Source of the DNA: Pseudomonas sp. MUP55
Lineage (GTDB): Bacteria; Pseudomonadota; Gammaproteobacteria; Pseudomonadales; Pseudomonadaceae
Assembly: GCF_034043515.1 (NCBI RefSeq)
Contig: NZ_CP138214.1
Span: forward strand, 4,154,001-4,218,000
Direction: 5' to 3'
Length of the DNA: 64,000 nucleotides
Shown: positions 1 to 64,000 of the stretch, in pieces
Layout: every line of letters begins with the position of its first letter
Numbering within the stretch: position 1 is the first letter of the stretch
Position numbers and translations under genes: made by a program
Notes under the pieces: generated by a model
Told to the model about the DNA's origin: nothing
The model's input: only the letters and a program-made list of their open reading frames with translations
Database searches by the model: none

Positions 1-979
1 TGTTGAACTCGTTACGGATCGCCGATTGCAGCGTGCGCATGGTCGAGTCGCCGGTCAGGGTCGCCGCCACCGGGTCGCCCGCCGCGTTCTTGGTTACCGC
101 TGTTTCAGCGGTCATCGCCTTGAGCAAAGCGTTGTAGGTATCGACAAAACCCTTAACGCCGGATTTGAGTGCGCTGGTACTGGTGCTGACGGAGATGGTC
201 AGGGCGCTACGGACATTTGGATCCGACTTGTCGACCAAGGGAGACACCGTCAGCAACTTGATGCTGACACCGCTCACCGCATCGGTGATGTTGTTGGTCT
301 TCGACTCAGCGGCAATCCCGTCAATGGTGTACTTGGCATTTTGAGGCGGGTTGACCACGCTGTAACCCGTGTCAACGCCCGAGTTGCCGGACAGGGTCAA
401 GTCCGTACCCACACCGCTATTGGTGGAGGTCAGTATCAACCGCGAACCGTTAGAATCCGTCAGAATATTGGCACTGATGCCGGCGGTTCCAAACTGCGAG
501 TTGATAGACTCTCGCACCTGCTGCAGGGTTGCACCGGGCGCTACGCTCACATCAAAGTTCTTGCCTGACTGCGAAATAGTCAGCGTAGTGGCGGTGTCAG
601 TCTTGTTGACCACGGTAGATGCGCCACCCGCAAAATTGGCGGTGGTCAGTTTCGAAGGTTGGGCCAGCTGCGATACCACCAGCGAGAACGAGCCGTTTGA
701 AGCACCCGCCCCTGCAGTCATGGTGGCAACTTTTTCATCCGAAGAAGTACCGACCAAGCCACTGAAGCTGTTATCGGTCCCCATGGTCTTGAGTGCACCA
801 CGAAACGCATCCAACGCCGCTTGAATCTTTCCGATGGACGACAGTTGAGTGGTCGCTTTCTGCGATTGAGTGTTGATCTGAAGCTGTTTCGGTGCTTTTT
901 CAGCATTTACCAGCGACGTAATGATCCCGCTGGTATCGATACCAGAACCAACACCACTAACCGTTGTACTCGCCATCAT
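1..979 (-). CDS. fliD: Flagellar hook-associated protein 2 (filament cap), partial
   Basis: The reading frame begins at an ATG pair (979 or 976) and stays open to the left edge, so only about the first 326 residues are seen. The start MMASTTVSGVGSGIDTSGII is the typical FliD N-terminus, with the conserved GxGSGIDT. A Ser/Thr/Asn/Gly-rich region with a flagellin IN-type segment follows. FliD forms the pentameric cap at the filament tip and guides flagellin folding. It follows fliC and flaG in the same direction, the usual Pseudomonas order fliC-flaG-fliD. An AGGAGCAAG ribosome site lies just upstream. The C-terminal D0 part is outside the window. Confidence 0.93.
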   Translation of the reverse strand, partial: MMASTTVSGVGSGIDTSGIITSLVNAEKAPKQLQINTQSQKATTQLSSIGKIQAALDAFRGALKTMGTDNSFSGLVGTSSDEKVATMTAGAGASNGSFSLVVSQLAQPSKLTTANFAGGASTVVNKTDTATTLTISQSGKNFDVSVAPGATLQQVRESINSQFGTAGISANILTDSNGSRLILTSTNSGVGTDLTLSGNSGVDTGYSVVNPPQNAKYTIDGIAAESKTNNITDAVSGVSIKLLTVSPLVDKSDPNVRSALTISVSTSTSALKSGVKGFVDTYNALLKAMTAETAVTKNAAGDPVAATLTGDSTMRTLQSAIRNEFN

Positions 980-1055
980 CTTGCTCCTAATTCGGGAGTT
1001 ACCGCTTTCTTGACAAACAACTATCACGAACCGCAGCAACAAGTTTCATGCCAGG

Positions 1056-1406
1056 TCAGACCTTTTCGTCAAAGAGCACATGGCTGGCATTCGCCAGGTT
1101 TTGCGCCAACTTTAACGCTGTCTCCGACGGAATCTGGCGAATTACCTCACCCGTGTCGGTGGCAATGACCTTGACCACAACACGGTGAGTCGAATCATCA
1201 ATCGAAAAGTCCAGTTTACGCTGGGCCGATTGTACGAATTCTCGAATATCAGTAACCGCTTTTTCAAGATCAGCCCGTTCAGGCGCACCAGCGACTGGTG
1301 CAACAGCCTCGACGCTGGTTTTATCCTTGTTCGCAAAGGTAGCAGCGGGCACGCCTTGAGGTGCGACCGGTGGATAAGACGAGGCCAGCTTTACATTCAT
1401 GTCCAT
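1056..1406 (-). CDS. flaG: FlaG family flagellar protein
   Basis: A protein of about 116 residues whose C-terminal half (KLDFSIDDSTHRVVVKVIATDTGEVIRQIP) is the conserved FlaG domain; the N-terminal half is low-complexity and Ala/Pro-rich. FlaG affects filament length and lies between fliC and fliD in pseudomonads. An upstream TTG codon (1412) is in frame, but AGGAG at 1414-1418 sits 7 nt from the ATG at 1406, so I chose that ATG. The biochemical role of FlaG is poorly known; the family call itself is firm. Confidence 0.88.
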   Translation of the reverse strand: MDMNVKLASSYPPVAPQGVPAATFANKDKTSVEAVAPVAGAPERADLEKAVTDIREFVQSAQRKLDFSIDDSTHRVVVKVIATDTGEVIRQIPSETALKLAQNLANASHVLFDEKV

Positions 1407-1431
1407 GTCCAATCTCCTCTAAAACCTAAAC

Positions 1432-1463
1432 GACGAAAGGGCACGTAAACGCACCCTTCCGTC
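1432..1463 (-). terminator. Hairpin between fliC and flaG, possible attenuating terminator
   Basis: An inverted repeat (GACGAAAGGG against CCCTTCCGTC, one mismatch) lies just after the fliC stop. On the minus strand it is followed by GTTTAGGTTTT, a weak T-rich tract. It could reduce read-through from the highly expressed fliC into flaG-fliD, or protect the 3' end of the fliC message. Confidence 0.5.
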
Positions 1464-1481
1464 AGTTACCAATCGCGGTTA

Positions 1482-2903
1482 TTACTGAAGCAGCTTCAGT
1501 ACAGCAGATGGCAGTTGGTTAGCCTGCGACAGAATCGCGGTGGCTGCCGATTGCAGGGTTTGCTGTTTGGTCAACTCGGCTGTTTCAGCAGCGAAGTCGG
1601 TATCTTGTACAGTCGAACGTGCTGCAGTGGAGTTCTTCTGAATGTTGGTCAAGTTGTCTACAGTAGTGGTCAGACGGTTCTGAACAGCACCCAGACCCGA
1701 ACGTACGCTGTCGATACCACCGATAGCCTTGTCGATGACCGCTACAGCTGCCTGTGCATTGAAGGCACTGGTCACGTCGGTTTGCGCGATGGTAGTTTTG
1801 GTCGACGCTGCGGCAGTGCCGGTAGCGGCGAACAGACCGGTCACACCGGCACCATTCAATGCATAGCCTTTGGACGAGTCCAGGTTGACGGAACCAGTCG
1901 CGGTCAAGCCGTTAGCCAGGGCAACGGCAGTGCCGTATGCGCCGGAACCATCTTTGGTTGCGACAGTGATAGCACCGGCTGCAGTCGTTGCACTGAAAGC
2001 CAGGTTTTCACCGGAGTCGGATTTAACCGACAGGGTGCCCTTGGATTCGTCGTAGTTGACACTGATGCCGAGCTTGGCTGAGTTGGATTTCAACTGGTCA
2101 GCCAGGCTTGCAGTATCTGTTACGCCGGTGAAGGTTGTGGTTTGGCCGCCGACGGTCATGCTGAACGAGGCAGGAGTGGTCTTGGCAGCAGCGCCGACTA
2201 CGAACTGAGCTTCGGTGCTGGCGGTAGCCGACAGGCCGCCTACAGCGCCGTTCAGTTGGCTGGCGATGGTTTTGGCCGAAGAACCTGCAGCTACGGTTAC
2301 GCTGGCGGTCTGGCCGTTACCGGTGATGCCAACTACGCCGCCTGCGACACCAGAAGCGCTCGGTGCAATACCAACGCTTTTGATCTGTTGCGAACCGATG
2401 TTATTGGCGGCAACGTTGTCCAGGCTCAAGTTGATGGTTTCGTTAGCGTTGGCGCCAACCTGAATGGCTTTGGTACCGTACGAACCGTCAAGCAACTTCT
2501 GGCCACCGAAAGTAGTGGTCTGCGAGATACGGGTCAGTTCCGACGTCAGTGCCTGGTATTCTTCGTTGTTCGAAGTACGGTCAGCGTCGCTCAGGGAGCC
2601 GGTAGCCGAGGACAGAGCCAGGGTACGCATCTTTTGCAGAATGTCGGTCGAAGCCTGCATTGCGCCTTCAGCGGTTTGCGCGATGGAGATACCATCGTTG
2701 GCGTTCTTTACAGCTTGGCCCAGGCCGTTGATTTGGCTGGTCAGACGGTTGGAGATCTGCAGGCCCGAAGCGTTGTCTTTAGCACTGTTGATGCTCAGGC
2801 CAGTGGACAGGCGCTGCATGGAGGTTTGCAGCGAGTTAGCCGCTTTGCCAAGGCCGTTCTGGGTAGTGATCGAAGCAATGTTGGTGTTTACTGTTAAAGC
2901 CAT
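1482..2903 (-). CDS. fliC: Flagellin
   Basis: A 473-residue flagellin, the main filament subunit. The N-terminus [20 protein letters not shown] and the C-terminus with [15 protein letters not shown] are the conserved D0/D1 regions that form the filament core. Residues from about 140 to 390 are the variable, surface-exposed, Ala/Gly/Thr-rich part. The frame extends further upstream, but the AGGA ribosome site about 7 nt before the ATG at 2903 and the family N-terminus fix this start. A FliA-type promoter lies 80-110 bp upstream. Ser/Thr-rich surface domains of this type are often O-glycosylated in Pseudomonas, but no glycosyltransferase is seen here. Confidence 0.97.
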
Positions 2904-2982
2904 GACGAAATCCTCGTTGGATGGATACTGCGGCTTCCGGCCCTGGCAACCGCCGGGTGTGGCCTGAGAACCTACGTAATAG

Positions 2983-3009
2983 TTATCGTCGTGGTAGCCG
3001 GTTGCTTGA
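2983..3009 (-). promoter_or_regulatory. Sigma-28 (FliA) promoter of fliC
   Basis: On the minus strand the sequence reads TCAAGCAA, then 11 nt, then GACGATAA. The -10 matches 7 of 8 positions of the flagellar consensus GCCGATAA, and the -35 has the TCAAG form reported for Pseudomonas FliA promoters. It lies 80 bp upstream of the fliC ATG, as expected for a late flagellar gene. Confidence 0.8.
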
Positions 3010-3060
3010 GGGTTTTTTTGATTTTTTTTACTAGCCCTGTGCCAGCCCTTGCATTTCAAC

Positions 3061-3155
3061 GGGTTGCGCTGGTGCAACCCCGCCGTTTTACGGGGGGGAG
3101 CCACCGCTTGAGGGGCTGCTGCGCAGCCCAGCGGGAGCAAGCTCCCTCGCCACAA
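3061..3155. repeat. Hairpin cluster ending in a GAGGGAGCTTGCTCCC-type REP
   Basis: Three adjacent inverted repeats are visible: GGGTTGC/GCAACCC (3061-3080), GGGCTGC/GCAGCCC (3113-3129), and a REP core with GGGAGCAAGCTCCC followed by TCGCCACA (3131-3154). This is a single REP next to older palindromes, between the fliC promoter and the terminator of the upstream gene. Confidence 0.75.
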
Positions 3156-3158
3156 ATG

Positions 3159-3196
3159 AAAAACGCCGGTGATCTTTCGATCATCGGCGTTTTTTA
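3159..3196. terminator. Strong terminator after the ketoacyl synthase gene
   Basis: Stem ACGCCGGTGAT/ATCATCGGCGT with loop CTTTCG is flanked by A and T runs on its two sides, so it can work in both directions. It begins 17 nt after the stop codon at 3213 and separates that gene from the fliC promoter. Confidence 0.87.
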
Positions 3197-3212
3197 TGCG
3201 GCCACTAAAGCA

Positions 3213-4142
3213 TCACGGGCGATAGAGAATCGCCGAGCCCCAGGACAGGCCCACACCGAAGCCACTGATCGCCACGCGCTTCCAGGTGGCGTCCATCACA
3301 TGCTTTTCCAGCAGCAACGGAATGCTCGATGACACGGTGTTGCCGGTCTCGACCATGTCCTTGATGAATTTGTCCACCGGCGCCTCTTCAAAACGTCGCG
3401 CCACAGCGTCGACAATCGCCGCACTGCCCTGGTGAATGCAGAACGCGTCGATGTCATCGGCCTTAAGGTCCGACTCATCGAGCAGCTCGTGCAAATGCGC
3501 CGGCACCTTGAGCAAGGCGAAGTTGAACACCTGACGACCGTTCATGAAGAACACGCCATCACTGACCTTCAGGTGCGGTGCGCCGGAACCGTCGGTGCCG
3601 AACTTGGATTTGCCCAGCAACCACGGCGCGTCTTCGCCCATCCAGGTGGCCGTGGCGGCGTCGCCAAACAGCATGGTGGTGTTGCGATCTTCCGGGTCGA
3701 CGATCTTGGAGTACGGGTCGGCGGTGATCAGCAGGCCGTTTTTCAGGCCGGTGGCTTCCATGAAGCCCTTCATGGCGTAGATGCCATACACGTAACCGGA
3801 ACAGCCCAGGGAAATATCGAACGCGGCCACGTGGGTGGGCAGGCCCAGTTTGTCTTGGACGATGGCTGCGGTGTGGGGCAGCCCTTCTTCATCGCCGTTC
3901 TGGGTGACCACGATCACGGCGTCGATGGACTCGCGCTTCAAGTCCGGGTTGTTGGCAAACAACGCGTTGACCGCCTCGACACACAGGTCGGAGGTTTCCT
4001 GCGCGGCTTCCTTGCGCGGCAGGAACGCCGAACCGATCTTGCCGATGATGAATTCTTCATCCTTGGCGAATTTGGCACCCTGGGCGTAGTTATCGATACC
4101 GTCCGCCGGCACGTAACTGGCGATGCTTTTTATGCCAATCAT
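3213..4142 (-). CDS. Ketoacyl-ACP synthase III (FabH-like)
   Basis: A 309-residue thiolase-fold enzyme of the KAS III family. The full Cys-His-Asn triad can be read: Cys114 in DISLGCSGYVYGI, His237 in FCIHQGS, Asn268 in ETGNTVSSS. Family members condense an acyl-CoA starter with malonyl-ACP or transfer acyl groups. It is a single gene between flgL and fliC, where other pseudomonads often carry flagellin glycosylation or acyl-modification genes, so a role in making an acyl group for a surface glycan is possible but inferred. It may instead be a second FabH for fatty-acid initiation. Housekeeping fabH normally sits in the fab cluster, so this is probably an accessory paralogue. Confidence 0.85.
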   Translation of the reverse strand: MIGIKSIASYVPADGIDNYAQGAKFAKDEEFIIGKIGSAFLPRKEAAQETSDLCVEAVNALFANNPDLKRESIDAVIVVTQNGDEEGLPHTAAIVQDKLGLPTHVAAFDISLGCSGYVYGIYAMKGFMEATGLKNGLLITADPYSKIVDPEDRNTTMLFGDAATATWMGEDAPWLLGKSKFGTDGSGAPHLKVSDGVFFMNGRQVFNFALLKVPAHLHELLDESDLKADDIDAFCIHQGSAAIVDAVARRFEEAPVDKFIKDMVETGNTVSSSIPLLLEKHVMDATWKRVAISGFGVGLSWGSAILYRP

Positions 4143-4375
4143 TGTGGCTTCCCAATACTAAATAGCTGGAGAACACCCCAGGGCCTGCGCCCGAAGTGCT
4201 GACAATAAAGGGGATAACCCCATAAAGATTTCGCTGAAAGCCGCGCAATAACAACGGCAACGCGACTTATCCTTTTCACACGATACAGTGAAGATGCGCT
4301 TTATGACTCACAGGTCACTCAATTTTCAATGGATCCGCGCAAAATCTGCAAACAAATCAGCCGCAAAAACGACAA

Positions 4376-4403
4376 CGGCCCACCCCGTTTCCGGGATGAG
4401 CCG
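4376..4403 (-). terminator. Terminator after flgL
   Basis: A 12-bp stem with two mismatches (CGGCCCACCCCG against CGGGATGAGCCG, 4-nt loop) lies 19 nt after the flgL stop. On the minus strand it is followed by TTGTCGTTTTTG. It probably ends the flgF-flgL transcript. Confidence 0.55.
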
Positions 4404-4421
4404 CTGGTCTACCGCCAGAAT

Positions 4422-6023
4422 TTACATTTTATTGAACAGGCTCAACTGGGAGATTTTCACAAAGGCCAGTTGTGAGGCCTGCAACATGGTCTGCTGCAGC
4501 GTCAGGTTGATCGCCGCCTCGCCCATGTCGATATTGGCCAGGTCGCTCATGGTGCTGGTGTTGGCGATACCTACACTGGTGTTTTCGCTGGATTGAATAT
4601 CCAGCGCGTTTTCCCGTGCGCCGATGGAACCGCGCACATTGTTGATCTGGGTACTCGAATTGGCGAGATTGCTGATAGACGCATCCAGCACGTCCTTGAG
4701 CTTGATCGTCGCGGCGGGATTACCGTCCGCCGGCAGTTCCAGGGCCTTGCGCAATTGGCCGAGGGTGTCCAGTGCGTTCTGGGTTTTCTGGGTGTTGGCC
4801 CCTACGGAAAACTGATCACCCGGCTGCGGTGGCCCGGCGCTGACATCAAAGGTCACGCCAGCAGCCGTTACCGTGGTACCGCCGCCAGTATCACCAGTGG
4901 CAATAGCCTTGCTATCGTTCGTATACGGCTGGGCGTATACCTCATAGGCGGTCGCACTGCTGAACTTGATCAGCGCCCCACTATTGGTGGGAAACGTGCT
5001 GGCGTAGTCCGCCTGGCTGGATACGCGAGCGCCAGTCAACTGCGCAGTGGACGTATTGCTCGGCGTACGCGAGACGCTGAAAGTATCCGGCTTGGCTTCA
5101 AGGTTGAAGGACCGATCCTTGACCAGCACGTCGGAGTTGGCGCCCGGGGAGACATCCCCCAGATTGAGGGTGATGTCAAACTTCACCCCGCGCAATGCCA
5201 CGCTGGAACTGCCTTCCTTGGTGGAGTCGAAGGTGCCGCTGCCCGGTATCTCCGAGGTCACGTCATTGCCGTTCTTATCGGCCACTTTGTATTGGGTGCT
5301 GCTGGTAAACGTCAGCTTGTACGGCTGGCCATCAGCAAACTTGTTCGAATAATCGGAGCTCGACGTCACCAGCCCGGCCGACAAGGCAACTTTGTTGTCG
5401 TTGACCGTTGGCGGCACCGTCTGCGGCACTGGCGCTTGCCATACGGCCTGTGTACGGCTGGAATTGGCTGCGCCTTCCAGGATGGTTTTACCAGTATCAC
5501 CGGCACTGACCGTCAGCGTGTTGGAAACCTGCAGGCTCAGCGGAGTTTCGTCGCCCTGATAGCTGTAGGTGCCGTCATTGTTGCGCGCATACGGCGGCGT
5601 CTGGGTCTTGGAGCCGGAAAACAGGTAATTGCCGGAGGAGTCCTTGCTGTTAAGCAGGCCCAGCACCTGATCTTCAATGGCACCGACTTCGCTGGCAATC
5701 GACCGACGGTCCGCGTCACTTATCGAGCCACCCGCACGCAGGGCCAATTGAGTGGCGCGCTGCATGGCGTCGCTGATCGCGCTCAGCACGCTTTCCTCAT
5801 TGGTGAGCGAGTTCTTCAAACTGGTTATATTGCCGTTGAACTGCCCTAGCATGTCTTTCTGCTGCTGCAGCAACAACAACCGCGCCGCCGCCACCGGATC
5901 ATCCGCCGCGGTCTGTACCCGCACACCGGAACTGGCCTGATCCTGCGCCTTGACCACGCTGGAGTAGTTATCCGAATACTTGACGGAACTGGTTTCGAAA
6001 TATTGAGCGGTAGAAATACGCAT
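4422..6023 (-). CDS. flgL: Flagellar hook-filament junction protein 3 (HAP3)
   Basis: A 533-residue HAP3. The N-terminus MRISTAQYFETSSVKYSDNYSSV and the C-terminal flagellin-like helix are conserved. The middle (about residues 150-440) is a long, Thr/Ser/Gly-rich insertion, so the protein is much longer than the roughly 320 residues of enteric FlgL. FlgL joins the hook (via FlgK) to the filament. It starts 14 nt after flgK, with GGGAG upstream, and is the last gene of the flgF-L operon. Confidence 0.95.
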   Translation of the reverse strand: MRISTAQYFETSSVKYSDNYSSVVKAQDQASSGVRVQTAADDPVAAARLLLLQQQKDMLGQFNGNITSLKNSLTNEESVLSAISDAMQRATQLALRAGGSISDADRRSIASEVGAIEDQVLGLLNSKDSSGNYLFSGSKTQTPPYARNNDGTYSYQGDETPLSLQVSNTLTVSAGDTGKTILEGAANSSRTQAVWQAPVPQTVPPTVNDNKVALSAGLVTSSSDYSNKFADGQPYKLTFTSSTQYKVADKNGNDVTSEIPGSGTFDSTKEGSSSVALRGVKFDITLNLGDVSPGANSDVLVKDRSFNLEAKPDTFSVSRTPSNTSTAQLTGARVSSQADYASTFPTNSGALIKFSSATAYEVYAQPYTNDSKAIATGDTGGGTTVTAAGVTFDVSAGPPQPGDQFSVGANTQKTQNALDTLGQLRKALELPADGNPAATIKLKDVLDASISNLANSSTQINNVRGSIGARENALDIQSSENTSVGIANTSTMSDLANIDMGEAAINLTLQQTMLQASQLAFVKISQLSLFNKM

Positions 6024-6037
6024 CGTCCCAGGCTCCC

Positions 6038-8083
6038 TTAAAGACTATTGATCAGCGTGCTGAAGGTTTCTTGCGCAGCCTTGATGATCTGCGACGACGC
6101 GGTGTAGTACTGCTGGAACTTGATCATGTTGCCCGCCTCTTCATCCAGATTGACCTGGGACACCGAGTTGCGCGCATCCTGGTTGGCCTTGAGCAAGGCA
6201 CCGGTGGCCGTGGTGTCGGTATTGGCCGAAGCGGCCTTGGCGCCCACGGTCGAGACCAGGCGGCTGTTGGCAGTCACCAGGCTCACCCCGCCACCACTGC
6301 CGTCGGACAGGCCGACCGTGGCCTTGGTCTGCAGGTCGAGCAGGGCCAGGGCATTACGGTTATCCGATTTGCCCGAGGCATTGAAGGAAAACGTGGTGCT
6401 GTCACCGTCAGCTGGCGAACCGCCGACTGTGGTATCGAACTTGAAGCTCTTGGCCGGAACCAGCACTGCGCCGTTGGCGTCACGCATCGGCACATCGACG
6501 GTGATCTTGTTGCCCTGGCCCGGAACGATGGTGCCGGTGCCGATCGGGTTGCCCTGGGCATCGTTGAGCGTGTAGCCCTGGGTGCCGTCAGCCGCGGGCT
6601 TGCCGAACACCATCTTGACCGGCATCGAGTGTTCAATCCCGGTACGCAGTTGCGCGGTATTGGCGCCGCCATGGATATCGATCGGCACCGTCAGGGTCGG
6701 CGGAGTAAAGGTACCGGTGCCCTGGTTGGTCTTGCTGCCCTCGCCCAGCAATGGCCCGGCGAACGCGATTTTATTGGCGTCGGTCAGCGCCGTGCCGATG
6801 TTGGCCGCGCCAGTGGCGGTTGGGCTGACTTTGAAACTGTCGCCTGCGGCGATCGGGCCCTTGCCATCCAGGGCCAGCGTGAAGCCGTCGATCACCGGTG
6901 GCGGCGCGGTGTTGGTGTCGAATGCGCCCATGGCCTTGCCATCGGAACGCACGACCGTGTAGTTATTGGCGCTGCTGAAGGTCACTTTGTAGTCGTAGGT
7001 CGACAACTTGCTGGTGTCGCTGATGCTTACGTTCAGGTTGCCGGAGCCGGTGCTGTTGCCCATCGCGCCCTGACTGCGCTGGGCAATGGCGGCGGCACTG
7101 TTGATGTCCTTGAACAGCGACGAACCGAAGTCACCGTTCAGGTCCAGGCCCTGGCCCAGTTGGCTGTTGACGGTGTCGGCGGTCGCCAGGGCGATTCGCC
7201 CCAAATCATTGATGGCCGGCATCAGCGCATCGCTGCGATAACGCAACAGGCCGCCGATGCTGCCGCCACTGAGCACATTGCCCAGGTCGATCGCGGTACC
7301 GCCGCCGGCATTGAGCTGAATGGTGTACTGGCTGGGGTCGCTGTTGCTCGGTACCGCCGAAATGGTGTTTGACTGATCCCCCAACACCAGGGATTGACCG
7401 GTGCCGGTGCTGACGCTGAACACGCCGTTTTTTTCGCTGGTGGTCACGCCGACCAGCTCATTGAGCGAACGCACCGCTTCGTTACGTGCGTCCAGCAGGT
7501 TGGCCGGGGCGCTGCTGCTGGAGCCTTGAGCCAGGGTGATCTGCTTGTTGAGCGAGGCAATCGAGGAGGTCAACTGGTTGACCTGATCGCTCATGGTGCC
7601 CAACTGGCCGTTGATCGACTGTTTTTGTTCGTTCAACTGGCTGGAAATCGAGTTGAAACGGTTGCTCAGGGTCTGGGCACCTGTCAGCAGCACTTGCCGG
7701 GCCGACACGTCACTGGGGTTGGCCGCCGCAGTCTGCACAGCGGAGAAGAACGCACTGAGTACCGACGACATGCCCGTGGTCTTGTCCGACAGGGTCTTGT
7801 CGATGGCGCTGGCCTGGCTGGCATAAGCCTTGGCATCGTTACTCAGCGCCGTGCTGTTCTGGTAAGCGGCATCAAGGAACTCGTTATACACCCGGCGCAC
7901 GTCCGCCAGGGTCGTGCCGCTGCCGATGTACACACCGCCGTACGGGTTGTTGGCGTTGGCATTCTGCGTGGTCTGCTGACGCGAATAACCCGAGGTGTTG
8001 GCGTTGGCGATGTTATTACTCAAGACCGACAACGATCCTTGAGCGGCATTGAGCCCTGACATCCCGATACTGAGCAAACTCAT
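6038..8083 (-). CDS. flgK: Flagellar hook-associated protein 1 (HAP1)
   Basis: A 681-residue FlgK. The N-terminus MSLLSIGMSGLNAAQGSLSVLSNNIANANTSGYSRQ is the hallmark rod/hook/HAP motif, and the C-terminus (SQVNLDEEAGNMIKFQQYYTASSQIIKAAQETFSTLINSL) is the conserved helical end. The centre (about 330-580) is a variable domain. It forms the first junction layer on the hook. The ribosome site is AAGG, 8 nt before the ATG. It follows flgJ by 10 nt. Confidence 0.97.
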   Translation of the reverse strand: MSLLSIGMSGLNAAQGSLSVLSNNIANANTSGYSRQQTTQNANANNPYGGVYIGSGTTLADVRRVYNEFLDAAYQNSTALSNDAKAYASQASAIDKTLSDKTTGMSSVLSAFFSAVQTAAANPSDVSARQVLLTGAQTLSNRFNSISSQLNEQKQSINGQLGTMSDQVNQLTSSIASLNKQITLAQGSSSSAPANLLDARNEAVRSLNELVGVTTSEKNGVFSVSTGTGQSLVLGDQSNTISAVPSNSDPSQYTIQLNAGGGTAIDLGNVLSGGSIGGLLRYRSDALMPAINDLGRIALATADTVNSQLGQGLDLNGDFGSSLFKDINSAAAIAQRSQGAMGNSTGSGNLNVSISDTSKLSTYDYKVTFSSANNYTVVRSDGKAMGAFDTNTAPPPVIDGFTLALDGKGPIAAGDSFKVSPTATGAANIGTALTDANKIAFAGPLLGEGSKTNQGTGTFTPPTLTVPIDIHGGANTAQLRTGIEHSMPVKMVFGKPAADGTQGYTLNDAQGNPIGTGTIVPGQGNKITVDVPMRDANGAVLVPAKSFKFDTTVGGSPADGDSTTFSFNASGKSDNRNALALLDLQTKATVGLSDGSGGGVSLVTANSRLVSTVGAKAASANTDTTATGALLKANQDARNSVSQVNLDEEAGNMIKFQQYYTASSQIIKAAQETFSTLINSL

Positions 8084-8093
8084 GGTTCAGACC

Positions 8094-9353
8094 TTATAAA
8101 TGTGTGGTTGCGCCAGCGGCAGCGTAGTTCTGGTAACTGTTCATGTTTTTTGCGATCTGCGAAATCTTGCTGGCGTAATCCGGGTCGGTGGCGTAACCGG
8201 CTTTTTGCAACTCGCGCACAAAGCGTTCCGGGTTGTCGGCTGATTTCACAACTTCTTTATAGCGATCATTGCTTTGCAGCAGGGTCACGAGGTCATGGAA
8301 GCTGTCTTGATAGGAGCTGTAGGAGCGGAACTGCGCCGTCTCCTTGACCATCGCGCCGTCGCGAAACTCGCTGGTGATCGCACGCGCCTGGCCGCCCTGC
8401 CAGCTCTGGCCGGCCTTGATGCCGAACAGGTTGTGGCTGCTGCTGCCGTCTTCGGCGCGCATTACCGATTTACCCCACCCGGTTTCCAGGGCGGCCTGGG
8501 CCACCAGGTACTTCGGATCGATACCAATACGCTCGGCCGCAGCCTTGGCCATCGGCAGCATGGTGGCGACAAATTCATCCTGCGAGCTGAACGCCTTTTT
8601 CGCCGGGGCCAGCGGTGGCTGGGCGATGGCACGGCCGTAGACCTGCATGCGCCCGCTCGGCACCGCAACGCTGCGCGCGGTGCTATTGACCACATTGTCG
8701 TCGGCGGCACTGTTGCGCAGCGGCGCGCTTTGGGTTTGGGCGGCGACCGGCGTGCTTGGCACAATGCCGGCCAGCAGGCGGTCGGTCAGTTTGCTTGGCA
8801 AGGCGATACGGCGCTGGTTCATCAGCTCCATATCGTTGGCATGCGCACTGGCGCCTTCGGGCACCGCCACGCGGTAAGCCCACAACGGGCGCTGGCCATT
8901 GGTGCGACCCAGCGGACCTTGCGCCTGGGTGCCGGCGGCAATTTCCGTCGGCACGTCGGCTTTCTTCGCCGGCGCCTCGGCTGCCGGCCCCTGCAAGGTG
9001 GCCGCCTGGGCGTCCACCGGTTTGTTCTTCTGCATCTGGCGCATCAGTACGTCGGCCAGGCCGATGCCACCGCCCTCGCGGGACATCGACACCGCCAGTT
9101 GCTGATCGTACATTTCCTGATACTGCTTGGCCGCCGGGGTGTTCATCGGGTTGTCCTTGCCCAGCGCTTCGGTGGCCGAACGCATGGACTTGAGCATCTC
9201 GCTGAGGAACAACGACTCGAACTCCTGCGCCACTTTGCGCATGTTGCCGTCGCTGTTCTTGTCGGCGCCGACCTTGAGCTGATTAAGCCGATTCAGGTCC
9301 GAGTAGGACCCCGAATCCGCCGTGCTGCTGATCCCGCTCTTGCGCATGTCCAT
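8094..9353 (-). CDS. flgJ: Flagellar rod assembly protein / peptidoglycan hydrolase
   Basis: A 419-residue two-domain FlgJ. The N-terminal rod-binding domain (about 30-120, VAQEFESLFLSEMLKSMRSA) caps the growing rod. The C-terminal glucosaminidase-type domain (about 255-415, QAALETGWGKS and LFGIKAG) opens the peptidoglycan for rod passage. A proline- and alanine-rich linker of more than 120 residues separates them. Three in-frame ATGs exist (9359, 9353, 9347); TGAGG sits only 2 nt from the first but 8 nt from the second, so 9353 is chosen. It starts 10 nt after flgI. Confidence 0.95.
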   Translation of the reverse strand: MDMRKSGISSTADSGSYSDLNRLNQLKVGADKNSDGNMRKVAQEFESLFLSEMLKSMRSATEALGKDNPMNTPAAKQYQEMYDQQLAVSMSREGGGIGLADVLMRQMQKNKPVDAQAATLQGPAAEAPAKKADVPTEIAAGTQAQGPLGRTNGQRPLWAYRVAVPEGASAHANDMELMNQRRIALPSKLTDRLLAGIVPSTPVAAQTQSAPLRNSAADDNVVNSTARSVAVPSGRMQVYGRAIAQPPLAPAKKAFSSQDEFVATMLPMAKAAAERIGIDPKYLVAQAALETGWGKSVMRAEDGSSSHNLFGIKAGQSWQGGQARAITSEFRDGAMVKETAQFRSYSSYQDSFHDLVTLLQSNDRYKEVVKSADNPERFVRELQKAGYATDPDYASKISQIAKNMNSYQNYAAAGATTHL

Positions 9354-9363
9354 GACCATGGCC

Positions 9364-10479
9364 TCAGATCACAATCAGGTCGGCTTGCAAGGCGCCGGCC
9401 TGTTTCAGGGCTTCGAGGATCGCCATCAAGTCGCCGGGGGCCGCACCCACCTGGTTCACCGCGCGGACAATCTCGTCCAGGGTGGTACCGGGGCCGAACT
9501 TGAACATTGGCTTGGCTTCTTGCTGGGCATTGACCCGCGAGCGCGGCACGACCGCCGTCTGGCCGTTTGACAGTGGCCCAGGCTGGCTGACAATCGGGTC
9601 TTCGGTGATGGTCACCGTCAGGCTGCCGTGGGTCACCGCCGCCGGCGAAACCTTGACGTTCTGGCCGATCACGATGGTGCCGGTGCGCGAATTGATGATG
9701 ACTTTGGCCACTGCCTGGCCGGGGTCCACTTCCAGGTTTTCCAGGATCGACAGGTAGTCGACGCGCTGGCCCGGGTCCAACGGCGCGGTCACCCGCACCG
9801 AACCGCCATCGATGGCCTGGGCCACGCCTGGGCCGAGCATGTCGTTGATTTTGTCGACCACGCGCTTGGCGGTGGTGAAGTCGGAGCGGTTAAGGTTCAG
9901 GGTCAGGCTGTTGCCCTGGTTGAAACCGCTCGGCACGGTGCGTTCAACCGTGGCGCCACCGGGAATGCGGCCGGCCGACGGCACGTTGACGGTGATCTTC
10001 GAACCGTCACGGCCCTCGGCGTCGAACCCGCCCACCACCAGGTTGCCCTGGGCGATGGCGTAGACGTTGCCGTCGATACCTTTGAGCGGCGTCATCAGCA
10101 ACGTACCGCCACGCAGGCTCTTGGAGTTACCCATGGACGACACGGTGATGTCCACCACCTGCCCCGGCTTGGCGAACGCCGGCAAATCGGCGCTGATCGA
10201 CACCGCCGCGACGTTCTTCAACTGCACGTTGCCCGACCCTGGCGGTACCTTGATGCCGAACTGGGACAGCATGTTATTGAAGGTTTGCAGGGTGAACGGG
10301 GTCTGGGTGGTCTGGTCACCCGTGCCATTGAGCCCCACCACCAGGCCATAGCCGATCAACTGGTTGGTGCGCACGCCGGAAATGCTGGCGATGTCTTTCA
10401 GGCGCTCGGCCTGGGCGACGGCGCTCAGGCACAGCAACAATGCCGCCGCCATCAGCTGCTTGAAGTTCAAAGTGGCCAC
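9364..10479 (-). CDS. flgI: Flagellar P-ring protein
   Basis: A P-ring protein of about 371 residues, secreted to the periplasm by a Sec signal peptide ([16 protein letters not shown]), then the conserved [33 protein letters not shown] region. It forms the bushing around the rod in the peptidoglycan layer. The frame opens with GTG directly after the flgH TAG. An alternative is the TTG at 10470, which has AGGTGG 5 nt upstream and would give the family-like start MNFKQLM. The start is therefore uncertain by three codons; both starts are non-ATG. Confidence 0.95.
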
Positions 10480-11175
10480 CTAGAAAGGGAACAGCGGGCT
10501 AAGGAAGAAACGGTCAAACCAGCCCGGCTGGCTTGCATCAGCAAACGAACCCGTACCCGAGTAGGTAATCCGCGCATCGGCAATCCGCGTCGACGGCACG
10601 GTGTTATCGGTGGAAATGTCATCGGCACGCACCATGCCGGCAATGCGCACCAGCTCGTCGCCGGTGTTGAGGGTCATCCACTTTTCCCCGCGCACGGCGA
10701 TGATGCCGTTGGGCAGCACGTCGGCCACGGTCACGGTGATCGAGCCGGTCAGGCTGTTGCCCTGCCCTGCCGCACTCTTGCCGTTGGTGGCGCGGTCGCC
10801 GCTGTAGCCGGCATTGAGGCTCAGGTCACCATCGCCAAACGGGTTATTGGTGTTCACGCCGCCGCCGAACAGCGACGTCAGGCCGATACCGGTCTTGCTG
10901 GTCTTGCCGATCTGCGAGTTGGCGTTCTTGCTGGCCTGGGTCTTCTCGTTCAGGGTGATGGTGATGATGTCACCGACCCGGAACGCCTTGCGGTCGCTGT
11001 ACAGGTTCTGCTCGAAACCGGCCTGGTAGATCGAGCCATTGTTGGCCGCCGCCGGCAACGGCGTGCGTGGCAACACCGGCGCGTAGTACGGGTCATTGGG
11101 CTTCGGCGTCGGGGCGACGCAGCCCGCAAGTACGGCGATCCCACCCAGTGCCAAAACAGAAACAAAGCGATTCAT
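10480..11175 (-). CDS. flgH: Flagellar L-ring lipoprotein
   Basis: A 231-residue lipoprotein. The signal peptide [19 protein letters not shown] ends in a lipobox (LAGC), so it is anchored in the outer membrane, where it forms the L ring. Conserved parts include [27 protein letters not shown] and [25 protein letters not shown]. It is directly adjacent to flgI (stop TAG, next codon GTG). GAGG upstream supports the ATG at 11175. Confidence 0.97.
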
Positions 11176-11227
11176 GACCCTTACCTCACGGTGTTGCAGG
11201 CGCTTTCAAGGGCGCCCCATAGACTGA

Positions 11228-12013
11228 TTACAGATTCTGCGTTACGAACGAAAGCATCTGGTCGGCGGTGGAGATCACCTTGGAGTTCATCTCGTAGGCG
11301 CGTTGAGTGGTGATCATGTTGACCATCTCCTCGACCGTGCTGACGTTGGACGTTTCCAGGGTGCTTTGCAGCGTGGTGCCGAAACCGTTCAGGCCAGGGG
11401 TGCCGATTTGCGGCGCGCCACTGGAGGCGGTTTCCAGGAACAGGTTGTTGCCCATGGCCTGCAGGCCGGCCGGGTTGATGAAGTCGGCGGTTTGCAGGTT
11501 GCCGATCACTTGCGACGCGGGGTTGCCGGCCACGGTGATCGACACGGTGCCGTCGTTGCCGACGGTGAAGGTCTTGGCGTCTGCCGGAACCACGACAGCC
11601 GGCTCCAGGGCGAAACCGTTGGCGGTCACGATCTGGCCGTTGGAATCCAAGTGGAAGGTACCGTCACGGGTGTAGGAGGTGGTCCCATCCGGTTGCAGGA
11701 TCTGGAAGAAGCCACGGCCGTTGATCGCCATGTCCAGCGGCTGACCGGTCTGCTGCAGGTTACCGGCGCTGAAGTTTTTCTGGGTGCCGACGATCTGCAC
11801 ACCGGTACCCAGTTGCAGGCCCGACGGCAGTTCGCTGTCCTGGGTCGACTGGGCGCCTGGCTGACGCTTGATCTGATAGAGCAAGTCCTGGAACTCGGCG
11901 CGATCACGTTTGAAACCCGTGGTCGACACGTTCGCCAGGTTGTTGGAAATGGTCGTCAGGTTGGTGTCCTGGGCGGACAGGCCTGTCTTGGCAACCCATA
12001 GAGCCGGAAGCAT
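11228..12013 (-). CDS. flgG: Flagellar distal rod protein
   Basis: A 261-residue FlgG, the usual length. It starts MLPALWVAKTGLSAQDTNLTTISNNLANVSTTGFKRDRAEFQDLLYQ (the rod/hook family motif) and ends with QRAYEMNSKVISTADQMLSFVTQNL. It builds the distal rod that crosses the periplasm. An 11-codon upstream extension of the frame is rejected because GGAG lies 6 nt before the ATG at 12013. It follows flgF in the operon. Confidence 0.97.
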   Translation of the reverse strand: MLPALWVAKTGLSAQDTNLTTISNNLANVSTTGFKRDRAEFQDLLYQIKRQPGAQSTQDSELPSGLQLGTGVQIVGTQKNFSAGNLQQTGQPLDMAINGRGFFQILQPDGTTSYTRDGTFHLDSNGQIVTANGFALEPAVVVPADAKTFTVGNDGTVSITVAGNPASQVIGNLQTADFINPAGLQAMGNNLFLETASSGAPQIGTPGLNGFGTTLQSTLETSNVSTVEEMVNMITTQRAYEMNSKVISTADQMLSFVTQNL

Positions 12014-12083
12014 GCTGTTCTCCTTCGTGTGCCTGTTTGTCGGCACCGTGCTGCGCTGTTTATGTAAAAGCCAACTAAGGCAA

Positions 12084-12824
12084 TTAGCTCATCTGCATGA
12101 CGCGAGTCATGGCCTGATCGTCTTCTTTAGCGCTGTTCATCATCTTGACGTGCAGCTCGAACTGCTTGGAAAGCGCCAGTACCGCGGTCATTTCCTCCAC
12201 GGCGTTGACGTTGCTCGCCTGCAGGAAGCCCGAGGTCAGCTTGACGTTCGCGTCGGCCTGGGCCGGCTGGCCATCCTTGGTGTGGATGGTGCCGTCCAAG
12301 CCTTTGGTCATGTTCTTGAGGTCGGGCTGGACCATCTTGATGCGGTCCACTTCCGCCATCACCCGCGGGCCTTCGCCCATGGCACGGATGCTGATGGTGC
12401 CGTCGGCGCCCACTTCGATCTTCTGCTGGGGCGGCACGGCAATCGGACCGCCGTTGCCCATGATCGGCATACCGTTGCCGGCCCGCAGCACGCCCAGCGC
12501 ATCCACGTTCATGCTGGCGCTGCGCACGTAGGCTTCGCTGCCGTCCGGGGTTTGCACCGCCATCCAGCCGTCGCCGCTGACGGCCACGTCCAGGTCACGA
12601 CCGGTTTCGATCATCGCGCCCGGCGTGAAGTCGGTGGCCGGCCGTTCGGTCAGGGCAAAGGCCCGCGCCGGAAAGCTGTCACCGAACACCGGCATCGACC
12701 GCGCCTGCTCCAGGTCGCGCTGGAAACCGTTGGTGGAAATGTTCGCCAGATTGTTGGCATGGGCCTTCTGCGCCAGAGCATTCTGGCTGGCGCCGGTCAT
12801 TGCCACATAAAGGTACTTGTCCAC
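12084..12824 (-). CDS. flgF: Flagellar proximal rod protein
   Basis: A 246-residue FlgF with the N-terminal motif MDKYLYVAMTGASQNALAQKAHANNLANISTNGF and the family C-terminus. It starts with GTG, supported by AGAGGA 6 nt upstream. It is the first gene of the flgFGHIJKL operon; flgBCDE must lie elsewhere. A sigma-54-type promoter is 57-73 bp upstream. Confidence 0.96.
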   Translation of the reverse strand: MDKYLYVAMTGASQNALAQKAHANNLANISTNGFQRDLEQARSMPVFGDSFPARAFALTERPATDFTPGAMIETGRDLDVAVSGDGWMAVQTPDGSEAYVRSASMNVDALGVLRAGNGMPIMGNGGPIAVPPQQKIEVGADGTISIRAMGEGPRVMAEVDRIKMVQPDLKNMTKGLDGTIHTKDGQPAQADANVKLTSGFLQASNVNAVEEMTAVLALSKQFELHVKMMNSAKEDDQAMTRVMQMS

Positions 12825-12880
12825 GCTCTATCCTCTTTCTGACGGACGCTTGCCGCCCACCGCTGTACTGAGGAGGCTTA

Positions 12881-12897
12881 AGCAATTTGCGAACCAA
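12881..12897 (-). promoter_or_regulatory. Sigma-54 (RpoN) promoter of flgFGHIJKL
   Basis: The minus strand reads TTGGTTCGCAAATTGCT. The -24 GG and -12 GC are exactly 10 bp apart, and the -12 TTGCT is perfect; the -24 part (TTGGTTCG) differs from TTGGCACG at two bases. Middle-class flagellar operons of Pseudomonas are RpoN-dependent under FleQ/FleR, which agrees with the position 57 bp before the flgF start. Confidence 0.75.
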
Positions 12898-13061
12898 CTT
12901 TTCAAAAGCGGACGAAGTCCAGGCGGGACGGGGGTTTGCGGGGGCGACCCCAGATTGCGAGCGTGGATGAGAGTCGAAAAAACGGCGGACTACTGCCGCT
13001 AACGGCAAGCCTCGGTCTTGTAGGCGACGCAAATCAAATGTGGAAAGGGGGCAAGCTTGAT

Positions 13062-13184
13062 TGATCGTTCCTACGCTCCGCGTGGGAATGCCTCCTGGGA
13101 CGCTCCGCGTCCGGCCAACCGCTGCGCACTGGCGACGCAGAGCGTCATGGGCTGCATTCCCACGCGGGAGCGTGGGAACGATCA
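13062..13184. repeat. 123-bp inverted-repeat element (GTTCCCACGCTCCGCGTGGGAATG type)
   Basis: The ends are near-perfect inverted repeats of about 29 bp (TGATCGTTCC... at 13062-13090 and ...GGGAACGATCA at 13155-13184), each with its own smaller palindrome. A third hairpin (GGACGC/GCGTCC) lies inside at 13098-13112. No coding potential. An 18-bp direct repeat, GACGCAAATCAAATGTGG, flanks it at 13026-13043 and 13196-13213. Confidence 0.8.
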
Positions 13185-13208
13185 GCCATAGAAGTGACGC
13201 AAATCAAA

Positions 13209-13291
13209 TGTGGGAGGGGGCTTGCCCCCGATGGCGGTGGGTCAGTCCATAAGTGTGTGGCTGATACACCGCTATCGGGGGGCAAGCCCTA
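13209..13291. repeat. REP doublet, GTGGGAGGGGGCTTGC family
   Basis: The left REP, GTGGGAGGGGGCTTGCCCCC followed by GATGGCGGTG, and a right inverted copy (CACCGCTATCGGGGGGCAAG) are separated by a short spacer, the REPIN arrangement. The right copy is degenerate at its outer end (GCAAGCCCTAATG). Confidence 0.85.
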
Positions 13292-13322
13292 ATGCCAGTC
13301 AGTTAACGCGAACACCAAACCT

Positions 13323-13415
13323 GTGGCGAGGGAGCTTGCTCCCGCTGGACTGCGCAGCAGGCCCATTGTTTGGGGCCGCTTCGCGGCCCGGCGGGAGCAA
13401 GCTCCCTCGCCACAG
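13323..13415. repeat. REP doublet, GAGGGAGCTTGCTCCC family
   Basis: TGTGGCGAGGGAGCTTGCTC at 13322 onward and its inverse ending in CTCCCTCGCCACA bracket a spacer with the internal hairpin GGGCCGC/GCGGCCC. This is a different REP family from the neighbour at 13209. A remnant (GGGGAAAGCCCCCTCCCACA) of the first family lies further right, near 13455-13474. Confidence 0.85.
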
Positions 13416-13498
13416 ATGCTTCTCGCTTCTGCTGCTTCTTAACTGACTGGCATTGGGGAAAGCCCCCTCCCACAGTTTTGACCAAGTTGCGCCGGTTG

Positions 13499-15061
13499 TT
13501 ATTTGGCGGTCTTGAGGATTTCGTAGTCGCGCAGTTTGTTGGCAATGGTGGTGTGGGATACCTCCAGGCGCTTGCCCAATTGCCGACTGCTGGGGTGCTC
13601 GGCATACAACGCTTCCAGAACAGCCTTCTCGAACCGCCCGACAATTTCCTCCAGGCCGCCCTCCAACGAGAAATCGCCAAGGGGCTGGCGCACGCCGTAA
13701 TCCGGCAAGCGAATATGCTCAAGCTTGACCGTCCCGCCTTCGCACAGCGAAACCGCCTGGAACAGCACATTCTCCAACTGCCGCACATTACCCGGCCAGT
13801 GATAATGGCTGAGCTTGTCCATCGCGGCCGGCGCCAACTTGGGCAGGGGGCAACCGATCTGCCGGCTGGCCTGGTCGAGGAAGTGCTCGACCAGGGGCGC
13901 CAGGCCGTCAAGGCATTCGCGCAGCGGCGGGATGTGCAGCGACAGCACGTTCAAGCGGTGATACAGGTCCTGGCGAAATTCGCCGCGGGCGCAGAGCTCG
14001 GACAAATCCACCTGGGTCGCACAGATCACCCGCACGTCGAGGTACACCTCCTCATCGCTGCCCACACGACGAAAGCAGCCGTCCTGCAAAAAGCGCAGCA
14101 GTTTTACCTGCAGGCGCGCACTCATTTCCCCAACGCCATCGAGAAACAACGTACCGCCGGCGGTCAGTTCCAGCAGCCCGAGCTTGCCTTCGGCCCGCGC
14201 GCCTTCGAACGCGCCGGGGCCGTAGCCAAACAGTTCGGTCTCGGCCATTGACTCAGGCAAGCCCGCGCAGTTGAGCGCCATCAAAGGCGACTGACCACGC
14301 GGGCTGGCAAGGTGGCAGGCACGGGCCAGCAGTTCTTTGCCGGTACCGGTTTCGCCTTCTATTAATAGCGGCGCATCCAACGGCGCCATGCGCCGGGCCT
14401 CGCGCACCACGGCGGCCATCACCCTGGAACTCTGGAAAATGCTGTCGAAGCCGCGCAGTTCCTGCTTGCGCACGTTGTAGATGCGCTCGCCCACCCGGTC
14501 GGCGCGGTGCAGGGTCAGCACCGCGCCGGCCATGGCTTCGCTGTCGTCGTGCTCGGAAGATTGCAGTGGCGCGATGTCCGCCAGGAACACGTCGCCCTTG
14601 ACCTTGACCCGCAGGCCATTGATCCGCGACTTGCTGGCGCGCACCAGTTCCGGCAAGTCGAAGTCTTCGGCGTAGCGCGACAACGGAATTCCCGGCACTT
14701 CGTCCACCCGCACGCCGAGCAGCTGCGCCGCCGCACGGTTGGCCGCAACGATGGAGCCGCCCATGTCGATGGACAGCACGGGAAACTCCAGGGCACCGAG
14801 CAGCGCATTGAGTTCCATATGTCGACGCTCGCTGGGCATCAGCCCTACCCTTTTCACGCCAAATACCCCGGCGATCGCCTCGAACTGCGGGCGCAACGCC
14901 TGGAACTGCATGTTCACCAGGTTCGGGCAGAACAGGTAGATGGCATTGCCATGCTCACCGCCGACCTCGCCCTTGGCGACGTTCACGCCGTACTCCACCA
15001 GCAGGTTGAGGATGTCCCGCAGGATGCCGATGCGGTTCTGGCAATGCACTTTGATACGCAT
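13499..15061 (-). CDS. phhR: Transcriptional regulator of aromatic amino acid catabolism, TyrR/PhhR family
   Basis: A 520-residue regulator. Domains in order: ACT-like ligand domain (1-72, MRIKVHCQNRIGILRDIL), PAS (about 80-190), AAA+ ATPase (about 206-430; Walker A GETGTGKE at 236-243, Walker B GGTLFLDGVGEM), and a C-terminal TyrR-type helix-turn-helix (SSRQLGKRLEVSHTTIANKLRDY). The sigma-54 contact loop GAFTGA is altered to GAFEGA (283-288), fitting the sigma-70 mode known for TyrR/PhhR. The family N-terminus sets the start at 15061, dropping a 33-codon open extension. It is divergent from phhABC, which it is expected to activate in response to Phe/Tyr. Confidence 0.93.
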   Translation of the reverse strand: MRIKVHCQNRIGILRDILNLLVEYGVNVAKGEVGGEHGNAIYLFCPNLVNMQFQALRPQFEAIAGVFGVKRVGLMPSERRHMELNALLGALEFPVLSIDMGGSIVAANRAAAQLLGVRVDEVPGIPLSRYAEDFDLPELVRASKSRINGLRVKVKGDVFLADIAPLQSSEHDDSEAMAGAVLTLHRADRVGERIYNVRKQELRGFDSIFQSSRVMAAVVREARRMAPLDAPLLIEGETGTGKELLARACHLASPRGQSPLMALNCAGLPESMAETELFGYGPGAFEGARAEGKLGLLELTAGGTLFLDGVGEMSARLQVKLLRFLQDGCFRRVGSDEEVYLDVRVICATQVDLSELCARGEFRQDLYHRLNVLSLHIPPLRECLDGLAPLVEHFLDQASRQIGCPLPKLAPAAMDKLSHYHWPGNVRQLENVLFQAVSLCEGGTVKLEHIRLPDYGVRQPLGDFSLEGGLEEIVGRFEKAVLEALYAEHPSSRQLGKRLEVSHTTIANKLRDYEILKTAK

Positions 15062-15318
15062 GAAAAGGCTCGAAAAGTGGATAGGCGCCGCGTCTTTTTG
15101 CCGCTGGGCGTAGATATTCGTCAAGATTATGTGACAGCCCGTGAGCTTTTCCCAGCCCAATGCAACGCAGCGCGCCCCATCCGTAACGAATAGTTTACGA
15201 AATCCGGTAATTTTTCCTACCTAAAGGTCTTCGAGGCCGGTGGAAACCTGCCCTGCACGGGTTATCAATAGAGACATCGCAGGACATAACAAGAACGAAT
15301 GCCTAGCAGGAGAGCCGT

Positions 15319-16122
15319 ATGAAGCAGACGCACTACGTGGCCCGCGAGCCCGATGCGCAAGGTTTTATTCACTACCCACCGGAAGAACACGCGGTGTGGA
15401 ACACCCTGATCACGCGCCAGTTGAAAGTGATCGAGGGCCGTGCCTGCCAGGAATACCTGGACGGCATCGACAAGCTTGGCCTGCCGCTGGATCGCATCCC
15501 ACAGCTGGGCGAGATCAACAAAGTCTTGGCCGAGACCACTGGCTGGCAAGTTGCCCGCGTGCCGGCACTGATTCCCTTCCAGACCTTCTTCGAATTGCTC
15601 GCCAGCAAGCAGTTTCCGGTGGCGACCTTTATTCGTACCCGTGAAGAACTGGACTACCTGCAAGAGCCGGATATCTTTCACGAAATCTTCGGTCACTGCC
15701 CACTGTTGACCAACCCCTGGTTCGCCGAATTCACCCACACCTACGGCAAGCTCGGCCTGGCGGCCACCAAGGAGCAACGGGTGTACCTGGCGCGCCTGTA
15801 CTGGATGACCATCGAATTTGGCCTGGTGGACACGCCCGAAGGTCGACGCATCTACGGTGGCGGTATTCTGTCGTCGCCCAAGGAAAGCGTGTATTGCCTG
15901 TCGGACGAGCCCGAACACCAGGCCTTCGACCCGCTGGAAGCGATGCGCACCCCCTATCGCATCGACATCCTGCAGCCGTTGTACTTCGTGCTGCCCGAGC
16001 TCAAGCGCCTGTTCGATGTGGCACAGGAAGACATCATGGGCATGGTCGAGCGCGGCATGCAGCTGGGCCTGCATGCGCCGCTCTTTACCCCAAAAGCAGC
16101 CTCCAAAACCCAAAGCGCGTGA
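15319..16122 (+). CDS. phhA: Phenylalanine 4-monooxygenase
   Basis: A 267-residue aromatic amino acid hydroxylase that converts Phe to Tyr with tetrahydrobiopterin and non-haem iron. The iron ligands can be read: His121 and His126 in DIFHEIFGHCPLL, and Glu166 in YWMTIEFGLV. The length is typical of the compact bacterial enzyme, which lacks a regulatory domain. GGAG lies 6 nt before the ATG. It is the first gene of phhABC, transcribed away from phhR. Confidence 0.97.
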   Translation: MKQTHYVAREPDAQGFIHYPPEEHAVWNTLITRQLKVIEGRACQEYLDGIDKLGLPLDRIPQLGEINKVLAETTGWQVARVPALIPFQTFFELLASKQFPVATFIRTREELDYLQEPDIFHEIFGHCPLLTNPWFAEFTHTYGKLGLAATKEQRVYLARLYWMTIEFGLVDTPEGRRIYGGGILSSPKESVYCLSDEPEHQAFDPLEAMRTPYRIDILQPLYFVLPELKRLFDVAQEDIMGMVERGMQLGLHAPLFTPKAASKTQSA

Positions 16123-16219
16123 ACCTTGCATTTTAACGCCAGGTGAGTCTGTTCCCTGGCCGCGCGTTGCTTTAGGGTGACGCCACTGACCTTCAATCAT
16201 TCGAATTCAGGACACCTTC

Positions 16220-16576
16220 ATGACCACCTTGAACCAAGCCCATTGCGAAGCCTGCCGCGCCGACGCCCCGCAAGTCAGCGATGAAGAACTGCCGGTGCTG
16301 ATTAAACAGATCCCGGACTGGAACATCGAAGTCCGCGACGGCGTGATGCAGTTGGAAAAGGTTTTCCTGTTCAAGAATTTCAAGTTCGCCCTGGCCTTCA
16401 CCAACGCCGTGGGTGAAATCTCCGAAGCCGAAGGCCATCACCCTGGCCTGCTCACCGAATGGGGCAAAGTCACCGTGACCTGGTGGAGCCACTCCATCAA
16501 GGGCCTGCACCGCAACGACTTCATCATGGCCGCACGCACCGATGAAGTGGCCAAGAGCGCCGAGGGTCGCAAGTAA
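16220..16576 (+). CDS. phhB: Pterin-4a-carbinolamine dehydratase
   Basis: A 118-residue DCoH/PCD protein that regenerates the pterin cofactor of PhhA by dehydrating 4a-hydroxytetrahydropterin. The active-site motif [23 protein letters not shown] is intact. It lies 97 nt after phhA and its stop overlaps the phhC start (TAATG), so phhB and phhC are translationally coupled. Confidence 0.97.
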
Positions 16577-17769
16577 TGCACTTCGATGCGATTGGCCGCG
16601 TGCCCGGCGATCCGATCCTCGGGTTGATGGACCTGTACGCCCAGGATGCCAACCCGAACAAGTTCGACCTGGGTGTGGGCGCCTACAAGGACGACCAGGG
16701 CCTGACGCCGATTCCGCACTCGGTCAAGCTAGCCGAGCAGCGTCTGGTCGACAGCCAGACCACCAAGACCTACATCGGCGGTCACGGTGACGCAGCGTTC
16801 GGCGCACTGATCAGCCAACTGGTGCTCGGCGCCGATTCGGCCTTGCTCGGCGAGCACCGCGCCGGTGCCACCCAGACGCCGGGCGGCACCGGTGCACTGC
16901 GCCTGACAGCCGACTTCATCGCCCACAGCCTGCCCGGCCGTGGCGTGTGGCTGAGCGACCCGACCTGGCCGATCCACGAAACCATTTTCGCCAAAGCCGG
17001 GCTCAAGGTCAGTCACTACCCTTACGTGGGCAGCGACAACCGCCTGGATGTGGCGGCGATGCTGGCCACACTGTCCAGCGTGCCCAAGGGCGACGTGGTC
17101 CTGCTTCACGCTTGCTGCCACAACCCCACCGGGTTCGACCTGTCGCAGGATGACTGGCGCCAGGTGCTGCAGATCGTGCGCGAGCGCCAATTGCTGCCGC
17201 TGATCGACTTTGCCTATCAGGGCTTTGGCGACGGCCTGGAGCAGGATGCCTGGGCGGTACGCCTGTTCGCCGCCGAACTGCCGGAAGTGTTGATCACCAG
17301 TTCATGCTCGAAAAACTTCGGTTTGTACCGCGACCGCGTTGGCGCCTTGATCGTGTGCGCGGCGGATGCGCAAAAGCTTGTGGATGTGCGCAGCCAACTG
17401 GCCAATATCGCACGCAATTTGTGGTCGACGCCGCCGGACCATGGCGCTGCCGTGGTCGCGACCATCCTGGGCGATGCCGAGCTGAAAAAGCAGTGGAGCG
17501 ACGAAGTCGAAGCCATGCGTTCGCGCATCGCCCAGTTGCGTGCCGGGCTGGTGGAAGCACTGACGCCCCACGGCCTGGCTGAGCGGTTTGCGCACATCGG
17601 GACGCAGCGTGGGATGTTTTCCTATACCGGCTTGAGTGCCGAGCAGGTCAAGCAACTGCGTGAGAAACACAGTGTGTACATGGTCAGTTCGGGACGGGCC
17701 AACGTGGCGGGGGTCGATGCCACACGCTTGACGCTGCTTGCCGAGGCCATCGCCGACGTCTGCAACTAA
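16576..17769 (+). CDS. phhC: Aromatic amino acid aminotransferase
   Basis: A 397-residue class I aminotransferase of the AspC/TyrB type. The PLP lysine is Lys246 in SSCSKNFGLYRDRVGAL; the substrate and cofactor regions FDLGVGAYKDDQG and HACCHNPTGFD are present. It transaminates Tyr (and Phe) made by PhhAB and feeds the homogentisate route. It overlaps phhB by 1 nt. The operon ends at a REP doublet, with no other terminator. Confidence 0.94.
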   Translation: MHFDAIGRVPGDPILGLMDLYAQDANPNKFDLGVGAYKDDQGLTPIPHSVKLAEQRLVDSQTTKTYIGGHGDAAFGALISQLVLGADSALLGEHRAGATQTPGGTGALRLTADFIAHSLPGRGVWLSDPTWPIHETIFAKAGLKVSHYPYVGSDNRLDVAAMLATLSSVPKGDVVLLHACCHNPTGFDLSQDDWRQVLQIVRERQLLPLIDFAYQGFGDGLEQDAWAVRLFAAELPEVLITSSCSKNFGLYRDRVGALIVCAADAQKLVDVRSQLANIARNLWSTPPDHGAAVVATILGDAELKKQWSDEVEAMRSRIAQLRAGLVEALTPHGLAERFAHIGTQRGMFSYTGLSAEQVKQLREKHSVYMVSSGRANVAGVDATRLTLLAEAIADVCN

Positions 17770-17780
17770 ACCGGTACTCA

Positions 17781-17872
17781 ATGTGGGAGGGGGCTTGCCC
17801 CCGATAGCGGTGTGTCAGCCAGCCTATTTCCAGCTGATACACCGCCATCGGGGGCAAGCCCCCTCCCACATT
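17781..17872. repeat. REP doublet between convergent phhC and the LpxH-like gene
   Basis: Left REP TGTGGGAGGGGGCTTGCCCC followed by CGATAGCGGTG, and right inverse CACCGCCATCGGGGGCAAG followed by CCCCCTCCCACA, enclose a spacer of about 30 nt. It is 11 nt after phhC and 17 nt before the end of the convergent gene, and is the only hairpin structure between them. Confidence 0.93.
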
Positions 17873-17888
17873 TGGATTGAGCTGATCT

Positions 17889-18698
17889 CTAGACGGGGAC
17901 CCCCTCGGCCTGCAGCTGCGCTTGCCTAGCCTGCGCATCCGCCAACCGATACAACTCGATATGCCCATCCCAGTGCTCGATCAAGGCCGTGCACGACTCC
18001 ACCCAATCGCCGCAGTTGAGGTAATCCACCTCACCCACCTTGCGGATCTCGGCATGGTGGATATGCCCGCACACCACCCCGTGCAACTCACGCTTGGTTA
18101 CCTCATGGGCGATGGCTTCTTCGAAATCGCTGATAAAACTCACGGCGGTTTTCACCTTGTGTTTCAAGTACGCCGACAGCGACCAATAACCGTAGCCATA
18201 GCGCGCTCGCCAGTGATTGAGCCAGCGGTTCAAGGTGAGGGTGAATTCGTAGGCCGAGTCGCCCAGGAAGGCGAGCCAGCGGTGATAGCGGGTGATTACG
18301 TCAAACTGGTCGCCATGAATCACCAGCAAATGGCGCCCGTCGGCGGTGACATGCACGGCCTCGTCCACCAGCTGGATATTGCCCAGGATCAGCTTGGAAT
18401 AGCGCCTCAGAAACTCGTCATGGTTACCGGTGACATAAATCACCTCCGTGCCGCGCTTGGCCATGGTCAGCAGGCGACGGATCACGTTGGTGTGGGCTTG
18501 CGGCCAATACATGCCGCCGCGCATTTTCCAGCCATCGATAATGTCGCCGACCAGATACACCTTGTCGGCATGGTAGCCCTTGAGAAAGTGCGACAAGTGC
18601 TCGGCCTGACAGTCCCGGGTGCCCAGGTGCACGTCGGAAATCCACAGGGTACGCACCCGTTGCTTGCGGCTGGGCTTGGCGAATTCGGCACGGGTCAT
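17889..18698 (-). CDS. UDP-2,3-diacylglucosamine diphosphatase-like metallophosphoesterase
   Basis: A 269-residue calcineurin-like phosphoesterase. The metal-binding blocks appear in order: DVHLG, GDIIDGW, GNHDE, HGDQFD, GHIHHAEI, then NCGDWV. The pattern is that of the LpxH-like branch that hydrolyses UDP-diacylglucosamine or related nucleotide sugars, but canonical LpxH is shorter (about 240 residues), so the substrate is uncertain. GAGGG lies 6 nt before the ATG at 18698; the longer upstream frame is dropped. The protein looks soluble or peripheral. Confidence 0.82.
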   Translation of the reverse strand: MTRAEFAKPSRKQRVRTLWISDVHLGTRDCQAEHLSHFLKGYHADKVYLVGDIIDGWKMRGGMYWPQAHTNVIRRLLTMAKRGTEVIYVTGNHDEFLRRYSKLILGNIQLVDEAVHVTADGRHLLVIHGDQFDVITRYHRWLAFLGDSAYEFTLTLNRWLNHWRARYGYGYWSLSAYLKHKVKTAVSFISDFEEAIAHEVTKRELHGVVCGHIHHAEIRKVGEVDYLNCGDWVESCTALIEHWDGHIELYRLADAQARQAQLQAEGVPV

Positions 18699-18839
18699 GG
18701 GTGTCCCTCGACGCTGTTTTCGCGAGCTTGCGCCCTGGCGATTAATAGTCGGTGACAGCCGCGCGTCAGTCTGATGACAGCGCACGCGTCGCCATGCGTT
18801 GTAGACTGCGATCCGTTACCCCCAGGCTCAAGGATCGCC

Positions 18840-19721
18840 ATGACTCCCCGCTCAGCCCTCGGCGCCCTGCATATCGGCGCATTGATGTTTGGTCTCACTG
18901 GCGTATTCGGCAAGCTGGCGGCCGCCTCCCCCGCCATCATCGTCTTTGGGCGCGCTGCGTTTGCGGTGATTGCCCTGGCGGCGTTTGCCCGCTTTGCCAG
19001 CCATGCGCCATGGAAGCGGCTCGAGTGGCGTGACTGGCGCCGCTTGCTCGTCAGCGGTGTGCTGCTGGCGGCGCATTGGGTGACTTTCTTTATTGCGGTA
19101 AAAGTGGCCGGCGTGGCGGTCGCGACCTTGGGGTTTACCGCCTTTCCAGCGTTTACGGTGATCCTCGAAGGGCTGATTTTCCGCGAGCGCATTCGCGCCA
19201 ATGAAGTGCTACTGGTGGCGTTGGTCACCGTAGGGCTGGTGCTGGTCACCCCGGACTTCAACCTGGCCAGCGAAGCCACCGGTGGCCTGTTATGGGGGAT
19301 TGCGTCCGGGCTGCTGTTCTCCCTGTTGTCGCTGAATAACCGCGCCAGCTCCGGGCGAATTCCCGCCGTACAGGCCGCGCTGTGCCAGAACCTGGTGGTT
19401 GCGGCCTGCCTGTTGCCCGTGGCCGCGCCGGGCCTGGCCGATGTGCGCGCGCTGGACTGGCTGTGGATCGGCCTGCTCGGGGTGTTCTGTACCGGCCTGG
19501 CCCATAGCCTGTTTGTCGCCAGCCTCGCAGTGATCAAGGCGCGCACCGCGTCAGTGGTGTTCGCCATGGAACCGGTCTATGGCATCACGGTGGCCTGGCT
19601 GCTGTTTGCCGAAACCCCGACCTTGCGCATGCTGCTGGGCGGCGCGCTGATCATCGTCGCCATCGTGCTGTCCGGTCTGATGGGCGGCGCCAGCCAGGCC
19701 AAGCAGCCGGCGGCGGCCTGA
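18840..19721 (+). CDS. EamA/DMT-family transporter
   Basis: A 293-residue inner-membrane protein with about ten hydrophobic segments in two repeated halves, the EamA (RhaT/DMT) architecture. The second repeat contains the typical VVFAMEPVYGITVAWLLFAETPTLRMLLGGALIIVAIV. Members export metabolites or amino acids; the substrate cannot be read from sequence. AAGGA lies 5 nt before the ATG at 18840, so the 22-codon upstream extension is omitted. Confidence 0.87.
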   Translation: MTPRSALGALHIGALMFGLTGVFGKLAAASPAIIVFGRAAFAVIALAAFARFASHAPWKRLEWRDWRRLLVSGVLLAAHWVTFFIAVKVAGVAVATLGFTAFPAFTVILEGLIFRERIRANEVLLVALVTVGLVLVTPDFNLASEATGGLLWGIASGLLFSLLSLNNRASSGRIPAVQAALCQNLVVAACLLPVAAPGLADVRALDWLWIGLLGVFCTGLAHSLFVASLAVIKARTASVVFAMEPVYGITVAWLLFAETPTLRMLLGGALIIVAIVLSGLMGGASQAKQPAAA

Positions 19722-19723
19722 CT

Positions 19724-20011
19724 TCACTGGGCGCGGTCGTTGTGCCCCAGGTCGCGCTGCGGATCGATCTGATCACGCACGCGCTGCTTGAGCACCTTGG
19801 CCTCCGGGAAGCCACCATCGGCCTTGCGCTCCCAGATCTGCACATCGTCGCAGGTGATGCGAAACGCGCCGCCGGTTGATGGTGCCAGGGACACTTTCCC
19901 CAGATCGTCGGCAAACGTACTCAACAGCTCCTGTGCCAGCCACGCAGCACGCAACAGCCACTGACACTGGGTGCAATAGGTGATCACGATCTCGGGTTTA
20001 TGTGCGGACAT
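19724..20011 (-). CDS. SelT/SelW/SelH-family (Rdx) protein
   Basis: A 95-residue thioredoxin-like protein with CxxC near the start (ITYCTQCQW), the hallmark of the bacterial Rdx/SelW-like family, and a C-terminal WERKADGGFPEAKVLKQRVRD motif typical of it. Selenocysteine is replaced by cysteine. A redox role is assumed from the family; no substrate is known. It ends 2 nt from the convergent EamA gene. The long upstream open frame has no ribosome site or family similarity. Confidence 0.85.
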   Translation of the reverse strand: MSAHKPEIVITYCTQCQWLLRAAWLAQELLSTFADDLGKVSLAPSTGGAFRITCDDVQIWERKADGGFPEAKVLKQRVRDQIDPQRDLGHNDRAQ

Positions 20012-20093
20012 AAGGTGAAAGGCTCCTGCGTGACGGCTTCGTTGGATCGAGTGGCTATAATACCGGCCTTTATCGACCAGCCTCGAGAAACTC

Positions 20094-22286
20094 ATGATGC
20101 GCCGCCTGCTGTCCTGCCTGTTCCTCTGCCTGCTGCCCCTGCTCGCCGATGCCGCCGAAAGCCCGCGGCCTAAAATTGGCCTGGTGTTGTCTGGGGGCGC
20201 CGCACGTGGCCTGGCGCATATTGGTGTGCTCAAGGCGCTGGAAGAACAAGGCATCCAGGTCGACGCGATTGCGGGCACCAGCATGGGCGCGGTGATCGGC
20301 GGGTTGTACGCCTCGGGCTACAAGATCGATGAGCTGGAAAAACTCGCGCTCAATATCGACTGGCAACAGGCCTTGTCCGACGCCCCGCCTCGGGAAGACG
20401 TGCCGTTCAGGCGCAAGCAGGATGACCGCGACTTCCTGGTCAAACAGAAACTGAGCTTTCGCGACGACGGCAGCCTCGGCCTGCCGCTGGGCGTGATCCA
20501 GGGCCAGAACCTGGCGTTGCTGCTGGAAAGCATGTTCGCCCACAGCAGCAATACGCGTAATTTCGACAAGCTGCCGATTCCATTCCGGGCCGTGGCCACC
20601 GACATCACCACCGGCGAAAAAGTCGTGTTCAGCAAGGGCCACCTGCCCCAGGTGATACGCGCCAGCATGTCGATCCCGGCGGTATTCGCTCCGGTGGAGC
20701 TGGACGGGCGCCTGCTGGTGGACGGCGGCATGACCGACAACATCCCGCTGGACCTGGCACGAGAAATGGGCGTGGACATCGCCATCGTGGTGGACATCGG
20801 CACGCCGCTACGCTCACGCAAGCAATTGGCGACGGTGGTTGATGTGCTTAACCAGTCCATCACCTTGATGACGCGGCGTAACTCCGAGGAGCAACTCAAG
20901 GCCTTGCACCCCAAGGACGTGTTGATCCAACCGCCCCTGGCGGCCTACGGCGTGACGGATTTCGGACGCGCCAAGGACATGATCGATGCCGGCTACCGCG
21001 CCACGCGTGCCCTCGACCTGCGCCTGGCGCACTTGCGCCCCGCCGAACCGGTAGACCCGCAACTGACCGCCGCCCGCACGCCAGGCGAGCGCACCCCGGT
21101 CATTACCGCCATCGAGGTGGAAAACGACTCCAAAGTCAGCGACGACGTGATCCGCTACTACATCCGCCAGGAGTTGGGCGAACCGCTCAACCTCGGCCGC
21201 CTGCAATCGGACATGGGCACGCTGTACGGCCTCGACTATTTCGAGCAGGTGCAATACCGCGTGGTGAAAAAGGCCAAGAACAACACTCTGGTCATCAGTG
21301 CGCGAGGCAAACGCAGCGGCACCGACTACCTGCGCCTGGGCTTGAACCTGTCGGATGACATGCGCGGCGACAGCGCCTTCAACCTGGGCGCCAGCTATCG
21401 GGTGAACGGTATCAACCGCCTCGGCGCCGAATGGCTGACGCGGGTACAGATCGGCGATCGCCAGGAGCTGTACAGCGAGTTCTACCAACCCATGGATACG
21501 GGCTCGCGCTACTTTGTCGCGCCCTATATCAGCGCTCAGGCGCAGAACGTCGAGCTCATCCTGGACAACGACCCCATCTCGGAATATCGGCTGGAGCGCT
21601 ACGGTTTCGGCTTGAACGTCGGACGGCAAATCGGCAACAGCGGCGAAATCCGCTTCGGCGTGGGTGAAGCCTGGGGCAAGGCGGACGTGCGCATTGGCGA
21701 TCGCGACCTGCCGAGCGTGAGCTTCAGCGAGGGCTTCTATGAGCTGAAATACTCGTTCGATTCTTTCGACAACGTGTATTTCCCGCACACCGGCGAAGAC
21801 ATCGCCCTGGCCTTCCGTGAGTTCGAACCGGGGCTGGGTTCTGACCAGCGCTACCGCCAATGGGAATTCAAGCTGGACAAAGCCATGAGCCGCGGCCCCG
21901 ACACCCTGATCCTGGGCGGACGCTACGGCCGCACCCTGGATAAATCCGATGTGGTGATCTCCAGCTTCCTGCTGGGTGGCGCGCGACAATTGTCGGGCTT
22001 TCGCGAAGATGCGATCTCGGGCCAGAACGTCAGCCTGATGCGCGCCGTGTACTACCGCCGCCTCACACCACGCTCCTACCTGCCGCTGGATTTCCCCTTA
22101 TACCTGGGCGCCTCGGTGGAGCGCGGCCGGGCATGGAACAACGACAATCAGTTCGACAGCGGGTATATCAACGCGGCGAGTATTTTCCTCGGCTTTGATA
22201 CGCCACTGGGCCCGCTGAATTTCAGCTATGGATTCAATGATGACAACCAGAAGGCGGTGTACCTGAACCTGGGCCAGACCTTCTGA
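20094..22286 (+). CDS. plpD: Patatin-like phospholipase with beta-barrel, type Vd autotransporter
   Basis: A 730-residue outer-membrane protein. Signal peptide (1-21), then a patatin lipase domain (about 25-235) with oxyanion SGGAARG, nucleophile Ser63 in GTSMG and catalytic Asp210 in VDGG; then a POTRA domain (about 320-400, VENDSKVSDDVIRYYIRQELG) and a 16-strand BamA-like barrel (about 400-730) ending NLGQTF with terminal Phe. This order matches P. aeruginosa PlpD, which secretes its own lipase domain. The first of two adjacent ATGs is used; the second is equally possible. Confidence 0.94.
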   Translation: MMRRLLSCLFLCLLPLLADAAESPRPKIGLVLSGGAARGLAHIGVLKALEEQGIQVDAIAGTSMGAVIGGLYASGYKIDELEKLALNIDWQQALSDAPPREDVPFRRKQDDRDFLVKQKLSFRDDGSLGLPLGVIQGQNLALLLESMFAHSSNTRNFDKLPIPFRAVATDITTGEKVVFSKGHLPQVIRASMSIPAVFAPVELDGRLLVDGGMTDNIPLDLAREMGVDIAIVVDIGTPLRSRKQLATVVDVLNQSITLMTRRNSEEQLKALHPKDVLIQPPLAAYGVTDFGRAKDMIDAGYRATRALDLRLAHLRPAEPVDPQLTAARTPGERTPVITAIEVENDSKVSDDVIRYYIRQELGEPLNLGRLQSDMGTLYGLDYFEQVQYRVVKKAKNNTLVISARGKRSGTDYLRLGLNLSDDMRGDSAFNLGASYRVNGINRLGAEWLTRVQIGDRQELYSEFYQPMDTGSRYFVAPYISAQAQNVELILDNDPISEYRLERYGFGLNVGRQIGNSGEIRFGVGEAWGKADVRIGDRDLPSVSFSEGFYELKYSFDSFDNVYFPHTGEDIALAFREFEPGLGSDQRYRQWEFKLDKAMSRGPDTLILGGRYGRTLDKSDVVISSFLLGGARQLSGFREDAISGQNVSLMRAVYYRRLTPRSYLPLDFPLYLGASVERGRAWNNDNQFDSGYINAASIFLGFDTPLGPLNFSYGFNDDNQKAVYLNLGQTF

Positions 22287-22302
22287 CACAACACAAAACA
22301 AA

Positions 22303-22391
22303 TGTGGGAGGGGGCTTGCCCCCGATGGCGGTGGTTCAGTTGGAGCATTTTTGACTGATACACCGCTATCGGGGGCAAGCCCCCTCCCACC
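22303..22391. repeat. REP doublet between convergent plpD and the marR-type gene
   Basis: TGTGGGAGGGGGCTTGCCCC followed by CGATGGCGGTG, and the inverse CACCGCTATCGGGGGCAAG followed by CCCCCTCCCAC, enclose a 27-nt spacer. It begins 17 nt after plpD. Confidence 0.93.
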
Positions 22392-22415
22392 TTTTGATCT
22401 TCAATGGACCTGGAA

Positions 22416-22850
22416 TCAGGACTTTTCCAGATTCGCCAAAATATGCCCGTGCACGCGCATGCACACCCGCAGATCCTCTTCGTCCACGCCCACGAACAGT
22501 TCGTGACGCAACGCCGTGGCGATGGTCTCGATCTGGTCAATAAGAGGCCTGGCGCTGTCACACAGCAGGATACGTTTGGCACGGCGGTCTTCCACTACCG
22601 CCTGGCGTTGCACCAGGCCCTGGCCTTCCAGGCTGTCGAGCAGACGCGCCAGGGTCGGCCCTTCTACCCCGACACTCTGTGCCAGTTCACGTTGCGTAGG
22701 TGCTTCGGTAAAACGGGCCAGGTGCAACAGCACCAGCCACCGCGCCTGGGACAACCCCAGCCCCGCCAAACGGCGGTCCAGCTCGGCGCGCCAACCACGG
22801 GACATCTGCGCCAACTGCATGCCAAAGCGGTGTTGATCGGTTAACGGCAT
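22416..22850 (-). CDS. MarR-family transcriptional regulator (SlyA-like)
   Basis: A 144-residue winged-helix regulator. The DNA-binding core is LGLSQARWLVLLHLARFTEAPTQRELAQSVGVEGPTLARLLDSLEGQGLVQRQAVVEDRRAKRILL, with the DRR wing motif. Flanking helices mediate dimerisation. No obvious target is adjacent (plpD is convergent, recQ is downstream with its own start). TGAG lies 6 nt before the ATG. An 11-bp inverted repeat (22887-22897) just upstream may be its own operator. Confidence 0.9.
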   Translation of the reverse strand: MPLTDQHRFGMQLAQMSRGWRAELDRRLAGLGLSQARWLVLLHLARFTEAPTQRELAQSVGVEGPTLARLLDSLEGQGLVQRQAVVEDRRAKRILLCDSARPLIDQIETIATALRHELFVGVDEEDLRVCMRVHGHILANLEKS

Positions 22851-22886
22851 AAAAAACTCATGTTTTAGACTGAAAATAAAGTGTGG

Positions 22887-22897
22887 CTAATTATTAG
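22887..22897. promoter_or_regulatory. Candidate autoregulatory operator of the MarR gene
   Basis: CTAAT-T-ATTAG is a perfect 5-bp inverted repeat with a 1-bp centre, 37 bp before the regulator's ATG. AT-rich palindromes of this kind are typical MarR sites. Its short length makes chance possible. Confidence 0.3.
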
Positions 22898-22971
22898 TCA
22901 GCTAAGCATGAGCCCTGCCCGTAGGCAAGGCCCGGCATGGACTGATTCGTTACATTGTCGTAATTGGCACA

Positions 22972-25098
22972 CTAAATCTCGAATTCAGACTGCAAAGCGG
23001 CACGAACGCAGTACAAGACGCCCTCGGGAACACGCCCGGTAAACAGTGGCGCGATCTCCGCGACAGGTGGCAATTCGCCTTCCCCGTCGAGAAAAGCGTC
23101 CTGGATCTCGCCGAGCAGATCCTCAGGCAAATCAAGGGCCTGCTCCAACGACAACTGCTGCTTGCCGATGGCTTCGGCGAGCAACGTGTAGACGTTCTTT
23201 TCCGAGCACTGCAGCTGGCCGGCGATCTGCAGCGGGGTCATGCCGGCACGGGCCAGGCTGATCAGTTCGTGGCGAATATCGGCGACTTCCCTGGGCGCTT
23301 CGGCCTGGCCACCGAGCACTTCGAGGAAGGCCTGGCCATAACGCTCCAGCTTGCGCGCCCCCACGCCGCTGACCCTGGCCATCTCGGCCATGGTGGTGGG
23401 TTGCTCGCGAAGCATCTCCAGCAAGGTCGAGTCGGGAAAGATGACGTAGGGCGGCACACTGTGTTCCTGCGCCAGGTTGCGGCGCAGGGTACGCAAGGCT
23501 TCCCACTGTTCGCGCTCCTCGCCACGCACCAGCTGGCTGGCCTGGCTGGTGCTGCTCTTGGCGGTGGTCTGCGGTTTGAGGTCGCGGCGCAGCTCCAGGC
23601 TGACTTCGCCCTTGAGCAAGGGCCGGCAGCTGTCGTTCAGACGCAGGCCGCCGAAGCCTTCGATATCGATGTCCACCAGCCCGCGCGCGACCATCTGGCG
23701 GAACAGTGAACGCCATTCGCCCTCGGCGCGGGCCTTGCCGACGCCGTAGACGGAGAGTTTTTCGTGGCCGAAGCTGCGGACTTTTTCGTTGTCCTTGCCC
23801 AGCAGCACATCCACCAGATGGCCCACGCCATAGCGCTGACCGGTGCGGTAGATCGTCGACAACGCCTGACGCGCCGGCTCGGTAGCGTCCCAGGTCTGCA
23901 CGCCGTCGGTGCAGTTATCGCAATGACCGCACGGTTGCGGCATGTCTTCATCGAAATACGCCAGCAGCGTCTGGCGACGGCAGCGGGTCTCTTCACACAG
24001 CGAGAGCATGGCGTCGAGTTTGTGCTGCTCCAGACGCTTGTGGCGCTCGTCGCCTTCGGAGTTCTGCAGCATCTGCTTGAGCATCACCACGTCTTGCAGG
24101 CCGTAGACCATCCACGCATCCGCCGGCAGGCCGTCACGACCGGCGCGGCCGGTTTCCTGGTAATAGGCCTCGAGGGACTTGGGCAGGTCCATGTGCGCCA
24201 CGAAGCGCACGTTGGATTTGTCGATGCCCATGCCGAAGGCGATGGTCGCCACCATGATCAGGCCTTCCTCGTTGAGGAAGCGCTTCTGATGGGCCGAGCG
24301 TGTTTCGTTGGGCAAACCGGCGTGATAAGGCAGCGCCGGGTAACCCTGCTCACAGAGGAACGCGGCAACTTCATCGACCTTCTTGCGTGACAGGCAATAG
24401 ACGATACCCGCATCGCTGCGGCGCTCGGACAGGAACGCCAGCAACTGCTTGCGCGGCTGTTCCTTGGGCACGATGCGGTAGAAGATATTCGGTCGGTCAA
24501 AGCTCGACAGGAAACGCTCGGCATTCTGCAAGTGCAGACGCTCGACGATTTCCTCGCGGGTCCGCTTGTCGGCGGTGGCGGTCAGGGCAATACGCGGCAC
24601 GTCGGGAAACAGCTCCGCCAGTTGACCGAGTTGCAGGTATTCGCGGCGGAAATCGTGGCCCCACTGAGACACACAGTGAGCTTCGTCGATGGCGAAGAGG
24701 GCAATTTCCAGGCTCTGCAGGAACGCCAGCATACGTGGCTGCACCAGCCTTTCCGGCGCCAGGTAGAGCATCTTCACTTCGCCGCGCTTGATCCGCGCCG
24801 CCAGGTCGCGCTGCTGCTCGGCGCTGAGGGTGGAATTCAGGGAAGCGGCAGCGACGCCGAGCTCTTCCAGGGTGGCGACCTGATCGTCCATCAATGCGAT
24901 CAGCGGCGACACCACCACGGCCAGGCCATTGCGCAACAGCGCCGGCACCTGGAAGCACAACGACTTGCCGCCACCGGTAGGCATCAGGACCAGGGCATCG
25001 CCGCCACTGGCCACGCGCTCAATGATCGCACCCTGGCGGCCACGAAAACTGTCGTAGCCGAAGATGTCCTTGAGGACGCGTTGAGCCTGCTCGAGCAT
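22972..25098 (-). CDS. recQ: ATP-dependent DNA helicase RecQ
   Basis: A 708-residue RecQ. Helicase domains (1-330) with Walker [11 protein letters not shown] and the DEAH box [16 protein letters not shown]; zinc-binding RQC region with [24 protein letters not shown]; then winged helix and HRDC (about 525-600). The C-terminus is about 100 residues longer than E. coli RecQ and ends in a helical segment seen in other Pseudomonas RecQ. It unwinds DNA in recombination and fork repair. GGAG lies 6 nt before the ATG at 25098. Confidence 0.96.
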
Positions 25099-25375
25099 GT
25101 AAAACTCCAAAATGGTGCTGAAATCCCTCTGTACAGGCTGGCCGAAAAAAACCGCTTTCATGGAAAATAATCCGTAAGCGAAGTTTTCCCGGATTGCTGC
25201 ATGGCCTGCAGGGGCATCACAAAACGCGGCAGTATACCCGAGCGTTCACCGGCAAAGGGCGCGACTGACGAATAGACCGCCGCCGTCTAAAACCTTGCAA
25301 AAATGCACTGCGGCTGGCCTGGGCGCTCAAGAAAGCCTAGAATTCAGCATCGTTTATTCCCAAGGTAGTCCTTCA

Positions 25376-25963
25376 ATGTCCTTCGCTGAGCAACTAACCC
25401 GCCTGCAAGCCTTCCTCGACGCCGATGAGCTGCATGACGAGGCGCTGGACTACGTGGCCGCCCACGGCTACCTGACCGCGCTGTCGATCTGCTCCGAAGA
25501 GGTGCCCGAGCGTGAATGGATCGATGCGCTGTTCGCTGAAGAGCCTCACTACGCCGACGCCGCTCAGCGCGAAGAAATCGAAGCCACCCTGCTGGCCCTC
25601 AAGGCCCACATCGGTCGCCAACTGGCCTCCGACGAGGAATTCGAGCTGCCTTGCGAGCTGGACCTGGGCGAAGATCCGGACGATTCCGACCTGCGCGGCT
25701 GGTGCATCGGCTTCATGGAAGGCGTGTTCCTGCGCGAAGCCGCCTGGTTCGAAACCGCCGAAGAAGAAGTCAGCGAAATGCTGCTGCCGATCATGGTCGG
25801 TTCAGGCCTGTTCGACGACCAGCCGGAGTTTTCCGATATCGCCGCCGACGCCAACCTGATGGACGATATGATCGTGCAGATCCCCGAAGCCCTCACCGCG
25901 CTGTACCTGCTGTGCAACGCGCCTGACGAGAAACCGGCGATCCTCAAGCCACGCCACCACTGA
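25376..25963 (+). CDS. YecA/UPF0149 family protein
   Basis: A 195-residue acidic, helical protein of the YecA/YgfB (UPF0149) family. The signature DLRGWCIGFMEGVFLREAAWF is present. There is no C-terminal SEC-C zinc motif, so it is the short YgfB-like form. Cellular role is poorly defined. It is the first of three co-directional genes (YecA, DUF454, sensor kinase); AAGG lies upstream of the ATG. Confidence 0.87.
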   Translation: MSFAEQLTRLQAFLDADELHDEALDYVAAHGYLTALSICSEEVPEREWIDALFAEEPHYADAAQREEIEATLLALKAHIGRQLASDEEFELPCELDLGEDPDDSDLRGWCIGFMEGVFLREAAWFETAEEEVSEMLLPIMVGSGLFDDQPEFSDIAADANLMDDMIVQIPEALTALYLLCNAPDEKPAILKPRHH

Positions 25964-25983
25964 GTCGCTTGCCCGTGGACCCC

Positions 25984-26367
25984 ATGGGCACCCGCTCGCC
26001 ACTCCTGCGTTACGCGCTGCTGGCCGTCGGCTGGCTGAGCGTAGCGCTGGGGGTTATCGGCATTTTCCTGCCGGTATTGCCGACTACACCCTTTCTCCTG
26101 CTGGCGGCTGCCTGCTTCGCGCGAAGCTCCCCGCGCTTCTACCACTGGCTGGTGGAACATCCGCGCCTGGGCCCCTGGATCCGCGACTACCTGGACGGTA
26201 ATGGCATCCCGCTCAAAGGCAAGGTCTACGCCATCGGCTTGATGTGGCTGAGCATCGCACTCTCCTGCTACCTGGTGCCGCTGCCCTGGGCACGAGGCTT
26301 CATGCTGACCAGCGCCATACTGGTAACCATCTACATCCTGCGCCAGAAAACCCTTCCGCCTCGCTGA
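25984..26367 (+). CDS. YbaN-family (DUF454) inner-membrane protein
   Basis: About 127 residues with an N-terminal membrane hairpin (ALLAVGWLSVALGVIGIFLPVLPTTPFLLLAAACFARSSPRF, the family core) and a C-terminal pair of hydrophobic segments. The PVLPTTPF motif defines DUF454. Function unknown. The frame also offers TTG (25969) and GTG (25975) starts, and no clear ribosome site separates them; the ATG at 25984 is the conservative choice. It lies 20 nt after the YecA gene. Confidence 0.82.
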   Translation: MGTRSPLLRYALLAVGWLSVALGVIGIFLPVLPTTPFLLLAAACFARSSPRFYHWLVEHPRLGPWIRDYLDGNGIPLKGKVYAIGLMWLSIALSCYLVPLPWARGFMLTSAILVTIYILRQKTLPPR

Positions 26368-26484
26368 GCACGCCTGCGACATTCGCCCTCACGCGACCTT
26401 GGTCGACACTGACTAACCCCAAGCATCATGCGAGACTGTCCAACCGGGCCCGGAATGCCCGGTGTTCTTATGCTCGGAGTTACC

Positions 26485-29400
26485 ATGACGCTGTCCAGCG
26501 GGCTGATCGCCGCCGTTGCCCTGGCCTATATGGCCATTATGTTTGCCATCGCCTTTTACGGTGACCGTCGCCATGCGCCGCTGCCGCCACGGATGCGTGC
26601 GTGGGTGTATAGCTTGTCGCTGGCCGTGTATTGCACCAGTTGGACTTTCTTCGGCGCGGTAGGCCAGGCGGCCGAACAGCTGTGGGCATTTTTACCGATC
26701 TACCTGGGCCCGGTGCTGTTGCTGGTGCTGGCGCCCTGGGTGCTGCAGAAGATGATTCTGATCAGCAAGCAGGAAAACATCACCTCCATCGCCGACTTCA
26801 TCGCCGCCCGCTACGGCAAATCCCAGACCCTGGCCGTGGTGGTCGCGTTGATCTGCCTGGTTGGCGTATTGCCTTATATCGCCTTGCAGCTCAAAGGCAT
26901 CGTGCTGGGCGTGAACCTGCTGATCGGCTCCGGCCCCGACACCACGGGCACCCGGGCCCAGGACACCGCGCTGATCGTGTCGCTGGTGCTGGCGCTGTTC
27001 ACCATTGTGTTCGGTACCCGCAACCTCGACGCCACCGAACACCACCGCGGCATGGTGCTGGCGATTGCCTTCGAATCCCTGGTCAAGCTGTTCGCATTTC
27101 TGGCGGTCGGGGCGTTTGTGACCTACGGGCTGTACGACGGTTTCGGCGACCTGCTCAGCCAGGCGATGCTCGCGCCGCGCCTGGAGGAATACTGGACAGA
27201 AACCGTCAACTGGCCGTCGATGGTGGTGCAGACCGGTGTTGCGATGATGGCGATCATCTGCCTGCCCCGGCAATTTCATGTGACGGTGGTGGAGAATATC
27301 GACCCACAGGACTTGCGCCTGGCCAAGTGGGTATTCCCGGCTTATCTGATCCTGGCCGCACTGTTCGTGATCCCCATCGCCCTGGGCGGCAAGATGCTAT
27401 TGCCCGCTTCGGTGCTGCCGGACTCCTACGTGATCAGCCTGCCGATGGCCGAAGCCCATCCGGCCCTCGCCGTACTGGCCTTCATTGGCGGTGCCTCGGC
27501 GGCCACCGGCATGGTGATCGTGGCCAGCATTGCCTTGTCGACCATGGTCTCCAACGACATGCTGCTGCCATGGCTGCTGCGCCGCTCCAGCGCCGAGCGG
27601 CCCTTTGAAGTGTTCCGCCACTGGATGCTGTCGGTGCGCCGGGTGAGCATCGTGATCATCCTGCTGCTGGCCTATGTGAGCTACCGACTGCTGGGCTCCA
27701 CCGCGAGCCTGGCAACCATCGGCCAGATCGCCTTTGCCGCCGTGACCCAGCTCGCACCGGCAATGCTCGGCGCGCTCTATTGGAAACAGGCCAACCGACG
27801 TGGCGTATTTGCGGGGCTGGCGGCCGGTACATTCCTGTGGTTCTACACCCTGGTCCTACCGGTTACCGCGAAAAGCCTGGGTTGGTCGCTGAGCCTTTTC
27901 CCCGGCCTGACCTGGATGCACTCCCACCCGTTCGGACTTTCTGTAACCTCGTTGACCTTGGGCACCGTGGTGTCGCTGGCCGGGAATTTCACTTTGTTCG
28001 TGTGGGTGTCGATGCTGTCGCGTACACGGGTGTCCGAACATTGGCAGGCCGGCCGCTTTATCGGCCAGGAGATCAGCCAGCGCGCCAGCGCCCGTTCCAT
28101 GTTGTCGGTACAGATCAGTGATCTGCTCAGCCTGTCTGCACGCTTTGTGGGCGAAGAACGCGCCCAGCAGAGCTTCATCCGCTTCGCTTATCGCCAAGGC
28201 AAGGGCTTCAACCCCAACCAGAATGCCGACAACGACTGGATCGCCCACACCGAGCGCTTGCTGGCCGGCGTGCTCGGCGCGTCCTCGACGCGGGCCGTGG
28301 TGAAAGCGGCGATTGAAGGGCGCGACATGCAGCTGGAGGATGTCGTACGGATCGCCGACGAGGCATCCGAGGTGCTGCAGTTCAACCGCGCCCTGCTGCA
28401 AGGGGCGATCGAGAACATCACCCAGGGCATCAGTGTGGTGGATCAGTCGCTCAAGCTGGTGGCGTGGAACCGGCGCTATCTGGAGCTGTTCAACTACCCC
28501 GACGGCCTGATCAGCGTTGGCCGGCCGATTGCCGACATCATCCGTTACAACGCCGAGCGCGGCCTGTGTGGCCCAGGCGAGGCGCAAGTGCATGTGGCGC
28601 GACGCCTGCACTGGATGCGCCAGGGCCGTGCACATACCTCCGAGCGCTTGTTCCCCAATGGACGCGTGATCGAATTGATTGGCAACCCGATGCCCGGCGG
28701 CGGTTTTGTCATGAGCTTCACCGACATCACCGCGTATCGCGAAGCCGAACAAGCGCTGACCGAGGCCAACGAAGGCCTGGAACAGCGAGTGACCGAGCGC
28801 ACCCATGAACTGTCGCAGCTCAACGTCGCGCTGACCGAGGCCAAGGGCGTGGCCGAAACTGCCAGCCAGTCGAAGACCCGCTTTCTGGCAGCCGTCAGCC
28901 ATGACCTGATGCAACCGCTGAACGCCGCACGCCTGTTCTCCGCCGCCCTTTCCCACCAGCAGGAAGGCCTCTCTGCCGAGGCTCGGCAACTGGTGCAGCA
29001 TCTGGACAGTTCGCTGCGCTCTGCCGAGGATTTGATCAGCGACTTGCTGGACATCTCGCGCCTGGAAAACGGCAAGATCAACCCACAACGCCAGCCTTTC
29101 GCACTCAACGAGCTCTTCGACACCCTGGGCGCCGAATTCAAGGCCCTGGCCCATGAGCAAGGCTTGCGTTTCCGCTTGCGCGGCAGTCGCCTGCGGGTGG
29201 ACAGCGACATCAAGTTGTTACGGCGCATCCTGCAGAATTTCCTCACCAATGCCTTCCGCTATGCCGACGGTCCGGTGCTGCTGGGCGTACGTCGTCGCAA
29301 GGGCGAACTGTGCCTGGAAGTGTGGGACCGAGGCCCCGGCATCCCGCTGGATAAACAGAAAGTGATTTTCGAAGAGTTCAAGCGCCTGGACAGCCACCAG

Positions 29401-29955
29401 ACCCGCGCCGAAAAGGGCCTGGGCCTGGGCCTGGCGATTGCCGACGGCCTGTGTCGCGTACTCGGCCATCGCCTGAGCGTGCGCTCATGGCCGGGCAAGG
29501 GCAGCGTGTTCAGCGTGCGTGTGCCGCTGGCGCGCAATCAGGCAAGCCCGCAGCACCCGGCGCCCCAGGAAAACGGCTTGCCGCTGAGCGGCGCGCAGGT
29601 GTTATGCGTGGATAACGAAGAAAGTATCCTCATCGGCATGCGCAGCCTGCTCACGCGCTGGGGTTGCCAAGTGTGGACCGCTACCGGCCAGGCCCAGTGC
29701 GCGGCCCTGCTCGCTGAAGGCATGCGCCCGCACGTAGCGCTGGTGGATTATCACCTGGACAACGGCGAGACCGGCACTGAGTTGATGGGCTGGCTGCGGG
29801 CGCAACTGGCCGAGCCGATTCCCGGCGTGGTGATCAGCGCCGATGGGCGCCCGGAAAGAGTCGCGGAGGTACATGCAGCAGGGCTGGATTACCTGGCCAA
29901 GCCCGTGAAGCCTGCAGCATTGCGGGCGCTGTTGAGCAGACATCTGCCTCTGTAG
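26485..29955 (+). CDS. mxtR: Sodium:solute symporter-like hybrid sensor histidine kinase (MxtR/CrbS type)
   Basis: A 1156-residue inner-membrane fusion. An SSS-family transporter-like domain with about 13 membrane segments (1-500); a linker (STAC-like, about 510-640); a PAS domain (about 650-760); coiled coil; HisKA with phospho-acceptor His806 (AVSHDLMQPLN); HATPase (NFLTNAFRYADG, WDRGPGIP, KGLGLGLAI); and a receiver (about 1035-1156) with Asp1088 (ALVDYHLDNG). This matches MxtR/CrbS, which with the ErdR/CrbR regulator controls acetate assimilation. No cognate regulator gene is adjacent. GGAG is 5 nt before the ATG at 26485. Confidence 0.88.
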   Translation: MTLSSGLIAAVALAYMAIMFAIAFYGDRRHAPLPPRMRAWVYSLSLAVYCTSWTFFGAVGQAAEQLWAFLPIYLGPVLLLVLAPWVLQKMILISKQENITSIADFIAARYGKSQTLAVVVALICLVGVLPYIALQLKGIVLGVNLLIGSGPDTTGTRAQDTALIVSLVLALFTIVFGTRNLDATEHHRGMVLAIAFESLVKLFAFLAVGAFVTYGLYDGFGDLLSQAMLAPRLEEYWTETVNWPSMVVQTGVAMMAIICLPRQFHVTVVENIDPQDLRLAKWVFPAYLILAALFVIPIALGGKMLLPASVLPDSYVISLPMAEAHPALAVLAFIGGASAATGMVIVASIALSTMVSNDMLLPWLLRRSSAERPFEVFRHWMLSVRRVSIVIILLLAYVSYRLLGSTASLATIGQIAFAAVTQLAPAMLGALYWKQANRRGVFAGLAAGTFLWFYTLVLPVTAKSLGWSLSLFPGLTWMHSHPFGLSVTSLTLGTVVSLAGNFTLFVWVSMLSRTRVSEHWQAGRFIGQEISQRASARSMLSVQISDLLSLSARFVGEERAQQSFIRFAYRQGKGFNPNQNADNDWIAHTERLLAGVLGASSTRAVVKAAIEGRDMQLEDVVRIADEASEVLQFNRALLQGAIENITQGISVVDQSLKLVAWNRRYLELFNYPDGLISVGRPIADIIRYNAERGLCGPGEAQVHVARRLHWMRQGRAHTSERLFPNGRVIELIGNPMPGGGFVMSFTDITAYREAEQALTEANEGLEQRVTERTHELSQLNVALTEAKGVAETASQSKTRFLAAVSHDLMQPLNAARLFSAALSHQQEGLSAEARQLVQHLDSSLRSAEDLISDLLDISRLENGKINPQRQPFALNELFDTLGAEFKALAHEQGLRFRLRGSRLRVDSDIKLLRRILQNFLTNAFRYADGPVLLGVRRRKGELCLEVWDRGPGIPLDKQKVIFEEFKRLDSHQTRAEKGLGLGLAIADGLCRVLGHRLSVRSWPGKGSVFSVRVPLARNQASPQHPAPQENGLPLSGAQVLCVDNEESILIGMRSLLTRWGCQVWTATGQAQCAALLAEGMRPHVALVDYHLDNGETGTELMGWLRAQLAEPIPGVVISADGRPERVAEVHAAGLDYLAKPVKPAALRALLSRHLPL

Positions 29956-29975
29956 AGAGAATGTACTCGGTAAAA

Positions 29976-30066
29976 ATGTGGGAGGGGGCTTGCCCCCGAT
30001 GGCGGTCTGTCAGTTAAAAAATCGCTGACTGTTACACCGCTATCGGGGGCAAGCCCCCTCCCACAT
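29976..30066. repeat. REP doublet between convergent mxtR and rmuC
   Basis: TGTGGGAGGGGGCTTGCCCC followed by CGATGGCGGT, and its inverse ending GCCCCCTCCCACA, lie 21 nt after mxtR and 14 nt from the rmuC stop. Confidence 0.93.
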
Positions 30067-30079
30067 TTCGGACTGTACA

Positions 30080-31573
30080 TTACTCAGGAGAATGCGCCAC
30101 GCCATCCGAATCTGTCATCGCGCGCTCCAGCAAATCCGCCGGCAGGCTTTTGCTCGCACGGGCGCCAAGCAGGCGTAGCTGCTCGGTGCGACTGACCAGA
30201 TTGCCGCGTCCATCCGTAAGCTTGTTGCGCGCTGCGCTGTAGGCCTTATCCAACTGTTGCAGGCGATTGCCCACTTCATCGAGATCCTGGATAAACAGCA
30301 CGAACTTGTCGTACAGCCAGCCGGCGCGCTCGGCGATCTCCCGGGCGTTCTGGCTCTGGCGCTCCTGCTTCCACAGGCTGTCGATCACCCGCAGGGTAGC
30401 CAGCAAGGTGGTGGGGCTGACGATCACGATATGCCGGTCGAAAGCTTCCTGAAACAGGTTTGGCTCGGCTTGCAGCGCTGCGGAAAACGCCGCTTCAATC
30501 GGCACGAACAGCAGCACGAAATCCAGGCTGTGCAAACCTTCCAGGCGCTTGTAATCCTTGCCGGCCAAGCCTTTGACGTGATTGCGCAGGGACAGTACAT
30601 GCTGCTTCAACGCCGCCTGGCCAATCACCTCGTCATCCGCCGCGACGTACTGCTGATAAGCAGTCAGGCTGACCTTGGAGTCCACCACCACCTGCTTGTC
30701 GCCCGGCAACATGATCAGCACGTCCGGCTGGAAGCGTTCGCCGTCCGGGCCTTTGAGGCTGACCTGGGTCTGGTACTCGCGCCCCTTCTCAAGGCCCGCA
30801 TGTTCCAGTACCCGCTCGAGGATCAGCTCGCCCCAGTTGCCCTGGGTTTTCTGGCCTTTGAGGGCACGGGTCAGGTTGGTGGCTTCGTCCGACAGGCGCA
30901 GGTTCAGTTGCTGCAGGCGCTCAAGCTCCTTGGCCAGGGAGAAGCGTTCGCGGGCTTCGTTCTGGTAACTCTCTTCAACGCGTTTTTCGAAGGACTGGAT
31001 GCGTTCCTTGAGTGGGTCCAGAAGCTGGCCCAGGCGCTCCTGGCTGGTTTCGGCAAAGCGTTGCTCGCGCTCATCGAAGATCTTCCCGGCCAGTTCGGCA
31101 AACTGGGCGCGCAGTTCATCGCGGGAACCTTGCAGGTCGGCGAGGCGCTGCTGATGGCTGTCCTGCTGTTCGCGCAGCTCGGCGCGCAAGGCCGCGGCCA
31201 GGGCGTCAAGCCGGCGCAGCTCGGTTTCCTTGGCGCTGCGATCCAGGTTCCAGGCGTGGGCGGCGTCGCGGGCGTTGTCGCGGTCGATCTGCAACAGCTC
31301 GACTTCACGGCGCACGGCGGCCAGGTCGGCCTGCTTGGCGGCATTGGCCTGGCTCAGATCGCTGATCTCGTCGCGGCTGGCGTCCAGTTGGGCGCCAAGC
31401 CCTTCCTGGGCCAGTTGCGCGATCGCCAGGCGCTCTTCCAGCAACTCCCAGCCGGTGGTGCGCGCGGTCAGCCGCCGTTGAATCTGCCAGCACAACGCCA
31501 ATAACGGCAGCGCTGCCCCAGCAAACCCCAAGGCGACACTGGTCCAGTCGAAAACCATAGCCATTTCTGCCAT
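30080..31573 (-). CDS. rmuC: DNA recombination protein RmuC
   Basis: About 497 residues: a short N-terminal hydrophobic segment (VALGFAGAALPLLALCW), a long coiled coil (about 35-190, rich in Ala/Glu/Gln/Arg), then the RmuC nuclease-like domain (about 200-470) with VLIMLPGDKQVVVDSKVSLTAYQQYV and FVLLFVPIEAAF. RmuC limits recombination between inverted repeats, which may matter in this repeat-rich genome (inference). Several in-frame starts exist (TTG 31579, ATG 31573, 31564, 31558) without a clear ribosome site, so the N-terminus is uncertain by a few residues. Confidence 0.92.
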   Translation of the reverse strand: MAEMAMVFDWTSVALGFAGAALPLLALCWQIQRRLTARTTGWELLEERLAIAQLAQEGLGAQLDASRDEISDLSQANAAKQADLAAVRREVELLQIDRDNARDAAHAWNLDRSAKETELRRLDALAAALRAELREQQDSHQQRLADLQGSRDELRAQFAELAGKIFDEREQRFAETSQERLGQLLDPLKERIQSFEKRVEESYQNEARERFSLAKELERLQQLNLRLSDEATNLTRALKGQKTQGNWGELILERVLEHAGLEKGREYQTQVSLKGPDGERFQPDVLIMLPGDKQVVVDSKVSLTAYQQYVAADDEVIGQAALKQHVLSLRNHVKGLAGKDYKRLEGLHSLDFVLLFVPIEAAFSAALQAEPNLFQEAFDRHIVIVSPTTLLATLRVIDSLWKQERQSQNAREIAERAGWLYDKFVLFIQDLDEVGNRLQQLDKAYSAARNKLTDGRGNLVSRTEQLRLLGARASKSLPADLLERAMTDSDGVAHSPE

Positions 31574-31619
31574 CACCAAAAAACAGCAAGGTTAACCAAG
31601 CAAGGCACGGGAGGACAGC

Positions 31620-31943
31620 TCAGTCTTCGACCTGGCCCAGTTCACGCTGGGCGAGACGGTCGCCGGCGCGGGCCGCTGAACGCAGCAGGTCGTGGCCGAT
31701 ACGCCGGTCGCGGGCACTTCCGCATTCACGGCACATCAACTGGCCCAGGCGGCTCTGCGCGGCCACCACACCCTCGCGGGCAGGCTGCTTGAGCAGACGG
31801 CCAGCCAAGTGCTTGATGTTGGTACTCTGCCCCAGGCGCGGGCTGTCGAGGAGCCACAAGGCGACTTTCAAAGAGAAACGCTTGGGCGCGGTAACAGATT
31901 GGGGCGTGTCGGTAACAGAAGGTGATACTGAGCGAAACTTCAT
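31620..31943 (-). CDS. Small Sel1-repeat-like protein
   Basis: A 107-residue basic protein. The C-terminal half has two Sel1-like helical repeats (LLKQPAREGVVAAQSRLGQLMC and LLRSAARAGDRLAQRELGQVED). Such repeats bind other proteins. No signal peptide is seen. It lies upstream of rmuC in the same direction, 46 nt away. The frame is open 53 codons further upstream but that part has no family-like sequence, so the ATG at 31943 is chosen. Specific function unknown. Confidence 0.7.
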   Translation of the reverse strand: MKFRSVSPSVTDTPQSVTAPKRFSLKVALWLLDSPRLGQSTNIKHLAGRLLKQPAREGVVAAQSRLGQLMCRECGSARDRRIGHDLLRSAARAGDRLAQRELGQVED

Positions 31944-32398
31944 AAAGCACTGTGGGACAGAACGGAAGGCGCGCCACTCTACTCTTTTTTTCGTACAGGT
32001 AAAGTCGAAAAAACGCTGCACGCCCGTTCTAGAGCAAGCGCTTGGGACAATCCACAGAAGCTGTGGATAACTCAGTGGACAACCCGGCTTTAACTCGCGC
32101 AAAGGCCCATGGAACGGGGGCCGCAGTCAAACTGACGATTTTTTCACCAATAAAAAAAAGCGAGATTTTTCATTGACTTAAATTTTGATTGCAGGCAAAT
32201 GGGCAGGCTCCAGCACTGTCACCAGCGAAGTTAGGTGGGCTGCGACTAATGTGCACAAGTACACAGCCAATGGTTATATCCACGGCTTTTTTTGGTCCGA
32301 CACGCTCGCAAAATGTTACTGCCAGCCAACCAGGGGCCTTTTCAAACCGGTCGCGGCTCGCCACACTCCCCCACCAACAACCCAACCGTGCAGGGCCG
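31944..32398. other. 455-bp intergenic region with DnaA-box-like sites and an AT-rich tract
   Basis: There is no supported gene. Contents: three DnaA-box-like 9-mers at 32048-32082, one perfect; an A/T-rich stretch with a run of eight A residues around 32140-32190; TTGACT at 32174 as a possible -35; and an imperfect palindrome TGTGCACAAGTACACA (32250-32265). The flanking genes are divergent, so promoters for both must be here. Confidence 0.6.
32048..32082. promoter_or_regulatory. DnaA-box cluster
   Basis: Perfect DnaA box TTATCCACA on the minus strand (32062-32070), with 7-of-9 matches CAATCCACA (plus, 32048-32056) and TTGTCCACT (minus, 32074-32082). The first two form an exact 8-bp inverted repeat, ATCCACAG-AAG-CTGTGGAT. 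DnaA binding is inferred from the motif alone. Confidence 0.45.
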
Positions 32399-32704
32399 AT
32401 GAAAGGAATTCTGTTATTCGCCGCATTGCTGCTGGCGGTCTGCGCGACGTCTCTGGGCATCAATGCGCTGTTACCGTCCCCGGACGGCGCACTGTTCGCC
32501 ATCGCGATCCTGCTGTCAGCCGCCTTGACCGCTGTGTGCCTGTGCATCGAACTGGGTGAAGGCGGGATCAATGACATGCGTGATGTGATGCGGGTCATCG
32601 AGACCGGCCAGTCCCTGCGACTGACCCTCGCCGCGTACGGGCTTGGCTCCACGCTGGCGGCGGCCATAACCGTGTTGGTTTATCGTGGCCTGCTGGGTGG
32701 CTGA
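32399..32704 (+). CDS. Small membrane protein of unknown function
   Basis: A 101-residue protein, MKGILLFAALLLAVCATSLGINALL..., with three hydrophobic segments (about 1-25, 30-50, 78-98) and a charged middle (LGEGGINDMRDVMRVIETGQS). I do not recognise the family. The start at 32399 gives a clean hydrophobic N-terminus; the upstream open part has no membrane or family features. A weak AGGG precedes the ATG. It is divergent from the Sel1-like gene. Confidence 0.6.
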   Translation: MKGILLFAALLLAVCATSLGINALLPSPDGALFAIAILLSAALTAVCLCIELGEGGINDMRDVMRVIETGQSLRLTLAAYGLGSTLAAAITVLVYRGLLGG

Positions 32705-33146
32705 ATGTTTTTTTGCCTGGCGGCTTCCCTTCCTAGTTTCGATCCGTTACTATCCGCGGCGTTAGTACCAAGCTGAAAGTCAATTCTGGTCGAACACGTC
32801 CCCTGAACAACATGGGATCGACCACCTCGATGGTTTCCAGGTATCACTTGCGACGACACTGCCTTTGAATAAGCAAAGGGTGCCGCGAAGTCTGCATACT
32901 CTGACCGAACCAACCTGCAAATTGATCAGGATCTTCACCCCGGGCCCAGAACCTTTGCCCTTGTTGTGTTGCCTGCCCTCCTAAGTACCTACCTGCCAGC
33001 CCAAGCGCGCCTAATTGAATAGCGCTTCAAACTGGCTGCTTTGTTCCAGACTAGGTTCTTTCGCTTGATCAATGGTGATCAGCGTTTCTGGAACGTTTTA
33101 ACGTTGCACGGTTCTTATCCGTGTCATTTGTAGGAACACCAATAAT
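32705..33146. other. 442-bp region without a recognisable gene
   Basis: No convincing protein frame on either strand. The right part holds TTGATCAATGGTGATCA (33065-33081, inverted repeat) and AACGTTTTAACGTT (33092-33105, repeated AACGTT) shortly before the next gene, which could be promoter or operator elements. The minus strand of 32705-32900 has several GGA triplets but no terminator that would define an sRNA. Confidence 0.4.
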
Positions 33147-33371
33147 ATGAACGCTCAAATCCACACTCAGGATGCCATCCGCACCCTCACCAACGCTTTT
33201 GCCCCAATGAACTGCCTGATCATGGCCGCTCGCAAAGGCTGCTTCAGCTTCACCCTGGTCAACGAACACGGCATCGCACGTCACAGCGAACGCCTGTACC
33301 CCGATCAATACTCCAGCGCAGAACCGCTGCAGGCCGTGATCGAGCGTACCCGTCAGGCACTGACTGCCTGA
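33147..33371 (+). CDS. Conserved hypothetical protein, 74 residues
   Basis: MNAQIHTQDAIRTLTNAF... is a soluble protein with two Cys and a predicted helix-strand-helix pattern (RKGCFSFTLVNEHGIARHSERLY looks like a small beta hairpin). AGGAA lies 10 nt before the ATG, and a strong terminator closes the gene 22 nt after the stop, so it is a monocistronic unit. I do not recognise a function. Confidence 0.72.
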   Translation: MNAQIHTQDAIRTLTNAFAPMNCLIMAARKGCFSFTLVNEHGIARHSERLYPDQYSSAEPLQAVIERTRQALTA

Positions 33372-33393
33372 TCGACCCGAGTCGCTGAAACAC

Positions 33394-33423
33394 AAAAACC
33401 CTGCCTGAAAAGCAGGGTTTTTT
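33394..33423. terminator. Terminator after the 74-residue gene
   Basis: Stem AAACCCTGC/GCAGGGTTT with loop CTGAAAA and a T run (TTTTTT) on the plus strand; an A run on the other side allows bidirectional use. Confidence 0.92.
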
Positions 33424-33548
33424 ATTGCCTGGAATTTGACCCAGGTACTTTTTACTAAGCACGAATAGATATAAACGTTATAACCGGATAAAGAAGATGT
33501 TTTAAAAACAGTCCTTTACAAGACGAATATGACACTACACTTCAACTC

Positions 33549-33620
33549 AAGCGGCATGATCCGCTTGCGACGGGCCTGAGATCCGATCCACCGCTGCCAA
33601 GCCCCCTTCTCAGGCCCGTC
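33549..33620 (+). other. Structured leader: two consecutive stem-loops
   Basis: AAGCGG-CATGAT-CCGCTT (33549-33566) is followed by a perfect 13-bp inverted repeat, GACGGGCCTGAGA (33569-33581) against TCTCAGGCCCGTC (33608-33620), with a 26-nt loop. It ends 26 nt before the start of the next gene. No T run follows, so it is not a simple terminator; it could be a 5' UTR regulator, small RNA or protein-binding site. Confidence 0.55.
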
Positions 33621-33646
33621 AATCATTCCGACGGACTGAGGCTTGT

Positions 33647-34129
33647 ATGGGTATTGCCGCCAGCGAATTGTGTCGTTATGTAATCAGGCCGACCTTGATG
33701 TACCTCGGCTGTCATAACCCGACTGCCGAAACCCTGTTGCTGGGCATTGCCGCCAGCCAGTCGGAGCTTGGCTCAGCCTTGCATGACCGGCGCGGCCACG
33801 GCCTCTACAGCATCACCGAACCGCGCCACCGCGCCCTTTGGGACACCTACCTGGCGCTCGACCCCGAACGGGCGAGCCTGGTGCGTGGACTGGCCAGCCA
33901 ACATGCGTTCCTCAGTGCGCCCCAGTTGGAGCTGACGGTGAACCTGCGTTACGCCACAGCGATTGCCTGGTTGCTGGTGGAACAGCACCGTCCCGCCCTG
34001 CCCGCCCCCGGCGATGTACTGGCGATGGCACGTATCTGGAAAGAAATATTTCACCCTCAAGGCCGGCTGCGGGATTTCTCTCAGGCCTGGCAAACCTGCG
34101 TCTCCCCAATGAAACAGGCGACCTGCTGA
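33647..34129 (+). CDS. Hypothetical protein, possibly phage-derived
   Basis: A 160-residue soluble protein. The pattern LLLGIAASQSELGSAL...GHGLYSITEPRHRALWDTYLAL...LTVNLRYATAIAWLL...LPAPGDVLAMARIWKEIF resembles, from memory, a family of phage structural or lysis-related proteins with an AAxES-LG / ALGxxQMEPxTHxDxW-YL / NLxYATAM / WKxYxNT layout. The Glu-Ser centre is changed here (ASQSELG). No other phage gene is nearby. The similarity is a visual judgement and should be treated as weak. The start MGIAASELCRYVIRP lacks a clear ribosome site. Confidence 0.55.
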   Translation: MGIAASELCRYVIRPTLMYLGCHNPTAETLLLGIAASQSELGSALHDRRGHGLYSITEPRHRALWDTYLALDPERASLVRGLASQHAFLSAPQLELTVNLRYATAIAWLLVEQHRPALPAPGDVLAMARIWKEIFHPQGRLRDFSQAWQTCVSPMKQATC

Positions 34130-34274
34130 CCGGGCAAATTGCAAGATTCGCCAAAACCCGGTGAATTTGGTCGGATTGTCCTACAAAACCGCTCTATCTC
34201 CTGCGTTACAGCCTATAGCGCGATGACAAATTTATTGATACTTTCCGCAGCGGTGATCACACGGAGTTCTAATA

Positions 34275-35552
34275 ATGAAAAAAGTAATGCTCAAGACCAC
34301 ACTTAGCCTCGCCGTTGCCATGGCCTCCTCCCAACTGTTCGCCAGCGGCTTCGCTCTGAACGAACAGAGCGTCAGCGGAATGGGTACCGGTTTCGCAGGT
34401 CGTTCTTCTTCTGCCGATGATGCAAGCACTGTCTATGGCAACCCTGCCGGTATGGCTCGCCTGAATGGCCAGCAGATCACCGGTGGTGTCGCAGCCATTG
34501 ATGCTTCCACCGATATCAGCGACGTCAGCGGCCGCTCCCGCGGCAGCAACAAAGGCGATATGGTGCCTTTCACTGCCGTACCGTTCGGTTTCTACACCAA
34601 CAAACTCAACGACCAGTGGGCAGTCGGTTTCGGCGTCTATGCACCGTTTGGCCTGATCACTGACTACGAAAGCGGCTTCCAGGGCCGTGGCTTTGGCAGC
34701 AAGAGCGAAGTAAAAGTCATGACCTTCCAGCCGACGGTCAGCTACGCGTTCAACGATCGCGTTTCCGTCGGTTTCGGTCCGACCATCAACCGAATTTCCG
34801 GTACGCTGGAATCGGACATCACGCTCAACCCTGCCGCGCCAGATACCAATATCAAGATCAAGGGTGATGACACCGCGCTGGGCTTCAACATCGGCGTGCT
34901 GGTACAAGCCACCGATACCACCCGCGTCGGCCTGACCTATCACTCCAAGGTCAGCTACAAGCTGGACGGCCACACCGAAGTGACCGCGCCCACCGCGACC
35001 TCGCCGTTCCTGCGCAGCAACCGCTACGACGCTTCGCTGAAGATCGATACGCCTGAGTCCTACGACCTGTCGGTGACCCAGGACCTGACCGACGCCTGGA
35101 AGCTCTATGCCGGTGCCACCTGGACCCGCTGGAGCCGCCTCAAAGACATCACCGTCAACAACGACGGCGTCAGCGGCGCAACCGGTGGCGCACTGGCCCC
35201 TGCGCTGGTAAGCACCATCAAGGAAGACCAGAACTGGCACGACACCTGGGCTTACGCCGTGGGTACTTCGTACCAGTTGACCAAGCAAGTGGTGCTGCGT
35301 ACCGGCCTGACGTTCGATCAGTCGCCGACCAACAACACCGATCGCTCGCCACGCATTCCTACCGGCGACCGCACCATCTTCAGTCTGGGCCTGGGCTACG
35401 AGGTCATGCCGAACATGACCATCGACGTGGCCTATTCCTACCTGAAGGAAGAGGACGTCAAGGTGGCACGCTCCAACCAGCTGGCCAGCTACAACGCCAA
35501 GTATGAAAACAGTGCCAACGGTTTCGGCCTGGGCATGACCTACCGCTTCTGA
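34275..35552 (+). CDS. OmpP1/FadL-family outer-membrane transporter
   Basis: A 425-residue barrel protein. Signal peptide MKKVMLKTTLSLAVAMASSQLFAS, then the FadL N-terminal hatch GFALNEQSVSGMGTGFAGRSSSADDASTVYGNPAGMARL, and a terminal aromatic residue (GLGMTYRF). The family imports long-chain fatty acids and other hydrophobic compounds across the outer membrane. GGAG lies upstream, and a strong terminator lies 15 nt after the stop. Substrate is inferred only at family level. Confidence 0.93.
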   Translation: MKKVMLKTTLSLAVAMASSQLFASGFALNEQSVSGMGTGFAGRSSSADDASTVYGNPAGMARLNGQQITGGVAAIDASTDISDVSGRSRGSNKGDMVPFTAVPFGFYTNKLNDQWAVGFGVYAPFGLITDYESGFQGRGFGSKSEVKVMTFQPTVSYAFNDRVSVGFGPTINRISGTLESDITLNPAAPDTNIKIKGDDTALGFNIGVLVQATDTTRVGLTYHSKVSYKLDGHTEVTAPTATSPFLRSNRYDASLKIDTPESYDLSVTQDLTDAWKLYAGATWTRWSRLKDITVNNDGVSGATGGALAPALVSTIKEDQNWHDTWAYAVGTSYQLTKQVVLRTGLTFDQSPTNNTDRSPRIPTGDRTIFSLGLGYEVMPNMTIDVAYSYLKEEDVKVARSNQLASYNAKYENSANGFGLGMTYRF

Positions 35553-35566
35553 TTCGCTGCGGTATA

Positions 35567-35604
35567 AAAAAGCCCCGCTCTCCTGCAAAGGAGGCGGGGC
35601 TTTT
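35567..35604. terminator. Bidirectional terminator between fadL-like and gpx-like genes
   Basis: A/T-flanked stem AAAAGCCCCGC/GCGGGGCTTTT with inner TCTCCT/AGGAG pairing serves the two convergent genes. Contrast the REP doublets found at other convergent junctions. Confidence 0.93.
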
Positions 35605-35617
35605 CAATGGCCGGCGA

Positions 35618-36169
35618 TCAGGGTTTGGACGCCAGCGCCTTTTCCACCGCCTCGATCAACTCCGGACTGTCAGGCTTGGTCAGGCTGGAAAAATTGGCGA
35701 TGACCTTGCCCTGGCGATCCACCACGTACTTGTAGAAGTTCCACTTGGGCGGCGCGTCGGTCTGCTGCGCCAGAACCTTGAACAAATTGACCGCATCCGG
35801 CCCCTTGACCTTCTGCGGCTCGGTCATGGTGAAGGTCACGCCGTAGTTCACGTAGCAGACCTTGGCGGTTTCTTCGCCGGTCTTGGCTTCCTGCTTGAAG
35901 TCATCGGAAGGCACGCCGATCACCTCCAGACCGTCGCCCTTGTAGCGCTGATACAACGCCTCAAGCCCTTTGAATTGCGGAGCGAAGCCACAGAAGCTTG
36001 CGGTGTTGACGATGACCAGCGGTTTGCCTGCGAAACGCTGGCACAGGTCAATGGATTCCTTGGCCCGCAACTTGGGCAATTGGCCCTCCAGCAACGGCGG
36101 ACAACTGGCCGCCAGGGCCACGCTGCCAAAAGCCATCAGGACGGGTAAAGCGAGCCAGCGCTTGCGCAT
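35618..36169 (-). CDS. Glutathione peroxidase-family protein, exported
   Basis: A 183-residue thioredoxin-fold peroxidase with a signal peptide ([21 protein letters not shown]), so it is probably periplasmic. The catalytic cysteine is Cys60 in [19 protein letters not shown], and the family [13 protein letters not shown] block with Trp and Asn is present. It reduces peroxides using thioredoxin or glutathione; cysteine replaces selenocysteine. It lies just downstream of the MFS/small-ORF unit and may be cotranscribed. Confidence 0.9.
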
Positions 36170-36203
36170 ATCGAAAGTCCTTGAGTCGGTTCAGGCCAAC
36201 AAC

Positions 36204-36323
36204 TTAACAGATCGACATACCCAACTGCATCAACGCCAGGCCCCCTTGCTGCCAGCCCCACCAGGCCAGCAGCAACAGTATCAGCCCTGCCGCCAGGGCC
36301 ATGCACCGCAGTGCTGCACTCAT
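36204..36323 (-). CDS. 39-residue single-span membrane peptide coupled to the MFS gene
   Basis: The ATG at 36323 overlaps the MFS stop codon as ATGA (4 nt), typical of translational coupling. The product is mostly one hydrophobic helix (CMALAAGLILLLLAWWGWQQ) followed by GGLALMQLGMSIC and TAA. It is too short for most gene finders. Its position suggests a small subunit or modulator of the transporter, which is inference. It lies 34 nt upstream of the gpx-like gene. Confidence 0.6.
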   Translation of the reverse strand: MSAALRCMALAAGLILLLLAWWGWQQGGLALMQLGMSIC

Positions 36324-37528
36324 GCCGCCTCCATTTGCGCCTGCACCCGCGCCACCGGCCGTTCACGCACCGGCCAGTTCAGGGCCGCCGCGAGCAGGCT
36401 GAGCAGAATCGCCACGTGCCAGATCAAGTCGTAGTTACCGGTTCGATCATAGACCACCCCGCCCAGCCAGCCCCCCAGGAACGAGCCGAGTTGATGGAAC
36501 AGGAACACGATCCCACCCAGCATCGAGAGGTTGCGTACGCCGAACAAGGTCGCAACGGTGCCGTTGGTCAGCGGTACGGTGGACAACCACAAAAAACCCA
36601 TCGCCATGCCAAACAGGTAGGCCGTGACTTCCGTTACCGGCGCCCACAGGAACAACACGATCACCACCGCACGCAACAGGTACAAGCCGGTGAGCAAGCG
36701 CGGCTTGGACATGCGCCCACCCAGCCAGCCCGCGGTGTAAGTTCCGAACACGTTGAACAGACCGATCAAGGCCAGCACGGTGGTGCCTACCGTGGCCGGC
36801 AAATGCTGGTCCACCAGGTAGGCCGGCAGATGCACGCCGATAAACACCACCTGAAAACCGCAGACAAAAAAGCCGAAGGCCAGCAGCCAGAACCCGGAGT
36901 GCGAACATGCCTCCTTCAACGCTTCGCCCAGGGTTTGCTGGCCGAGCGTCACCGGCAGTGGCCGATCCTTGAGCATGGCCACCAGCGGCAAGATCAACGC
37001 TACCATCAGGCCCAACGCCAGCAGTGCTGCGGACCAGCCCAGCCAACCGATCAAACCGAGGGTGCCGGGGACCATGGCGAACTGGCCAAAGGAGCCGGCG
37101 GCACTGGCGATGCCCATGGCCATGCTGCGTTTTTCCGGGGGTACGGCGCGGCCGACCACGCCCAGAATCACCGAAAACGAGGTACCGGACAGGCCGATAC
37201 CAATCAGTAATCCGGCGCTCAACGACAAGGACCACGCCGAGTCCGACATACCCATCAACACCAGACCCACGGCGTACAGCACGCCGCCGACGAACACCGC
37301 CTTGGTCGCGCCGAAACGGTCGGCCAAGGCCCCGGTGAACGGCTGCGCCAGGCCCCAGATCAGGTTCTGCAAGGCAATGGCGAAGGCGAACGTCTCACGC
37401 CCCCAGCCAAATTCGCTGCTCATCGGCGCCAGGAACAGGCCAAAGCCGTGCCGCACGCCCAGAGACAACGCCAGGATCAGCGCACTCCCCAACAGAACCC
37501 AGCCACTGGTGCGCCACAACGAGGTCAT
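36320..37528 (-). CDS. MFS transporter
   Basis: A 402-residue major facilitator protein with 12 hydrophobic segments and the family signature GALADRFGATKAVFVGG between TM2 and TM3. The pattern (LGVRHGFGLFLAPMSSEFGWGRETFAFA) resembles the oxalate/formate and monocarboxylate-type branch. It is 54 nt downstream of a MarR gene and carries that gene's putative operator in front of its ATG, so repression by the MarR protein is likely. Confidence 0.9.
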   Translation of the reverse strand: MTSLWRTSGWVLLGSALILALSLGVRHGFGLFLAPMSSEFGWGRETFAFAIALQNLIWGLAQPFTGALADRFGATKAVFVGGVLYAVGLVLMGMSDSAWSLSLSAGLLIGIGLSGTSFSVILGVVGRAVPPEKRSMAMGIASAAGSFGQFAMVPGTLGLIGWLGWSAALLALGLMVALILPLVAMLKDRPLPVTLGQQTLGEALKEACSHSGFWLLAFGFFVCGFQVVFIGVHLPAYLVDQHLPATVGTTVLALIGLFNVFGTYTAGWLGGRMSKPRLLTGLYLLRAVVIVLFLWAPVTEVTAYLFGMAMGFLWLSTVPLTNGTVATLFGVRNLSMLGGIVFLFHQLGSFLGGWLGGVVYDRTGNYDLIWHVAILLSLLAAALNWPVRERPVARVQAQMEAA

Positions 37529-37544
37529 TTCTTATTCTCCGGTC

Positions 37545-37560
37545 GCGGGTATGTACCCGC
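37545..37560. promoter_or_regulatory. Putative MarR operator in front of the MFS gene
   Basis: GCGGGTATGTACCCGC is a 7+7 palindrome, 16 bp before the MFS start. It matches the site at 37991-38006 at 13 of 16 positions. Confidence 0.6.
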
Positions 37561-37582
37561 TTATAGTCGAACAAACTGCCGT

Positions 37583-37987
37583 TCAGGCGAGTTCATCCAG
37601 CAAGGCCAACAAGGTTTCGCGCTTTTCGGCGCCCAGCTTATCAATCAGTTTCTGTTGCGCCGCTTCCCATGCCGGCAACGCGGCCGCCAAGCGCTGTTCA
37701 CCTACGCGGGTCAAGACCACCAGGCGGTTGCGCAGATCATCGCCTTCGACCAACTGCACCAGGCCCTCACCTTCGAGTACGCGCAGGTTACGCCCCAAGG
37801 TGCTACGGTCCAGGCCCATGGCGTCCGCCAGACTGGAGATGCTCGGCTGATCCAGACGCTGCAAGTTGCACAGCAGAGAATACTGCGCAACGTTGATCCC
37901 GAAGCCGTCGAGGGCGCCGTCGTAATGCCTGCTGACGCCACGGGCGGCACGTCGCAGGTTGATGCATAAACATTGGGAGGCAAGCAT
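37583..37987 (-). CDS. MarR-family transcriptional regulator
   Basis: A 134-residue winged-helix protein. The core INVAQYSLLCNLQRLDQPSISSLADAMGLDRSTLGRNLRVLEGEGLVQLVEGDDLRNRLVVLTRVG has the MarR HTH and wing. Cys6 and Cys8 (SQCLCINLRRA) near the N-terminus could act as a redox sensor, as in OhrR-like proteins, but this is inference. It lies directly upstream of the MFS gene in the same direction. Similar palindromes sit before both genes. Confidence 0.9.
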   Translation of the reverse strand: MLASQCLCINLRRAARGVSRHYDGALDGFGINVAQYSLLCNLQRLDQPSISSLADAMGLDRSTLGRNLRVLEGEGLVQLVEGDDLRNRLVVLTRVGEQRLAAALPAWEAAQQKLIDKLGAEKRETLLALLDELA

Positions 37988-37990
37988 GGA

Positions 37991-38006
37991 GCGTGTATAT
38001 ACCCGG
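37991..38006. promoter_or_regulatory. Putative autoregulatory MarR operator
   Basis: GCGTGTATATACCCGG begins 4 bp before the regulator's start codon and is nearly identical to the palindrome before the MFS gene (shared GCG-GTAT-TACCCG). Confidence 0.6.
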
Positions 38007-38029
38007 AGTTAAGGAAATGCAAGAAAGTG

Positions 38030-38758
38030 TTACAGCGCCAGCCCAATCAATACAGCCGCTTCAAGCAGCTCCAGCAGGGCGCCGGCGGTATCGCCGGTGG
38101 TGCCACCGAGGCGGTTGACCATCAACTGGCGTAATCCGATAAAACACATGCCAGCCAACAGTACCGCTAGGCCACCGCTGAAGCCTGCGATGAAGATGCA
38201 GGCCAATCCACTGAGAATCAGCACCTGCTGACCGACGATCCTGGGTAAATGATCCGACAGCGCCTGACCCAACCCACCTGCACGCACATAGCGCGTGGTA
38301 AGAAACAGCGCCAGCATCGAAGCGCGGCCGATCAACGGCGCAAGAATCAGCGCAGCGCCATTGTGCTGCTCGATCAGGGCCACCAGCGCGGTGAACTTGA
38401 GCAACAACACCAGGCCCAGGGTGACCACGGCGATGGGCCCGCTGCGGGGGTCCTTCATGATGGTGAGGGTGCGTTCGCGGTCGCCAAAGCCACCCAGCCA
38501 GGCGTCGGCGCTGTCCGCTAGACCGTCCAGGTGCAGGCCACCGCTGAGCAGCACCCAGGCGGTCAATAGCAGCGCGGCGTGCAGCAACAGTGGGGTGCCG
38601 GTTAGCAAACTGTTCAGGCCCCACAGGAGCAGGCCAAACAGCAAGCCCACCACGGGGTAAAACAGCAACGAGCGCCCCAGCTCCTGCGGTTGCGGCATGC
38701 CGGGCAGGCGAATCGGCAGGCTGCTTAGAAACTGCAGGGCGATCCAGAATGGCAGCAT
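38030..38758 (-). CDS. cobS: Adenosylcobinamide-GDP ribazoletransferase (cobalamin synthase)
   Basis: A 242-residue inner-membrane enzyme that joins AdoCbi-GDP with alpha-ribazole or its phosphate, the last step of cobalamin assembly. The motif GGLHLDGLADSADAWLGG is intact, followed by several membrane segments. The ATG at 38758, with AAGGGG upstream, is 2 nt after the cobC stop. It is the last gene of the operon. Confidence 0.96.
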   Translation of the reverse strand: MLPFWIALQFLSSLPIRLPGMPQPQELGRSLLFYPVVGLLFGLLLWGLNSLLTGTPLLLHAALLLTAWVLLSGGLHLDGLADSADAWLGGFGDRERTLTIMKDPRSGPIAVVTLGLVLLLKFTALVALIEQHNGAALILAPLIGRASMLALFLTTRYVRAGGLGQALSDHLPRIVGQQVLILSGLACIFIAGFSGGLAVLLAGMCFIGLRQLMVNRLGGTTGDTAGALLELLEAAVLIGLAL

Positions 38759-38760
38759 GT

Positions 38761-39336
38761 TCAAGCCCCTTCCTTCAGTGAGCCATCACTCGCCACCTGC
38801 AGGCTGAACAGCCCGCCGTGGCCGACTTCGACATTCAGCAAGTGTTCTCGGGGCAAACCCCGCGCGCGCGCCAACAGCAGCCGCATCACGCCACCATGGC
38901 TGATCAACAGCACGCGCTCACCGGCATGGGCCTGCTGCAGGCGTGCGACAGCGCCAAGCACCCGTTCGGAAAATGCGCTTACCGGCTCGCCGTCTGGCGG
39001 CGTAAAACCGTAGGGGTCGGCCCAGAACAAGCCCAGGCCCTCGGCATCGGTTTCCATCAGCGCGGCCGCACTCTGCCCTTCCCAGGCGCCGAAGTGCAGC
39101 TCTTGCAGGCCTTTTTCCAGGCTGACTGGAAGGTTCAGACGTTCGCCCAATTCCTCGGCAAAGCGCGCACAGCGTTGTAAGGGCGAGCTGATCAGTCGGT
39201 CCCACGGCCCCTGCCCCAGTACGGCGGCGCGCATCTGCTCCCAGCCCTTGGCCGTCAATGCATCGTCCAGGCTGCCGCGCAGCCCGCCGCCCAGTTCGGT
39301 TTCACCGTGGCGCAGCAGGTCCAGGCGCAAGGTCAT
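38761..39336 (-). CDS. cobC: Alpha-ribazole-5'-phosphate phosphatase, histidine phosphatase family
   Basis: A 191-residue phosphoglycerate-mutase-like enzyme with the catalytic RHG motif ([12 protein letters not shown]) and the second His in [13 protein letters not shown]. It removes phosphate from alpha-ribazole phosphate in nucleotide loop assembly. Its start overlaps the cobT stop (ATGA). Confidence 0.93.
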
Positions 39337-40388
39337 GCGGGGCGATCCGCCACGGCGGCTTCGGCGAACGTCGCCATCTGCCCGTGCAACGCACAGGCCA
39401 GGCGCAACATCGGCACCGCCAACGCCGCGCCGCTACCTTCGCCCAGGCGCAGGCCCAGGTCCAGCAGCGGCTGTGCATCGAGACTGTGCAGCACGTGACG
39501 ATGGCCCGGCTCAGCGCCCCGGTGGCCGAACACCAGCCAATTGCGGCATGCCGGGTTCAGGCGCGTGGCAACCAGCGCGGCGACGCTACAGATAAACCCG
39601 TCCACCAGCACCACGATGCCTTCCTGGGCGCAGGCCAGGTAGGCGCCGACCAGCGCGGCAATTTCAAAGCCACCCAAGTTGAACAGCGTCTGCAACGCAT
39701 CGCCCCGCTGGGCCGCGTGCAAGGCCAGGGCGCGTTTGATGACCGCTACCTTGTGACTGACTCCCTGGGCATTCAACCCCGTGCCGGGGCCGGTCATCTC
39801 ACTCACCGGGCAATCGAGCAGCGCACACGCCAGCGCACTGGCGGCGGTGGTGTTGCCGATGCCCATTTCGCCACCAATCAACAGCTGGGCGCCGCCTTGC
39901 TGAGCGCGACGTACGCTGTCTCGCCCGGCGTGCAGGGCTTGGCGCCCCTGAGTCTGGGTCATTGCCGGGCCTTCGACAAAGTTGGCGGTGCCCGCGCCGA
40001 GATTCAGGTGGCGCACGCCGGGCAGGTCCAGGGAGGGCGTCACCGTGCCGAGGTCGACCACTTCCAGCTGCGCACCCAGTTGCCGGGCCAATACGCTGAT
40101 GGCCGCGCCGCCGGTGACAAAGTTGTGCAGCATCTGCCCGGTCACGGCCTGGGGGAACGCCGACACGCCTTCGGCGACCACGCCATGGTCGCCGGCAAAA
40201 ATCGCGATCCACACCTGTTCCACCGACGGCTTGACCTGCCCCTGTAAACCGGCCAGTTGCACCGCCAGCGCTTCCAACTGGCCGAGCGAACCGGCCGGCT
40301 TGGTCAACTGCTGCTGACGTGCCAGCGCCTGCTCGTGCACAGCGGCGTCGATGGCCTTGCAAGGGTGGAGCCACCAGGAATCCGTCAT
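39333..40388 (-). CDS. cobT: Nicotinate-nucleotide--dimethylbenzimidazole phosphoribosyltransferase
   Basis: A 351-residue CobT that activates DMB to alpha-ribazole phosphate. Conserved blocks: [56 protein letters not shown]. The start at 40388 overlaps the cobU stop (ATGA); the longer open frame is rejected for that reason. Together with bluB in the same operon, the strain can make and attach its own DMB ligand. Confidence 0.97.
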
Positions 40389-40906
40389 AACGCAGTACCT
40401 TTCAAAGTCAGGGGCAGGCCGGCGACTGTCAGTACCACACGCTGACACCGCTCGGCCAAGGCTTGATGCAGCCAACCGGCTTCATCCACATAACGGCGAG
40501 TCAATTCGCCCAGCGGCACGACACCGAGTCCGGTCTCGTTGCTGACAAAAATGATCTGCCCCGGCAATGCCGCCAGGGTTTCCAGCAATTGGTCGCGCTC
40601 GAAGGCCAGGCGCTCGGGGTCTTCCAGCATCAGCAGGTTGGTCAGCCACAGGGTCAGGCAGTCCACCAGCAGGCAACGCTGGGCGGCAGCGTTTTCGCGC
40701 AACACCCGCGCCAGCTCAATGGGCTCTTCGATCAGGCCCCAATGCTCGGGACGACGCGCCCGGTGCAGGGCAACGCGCTGGTTCATCTCACCGTCCAGCG
40801 GCTGGCTGGTGGCGATATACATCACCGGTAAACCACTGTCGCCGGCGAGTTTTTCAGCGAGGCGACTTTTGCCCGAACGAGCGCCGCCGAGAATCAATTG
40901 ATGCAT
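40385..40906 (-). CDS. cobU: Adenosylcobinamide kinase / phosphate guanylyltransferase
   Basis: A 173-residue bifunctional enzyme (CobU/CobP). P-loop GGARSGKS at 7-14, plus [13 protein letters not shown] and [11 protein letters not shown], which are family hallmarks. It phosphorylates adenosylcobinamide and transfers GMP from GTP. It is separated from cobQ by 141 bp holding a REP remnant, the only real gap inside the operon. Confidence 0.96.
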
Positions 40907-40952
40907 GAGCCAGTACCTTTTTCATTCAGCCGGAAGCTTGCGCCTGGCACCG

Positions 40953-41034
40953 TCCGTTATGGGAAGGGGCTTCAGACATTGATGCATCGACTGACACACC
41001 GCTATCGGGGGCAAGCCCCCTCCCACATGTGTAT
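40953..41034. repeat. Degenerate REP doublet inside the cob operon
   Basis: The right REP is intact (CACCGCTATCGGGGGCAAG then CCCCCTCCCACATG). The left partner is decayed (TTATGGGAAGGGGCTTCAG). It lies between cobQ and cobU and could modulate distal expression of the operon. Confidence 0.75.
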
Positions 41035-41047
41035 CGTTTACAGGCCG

Positions 41048-42499
41048 TCAGATCCCGCACAAACGACGCAACAATTGAGTGTCCAGATGGTTTTCCACCA
41101 GGTCCGCCAGGCGCTCGATATCGCGCTCACGCAGGGCGTGATAATCGACCTCCTGCACATCCTGCAAACCCGCCCAGCGCAGCAAGGCACTGCACGCTGC
41201 CGGTGTTTCGAACAGCCCGTGCAGGTAGGTGCCCAGGATTTGCCCGTCGGCACTCTGCGCCCCATCACTGCGCCCATCATCGAGCAGCACGGCGGCCTTC
41301 GACAGCGCTTGGCCGGTCGTCACCCCCGCATGAATCTCATACCCGCTGACCTCGGCATCCTCCAGCAACAAGCGCCCGCGCACATTACGCAACTGCTTCT
41401 CTTGCGCGAGCGTCGTACTGAATGCCAGCAGCCCCAAGCCGTCGCTGGAGCCGACAGGTCCTTCCAGCCCGAGCGGGTCATGCACCTGCTCACCGAGCAT
41501 CTGCAAGCCGCCACAGATGCCCAGCACTTTGCCGCCATAGCGCAAATGCCGCGCCACGGCGCTATCCCAGCCATTGGCGCGCAGGTAGGACAGATCACTG
41601 CGCACGCTTTTCGAGCCGGGCAGGATGATCAGGTCGGCGGCAGGAATCGGCTGACCCGGCCCGACGAACTGCAGATCCACCTGCGGGTGCAGGCGCAGCG
41701 GGTCGAAATCCGTGTGATTGCTGATGCGCGGCAGCACCGGCACCACCACCTTGAGCACCTGGGCGGCCTTGTCGATCTGGCGCTGGTCGATGCCGTCTTC
41801 GGCCTCCAGGTGCAGGTCCATCACATAGGGCAATACGCCCACCACCGGCTTGCCGGTGCGCGCTTGCAACCAGTCCAGCCCCGGTTGCAGCAGCGCAATA
41901 TCGCCGCGAAAACGGTTGATGATAAAACCCTGCACCCGCGCCTGTTCGCTGGGGGACAACAATTCCAGCGTGCCCACCAGATGGGCGAACACCCCGCCGC
42001 GATTGATATCGGCGATCAACAGCACCGGGCAGTCCACCGCTTCGGCGAAACCCATATTGGCGATGTCGTTGGCGCGCAGGTTGATTTCGGCCGGCGAGCC
42101 CGCGCCTTCGACCATGACCACTCCATAGGCCTGGCTCAAACGCGTGTGGGAAGCCAGCACCGCCTGCATGGCGATGGCTTTGTAATCGTGGTAGGCGACC
42201 GCGTTCATGCTGGTCACGGCGCGGCCATGGATGATCACCTGAGAGCCGGTGTCACTGTTGGGCTTGAGCAACACCGGATTCATGTCGGTGTGTGGCGCAA
42301 GGTTGGCGGCCTGCGCCTGCACCGCCTGGGCGCGGCCGATCTCGCCGCCTTCGGCGGTCACCGCGCTGTTGAGCGCCATGTTCTGCGGTTTGAACGGCAC
42401 CACCGCGATGCCCTGGCGCACCAGCCAGCGACACAGCGCAGTTACCAGCGTGCTTTTGCCGGCGTCGGAGGTGGTGCCCTGCACCATCAGCGTAGTCAT
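41048..42499 (-). CDS. cobQ: Cobyric acid synthase
   Basis: A 483-residue glutamine-dependent amidotransferase that amidates four side chains of adenosylcobyrinic diamide. N-terminal DTBS-like ATP domain ([22 protein letters not shown]) and C-terminal class I glutaminase-like domain with the nucleophile Cys in [12 protein letters not shown]. Its start overlaps the preceding stop as ATGA. Confidence 0.97.
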
Positions 42500-43485
42500 G
42501 TGGCTTCCTTGTAAGCGGCCAGCGCCGTGTCCAGACGTTGCCAGTCGGCCTCGCTGTCGGGCAGGCCGAAACGCACGCTGCTGTCATGCACGAACAGGCG
42601 CAGCAATATGCCGCGCTGGGCCATGAATTCGTGCAGGCGTTCGGCATGGGGGGTGATCAACCACTGGAACAAGGCGCAGCCACCCTGGGGTTGAAAGCCC
42701 TGGCGCTCAAGCAGGTCGAACAGGCGCTGGCCGGCCTCGATGCACCGCGTGCGCTGGCGGGTGTGCCCGGCGCTGTCGCGCAGGCATTGCTGGCCGATTA
42801 CCCGTGTCGGCCCGCTGACCGCCCATGGCCCGACCTGGTCAGCGAGCAATTTGAGCAGCTTGCGCTCGGCCAGCACGAAGCCCAAACGCACGCCGGCCAG
42901 GCCGAAGAACTTGCCGAAGGAACGCAACACGATCAAGCCGACCTGATGAGTGTGACTGGCCAGGCTCAGGTGCGGGGTGACGTCCATGAAGGCTTCGTCC
43001 ACCACCAGCCAGCCGCCGCGCTGGGCCAGCCGCGCGTGCCAGTCAAGCAGGCGCTCGGGGGCCAGGCTCAAGCCGGTGGGGTTGTTGGGGTTGACCACCA
43101 CCAGCACGTCGAGGCTGTCGAGAAAGAAGTCGACTTCCTGCTCCTGTACCTCGCGCACCAGATAACCGGCGCGACGCCAGGCTTCGGCGTGTTCGGCGTA
43201 GCACGGCGACAGCACGCCGACCTTGCCGGACCGGCGCAGGCGCGGCAGTAACTGGATGGCGGACTGAGAACCCGGCACCGGCAACACCTGAGCGGCGCCA
43301 TAGTAGTCGGCGGCCGCTTTTTCCAGACCGTCATCGGCCTCAGGCAAGCGGGCCCAGGCGCGCAGGGGAATCTCAGGGATCGGCCATGGCCAGGGCGCCA
43401 GGCCACTGGACAAATCCAGCCAATCGGCTTCGGCGATCCCGTATTCAATTGCCGCCTTGCGCAAGCGTCCACCGTGTTCAAGCAT
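42496..43485 (-). CDS. cobD: Threonine-phosphate decarboxylase (L-Thr-O-3-P)
   Basis: A 329-residue PLP enzyme of the aminotransferase I fold that makes (R)-1-aminopropan-2-ol phosphate for the nucleotide loop. The PLP lysine is in [17 protein letters not shown], and [13 protein letters not shown] is present. In Pseudomonas denitrificans naming it is cobC. It overlaps the end of cbiB by 8 nt. Confidence 0.93.
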
Positions 43486-44386
43486 AAAATTGCGCCCCCG
43501 CGCACAGGATCAGCAGCCACAGCCAGACGCCGCGTTGCACCAGTTGCCAGCCTCGGTCGATGGCGTCAGCGTCGGCCGGCGGACCTTCGCCCAGCTGTGG
43601 ACGCTGGTGCAGCTCGCCGTGATAAATCGCCGCGCCGCCCAGTTCGACGCCCAACGCACCGGCGCCAGCGGCCATTACCGGGCCAGCGTTGGGGCTGTCC
43701 CAGGTCGGGCCCTGGCTGCGCCAGCATTTGAGCGCCAGGCGCGTCTTGCCCAGCAATGCGTAGGTCAAGGCCACCAGGCGTGCAGGAATATAGTTGAGCC
43801 CATCGTCGATCTTCGCCGCCGCCCAGCCGAAGCGTTCAAAGCGCTCGTTGCGATAGCCCCACATGGCGTCAAGGGTGTTGCTCAGGCGATAGAGCACCAC
43901 CCCCGGCACGCCAGCGACCACGAACCAGAACAACGCGGCGAACACAGCGTCGCTGCCGTTTTCCAGCACCGACTCGGTGGCAGCGCGGGCGACTTCGGTG
44001 CGGTCCAGCTCGCTTGTCTGGCGGCTGACCAGATAACTCACGCGTTTGCGCGCTTCGTCCAGGTCATCACTGCGCAAGGCCTGGGCGACCGGAATCACAT
44101 GCTCTCCCAGGCTGCGCATGCCCAGCGCGCAGTACAACGCCAGGATCTCCAGCACCCAGCCGATGTAAGGGGCCCAGGACAATGCAGTCGCCAGCAGGGT
44201 CAGCGGCACCACCGCGATAAACCACGCGGTCACGCCATGGCTGCGCCAGCCACGGCCTCCGGTATTGAAACGTTGCTCGATGCGCCCGGCAAAATTGCCG
44301 AACGCCACCAGCGGATGCCAGCGCCTGGGTTCGCCCAGCAGCGCATCCAGCGCGACTGCGGCGACACACAGCAAGGCCACACTCAT
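43478..44386 (-). CDS. cbiB: Adenosylcobinamide-phosphate synthase
   Basis: A 302-residue inner-membrane protein (CbiB, called CobD in the aerobic naming) with the signature [17 protein letters not shown] and several hydrophobic helices. It attaches aminopropanol phosphate to cobyric acid. The start at 44386 overlaps the bluB stop (ATGA); a five-codon upstream extension is therefore not used. Confidence 0.95.
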
Positions 44387-45033
44387 TGACTCACTCCCCA
44401 CAGGTTTTCATACAACATGTCACTCAATGGCCGAGGCTCGGTCCAGCCTTCGAGCTGCAACATCGGTGCCGGATAGAACTCGGCGACCGGCCCCAGGCAC
44501 AGCACCGCCAGCGGTTTGGCACCCGCCGGCAAACCCAGCAGGTCGGCCAGGGCCTGGGGTTCGAACAGCGAAACCCAGCCCATGCCCAACCCCTCGACGC
44601 GGGCCGCCAGCCACAGGTTCTGAATCGCGCAGGACAAGGAAGCCATGTCCATTTCCGGCAACGTACGACGGCCGAAAATATGCCGCTCGCGATCATCCAT
44701 CAGGGCTGCTACCAGTACTTCGGCGCAGTCGTGGATGCCTTCGACCTTGAGCTTCATGAATTCATCGGAGCGTTCGCCCAGGGCTTGGGCGGTGCGTATG
44801 CGCTCTTGCTCCACCAGCTGTTGAATCCGGCCCCGTAACTGACGGTCACTGATGCGGATAAAGCGCCACGGTTGCATCAAGCCGACACTGGGCGCCTGGT
44901 GGGCGGCCTGGAGCAGACGCTGCAGCAATGCAGGCGCGACGGTGCCGCCGCTGAAGTGGCGCATGTCGCGGCGTTCGGCGATGGCGCGGTAGACGGCCTG
45001 GCGGTCGGCTTCGGGGAAGGCGTTGTCGGTCAT
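44383..45033 (-). CDS. bluB: 5,6-dimethylbenzimidazole synthase
   Basis: A 216-residue nitroreductase-fold flavoenzyme that breaks down reduced FMN to DMB, the lower ligand of B12. Motifs: [38 protein letters not shown]. Its ATG overlaps the stop of the extended cobB (ATGA), so cobB-bluB coupling survives despite a REP array in the cobB 3' end. Confidence 0.95.
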
Positions 45034-46583
45034 GGCGTCATCGGGGGCAAGCCCCCTCCCACATTGGATTGGGTTTCAACGCCGTCAATTGTGGGAGGAG
45101 GCTTGCCCCCTTCCACATTGGATTGGGTTTCAACGCCGTCAATTGTGGGAGGAGACTTGCCCCCTTCCACATTGGATTGGGTTTCAACGCCGTCAATTGT
45201 GGGAGGAGACTTGCCCCCTTCCACATTGGATTGGGTTTCAACGCCGTCAATTGTGGGAGGGGGCTTGCCCCCGATAGCGGTGTCGGGGCCCGGCGCAAAC
45301 AGCGCGGCCACCGCTGTCGGATTGGACGGAAAGTAAAAGTGCACGTAGGAAGCGGTCATTCGCCCTTGTCGATAAACCGCCTCTGCGCCGCGTCCGCCAT
45401 TGGGGCTCAGGCCACGGGCGATCGGCTGGCATTCGGTGCTGGTGAGGGAATGGTGGTAGGTGTGGCCACGCAATGTGCCTTCCGGCAACTCGACGCTTTG
45501 CAGCGCCAGCGCCGCCAGTTTCTTTTGCATCACCGCATCGCCCTGCAAAAGGCCCAGCAGTTCGGCGCGGTTGCCGTCGACGTCGGTGAGCGAGTCAAGC
45601 AGGTACAGCATGCCGCCGCATTCGGCGAGCAAGGGCTTGCCGGCCGCATGATGAGCGCGGATGGCATCAAGCATCGGTGTGTTTGCCGACAGGGCCTGGT
45701 GATGCAGCTCCGGGTAACCGCCAGGTAGATACAGGCTATCGGCTTCAGGCAATGCGCCGTCATGGATCGGCGAAAAGAAACTCAACTCGGCGCCCATCGC
45801 CCGCAGCAGGTCCAGACTGGCGCCGTAGGTAAACGCGAAGGCCTCGTCACGGGCCACAGCAATGCGTACCCCGGTGAGCAGCGGCTCGGCGGCGATCACC
45901 TGCGGCGCGGCGAAGGTCACCGGCGGCGGCAGGGCGACTTCGCAACTGCTGCCCAACGCCTGAGCGGCAGCGTCCAGGCGCATGTCGAGGTCATTGAGTT
46001 CGCTGGCCTGCACCAGGCCCAAGTGACGGCTGGGCAATTCGATGCCGGTTTCACGCGAAAGCGCGCCGTACCAGCGCAACCCTTCGGTCAGGCTGCCTTC
46101 CAGCAACTGCGCATGGCGCAAGGTGCCGACACGATTGGCGAGCACGCCGGCAAATGGCAGGTCCGGCTGGTAGCGCGCCAGCCCCAGCGCGAGCGCGCCA
46201 AAGGTTTGCGCCATGGCCGTGCCGTCGATCACCCCCAGCACCGGCACACCGAAGTGCCGTGCCAGGTCGGCGCTGGACGGCGTGCCGTCGAACAGGCCCA
46301 TCACGCCCTCGATCAGGATCAGGTCGGCCTCCCCCGCCGCTTCCCACAACAGACGTCGACTTTCCTGCTCGCCGACCATCCACATGTCCAATTGATACAC
46401 CGGCGCGCCGCTGGCGCGTTCGTGAATCATCGGGTCGAGGAAGTCCGGCCCGCATTTGAATACGCGCACCTTGCGCCCCAGGTTGCGGTGCAGGCGCGCC
46501 AACGCAGCGGTGACGGTGGTTTTGCCTTGGCCGGACGCCGGTGCGGCGATCAATACGGCCGGGCAATGACGGGGCTGATTCAA
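45030..46583 (-). CDS. cobB: Cobyrinate a,c-diamide synthase with REP-derived C-terminal extension
   Basis: A 517-residue protein. N-terminal ATPase (AAPASGQGKTTVTAALARLH) and C-terminal glutaminase domain with Cys in LLAECGGMLYLLDSL. Normal sequence ends near residue 435 (YVHFYFPSNPTAVAALFAPGP), the usual family length. The last 82 residues are translated REP sequence: four copies of an 18-residue unit GGKSPPTIDGVETQSNVE, then GGGLPPMTP. The 54-bp period keeps the frame, and the stop still overlaps the bluB start. The tail is predicted to be disordered and acidic. The enzyme amidates cobyrinate at a and c and is probably active, as the tail follows the complete domains. Confidence 0.93.
   Translation of the reverse strand: MNQPRHCPAVLIAAPASGQGKTTVTAALARLHRNLGRKVRVFKCGPDFLDPMIHERASGAPVYQLDMWMVGEQESRRLLWEAAGEADLILIEGVMGLFDGTPSSADLARHFGVPVLGVIDGTAMAQTFGALALGLARYQPDLPFAGVLANRVGTLRHAQLLEGSLTEGLRWYGALSRETGIELPSRHLGLVQASELNDLDMRLDAAAQALGSSCEVALPPPVTFAAPQVIAAEPLLTGVRIAVARDEAFAFTYGASLDLLRAMGAELSFFSPIHDGALPEADSLYLPGGYPELHHQALSANTPMLDAIRAHHAAGKPLLAECGGMLYLLDSLTDVDGNRAELLGLLQGDAVMQKKLAALALQSVELPEGTLRGHTYHHSLTSTECQPIARGLSPNGGRGAEAVYRQGRMTASYVHFYFPSNPTAVAALFAPGPDTAIGGKPPPTIDGVETQSNVEGGKSPPTIDGVETQSNVEGGKSPPTIDGVETQSNVEGGKPPPTIDGVETQSNVGGGLPPMTP
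45038..45282. repeat. REP element with internal 54-bp tandem array, inside cobB
   Basis: The outer ends are inverse REPs (CATCGGGGGCAAGCCCCCTC at 45038 and GAGGGGGCTTGCCCCCGAT near 45256-45274). Between them a 54-bp unit is tandemly repeated about four times (starts at 45059, 45113, 45167, 45221). Each unit holds CCACATTGGATTGGGTTTCA, then ACGCCGTCAATTGTGGGAGG and a REP arm. Copies differ at only one or two bases, which suggests recent expansion. Confidence 0.93.
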
Positions 46584-47191
46584 AGTTCGACGCCTTTCTG
46601 AGCCTTGATACCGGCCTGGAACGCGTGCTTGAGCATGCCCATTTCGGTGACGGTATCGCCCATTTCGATCAGCTCAGGCTTGGCGCCACGGCCGGTGACC
46701 ACCACGTGCTGCATCGGCGGCCGCGCTTGCAGGTCGCTGAGCACCTGGTCCAGGTCGAGGTAACCGTGCTTGAGGGCGATGTTCAGTTCGTCCAGCACCA
46801 CCAGGCCGATGGCAGGGTCATTGAGCATCGCCCGGGATACGGCCCAGGCCGCTTCGGCGGCGGCGATATCGCGCTGGCGATCCTGGGTCTCCCAGGTAAA
46901 CCCTTCGCCCATCACGTGAAAGCGCACCTGCTCGGGAAAACGGCGGAAAAACAACTCCTCCCCGGTGCTGTTACGGCCCTTGATGAACTGCACCACACCG
47001 CACTGCATGCCATGCCCCATGGCCCGGGCCAACATGCCAAAGGCCGAACTGCTTTTGCCTTTGCCGTTACCGGTCAGCACCAGCAGCAAACCGCACTCAT
47101 TGGGCGAATTGGCAATGCGTTCGTCAATCACGGCTTTTTTGCGCAGCATACGCGCCAGGTGACGCTCGTCGCGCTCGGGGGTATCGGTCAT
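46580..47191 (-). CDS. cobO: Cob(I)yrinic acid a,c-diamide adenosyltransferase
   Basis: A 203-residue CobA/CobO-type adenosyltransferase that adds the upper adenosyl ligand. P-loop VLTGNGKGKSSSAFG, then GVVQFIKGRNSTGEE and LDELNIALKHGYL. GGAG lies upstream of the ATG at 47191; the longer frame runs through the riboswitch and is not coding. First gene of the operon, overlapping cobB by 4 nt. Confidence 0.96.
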   Translation of the reverse strand: MTDTPERDERHLARMLRKKAVIDERIANSPNECGLLLVLTGNGKGKSSSAFGMLARAMGHGMQCGVVQFIKGRNSTGEELFFRRFPEQVRFHVMGEGFTWETQDRQRDIAAAEAAWAVSRAMLNDPAIGLVVLDELNIALKHGYLDLDQVLSDLQARPPMQHVVVTGRGAKPELIEMGDTVTEMGMLKHAFQAGIKAQKGVEL

Positions 47192-47229
47192 GGCAGCTCT
47201 CCGTTGGGGCTGGACAAAAACGGCGGGCA

Positions 47230-47277
47230 GGAAAAAAGAAAAAACAGACAGCCAAGCATCGCCCACCGTGATGCTGT
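47230..47277 (-). terminator. Candidate expression platform of the cobalamin riboswitch
   Basis: Just after the B12 box the minus strand reads AGCATC-ACGGTGGGC-GATGCT, then TGGCTGTCTG and a T run (TTTTTTCTTTTTT), a possible attenuator between aptamer and cobO. Confidence 0.5.
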
Positions 47278-47279
47278 TG

Positions 47280-47494
47280 AATGTTTCAGGCCGGTCTCCG
47301 GGCTCATGAGTGGCGTTCAGGCCGGCGCTGCGCCTTCCCATATCGTGTGGATACAGTGGCAGAAGGCAGCGTCTTGACTCATTTACCGTTGCGGGGGCAG
47401 CGCCGGAATTGCGGCGGCACTGTGTACAAGTGCGCTCACTCACCGGCTTCCCTGTTTCACTCTGTTGACGCATACGCCACAGAGCACCTGGAAC
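47280..47494 (-). promoter_or_regulatory. Cobalamin riboswitch upstream of cobO
   Basis: On the minus strand: CCAGGTGC, then GAAACAGGGAAGCCGGTG, then GCCCCCGCAACGGTAAATGA, and finally the B12 box TGAGCCCGGAGACCGGCCTG (47287-47307). These are the conserved blocks of the AdoCbl aptamer in the right order and spacing. It controls the cob operon by B12 level. Confidence 0.95.
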
Positions 47495-47605
47495 AAGCCG
47501 CGAAGGTTAGTGGGTTGGGGGTGGAGCGTCAATTAAAGCTGGCCCTGTACTTGAACCATCAAGGCAATGTGCTTCTCTACCCTTACAGGTATTCAGGAGA
47601 ACACC

Positions 47606-48919
47606 ATGCCTAAAAACAGACTCGCCCTACTGATCGCGCTGGCCGGCACCCTCGCCGCCTGCGGAGAAAGCTCGACCCTGCAGGTGGTCGATGGCACCGG
47701 GCCCTCGCCGACGTTGCCGGAACCGAACGAGACGCTGATCCCCACCGTGAACATCGCCCCGGCTGTCGGCTGGCCCGACGGCGCCAAACCAACGGCCGCT
47801 GCCGGCACCCAAGTGGCTGCGTTCGCAGAAGGTCTGGACCATCCGCGCTGGCTGTATGTGCTGCCCAACGGCGACATCCTGGTGGCCGAGACCAACGCAC
47901 CGCCCAAGCCGGATGACAGCAAGGGCGTGCGCGGCTGGGTGATGGAGAAGGTCATGGGCCGTGCGGGTGCCGCAGTGCCAAGCCCGAACCGCATCACCCT
48001 GCTGCGCGATGCGGACCACGACGGCGTCGCCGAAACCCGCACGGTGTTCCTGGAAAACCTCAACTCGCCGTTCGGCATGGCGCTGGTCGGCAACGACCTG
48101 TACGTGGCGGACTCGGACAAGCTGCTGCGCTTCCCCTATCAGTCTGGCGAAACCGCGATCAAGGCCACAGGCACCAAAGTCGTCGACTTACCGGGGGGCA
48201 GCCTCAACCATCACTGGACCAAAAACGTGATTGCCAGCCGGGATGGCAGCAAGCTGTATGTCAGCGTCGGCTCCAACAGCAACGTCGGCGAGAACGGCCT
48301 TAAAGCCGAAGAAGGCCGGGCGGCGATCTGGGAAGTCGACCGCGCCACAGGCCAGCATCGGATTTTCGCCTCCGGCCTGCGCAACCCCAACGGCATGGCA
48401 TGGGAACCGCAGAGTGGCAAATTGTGGACGGCGGTGAACGAGCGCGATGAAATCGGCAGTGACCTGGTGCCGGACTACATCACCTCGGTCAAGGATGGCG
48501 CATTCTACGGTTGGCCCTTCAGCTACTACGGGCAACATGTGGATGTGCGCGTCAGCCCGCAGAGCCCGGAGCTGGTCGCGCAAGCCATTGCGCCGGACTA
48601 CGCGGTAGGCCCTCATACCGCGTCGCTGGGGCTGACATTCGCCCAAGGCAACAAACTCCCGGCGCAGTTCGCCAACGGCGCGTTCATTGGCCAGCATGGT
48701 TCATGGAATCGCAAGCCGCACAGTGGCTATAAAGTGATCTTCGTGCCGTTCGAAGGCGGACAACCCAAGGGCCAGCCGGTGGATGTCCTGACCGGGTTCC
48801 TCGACAAGGATGAGAACGCCATGGGCCGGCCGGTGGGCGTGGTGGTCGATCAGCAAGGCGCTTTGCTGGTGGCTGATGACGTGGGGAATAAGGTATGGCG
48901 GGTGTCTGCTGCCAAGTAA
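47606..48919 (+). CDS. PQQ-dependent sugar dehydrogenase-like lipoprotein (L-sorbosone dehydrogenase family)
   Basis: A 437-residue protein. The signal peptide ends in a lipobox (AGTLAACG), so it is probably a periplasm-facing lipoprotein. The six-bladed GSDH-type propeller blocks are present: [64 protein letters not shown]. Family members oxidise sugars or aldehydes with PQQ. The substrate is unknown. AGGAG lies 6 nt before the ATG at 47606. It is divergent from the cob operon. Confidence 0.88.
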
Positions 48920-48945
48920 AGATTCCCTGGGCCGATACAAAACCA

Positions 48946-49037
48946 ATGTGGGAGGGGGCTTGCCCCCGATAGCAGTGTGTCAGGCACAGATACTGTGACT
49001 GATACTGCGCTATCGGGAGCAAGCCCCCTCCCACATT
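48946..49037. repeat. REP doublet between convergent PQQ-dehydrogenase and NlpC/P60 genes
   Basis: TGTGGGAGGGGGCTTGCCCC followed by CGATAGCAGTG, and the inverse CGCTATCGGGAGCAAG then CCCCCTCCCACA. It starts 27 nt after the dehydrogenase stop and ends 17 nt before the next gene's stop. Confidence 0.93.
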
Positions 49038-49053
49038 TGGATTGGTGGTTTGT

Positions 49054-49593
49054 TCAGGGATTTCGCGCCAGGTTTGCCGGCAACACCCGCTTGGCGCTCA
49101 GGTAGGCATTCTGCCAATACGCCTTTGACAAGGTATCCAGCTTCACCGTACCGCCGGTCTGCGGAGCATGCACAAAACGCCCCTCACCCACATAGATCCC
49201 TGCATGGCTCACCCGCGAACCACCGCCGGTGGCAAAGAACAACAGGTCACCGGTTTGCAGGTTTTGCTCGCTCACGTCCTGGGCGCGCATCACGATCAGC
49301 TCGCGGGTGGTACGTGGCAGAGAGATGCCGGCCGCGTCGCGGTAGACAAAGCCAATCAGGCCACTGCAATCAAACCCCGAGTCCGGCGTATTGCCGCCCC
49401 AACGGTAAGGCGTGCCGACCAGGCCCAGCGCGCGGAAGAGCACGTCTTCAGCCGCAGGCGAGAAATTCTGGGTGGAATAGTTGAACACCGGCTTAGGCTT
49501 GGCTGCGACGGGCGCGGGCGGCGGTGGACGGCTTGCGCAGGCGCTGAGCAGCGCGGCGCAAACAAGCAGAATGAGGCGGGCCGAGGTCGACAT
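49054..49593 (-). CDS. C40-family (NlpC/P60) peptidase lipoprotein
   Basis: A 179-residue cell-wall peptidase. Lipobox LLSAC in the signal peptide, proline-rich linker (RPPPPAPVAAKPKP), then the NlpC/P60 domain with catalytic Cys in SGFDCSGLIGFVYR and His in SHAGIYVGEGRFVHAP. It probably cuts peptide cross-links of peptidoglycan, anchored in the outer membrane. A paralogue is the next gene upstream (49738-50367). Confidence 0.92.
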   Translation of the reverse strand: MSTSARLILLVCAALLSACASRPPPPAPVAAKPKPVFNYSTQNFSPAAEDVLFRALGLVGTPYRWGGNTPDSGFDCSGLIGFVYRDAAGISLPRTTRELIVMRAQDVSEQNLQTGDLLFFATGGGSRVSHAGIYVGEGRFVHAPQTGGTVKLDTLSKAYWQNAYLSAKRVLPANLARNP

Positions 49594-49737
49594 GGGCAGA
49601 ACAATCCTGATCTGGATGCGGCTTTCGCTGCCGAACGCTGAAAACCAGAACGCGCAAGCAAAGCTCGCGCGAACGGATTACAACAATGTCCAGGGATTCT
49701 AGCGCTTACACGTCAAACTTCAAGTATCACTTTAACT

Positions 49738-50367
49738 TTACTTACTGGCGGTAACCGTAGACGGGGCCATGGCGAGTGCACGCTTGGCTTCGATAAAGGT
49801 TTTGCTCCAGTAGCTGTCGCCCAGGTTATCGACCCGAACACCACCACTGCGACGGCTGCTGGAGTGGATAAACTGGTTATCACCCAAGTAGATACCGGCG
49901 TGGCTGACACGACCGCGACCGGCCGTACTAAAGAAAAGCAGATCACCAGGCTTGAGGTTGTTGCGCGCGACCAACGGTGCTTTCACGTTGATCATTTCGC
50001 GAGTGGAGCGCGGCAGGTTCATGCCGGCCTCTTCACGAAACAGGTAGCCGATAAAACCGCTGCAGTCGAAACCGGCTTCGGAAGTGCCGCCGAAACGGTA
50101 ACGGGTACCGATCAGGGACATGCCGCGTTCGAGAATGCTGTCGGCCAGAACAGGCAGCTGGTAAGGCTTGCTGCCGGAGAAATCGGTGAGTTCTTTTTCG
50201 GTTGCCAGCTCTTCTTCATAAACAGAAGCAGACTGTGCAGCAACGAATTTAGCCTGATTTTGAACCTGTGGTTTTTGCTGCTCTGCCACCTGCTGGGGGT
50301 GGGAGGCGCAACCAAACAACAGGGTAACGAGTGCGAGAGGCACGAGGGGTGCGAAGCGATTTAGCAT
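49738..50367 (-). CDS. C40-family (NlpC/P60) peptidase lipoprotein, paralogue
   Basis: A 209-residue protein with lipobox LLFGC, an acidic/Gln-rich linker, and an NlpC/P60 domain with Cys in AGFDCSGFIGYLFREEAG and His in SHAGIYLGDNQFIHSS. It is clearly paralogous to the neighbour (shared RYRFGG/PYRWGG, LPR(S/T)TRE, LKPGDLLFF/LQTGDLLFF). The tandem arrangement suggests gene duplication. An upstream GTG adds two residues; the ATG at 50367 is preferred. Confidence 0.92.
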   Translation of the reverse strand: MLNRFAPLVPLALVTLLFGCASHPQQVAEQQKPQVQNQAKFVAAQSASVYEEELATEKELTDFSGSKPYQLPVLADSILERGMSLIGTRYRFGGTSEAGFDCSGFIGYLFREEAGMNLPRSTREMINVKAPLVARNNLKPGDLLFFSTAGRGRVSHAGIYLGDNQFIHSSSRRSGGVRVDNLGDSYWSKTFIEAKRALAMAPSTVTASK

Positions 50368-50579
50368 GGGCACGACCGTGGCTGATGTGTAAAGAAGGCG
50401 AGACTATGCCCTCTATCACATCGATTTGCAAATTCAATCGAGTTCTTTGTGACTTCTCGTTTGGACTATGCCATCTAAGCCCTCAATCCCTGATACCCGC
50501 CGCTTGCGTGGCCAAACCGGCCAAAACGCAGGTTTTCTGGCGCCTGGAATTTGCCCAGGCCTTGAAATACAAGGGCTGG

Positions 50580-51284
50580 CTACCAGCCGAGGGTTTCCTT
50601 GAGAAAGGGAATGGTGAGCTTGCGCTGGGCCTGCAACGAGGCCTGGTCGAGTTGTTCGAGCAAGTCGAACAGCGCGCTCATGCTGCGTGTGCCACGGGTG
50701 AGGATGAAGTGGCCGACTTCGTCGGTCAGGTGCAGGCCGCGACGCGAGGCGCGCAGTTGCAGGGCGCGTAACTTGTCCTCGTCGGACAACGGGCGCATCT
50801 GGAAGATCAGCGCCAGCGTCAGGCGCGACTTGAGGTCGGCCAGCTTCACCGGCAGCTCGCGGGGCGACGTCGACGCGGCGATCAGCAGGCGCCGCCCACT
50901 GTCACGCAGGCGGTTGAACAGATGAAACAGCGCCTCTTCCCAATCGGCCTTGCCCGCGATGGCCTGCAGATCGTCCAGACACACCAGTTCGTATTGTTCG
51001 AGGTTGTCGAAGATGCCGACACCATGGTCCATCAGCTCAGCCAGGGGCAGGTAGACCGCCGGCTCGCCCATTTGCTCGAAGCGCAGGCATGCGGCCTGCA
51101 GCAAGTGGGTACGCCCTACGCCATGCTTGCCCCACAGATAGATCAGGCTTTCAGTCCACCCGGCGTCGGCTTCGCAGAGGCGCTCGACATAGCCGAGTGC
51201 AGCGGCATTGGCGCCTGGGTAGTAGTTGATAAAGGTAGCGTCGTCACGCAGACGCACACCTAGGGGCAGCTGAATCGGTTTCAT
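50580..51284 (-). CDS. hda: DnaA regulatory inactivator Hda
   Basis: A 234-residue AAA+ protein related to DnaA domain III. The P-loop is GKHGVGRTHL with Arg in place of the Walker Lys, as in E. coli Hda (GxxGxGRSHL). The N-terminus MKPIQLPLGVRLRDDATF carries the clamp-binding QLPLGV motif. Hda with the beta clamp stimulates ATP hydrolysis by DnaA after initiation. The family N-terminus sets the start at 51284. It lies downstream of the AI-2E permease gene in the same direction. Confidence 0.96.
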   Translation of the reverse strand: MKPIQLPLGVRLRDDATFINYYPGANAAALGYVERLCEADAGWTESLIYLWGKHGVGRTHLLQAACLRFEQMGEPAVYLPLAELMDHGVGIFDNLEQYELVCLDDLQAIAGKADWEEALFHLFNRLRDSGRRLLIAASTSPRELPVKLADLKSRLTLALIFQMRPLSDEDKLRALQLRASRRGLHLTDEVGHFILTRGTRSMSALFDLLEQLDQASLQAQRKLTIPFLKETLGW

Positions 51285-51453
51285 GCTGACTGAACGGCTC
51301 CCATCGAACCGTGAGTGGCCTCTGTGTAAAGTTTGCAAAGTTTATACTCGTGGCGCTGGGTGCACAATGCAGCAGACCGCAAGCAAAATCAAAGGTTTGC
51401 GTTAACTTGCAGGTTTACGTGGATTGTTTGACGCCCCCCTCCCCTTAAACAAC

Positions 51454-51476
51454 AAACCCGGCCATGGGCCGGGTTT
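51454..51476 (-). terminator. Terminator after the PerM-type gene
   Basis: Stem AAACCCGGCC/GGCCGGGTTT with loop ATG, followed on the minus strand by GTTGTTTAA. It lies 13 nt after the stop at 51489 and before hda. Confidence 0.72.
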
Positions 51477-51488
51477 GCGTTATCGCGA

Positions 51489-52562
51489 TTACAGGTCGGG
51501 GTCTTCAACCCCCGTGTACACGTCCGAATCCTTGTACAAATCGTGCACATGCCGCACCAGCACCATGATCACCGCCGCCACCGGCAGCGCCAGCAGGATG
51601 CCGGTAAAGCCGAACAACTCACCGCCCGCCAGGATCGCAAAAATCACCGCCACCGGATGCAGGCCGATGCGGTCTCCCACCAGCAGCGGCGTCAGCACCA
51701 TGCCTTCCAGCGCCTGGCCGACCATGAACACCGCGACAATCCCCAGCATCGGGTACAGGTCACCGCCGAACTGGAACAGCCCCGCCACCAGCGCCGCACC
51801 GATGCCGATCACGAAGCCCATGTAAGGCACGATTGCCGCCAGGCCGGCGATCAGGCCGATCAACAAGCCCAGCTCCAGGCCGATCGCCATCAAGCCGGCG
51901 GCATAGATGATGCCCAGCGCCAGCATCACCAGCAATTGCCCGCGCACGAACGCGCCCAGCACCTCATGACACTCGCCCGCCAGGGACACGATGCGTTCCT
52001 CACGGTCGCGCGGCAGCAAGCTGCGGATCTTGGCCACCATGATGTCCCAGTCACGCAGCAAGTAGAACGCCACCACCGGGATCAGCACCAGGTTGGTCAG
52101 CCAGCCGATCAGTGCCAGGCTCGAAGCGGTGGCCTGGCTGAGCACCACACCGACGATATCGGTGGTCTTGTCCATGTGTTCGCTGATCGCCGCCTTGACC
52201 TTGTCGAACTTCCAGAACCCGTCCGACAGCCCCAGCTTGGCCTGGGCCCACGGCATGGCCGTGTGCTGCAACCAATCGAGCATCTGTGGCGCCAGTTCGT
52301 ACAGCCGATACAGCTGCTTGGCCAGCATCGGCACCAGCACCAGCACCAGCGCGGTAATGATCAAGGTGAACAAGGCAAACACCGCGACCACACCCAAGGT
52401 TCGCGACAGGCCAGCTTTCTCCAGGCGATCCACCACGGGATCGAACAGATAGGCGAGCAGCAACGCAACCAGAAACGGCGTCAGGATCGAATGCAGCAAG
52501 AACACAAAAACGCACAGCAGGACAATCCCGCCAAGCCACACCCAACGACGCGTATCCGCCAT
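51489..52562 (-). CDS. AI-2E family transporter (PerM-like)
   Basis: A 357-residue inner-membrane protein with about eight hydrophobic segments; the family signature is VPYMGFVIGIGAALVAGL. Such proteins are assigned as autoinducer or ion exporters, but substrates are rarely proven. AGGAAG lies before the ATG. The order DUF2066 - PerM - Hda is the usual pseudomonad arrangement next to purMN. Confidence 0.92.
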   Translation of the reverse strand: MADTRRWVWLGGIVLLCVFVFLLHSILTPFLVALLLAYLFDPVVDRLEKAGLSRTLGVVAVFALFTLIITALVLVLVPMLAKQLYRLYELAPQMLDWLQHTAMPWAQAKLGLSDGFWKFDKVKAAISEHMDKTTDIVGVVLSQATASSLALIGWLTNLVLIPVVAFYLLRDWDIMVAKIRSLLPRDREERIVSLAGECHEVLGAFVRGQLLVMLALGIIYAAGLMAIGLELGLLIGLIAGLAAIVPYMGFVIGIGAALVAGLFQFGGDLYPMLGIVAVFMVGQALEGMVLTPLLVGDRIGLHPVAVIFAILAGGELFGFTGILLALPVAAVIMVLVRHVHDLYKDSDVYTGVEDPDL

Positions 52563-52614
52563 AAACCACTTCCTCTGTTATTGACTTGCCGCTTCTATAT
52601 AGAAGGAAGGCCAC

Positions 52615-53655
52615 TTACCAACGAAAACGTAACTGCGCCTGGGGTTCAGGCGCGGCGACCGGTTGAGCGCCATCGGCCGCTGGCTGCTGGGCGGCAGGTT
52701 CGCCGGCCGGCACCTCCTGCAACTTGGCCAGGCTCAACTGGGTACGCAACTGATCGGCGCTGCCATTGACGCGATACACAATGCGACTGCCATCGACCCG
52801 CTGCGGCTGACCACCAAAGGGCTCCAGCAGACGGCCCAGCACGGCGTAACGCTCCAGAGTCATGCCTTGCACCTCAAGCAACTGTTCGGCGCTGACCCCC
52901 GGCTTGACCGCAAAACGCGGCGCGAGCTTCTGGCTGACCGCGAGCAATACGGCATCGGCGACCGCGCCAGTGTCAGCGCCCTGGACGCTGCCCTGCTCGG
53001 TTTTATCACCCAGCCACAGGCGCCATTTGGCCTGCCACTGGTTGCCTTCCTGGCGCGCATGCACCGCCAGCAACGCATCGGCGCCGTAGCGTTCGGAGGC
53101 CGCGCGCAACGGCGTGGCGTCGGCACTTTCCAGGTTTGGCGCGGTGGCGACCACCTGTTCGTCCAGATCACCCAGCGGCAGGCGCAGCGGCAAGCCTCGG
53201 TGCTGGGCCGCCCGGCGCAGCGCTTGAGCCACCGCCTGTCCGTCACCGACCAGGCTGCTGCCTTCGGTAGAGTCGTTCAGCCACCAGCCGAGGATTGAGG
53301 GTCGATTGCTGCCCCAGATCGCCAGCCCGGCGTCACGCAAGGCGCGATCGGTGCTGACCGGGTCGAAATCCACCTGCAGGCTTTCCGGCGGGCCGGCGTC
53401 GTAGCCGTATTGGCTGATGATTTGTTGCGGATCCTTGCGGATCGCCGCCAGGCCTGGGCCCTCGGCGGCCTTGGCATCACCGGTCAAGCGGATGACCAGG
53501 GTCTGCACGGCGCGCTGAGTGGCCTGGTCGCGCTCCTGGGGCGACTGGCTGCTGACCGGTTCGAGAACTTGATAGAGGCCATTGAGGGTTTCGGCATGAC
53601 TCGCCAGGCTGACCAATGACAAGCAGCCTACAAAAAAGAATTTACACAGACGCAT
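52615..53655 (-). CDS. DUF2066 domain-containing exported protein
   Basis: A 346-residue protein with a signal peptide ([22 protein letters not shown]) and a DUF2066 domain (about 25-330; [41 protein letters not shown]). The C-terminus is Gln/Ala/Pro-rich and ends LRFRW. Conserved beside purM in Pseudomonas; function unknown. A 40-codon upstream frame lacks a signal sequence and is not used. Confidence 0.88.
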
Positions 53656-53995
53656 GGAAGATTCCCGAACGACAAATTTAGCGGCTGGAACAGACCGCGT
53701 GAACTCGGTTTGGCAAGGCTGTGACACAGCGACCGGTAAAACATTCACAGGTCTGGGTAAGTTTAATGCTGTCACAACGATAGCGGGTTCAAGGCTATAC
53801 CTTAATACGCTCCATTACCGGCCCGATTCGGTTTTTTTTAAGCTCATATGCCCTGCCCGTCGGCCCGAGGATGGCCGCTGCCCCTCAAGCCTGATAAAAT
53901 CGCGCGCCTTCGCAGACCGTCAACGGCTGGGCCTTTTACAAAGAGTGCCTGCCGGCTCGGTCGTTACCCAGAAATCCCCCCTAAAGGCCTGGATC
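53656..53995. other. 340-bp divergent promoter region of DUF2066 gene and purM
   Basis: No gene seen. A TGATAAAAT sequence at 53891-53899, followed by a GC-rich stretch, is a candidate -10 for purM. I found no convincing PurR-type palindrome. Confidence 0.4.
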
Positions 53996-55054
53996 ATGAG
54001 CAAGCAACCCTCCCTGAGCTACAAGGACGCCGGTGTAGACATCGACGCCGGTGAAGCATTGGTCGAACGCATCAAGAGCGTCGCCAAGCGCACTGCGCGC
54101 CCTGAAGTCATGGGCGGCCTGGGCGGTTTTGGCGCCCTCTGCGAAATCCCGGCCGGCTACAAGCAGCCTGTACTGGTTTCCGGCACCGACGGCGTGGGCA
54201 CCAAGCTGCGCCTGGCCTTGAACCTGAACAAGCACGACAGCATCGGCATCGACCTGGTGGCCATGTGCGTCAACGACCTGGTGGTCTGCGGCGCCGAGCC
54301 GTTGTTCTTCCTCGACTACTACGCCACCGGCAAGCTCAATGTCGAGACCGCGACTCAAGTAGTTACCGGCATCGGCGCCGGCTGCGAACTGTCGGGTTGC
54401 TCCCTGGTCGGCGGCGAAACCGCTGAAATGCCAGGCATGTACGAAGGCGAAGACTACGACCTGGCCGGCTTCTGCGTGGGTGTGGTCGAAAAGGCCGAGA
54501 TCATCGACGGCTCCAAGGTGGCGGCCGGCGACGCCCTGCTCGCCCTGCCGTCCTCCGGCCCGCACTCCAACGGTTACTCGCTGATCCGCAAGATCATCGA
54601 AGTGTCCGGCGCCGACATCGAGAACATCCAGCTCGACGGCAAGCCCCTGACCGACCTGCTGATGGCCCCGACGCGCATCTACGTCAAGCCACTGCTCAAG
54701 CTGATCAAGGACACCGGCGCGGTCAAAGCCATGGCCCACATCACCGGCGGCGGCCTGCTGGACAACATCCCGCGCGTTCTGCCAAAAGGCGCCCAGGCGA
54801 TTGTCGACGTGGCCAGCTGGCAGCGCCCGGCGGTCTTCGACTGGCTGCAGGAAAAAGGCAACGTCAACGAAACCGAGATGCACCGCGTACTGAACTGCGG
54901 CGTGGGCATGGTCATCTGCGTGGCGCAGGAACACGTTGAAACCGCGCTGAATGTATTGCGTGAAGCCGGCGAGCAGCCTTGGGTGATCGGCCAGATCGCC
55001 ACCGCTGTCGAAGGCGCGGCCCAGGTTGAACTGAAGAACCTTAAGGCGCATTGA
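53996..55054 (+). CDS. purM: Phosphoribosylformylglycinamidine cyclo-ligase (AIR synthetase)
   Basis: A 352-residue PurM catalysing the fifth step of purine synthesis. Conserved motifs are [51 protein letters not shown] and [13 protein letters not shown]. The ATG at 53996 fits the family length. It overlaps purN by 1 nt (TGATG). Confidence 0.98.
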
Positions 55055-55704
55055 TGCCTGTTACCTGTGATGTGGTGGTGCTGCTCTCCGGCACCGGCAG
55101 TAACTTGCAGGCCCTGATCGACAGCACGCGTACCGGCGACAGCCCGGTACGCATCGCTGCGGTGATTTCCAACCGCAGCGACGCCTACGGCCTGCAGCGC
55201 GCCAGGGACGCGGGTATCGAAACCCGCTCGCTGGACCACAAGGCGTTCGACGGTCGCGAGGCCTTCGACCGCGCCCTGATCGAACTGATCGACGCCTTCA
55301 ACCCCAAGCTCGTCGTCCTGGCCGGCTTCATGCGCATCCTCAGCGCTGACTTCGTGCGGCATTACGAAGGACGCCTGCTCAATATCCACCCGTCCCTGCT
55401 GCCCAAGTACAAAGGCATGCACACCCACCAACGCGCCCTCGACGCCGGCGACAGCGAGCATGGCTGCAGCGTGCATTTTGTCACCGAGGAACTCGATGGC
55501 GGGCCTCTGGTCGTACAGGCAGTGGTTCCGGTAGAGTCACAAGACTCGGCGCAGACGCTTGCGCAACGGGTTCATACCCAGGAACACAGGATTTATCCGC
55601 TGGCTGTTCGCTGGTTTGCCGAGGGTCGGTTGATTCTTGGCGAACAGGGTGCATTATTGGACGGTCAGTTACTCGCGGCCAGCGGCCACTTGATTCGAAC
55701 CTAG
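55054..55704 (+). CDS. purN: Phosphoribosylglycinamide formyltransferase
   Basis: A 216-residue GAR transformylase using 10-formyl-THF. LLSGTGSNLQALID binds the phosphate; the catalytic Asn-His pair is in NIHPSLLPKYKG, and the Asp is in EELDGGPLVVQ. It is translationally coupled to purM; the downstream DUF3108 gene follows after 8 nt. Confidence 0.97.
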   Translation: MPVTCDVVVLLSGTGSNLQALIDSTRTGDSPVRIAAVISNRSDAYGLQRARDAGIETRSLDHKAFDGREAFDRALIELIDAFNPKLVVLAGFMRILSADFVRHYEGRLLNIHPSLLPKYKGMHTHQRALDAGDSEHGCSVHFVTEELDGGPLVVQAVVPVESQDSAQTLAQRVHTQEHRIYPLAVRWFAEGRLILGEQGALLDGQLLAASGHLIRT

Positions 55705-55712
55705 GAGATTTT

Positions 55713-56426
55713 ATGCGTCGCGCCCTGCTTTTCGCTTTTGCGCTGTTCGCTCTGCCTGCCGTGCAAGCGGCAGACCTTCACCCCTTCTCCGTCAGCTACA
55801 CCGCCGACTGGAAGCAGCTTCCCATGAGTGGTTCGGCTGAACGCAGCCTGACCAAAAACGGCGATGGCACCTGGACCTTGAACTTCAAGGCCTCAATGAT
55901 GATTGCCAGCCTGACCGAAACCAGCGTGATCCTGTTTGACAAGGACACCCTGCAGCCCAAGAGCTACAGCTTCGAACGCGGCGGCCTGGGCAAGGCGAAG
56001 AAGATCAACCTGGACTTCGACCAGGCGACCAAGAAAATCACCGGCTTTGAAAACAAGGACCCGGTTAACGTCACCCTCGAAAGCGGCATGCTCGACAAGT
56101 CCACGTACCAACTCGCCCTTCAGCGTGACGTGGCTGCCGGCAAGAAAAGCATGAGCTACCGCGTGGCCGAGGGTACTGATGTTGATACCTATGACTTCCG
56201 CGTGATTGGCCCGGAAAAGGTCCAGACCAAGGTAGGCTCCATCGACGCGATCAAGGTTGAGCGCGTGCGTGATCCTTCGCAGAGCAAGCGCATCACCCAA
56301 ATGTGGTTTGCCAAGGATCAGGGCGGCATTCTGGTCGCCTTGCGCCAGGTTGAGACCGATGGCAAGGAATACAACATCATGCTGCAGGATGGCACCGTTG
56401 ACGGTCAGGCTGTCAAAGGTAGCTGA
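55713..56426 (+). CDS. DUF3108 domain-containing exported protein
   Basis: A 237-residue protein with a signal peptide (MRRALLFAFALFALPAVQAA) and a DUF3108 domain rich in beta strands (HPFSVSYTADWKQLPMSGSAERSL). Conserved downstream of purN in Pseudomonas; periplasmic function unknown. AGGAG lies before the ATG. A good terminator follows. Confidence 0.9.
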   Translation: MRRALLFAFALFALPAVQAADLHPFSVSYTADWKQLPMSGSAERSLTKNGDGTWTLNFKASMMIASLTETSVILFDKDTLQPKSYSFERGGLGKAKKINLDFDQATKKITGFENKDPVNVTLESGMLDKSTYQLALQRDVAAGKKSMSYRVAEGTDVDTYDFRVIGPEKVQTKVGSIDAIKVERVRDPSQSKRITQMWFAKDQGGILVALRQVETDGKEYNIMLQDGTVDGQAVKGS

Positions 56427-56445
56427 TGAGCTGATGATTCCAAGG

Positions 56446-56475
56446 AAAGCCTCGCTGAATGCGGGGCTTTTTTTT
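56446..56475 (+). terminator. Terminator of purMN-DUF3108
   Basis: Stem AAAGCCTCGC/GCGGGGCTTT (one mismatch) with loop TGAAT, then eight T residues. Confidence 0.92.
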
Positions 56476-56499
56476 GCCTGCAGGTTTTGTTGTGAGCCG

Positions 56500-56577
56500 C
56501 CACCGCTATCGGGAGCAAGCCCCCTCCCACACTTGGAATGCGTTCCAAAATGTGGGAGGGGGCTTGCTCCCGATGGC
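56500..56577. repeat. REP pair in the opposite arrangement
   Basis: Here the order is CACCGCTATCGGGAGCAAG then CCCCCTCCCACA, an 18-nt spacer (TTGGAATGCGTTCCAAAA, itself palindromic), then TGTGGGAGGGGGCTTGCTCC then CGATGGCG. The TGTGGGAGG ends face inward, unlike all other doublets in the window, where they face outward. Confidence 0.85.
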
Positions 56578-56638
56578 GTCAGTAGCCTGCCCCCAACATG
56601 AAACTTTTGTCATCCAACCTCAGCCATTGCGGCCAAAC

Positions 56639-56762
56639 GCCGCGGTTTACGCGGCCTGCGCGAATGTTGCGTTTCCCGCAATAAATTGTTGCGTGCAAAA
56701 GCAGTTTACTTAGCAAGCTAACAAATCATATAACAAAGGCCTGCGACGACTTGCCGCAGGCC
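56639..56762 (+). other. Run of three hairpins before the 62-residue gene
   Basis: GCCGCG-GTTTA-CGCGGC (56639-56655), TTGCG-TTTCC-CGCAA (56667-56681) and GGCCTGCG...CGCAGGCC (56738-56762) lie within 125 bp. The last ends 22 nt before the ATG at 56785. This could be a structured leader. Confidence 0.45.
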
Positions 56763-56784
56763 CACCAAAGATTGGAGCAAGCAG

Positions 56785-56973
56785 ATGACTGTAAAAGTAA
56801 CTGAACGCGACGATGAACATATGTCCCATGAAGCGATAGGCCACGGGATTCATATCTGGGATGTCCATCAGCAAGACGTATTGGTTGGCATGTTCCACAG
56901 CGAGAGCGACGCCCACAATTATAAAAACGAACTGGAAACGCTCGAACTGCAACGCCAGGCAAAAAGCTCCTGA
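56785..56973 (+). CDS. Small conserved hypothetical protein
   Basis: A 62-residue soluble, charged protein (MTVKVTERDDEHMSHEAIGHGIHIWDVHQQDVLVGMFHSESDAHNYKNELETLELQRQAKSS). The pattern WDVHQQDVLVGMFHSESDAHNYKNELE resembles a small strand-helix unit. It has five His residues, so metal binding is possible but unproven. GGAG lies 7 nt before the ATG, and a terminator follows. Monocistronic; function not recognised. Confidence 0.72.
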   Translation: MTVKVTERDDEHMSHEAIGHGIHIWDVHQQDVLVGMFHSESDAHNYKNELETLELQRQAKSS

Positions 56974-57025
56974 AACACTGAAATCACGTAGAAACTCGGC
57001 CCACGCAGCCGAGCCGCCTACACAC

Positions 57026-57053
57026 AAAAACCCCGCCTCTGAGCGGGGTTTTT
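57026..57053 (+). terminator. Terminator after the 62-residue gene
   Basis: Stem AAAAACCCCGC/GCGGGGTTTTT with loop CTCTGA; a T run follows on the plus strand. Confidence 0.93.
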
Positions 57054-57158
57054 CGTTTATCGCATACACGCATTTAACCCGCTTGATCCTGCGGCTCCCC
57101 GCCCTTCCCCCAGTTGAAAAATCGTGTAAGCAAAAAGCGTAACAACAAATAGACATTT

Positions 57159-57177
57159 GGTAATGATTCTCGATAGT
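57159..57177. promoter_or_regulatory. Fur box of the siderophore locus
   Basis: GGTAATGATTCTCGATAGT matches the 19-bp Fur consensus GATAATGATAATCATTATC at 13 of 19 positions, with the whole TAATGAT half intact. It lies 46 bp before the NIS synthetase start. Confidence 0.72.
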
Positions 57178-57222
57178 ATCGCTGCGCTTTCACTCGGCCC
57201 CACGGAAACGGAGTTTGACTTG

Positions 57223-59148
57223 ATGCACGGATACATCACCACACCGGAACAATCGCTGCTTGGCCGCTGGGGTGAAGCTCTCGCCACCCGTCAATTCCAG
57301 GCCAGGCACCTCACCATGGATTCGCTGGTGGCGACCTTGGCGCCCGCTTGCGAACGCAGTTTTCAACGCCTGATCCAAGCGCTGTTTCGTGAAGGCCTGC
57401 TCGACCCCGACACACTCAGCCATGATGAACACGATCACTGCTGGCTGGTGCTACCCGACCAGAGCCGCCTGCGCTTCGAACACTTGCAGCCCGGCCGTAT
57501 GGCCAGCTGGGATTTGCGAGGCAAGGTCAGCCTGCTGCGGGCCGGGCAGCCCGAACAGCACATCCAGTTTCCGTCACAGTTGCTGACCCTGCTCAACACG
57601 AGCCTGCAATCGCCTGCCGACCCTGAAGTCTTGAACCGTCTCAACGCAGAGATCGACGACAGCTTCATCAACGATACGCTGTGCCTCGCCTTTCACCAGC
57701 AATGGACGCTCAACCTGCACGCATCAATGGGCGCTGAGCATCAGGGCAACCTGCTCAGCTACCTCAAGGACGACGCCGAGGTTTGCAACCCGACATCGGT
57801 GCTTGAGCAATGGGGTACGCTCGGTCACCCCTGGCACCCCAACTACAAGACGAAGCTGGGTTTGGGGACAGACCAGGTAATTGATTTCTCGCCAGAGTTC
57901 GAGGCGCGTTTCCCTGTGTTGCTGTGTGCGTTGCACCGCCAGTACGCCCATGTCGAAAGCCTGGCCGGAACTGCGGATTACTGGCAGTGGTGGCAAAGCC
58001 ACTTCCCGCAGGCCGCCCGCCAATTGACCGCACAACTGACCGCTCAGGGCCTGGAGGCCGGCGATTATCTGCCGCTGCCTGCCCACCCCTGGCAAGCTCG
58101 CCAGGAATTACCGCAGCTGTTCGCCAATGAAATCGGTGACCGCTTGCTGGTGCTGACCGACATCGTTGCATTCACTGCCCACCCCACCATGTCGTTCCGC
58201 ACCGTTCTGCCTGAAGGCCGCAGCGATGCGCCGATGGTCAAGCTGCCGGTGTCGCTGCGACTGACCAGCGTACAGCGCACCGTTTCGCCACGCTCGGCGC
58301 GCATGGGCCCGCGGATCAGCCACCTGCTGCTGGCAATCCTGGAACGCGAGCCTGCGATTAAGAACATCCTCAGCATCGTCCCCGAGCGCATCGGTGTGCA
58401 TTTCAAGCCACAGCCGGCCAACGACGAACACTCTCGTCACCTGGCGGTGCTGTACCGCGACAATCCGCAGAGCCAGCTGCAGCCGGGAGAAATGGCGGTG
58501 CCGGTGGGCAGCCTGTTTGCCACCGACCAGCACGGCCAGCCGCTGCTCAGGCAATGGGTGCGGCTGAGCAAAAGCAAGGATGACGCCGATGCCATGCTCG
58601 CCTTCTTCCACGACTACGCGGCAATCACCGTGCCGGCACTGCTGGGCATGTACTTGCGCTACGGCATTGCCTTCGAGGCCCATCAGCAGAACTCCTTCAT
58701 GGTCATGGCTGCTGACGGCCAATTGAGCCGCCTGTTGCTGCGCGATTTCGGCGATATCCGCATCGACCGCAAAACCTTGCACGCCCACGGCCTGGACATT
58801 GAACTGCACGACCCGAAGATGACGCTCTACGACGACGCCGGTTTCGTGCGCGACAAGCTGCTGCACACGGTGTTCATGTGTCACCTGGGCGAATTGGTAC
58901 TGCTCGCCTCGCGCCACTTCGACCTGCCCCAAGCGCGGCTCTGGAAGGCGCTGTCGACACAGGTCAGCCAGTGCTTTGACGACTTGCGCGGTCAGGTCGA
59001 GCCGCAACGCTGGCAAACCGAACGCCAGGCACTGCTGGAGCTGGACTGGCCAGCGAAGTCGTTCATGCGCATGCGCCTGCTGGAAAGCCACGCCGACATC
59101 GTCGGACGCCTGCCCAACCCGTTGAGCGCCATCGCCAATGCCGAATAA
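57223..59148 (+). CDS. IucA/IucC-family NIS siderophore synthetase
   Basis: A 641-residue NRPS-independent siderophore synthetase. Family motifs: GHPWHPNYKTKLGLG at about residue 201 (ATP/citrate site), LPAHPWQARQ, HPTMSFRTVLP at about 321, and a FhuF-like C-terminal domain (about 420-590; QQNSFMVMAADGQLSRLLLRDFGDIRI). It condenses citrate-type acids with amines. It is the only synthetase in the locus, and no lysine monooxygenase, acetylase or decarboxylase is adjacent. The Fur box overlaps the upstream open frame, so the ATG at 57223 (GGAG 9 nt before) is chosen. The downstream MFS gene overlaps it by 11 nt. Confidence 0.92.
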   Translation: MHGYITTPEQSLLGRWGEALATRQFQARHLTMDSLVATLAPACERSFQRLIQALFREGLLDPDTLSHDEHDHCWLVLPDQSRLRFEHLQPGRMASWDLRGKVSLLRAGQPEQHIQFPSQLLTLLNTSLQSPADPEVLNRLNAEIDDSFINDTLCLAFHQQWTLNLHASMGAEHQGNLLSYLKDDAEVCNPTSVLEQWGTLGHPWHPNYKTKLGLGTDQVIDFSPEFEARFPVLLCALHRQYAHVESLAGTADYWQWWQSHFPQAARQLTAQLTAQGLEAGDYLPLPAHPWQARQELPQLFANEIGDRLLVLTDIVAFTAHPTMSFRTVLPEGRSDAPMVKLPVSLRLTSVQRTVSPRSARMGPRISHLLLAILEREPAIKNILSIVPERIGVHFKPQPANDEHSRHLAVLYRDNPQSQLQPGEMAVPVGSLFATDQHGQPLLRQWVRLSKSKDDADAMLAFFHDYAAITVPALLGMYLRYGIAFEAHQQNSFMVMAADGQLSRLLLRDFGDIRIDRKTLHAHGLDIELHDPKMTLYDDAGFVRDKLLHTVFMCHLGELVLLASRHFDLPQARLWKALSTQVSQCFDDLRGQVEPQRWQTERQALLELDWPAKSFMRMRLLESHADIVGRLPNPLSAIANAE

Positions 59149-60349
59149 CGGCACGGCGCTGCGGCTGCTGGTGGTGATTCAGTTGGTGTCGATGGGGGCC
59201 ATGGAGATGAGCGGCCCCTTCTGGCCGCTGCAGATCCAGAAGCTGCTCGGTGTTGCCAATGCCCAGTACACCGGCCTGTTGTCTTCGCTGGTGTACGCCG
59301 GGCCTATGATGGCGGCGATGATCCTGACGCCCCTGTGGGGCCGACTGGGCGACCGAACCGGGCACAAGCCGATGATCATCCGTGCGTTGCTGGCGCTGGC
59401 GGTGTGCCAGGCGCTGGCGGCGCTTACCCTCGACCCTTGGGTGCTGGTGGCCATTCGCGTGGCGCAAGGGGCCCTGGCCGGTTTCATCGCGGCAGCACAA
59501 GCCTATGCGCTGGCCTGCTGCGGCGACGGTGGACGCGGGCATATTCTGGCCCGCCTGCAATCAGCCACCGCCGTCGGTTCCCTCGCCGGGCCGGTGCTGG
59601 GCGGCTGGCTGATGGATATATCCGGTTTCGTATTGCTGTGCTACAGCGCCACCGCCGTCTGCGTGTTGTGCGCAATAATCAGTCTGTTTTTACCCAACGA
59701 CTCACCCCGATCGAGACCTGCCCGCACCTCCAAGCCCGCCGCACTGCCCAAAGGCTGGCTTGGCGCGATGCTGGGAATCATCGTATTGATTCAAGCAGCC
59801 AAGATGATGCCGCAACCGTTCTACGCGTTATATGTTGCCGATGTCCTGCACGCACCCGCGTGGCTGATCGGCGCCAGCTATGCCGCCAGCGCATTGACCC
59901 TGGCGCTGTCCGCGCCGTTATGGGGCCGCCTGTTCGATCGACATCAACCCGCACACACGCTGCGCATTATCGAGTGGGTCACCTGGGCCTGCGCCTTGAC
60001 GCTGGCCTTCACCGCACTGGCCAGTGAATGGCTGGGATTCATCGCCAGTCGACTGCTATGGGGCGTGTGGCAAGGCGCCTTGTTGCCCGTTGCCTACACG
60101 CTGATCGCCAACACCGTAGCGCCGAGCCAGCAGGGTTTCGCCCTGGGCATGGGCAACAGCGCCGCCAAAGCAGGTGCCTTGGGCGGCGCGCTGATCGGGG
60201 GCATCGGCATGGGCTTGGTGGGCCTGGGGCACAGCTTCTGGCTGGTGGCACTCACCTATGCACTGGCCGCCGTCGGCATCCGCGCCATCCGCTCGTTGAC
60301 GCGCATGCCTGAAACATCGGTTCTTTCTGTCAATACTTCTAATAACTGA
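59138..60349 (+). CDS. MFS transporter, probable siderophore exporter
   Basis: A 403-residue protein with 12 hydrophobic segments and the MFS signature GRLGDRTGHKPMIIRALL. It overlaps the synthetase by 11 nt and precedes the receptor by 9 nt, so it belongs to the same operon and most likely exports the siderophore (by analogy with LbtB/FslB/PvsC). An uptake role for the ferri-siderophore across the inner membrane cannot be excluded, since no ABC importer is present. Confidence 0.9.
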   Translation: MPNNGTALRLLVVIQLVSMGAMEMSGPFWPLQIQKLLGVANAQYTGLLSSLVYAGPMMAAMILTPLWGRLGDRTGHKPMIIRALLALAVCQALAALTLDPWVLVAIRVAQGALAGFIAAAQAYALACCGDGGRGHILARLQSATAVGSLAGPVLGGWLMDISGFVLLCYSATAVCVLCAIISLFLPNDSPRSRPARTSKPAALPKGWLGAMLGIIVLIQAAKMMPQPFYALYVADVLHAPAWLIGASYAASALTLALSAPLWGRLFDRHQPAHTLRIIEWVTWACALTLAFTALASEWLGFIASRLLWGVWQGALLPVAYTLIANTVAPSQQGFALGMGNSAAKAGALGGALIGGIGMGLVGLGHSFWLVALTYALAAVGIRAIRSLTRMPETSVLSVNTSNN

Positions 60350-60358
60350 GACAAGCTC

Positions 60359-62479
60359 ATGAACAAATCGCAATGGGCAGTGCTGCTGCCGCTTTTCGGG
60401 TCGATAAGTGCCCCTGCCTGGGCCGACCAGGCAGAGCAGACCCAGGCCGCGCCGACCACCCTGCAGCTACAGGAGACCGTGGTCTCGGCCACGCGCAATG
60501 AAACCAGCATCGCGCAGATTCCAGGCTCGGTGCAGGTGATCAACGAAGAGCAGATCCGCCAGCAGACGGGGGCCGGACGCCGCGTCGCCGATATCCTCGG
60601 CCAACTGGTGCCGGGCATCGCCCCTTCCAGCGGCGGCATGAGCAACTTCGGCCAGACACTTCGGGGGCGCAATACCCTGATCCTGATCGATGGGGTTTCC
60701 CAGAACGCCACACGGGATAACTTCCGCCAACTCAACAGCGTGGCGCCGGAAAGCATCGAACGCATCGAAGTGATCTCCGGTGCCAGCAGTGTCTACGGCG
60801 CAGGCGCATCAGGCGGCATCATCAACATCATCACCAAGCGCAACAAGGGCGAAGACTTGGCTTTCAGCAGCAAGGTCGGCATGACCGCCGGCAATAGCTT
60901 CAGCCACAAGGGCTTTTCCTACGAGGCGTTTCAAAGTGCCACGGGGCGCAAGGGCCCGGTGGACTGGTACCTCTCGGGCAACACCGTGCAGCGCAACGAC
61001 CAGTTCGACGGCAACGGCAAACGCATTCCCCAGGACACGTCCCAGGGCAGCAACATGGACACCGACACCTACGACCTGCAAGGGCGTTTCGGCTACGAGC
61101 TCGATGATGACAAGAAGCTCAGCCTGTCGCTGCAGGACTACAAGGACGAGCAAGACACCCGCTATACCAAGAACCCGCGTATCACCAGCTCTGCGGTCGC
61201 GGTAAAGGGCCTGGACCTGGGCGACCAGCCTTACACCCACAACCAGGCGGTCAACCTTAACTACACCGACAAGGATTTCTACGGCCAGGGTCTGCAGGTG
61301 GAAAGTTACTGGCGCCGCGCGGATGCGTTGTTCTTCCCGGACCTGTCCAGGGGCCGAGCAGGCGTATCGGACAACAACAGCGTGCAAGATGTGTATGGCT
61401 TGCGCGCCGCGATCGACACACAAATGCCGGACATCGGCCCGGCGACCGGCAACCTGGTCTGGGGCGCCGACTATGACCATGAAACCTCGCGTCAACGCGG
61501 CGACCAGTACCGCGTCAACGGCCTGACCTACACCAAGACCGGCACCACCTTCGAGCTGGGCCCGGACATTCAGACCACCACCAAGGCCATCTTCGGCCAA
61601 CTGTCCTATGACATCGGTGACTGGACCTTGCGCGGTGGCGTGCGCCGCGAGTGGATCGAGAGCGATGTCGACGACAGCATCGCTTACGGCGAAATCGTTC
61701 AGACCGGCAACCGCGCGACGCTGCCGGGCGGCACTCTCAAGTATGACGACACCCTCTACAACCTCGGCGCGGTGTACCACCTGACCGAAAACCAGGATGT
61801 ATTCGCCAACTTCAGCCAGGGCTTTTCCCTGCCGGATATCCAGCGCTTCCTGCGTGACGTCAACAGCACGTACAACATTCAAGACCTCAATGCCCAGGCG
61901 CTGAAGGTCAACAGCTATGAACTGGGCTGGCGTGGCAACTGGGACAAGTGGCTGGCCAATGTCACGGCGTATGAAAACACGTCGGATGTGACGCAGTTCT
62001 ATGACGCCAATGACCGCGTACTGCGCCTGATCAATCAGAAAGAACGCGTGCGTGGCATCGAAACCAGCCTGACCTACAACGTCAACGACCAATGGTCAGT
62101 AGGCGGCACCTACGCCTACGCCAAAGGTGAAACCCAGCAGAACGGCAAATGGATCGACCTGCCCGCCACCCGTATCTCGCCCGCCAAGACCACAGCTTTT
62201 GTCGGCTATGACCGTGGCGACTACAGCCTGCGCCTGCAGGGCATGCGCCTGGCCAATTACGACGCCGCGTTCAAGGACAACAACGGGCGCGATATCCAGG
62301 GCTACACCCTGGTCGACCTGCTCGGCTCGGTAAGCCTGCCGGTAGGCCGCCTCGAAGGTGCGGTGTACAACCTCACCAACCGCAACTACCAGAACATGTT
62401 CGCTCAGGCCAACGCCCGCGCCCCATACCCGAATGCCGAAGGTCGCACCTTCAGCCTCAGCTATGCGGTGGATTGGTAA
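60359..62479 (+). CDS. TonB-dependent siderophore receptor (IutA/RhtA-like)
   Basis: A 706-residue outer-membrane receptor. Signal peptide (MNKSQWAVLLPLFGSISAPAWA), TonB box region ETVVSATRNETSI, plug domain (about 50-160; IPGSVQVINEEQI, LIDGVSQNATRD, GASSVYGAGASGGIINIITK), then the barrel ending FSLSYAVDW (terminal Trp). The plug and barrel resemble hydroxamate/citrate-type receptors such as IutA and RhtA. It is the last gene of the operon; a strong terminator is 15 nt after the stop. Confidence 0.93.
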   Translation: MNKSQWAVLLPLFGSISAPAWADQAEQTQAAPTTLQLQETVVSATRNETSIAQIPGSVQVINEEQIRQQTGAGRRVADILGQLVPGIAPSSGGMSNFGQTLRGRNTLILIDGVSQNATRDNFRQLNSVAPESIERIEVISGASSVYGAGASGGIINIITKRNKGEDLAFSSKVGMTAGNSFSHKGFSYEAFQSATGRKGPVDWYLSGNTVQRNDQFDGNGKRIPQDTSQGSNMDTDTYDLQGRFGYELDDDKKLSLSLQDYKDEQDTRYTKNPRITSSAVAVKGLDLGDQPYTHNQAVNLNYTDKDFYGQGLQVESYWRRADALFFPDLSRGRAGVSDNNSVQDVYGLRAAIDTQMPDIGPATGNLVWGADYDHETSRQRGDQYRVNGLTYTKTGTTFELGPDIQTTTKAIFGQLSYDIGDWTLRGGVRREWIESDVDDSIAYGEIVQTGNRATLPGGTLKYDDTLYNLGAVYHLTENQDVFANFSQGFSLPDIQRFLRDVNSTYNIQDLNAQALKVNSYELGWRGNWDKWLANVTAYENTSDVTQFYDANDRVLRLINQKERVRGIETSLTYNVNDQWSVGGTYAYAKGETQQNGKWIDLPATRISPAKTTAFVGYDRGDYSLRLQGMRLANYDAAFKDNNGRDIQGYTLVDLLGSVSLPVGRLEGAVYNLTNRNYQNMFAQANARAPYPNAEGRTFSLSYAVDW

Positions 62480-62494
62480 GCTGCACGCAGCTGG

Positions 62495-62536
62495 TTAAAA
62501 CACAAACCCCGCCTTTTGGCGGGGTTTGTGTTTTAA
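62495..62536. terminator. Bidirectional terminator with 19-bp perfect stem
   Basis: TTAAAACACAAACCCCGCC-TTTT-GGCGGGGTTTGTGTTTTAA, flanked by the convergent receptor and DUF2058 genes. Confidence 0.96.
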
Positions 62537-62540
62537 CGGC

Positions 62541-63086
62541 TTACCACATCAGATCGTCGGGGATCTGGTAGGCAGCGTACGGATCGTCCTCATCCGGCAC
62601 CTGGCTTTCCGTCAGGATATTGAGCTGCACGATACGCTCTGGCGCGCGCTCCTGGATCTTCAGCGCGGCTTCGCGCGGGATCACCTCGTAACCGCCGCCG
62701 TGGTGCACGATGGCCAGGGAGCCGTTGCTCAGTTTGTTGCGCATCAGCGTGTTGACCGACAGGCGCTTGACCTTCTTGTCATCCACGAAGTTGTAGTAAT
62801 CCTCGGTGGTCAACTTCGGCAGGCGCGAGGTTTCGATCAACTGCTTGACCTGGGCCGTGCGCGCCTTGGCCTCGGCTTTTTCCTGCTGCTGACGGTTCAG
62901 CTCCTGGTCGCGCTTGACCTTCTCGGCATGCGCCTCGGCCGCCAGGCGCGCCTGGGTGTCATCGACTTCAGCCTGACCCTTGTGGACCAGCCGCTGCTGT
63001 TTCTGCTTCTCTTTGCCGACCTGCTTGGCCTGCTTTTGGTTGACCAGACCTGCTTTGAGCAACTGGTCGCGAAGGGAAAGGCTCAT
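62541..63086 (-). CDS. DUF2058 domain-containing protein (YaiL-like)
   Basis: A 181-residue protein: MSLSLRDQLLKAGLVNQKQAKQV, then a highly charged coiled coil (about 25-85, Lys/Glu/Gln-rich), then the C-terminal YYNFVDDKKVKRLSVNTLMRNKLSNGSLAIVHHGGGYEVIP. Matches the YaiL-like nucleoprotein/polynucleotide-associated family; role not established. It lies 25 nt after mazG in the same direction. Confidence 0.88.
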   Translation of the reverse strand: MSLSLRDQLLKAGLVNQKQAKQVGKEKQKQQRLVHKGQAEVDDTQARLAAEAHAEKVKRDQELNRQQQEKAEAKARTAQVKQLIETSRLPKLTTEDYYNFVDDKKVKRLSVNTLMRNKLSNGSLAIVHHGGGYEVIPREAALKIQERAPERIVQLNILTESQVPDEDDPYAAYQIPDDLMW

Positions 63087-63111
63087 GGTGCTTACTCACT
63101 TGGGCAACTGC

Positions 63112-63945
63112 TCAACCGCAGCTGGATACATTCTTTTCCTGGCGTTTGGCTTCGCCCCACAGGGCGTCCAACGTTTCGAGGGTGCAATCTTCTATGGGTT
63201 GGTGCGTGTCGCGCAATGCCTGTTCGATAAATCGGAAACGTCGCTCGAACTTGGCATTGGCGCCGCGCAGCGCGGTTTCCGGGTCGACCTTGAGGTGACG
63301 GGCCAGGTTGACCGCAGCGAACAACAGGTCGCCGACTTCATCGGCGATGGCCGCCGAATCGTTATCGGCCATGGCTTCAAGCACTTCATCGAGCTCTTCG
63401 CGCACGTTATCCACCACCGGCAACGCCGACGGCCAGTCGAAACCCACCTGGCTGGCGCGCTTTTGCAACTTGGCCGCACGCGAGAGAGACGGCAAGGCGG
63501 TGGGCACATCATCGAGCAGGGACAATTGCTCGGGTGCGTCGGATTTCTCCGCGCGTTCCTCAGCCTTGATCTGCTCCCAGCGCTGCTTGACCTGCTCTTC
63601 GCTCAACTGCGGGATATCCAGCGGGGCATACAGATCGCCGGTCGGAAACACGTGGGGGTGACGCCGGATCAGCTTGCGGGTGATGCTGTCGATCACCCCG
63701 GCAAATTCGAAGCGCCCTTCTTCGCGCGCCAATTGGCTGTAATACACCACCTGGAACAGCAGATCGCCCAATTCCCCCTGCAGATGATCGAAGTCGCCGC
63801 GCTCGATGGCGTCGGCCACTTCGTAGGCTTCTTCGAGGGTATGCGGCACGATGCTGGCGTAGGTTTGCTTGATGTCCCACGGGCAACCGAATTGCGGGTC
63901 GCGCAGGCGGTTCATCAGGTGTAGCAGGTCTTCAAGTGAATACAT
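63112..63945 (-). CDS. mazG: Nucleoside triphosphate pyrophosphohydrolase
   Basis: A 277-residue MazG with two tandem MazG domains. The first (about 1-120) has HTLEEAYEVADAI and ELGDLLFQVVYYSQ; the second (about 165-250) has REELDEVLEAM and DEVGDLLFAAVNLARHL. The ExxE...ExxD metal motifs are intact. It hydrolyses NTPs and dNTPs to monophosphates, cleaning the nucleotide pool. The longer upstream frame is translated REP sequence, so the ATG at 63945 is used. Confidence 0.95.
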   Translation of the reverse strand: MYSLEDLLHLMNRLRDPQFGCPWDIKQTYASIVPHTLEEAYEVADAIERGDFDHLQGELGDLLFQVVYYSQLAREEGRFEFAGVIDSITRKLIRRHPHVFPTGDLYAPLDIPQLSEEQVKQRWEQIKAEERAEKSDAPEQLSLLDDVPTALPSLSRAAKLQKRASQVGFDWPSALPVVDNVREELDEVLEAMADNDSAAIADEVGDLLFAAVNLARHLKVDPETALRGANAKFERRFRFIEQALRDTHQPIEDCTLETLDALWGEAKRQEKNVSSCG

Positions 63946-63968
63946 CAGTCTCTTTCCGCTGAAGATCA

Positions 63969-64000
63969 AATGTGGGAGGGGGCTTGCCCCCTCCCACATT
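63969..64000. repeat. Collapsed REP palindrome at the window end
   Basis: AATGTGGGAGGGGGC-TTG-CCCCCTCCCACATT is a near-perfect palindrome: a left REP joined directly to a right REP without the GATAGCGGTG arms and spacer. It may be truncated by the window edge. Confidence 0.85.

Follow-up and report, generated by a model that had tools for sequence, protein, structure and literature searches.

In-frame REP tails at the cobB/bluB junction of Pseudomonas species and a fourfold array in one genome

REP sequences in genes and the cobB/bluB junction

REP-decorated genes, REPs at the ends of ORFs, tandem REP arrays, and palindromic insertions that preserve a reading frame are already known. By the definition given in PMC2817692, a REP combines a GT(A/G)G head with a GC-rich imperfect palindrome behind it. 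Intragenic REPs are described as exceptions to the usual extragenic placement in the sections of PMC3733652 on decorated ORFs, where REPs lie inside or at the end of ORFs and REP clusters encode 43-82 aa in Thauera and R. conorii. For strain SBW25, PMC3116915 counts 1,067 occurrences of the commonest 16-mers, 14 of which overlap genes, and describes evenly spaced tandem REPs in the arrays GI-GIII. Rickettsia palindromic elements (RPE), as outlined in PMC10969869, are palindromic insertions that lie in frame within genes.

A 64,000-nt stretch of the genome of Pseudomonas sp. MUP55 (the window) contains a REP-derived element at the 3' end of cobB that resembles each of these systems in part. It shares REP sequence, abundance and inverted pairing with the SBW25 Pflu1 REP/REPIN family as tabulated in PMC2817692, but differs from the P. 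fluorescens family in that the heads of its pair point inward, the minority orientation in a 464-kb sample of this genome, and in its position inside a reading frame. Like the ORFs of PMC3733652 it is REP-decorated; however, in that part of the paper one site is shared by two species (recB, in two Xanthomonas), whereas the cobB site is occupied in dozens of them, its frame constraint has been tested, and stop and start overlap. RPE, in the account of PMC10969869, are different elements found in many unrelated genes, while the cobB REP concerns one operon junction with little constraint on the peptide. Finally, the arrays described in PMC3116915 have spacings of 112 and 72 bp, in contrast to the 54-bp unit inside a reading frame seen here. 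No report of a REP tail at cobB/bluB, or of clade-wide conservation of the frame alone, was found in the literature searched, which comprised open PMC papers. What appears to be new is that dozens of species keep one REP site in frame and preserve the overlap, together with an in-frame fourfold expansion.

The most probable explanation, to which we assign a probability of about 0.7, is that an ancestral REP doublet has been kept in frame by the coupling of cobB to bluB, that its peptide is a tolerated by-product, and that its interior was duplicated fourfold in the MUP55 lineage. With dozens of species, a changing mobile insert and one stop-start overlap, the junction offers a natural experiment in which selection on frame can be told apart from selection on peptide. 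How much termination-reinitiation coupling matters in a native operon can be tested directly at this site, which also indicates that non-coding repeats can be drawn into genes without forming a domain.

Anatomy and origin of the fourfold array

The cobB ORF of the window is joined to its neighbors on both sides by overlapping start and stop codons (Table 1). On the upstream side, the TTG start of cobB shares bases with the stop of a gene that we take to be cobO, and bluB overlaps in turn a following gene that is presumably cbiB-like. The cobB-bluB pair itself shows the 4-nt stop-start overlap of translationally coupled pairs. The first-pass annotation had let the normal CobB sequence end around residue 435 and continue into a repeat tail. 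The tail beyond the core is confirmed, but the core ends earlier, near aa 431: P431 is the last invariant column in an alignment of 28 homologues, and the Pfam GATase_3 match already stops at aa 421, which leaves the tail outside Pfam domains. Past P431 follow 86 residues, among them four 18-residue units (aa 438-509) that read GGKPPPTIDGVETQSNVE, then twice GGKSPPTIDGVETQSNVE, then GGKPPPTIDGVETQSNVG. No solved structures were matched.

Table 1. Coordinates of the cobB-bluB junction in the window.
Feature	Position	Strand	Basis
cobB ORF, 517 aa	45030..46583	-	
cobB TTG start overlapping stop of upstream gene (TTGA)	46580..46583		
cobB conserved core (cobyrinate a,c-diamide synthase), aa 1-431	45291..46583	-	ORF, Pfam, alignment; product name from homologues
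CobB in-frame REP-derived tail, aa 432-517 and stop	45030..45290	-	ORF and repeat units; relatives
Left REP arm (cobB orientation), exact type C REP	45253..45273	-	Exact arm match
54-bp unit 1, aa 438-455	45219..45272	-	
54-bp unit 2, aa 456-473	45165..45218	-	
54-bp unit 3, aa 474-491	45111..45164	-	
54-bp unit 4, aa 492-509	45057..45110	-	
Right REP arm (cobB orientation), exact type C REP	45042..45062	-	Exact arm match
ATGA, cobB stop overlapping bluB start	45030..45033	-	Overlap read in sequence
bluB, 216 aa, Pfam Nitroreductase	44383..45033	-	Name bluB from the first-pass annotation
bluB overlapping next gene (ATGA)	44383..44386		

Tandem repeat analysis (TRF) delimits the array at 45051-45272, with a period of 54, 4.1 copies, 97% matches and a score of 416; the rest of the window yields one row, a 21-bp match with 2.3 copies and a score of 61. 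The array begins and ends in exact REP arms whose GTGG heads point inward. Their sequence, GTGGGAGGGGGCTTGCCCCCGAT, is the Pflu1 type of SBW25 as listed in Table 1 of PMC2817692, and both arms show the head and palindrome of a REP. The 20-mer occurs in 796 exact copies in the source genome, a high copy number as expected of a REP. Together with the exact arms at both ends, this shows that the array is not a product of chance. Unlike the extragenic REPs of the definition, the arms lie inside the cobB frame. They form an inverted pair as in REPINs, but most doublets sampled in this genome have outward heads about 66 bp apart, whereas the cobB pair is directed inward with a spacing of 211, or 49 once three extra units are subtracted. 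A 464-kb sample of the source genome (20 stretches plus the window) contains 139 REPs, among which 47 pairs are outward at 65-78 and 13 inward, the cobB pair included. Four further outward pairs at 5 bp look like a single palindrome found on both strands.

REP DNA lies in frame at the 3' end of cobB, with exact arms and an ORF that spans all four 54-bp units. Both the TRF period and the unit anatomy give a unit length divisible by three, as the first-pass annotation had proposed. Its description of the element as a REP tandem repeat holds for the four units; the element as a whole is best read, from its sequence, as an inverted REP doublet with a duplicated interior. Between the left and the right arm, both included, copies of the word GGGGGC follow one another at intervals of exactly 54 bp. 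Its spacing between the two arms of an ordinary doublet equals the unit length, and the arm spacing of 211 equals 49 + 3 x 54, where 49 is the arm spacing of the single doublet in a near relative (L002). These steps and this arithmetic point to a duplication between short identical words of both arms. The doublet interior would have been turned into four units by slippage or unequal crossing over at the GGGGGC words common to the arms. The unit is longer than the arm spacing by 5, so that a spacing which the frame had fixed beforehand gives a unit divisible by three.

An assembly artefact as the source of the four units is extremely unlikely. The fourfold tail was seen in the source genome and in none of the other junctions and genomes examined, as an artefact would be. 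However, the source genome is a single contig of 5.95 Mb, and the units differ among themselves at a few bases, the inner ones carrying substitutions of their own, which speaks against a simple assembly error. Each species is represented by one genome in the collections. A search of 194 genomes with the array region matched 82, with a whole-length match in the window's own genome alone, and no CobB of the fourfold-tail length occurs among the 120 proteins listed (a set clustered at 90%, with five sequences read), the two longer ones being CobB-BluB fusions. No second array with this unit was seen in the genome among the 40 of 85 candidates scored, the best other match reaching 79% over about 57 bases. 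A 72% match to the array region lies away from cobB at G004:C22:497620-497834 and is perhaps another REP array.

Frame and peptide in related species

CobB was found in 198 of 199 genomes. From the best 150 places listed, 149 loci (30 + 119) were examined, G038 being left out for a match near a contig end, and the best 80 named loci were added. Of these 229 loci, 23 had no adjoining bluB or could not be placed, and the 206 usable ones comprise 198 distinct junctions. At a cut-off of at most 5 mismatches in 21, REP arms are present at 88 of them, in 85 translated and in three within untranslated spacers; the same cut-off was passed by 0 of 1000 pieces of the cobB core and by 5 of 1000 shuffled tails (0.5%). 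Both arms are recognized in 54 junctions, the right arm alone in 29 and the left alone in five. The claimed preservation of the bluB overlap extends to the relatives, where the cobB stop overlaps the bluB ATG by 4 nt in 81 of the 88 REP-bearing junctions. Of the 88, 83 have a tail length of 2 mod 3, and the shortest and longest in-frame REP tails measure 35 and 260 bp. In 68 of the 110 junctions without REP arms, the core ends straight in the overlap.

A doublet or single arm at this junction in dozens of other species shows that the insertion is not strain-specific. In a tree of 171 rows, based on the cobB 3' part and bluB with the tail excluded (27 of the 198 rows were dropped for identity under 80% or short parts), one clade of 90 species holds 77 of the 83 translated tails represented; the remaining two of the 85, L161 and L193, were among the dropped rows. 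This clade includes P. simiae and others, and we take it to be the P. fluorescens group. Thirteen of its 90 species, nested within it, have no recognizable REP tail and still an overlapping stop. Degenerate REP tails with 3-5 mismatches occur in another part of the tree (L200, L201, L204, L205, L206 and L216). An inward-headed doublet with a short loop probably landed at the cobB end in the ancestor of this one Pseudomonas clade, in a phase that would have let the ribosome reach a stop overlapping the bluB start. Later, arms and loop would have been altered, and the doublet shortened or lost in some lineages, length changes surviving almost exclusively as stop-free multiples of three. Many inner branches of the tree are weak (66 of 168 starred, 53 open), and repeated insertion could account for some of the 16 transitions between tail, no tail and spacer.

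Several variants were seen in passing. In four members of the clade (L043, L180, L187 and L197) cobB runs straight into the overlap; it looks as though the tail was cut out cleanly or the gene replaced. One arm is 15 bp longer, always in frame, in L003, L004, L011, L012, L013, L162, L176 and L181; the addition encodes SNRRT/PNRRT in the left or VRRFD in the right arm and looks like one REP variant placed in either arm.

A comparison of cobB 3' ends, as the first-pass annotation had advised, shows that tail lengths do differ: by parsimony, the 83 tails require at least 38 length changes, and 2 changes of length mod 3. With the parsimony counts taken as events, P is 2e-15 against an in-frame expectation of one-third. 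Of 23 nearest pairs that are unequal in tail length, 21 show a difference divisible by three (P 1e-8). That a neutral insertion without selection for coupling stayed in frame by chance, through the low stop content of REPs and shared ancestry, is very improbable in light of these tests and of frame openness, the cobB frame being open in 80 of the 83 tails and the other two in 33 and 15. This alternative would fit with the tails being common to related species with the uncoupled state of some lineages and with doublet spacings of 1 mod 3 being common in two of the three genomes sampled. The spacing of doublets is the weaker control. Spacing is 1 mod 3 in 51 of 54 cobB doublets (51 of 52 with inward heads); in 1.2 Mb of three genomes, 56 inward doublets lie away from cobB, and 22 of them have this phase. 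The corresponding Fisher value of 2.5e-10 is not a true probability, because the cobB doublets share ancestry. Moreover, two of the three genomes sampled lean to 1 mod 3 themselves (G000 5/8 and G098 13/23, next to 4/25 in G100), which further weakens the control.

The peptide shows little of this constraint. In 31 pairs of cobB tails of equal length, all in frame and with limits of 0.2 on gene distance and 40% on tail difference, substitutions at codon positions 1/2/3 number 160/167/199 of 956/956/925 sites in the tail and 355/134/1375 in the core. The small third-position excess in the tail (P 0.035) leaves room for weak constraint on the peptide, as judged from codon positions. By the same sequence comparisons, the reading frame is strongly constrained and the peptide little. 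Such a pattern, with the frame held and the peptide mostly not, fits selection for translation up to the bluB start and not a new domain. The first-pass annotation had seen in the tail a variable protein domain; a functional C-terminal domain of CobB recruited from mobile DNA and tuned by repeat number is very unlikely, and was rejected as the main explanation on the codon-position pattern. The third-position excess, the overlap kept in 81 of 88 junctions and the existence of REP-decorated proteins (in the examples of PMC3733652) would be compatible with a domain. Against it stand the nearly flat codon positions next to a strongly biased core, the variation of the tails in length, the tail-free species nested in the clade and the position of the tail outside Pfam domains.

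Proposed coupling to bluB and the host REP pool

The most likely reason for a constraint on frame is that bluB is translated by termination-reinitiation of ribosomes leaving cobB, so that the stop would have to stay at the start codon. In the E. coli gene pairs of the reinitiation experiments in PMC10666635, moving the stop 38 nt upstream reduced reinitiation by 80-90% or abolished it. A distance effect of this kind, if reinitiation needs the cobB stop on the bluB ATG, would explain a constraint that concerns the frame alone. Translating ribosomes would also open the REP hairpin, and the tail peptide would be a tolerated by-product. The bluB starts behind coupled REP tails show little Shine-Dalgarno pairing, with a median duplex energy of -2.1 kcal/mol and 1% at -6 or stronger (n=80); tail-free coupled starts show more Shine-Dalgarno pairing (median -4.95, n=54). 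Stronger Shine-Dalgarno sequences at uncoupled junctions were not found in a comparison of 10 uncoupled with 80 coupled REP-tailed junctions (P 0.58).

Coupling can be dispensed with. In L153 and L164 an in-frame stop lies in the loop, 48 nt before bluB, the REP tail of L174 is frameshifted, and in L222, L225 and L227 cobB stops right after the core and the REP DNA lies in an untranslated spacer. These last three loci belong to a neighboring clade and have spacers of about 170-240 nt, and the heads point outward in L222 and L227. In L179, the last of the seven REP-bearing junctions without the 4-nt overlap, the stop is 4 nt further on and an overlap with bluB is still present.

Alternatively, the frame might be kept since a frameshifted cobB runs into bluB or leaves an untranslated hairpin, with harm to the operon. 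The RNA of the array is indeed predicted, in a folding run with no shuffle control, to form a long hairpin, and two proteins (P0004 and P0005) read as CobB-BluB fusions. However, both fusions are single-member records that may be errors, and a stop within the element, which leaves the right arm untranslated, is tolerated in L153, L164 and L174, so that we regard this explanation as rather unlikely. In one of the two fusions the halves are linked by REP-like sequence read in another frame; the other apparently arose from a deletion.

The type of the arms was compared with the REPs of the host in 70 genomes with REP tails, excluding named-only records, spacer cases and degenerate tails. All 11 type C tails occur in genomes with 49-1063 type C copies, next to 0-45 copies in the 59 genomes with other tails, the type C genomes being partly related to each other. 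Type A versus B arms follow the host genome weakly, and the tail type is the commonest of the three searched patterns in 43 of the 70 genomes. On a tentative extension of the preferred reading, which we consider possible but doubtful, the letters of the tail would be set by the host REP pool through conversion of the arms, while the only rule imposed by the host is the frame. The element would then be a tamed translated spacer that couples cobB to bluB and whose duplication is automatically in frame.

A second ORF that ends in a translated REP arm, VGGGLPPIAEGQQLIGA, was noticed at about 3.58 Mb of the source genome (L273:1899-3338, minus strand, 479 aa). It is presumably monooxygenase-like and shares 8 nt with the ORF listed next. 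A codon-composition filter passed 15 of the 51 REP-holding ORFs in the 464-kb sample, and among these 15 it is the only other case of a C-terminal REP recognized by eye.
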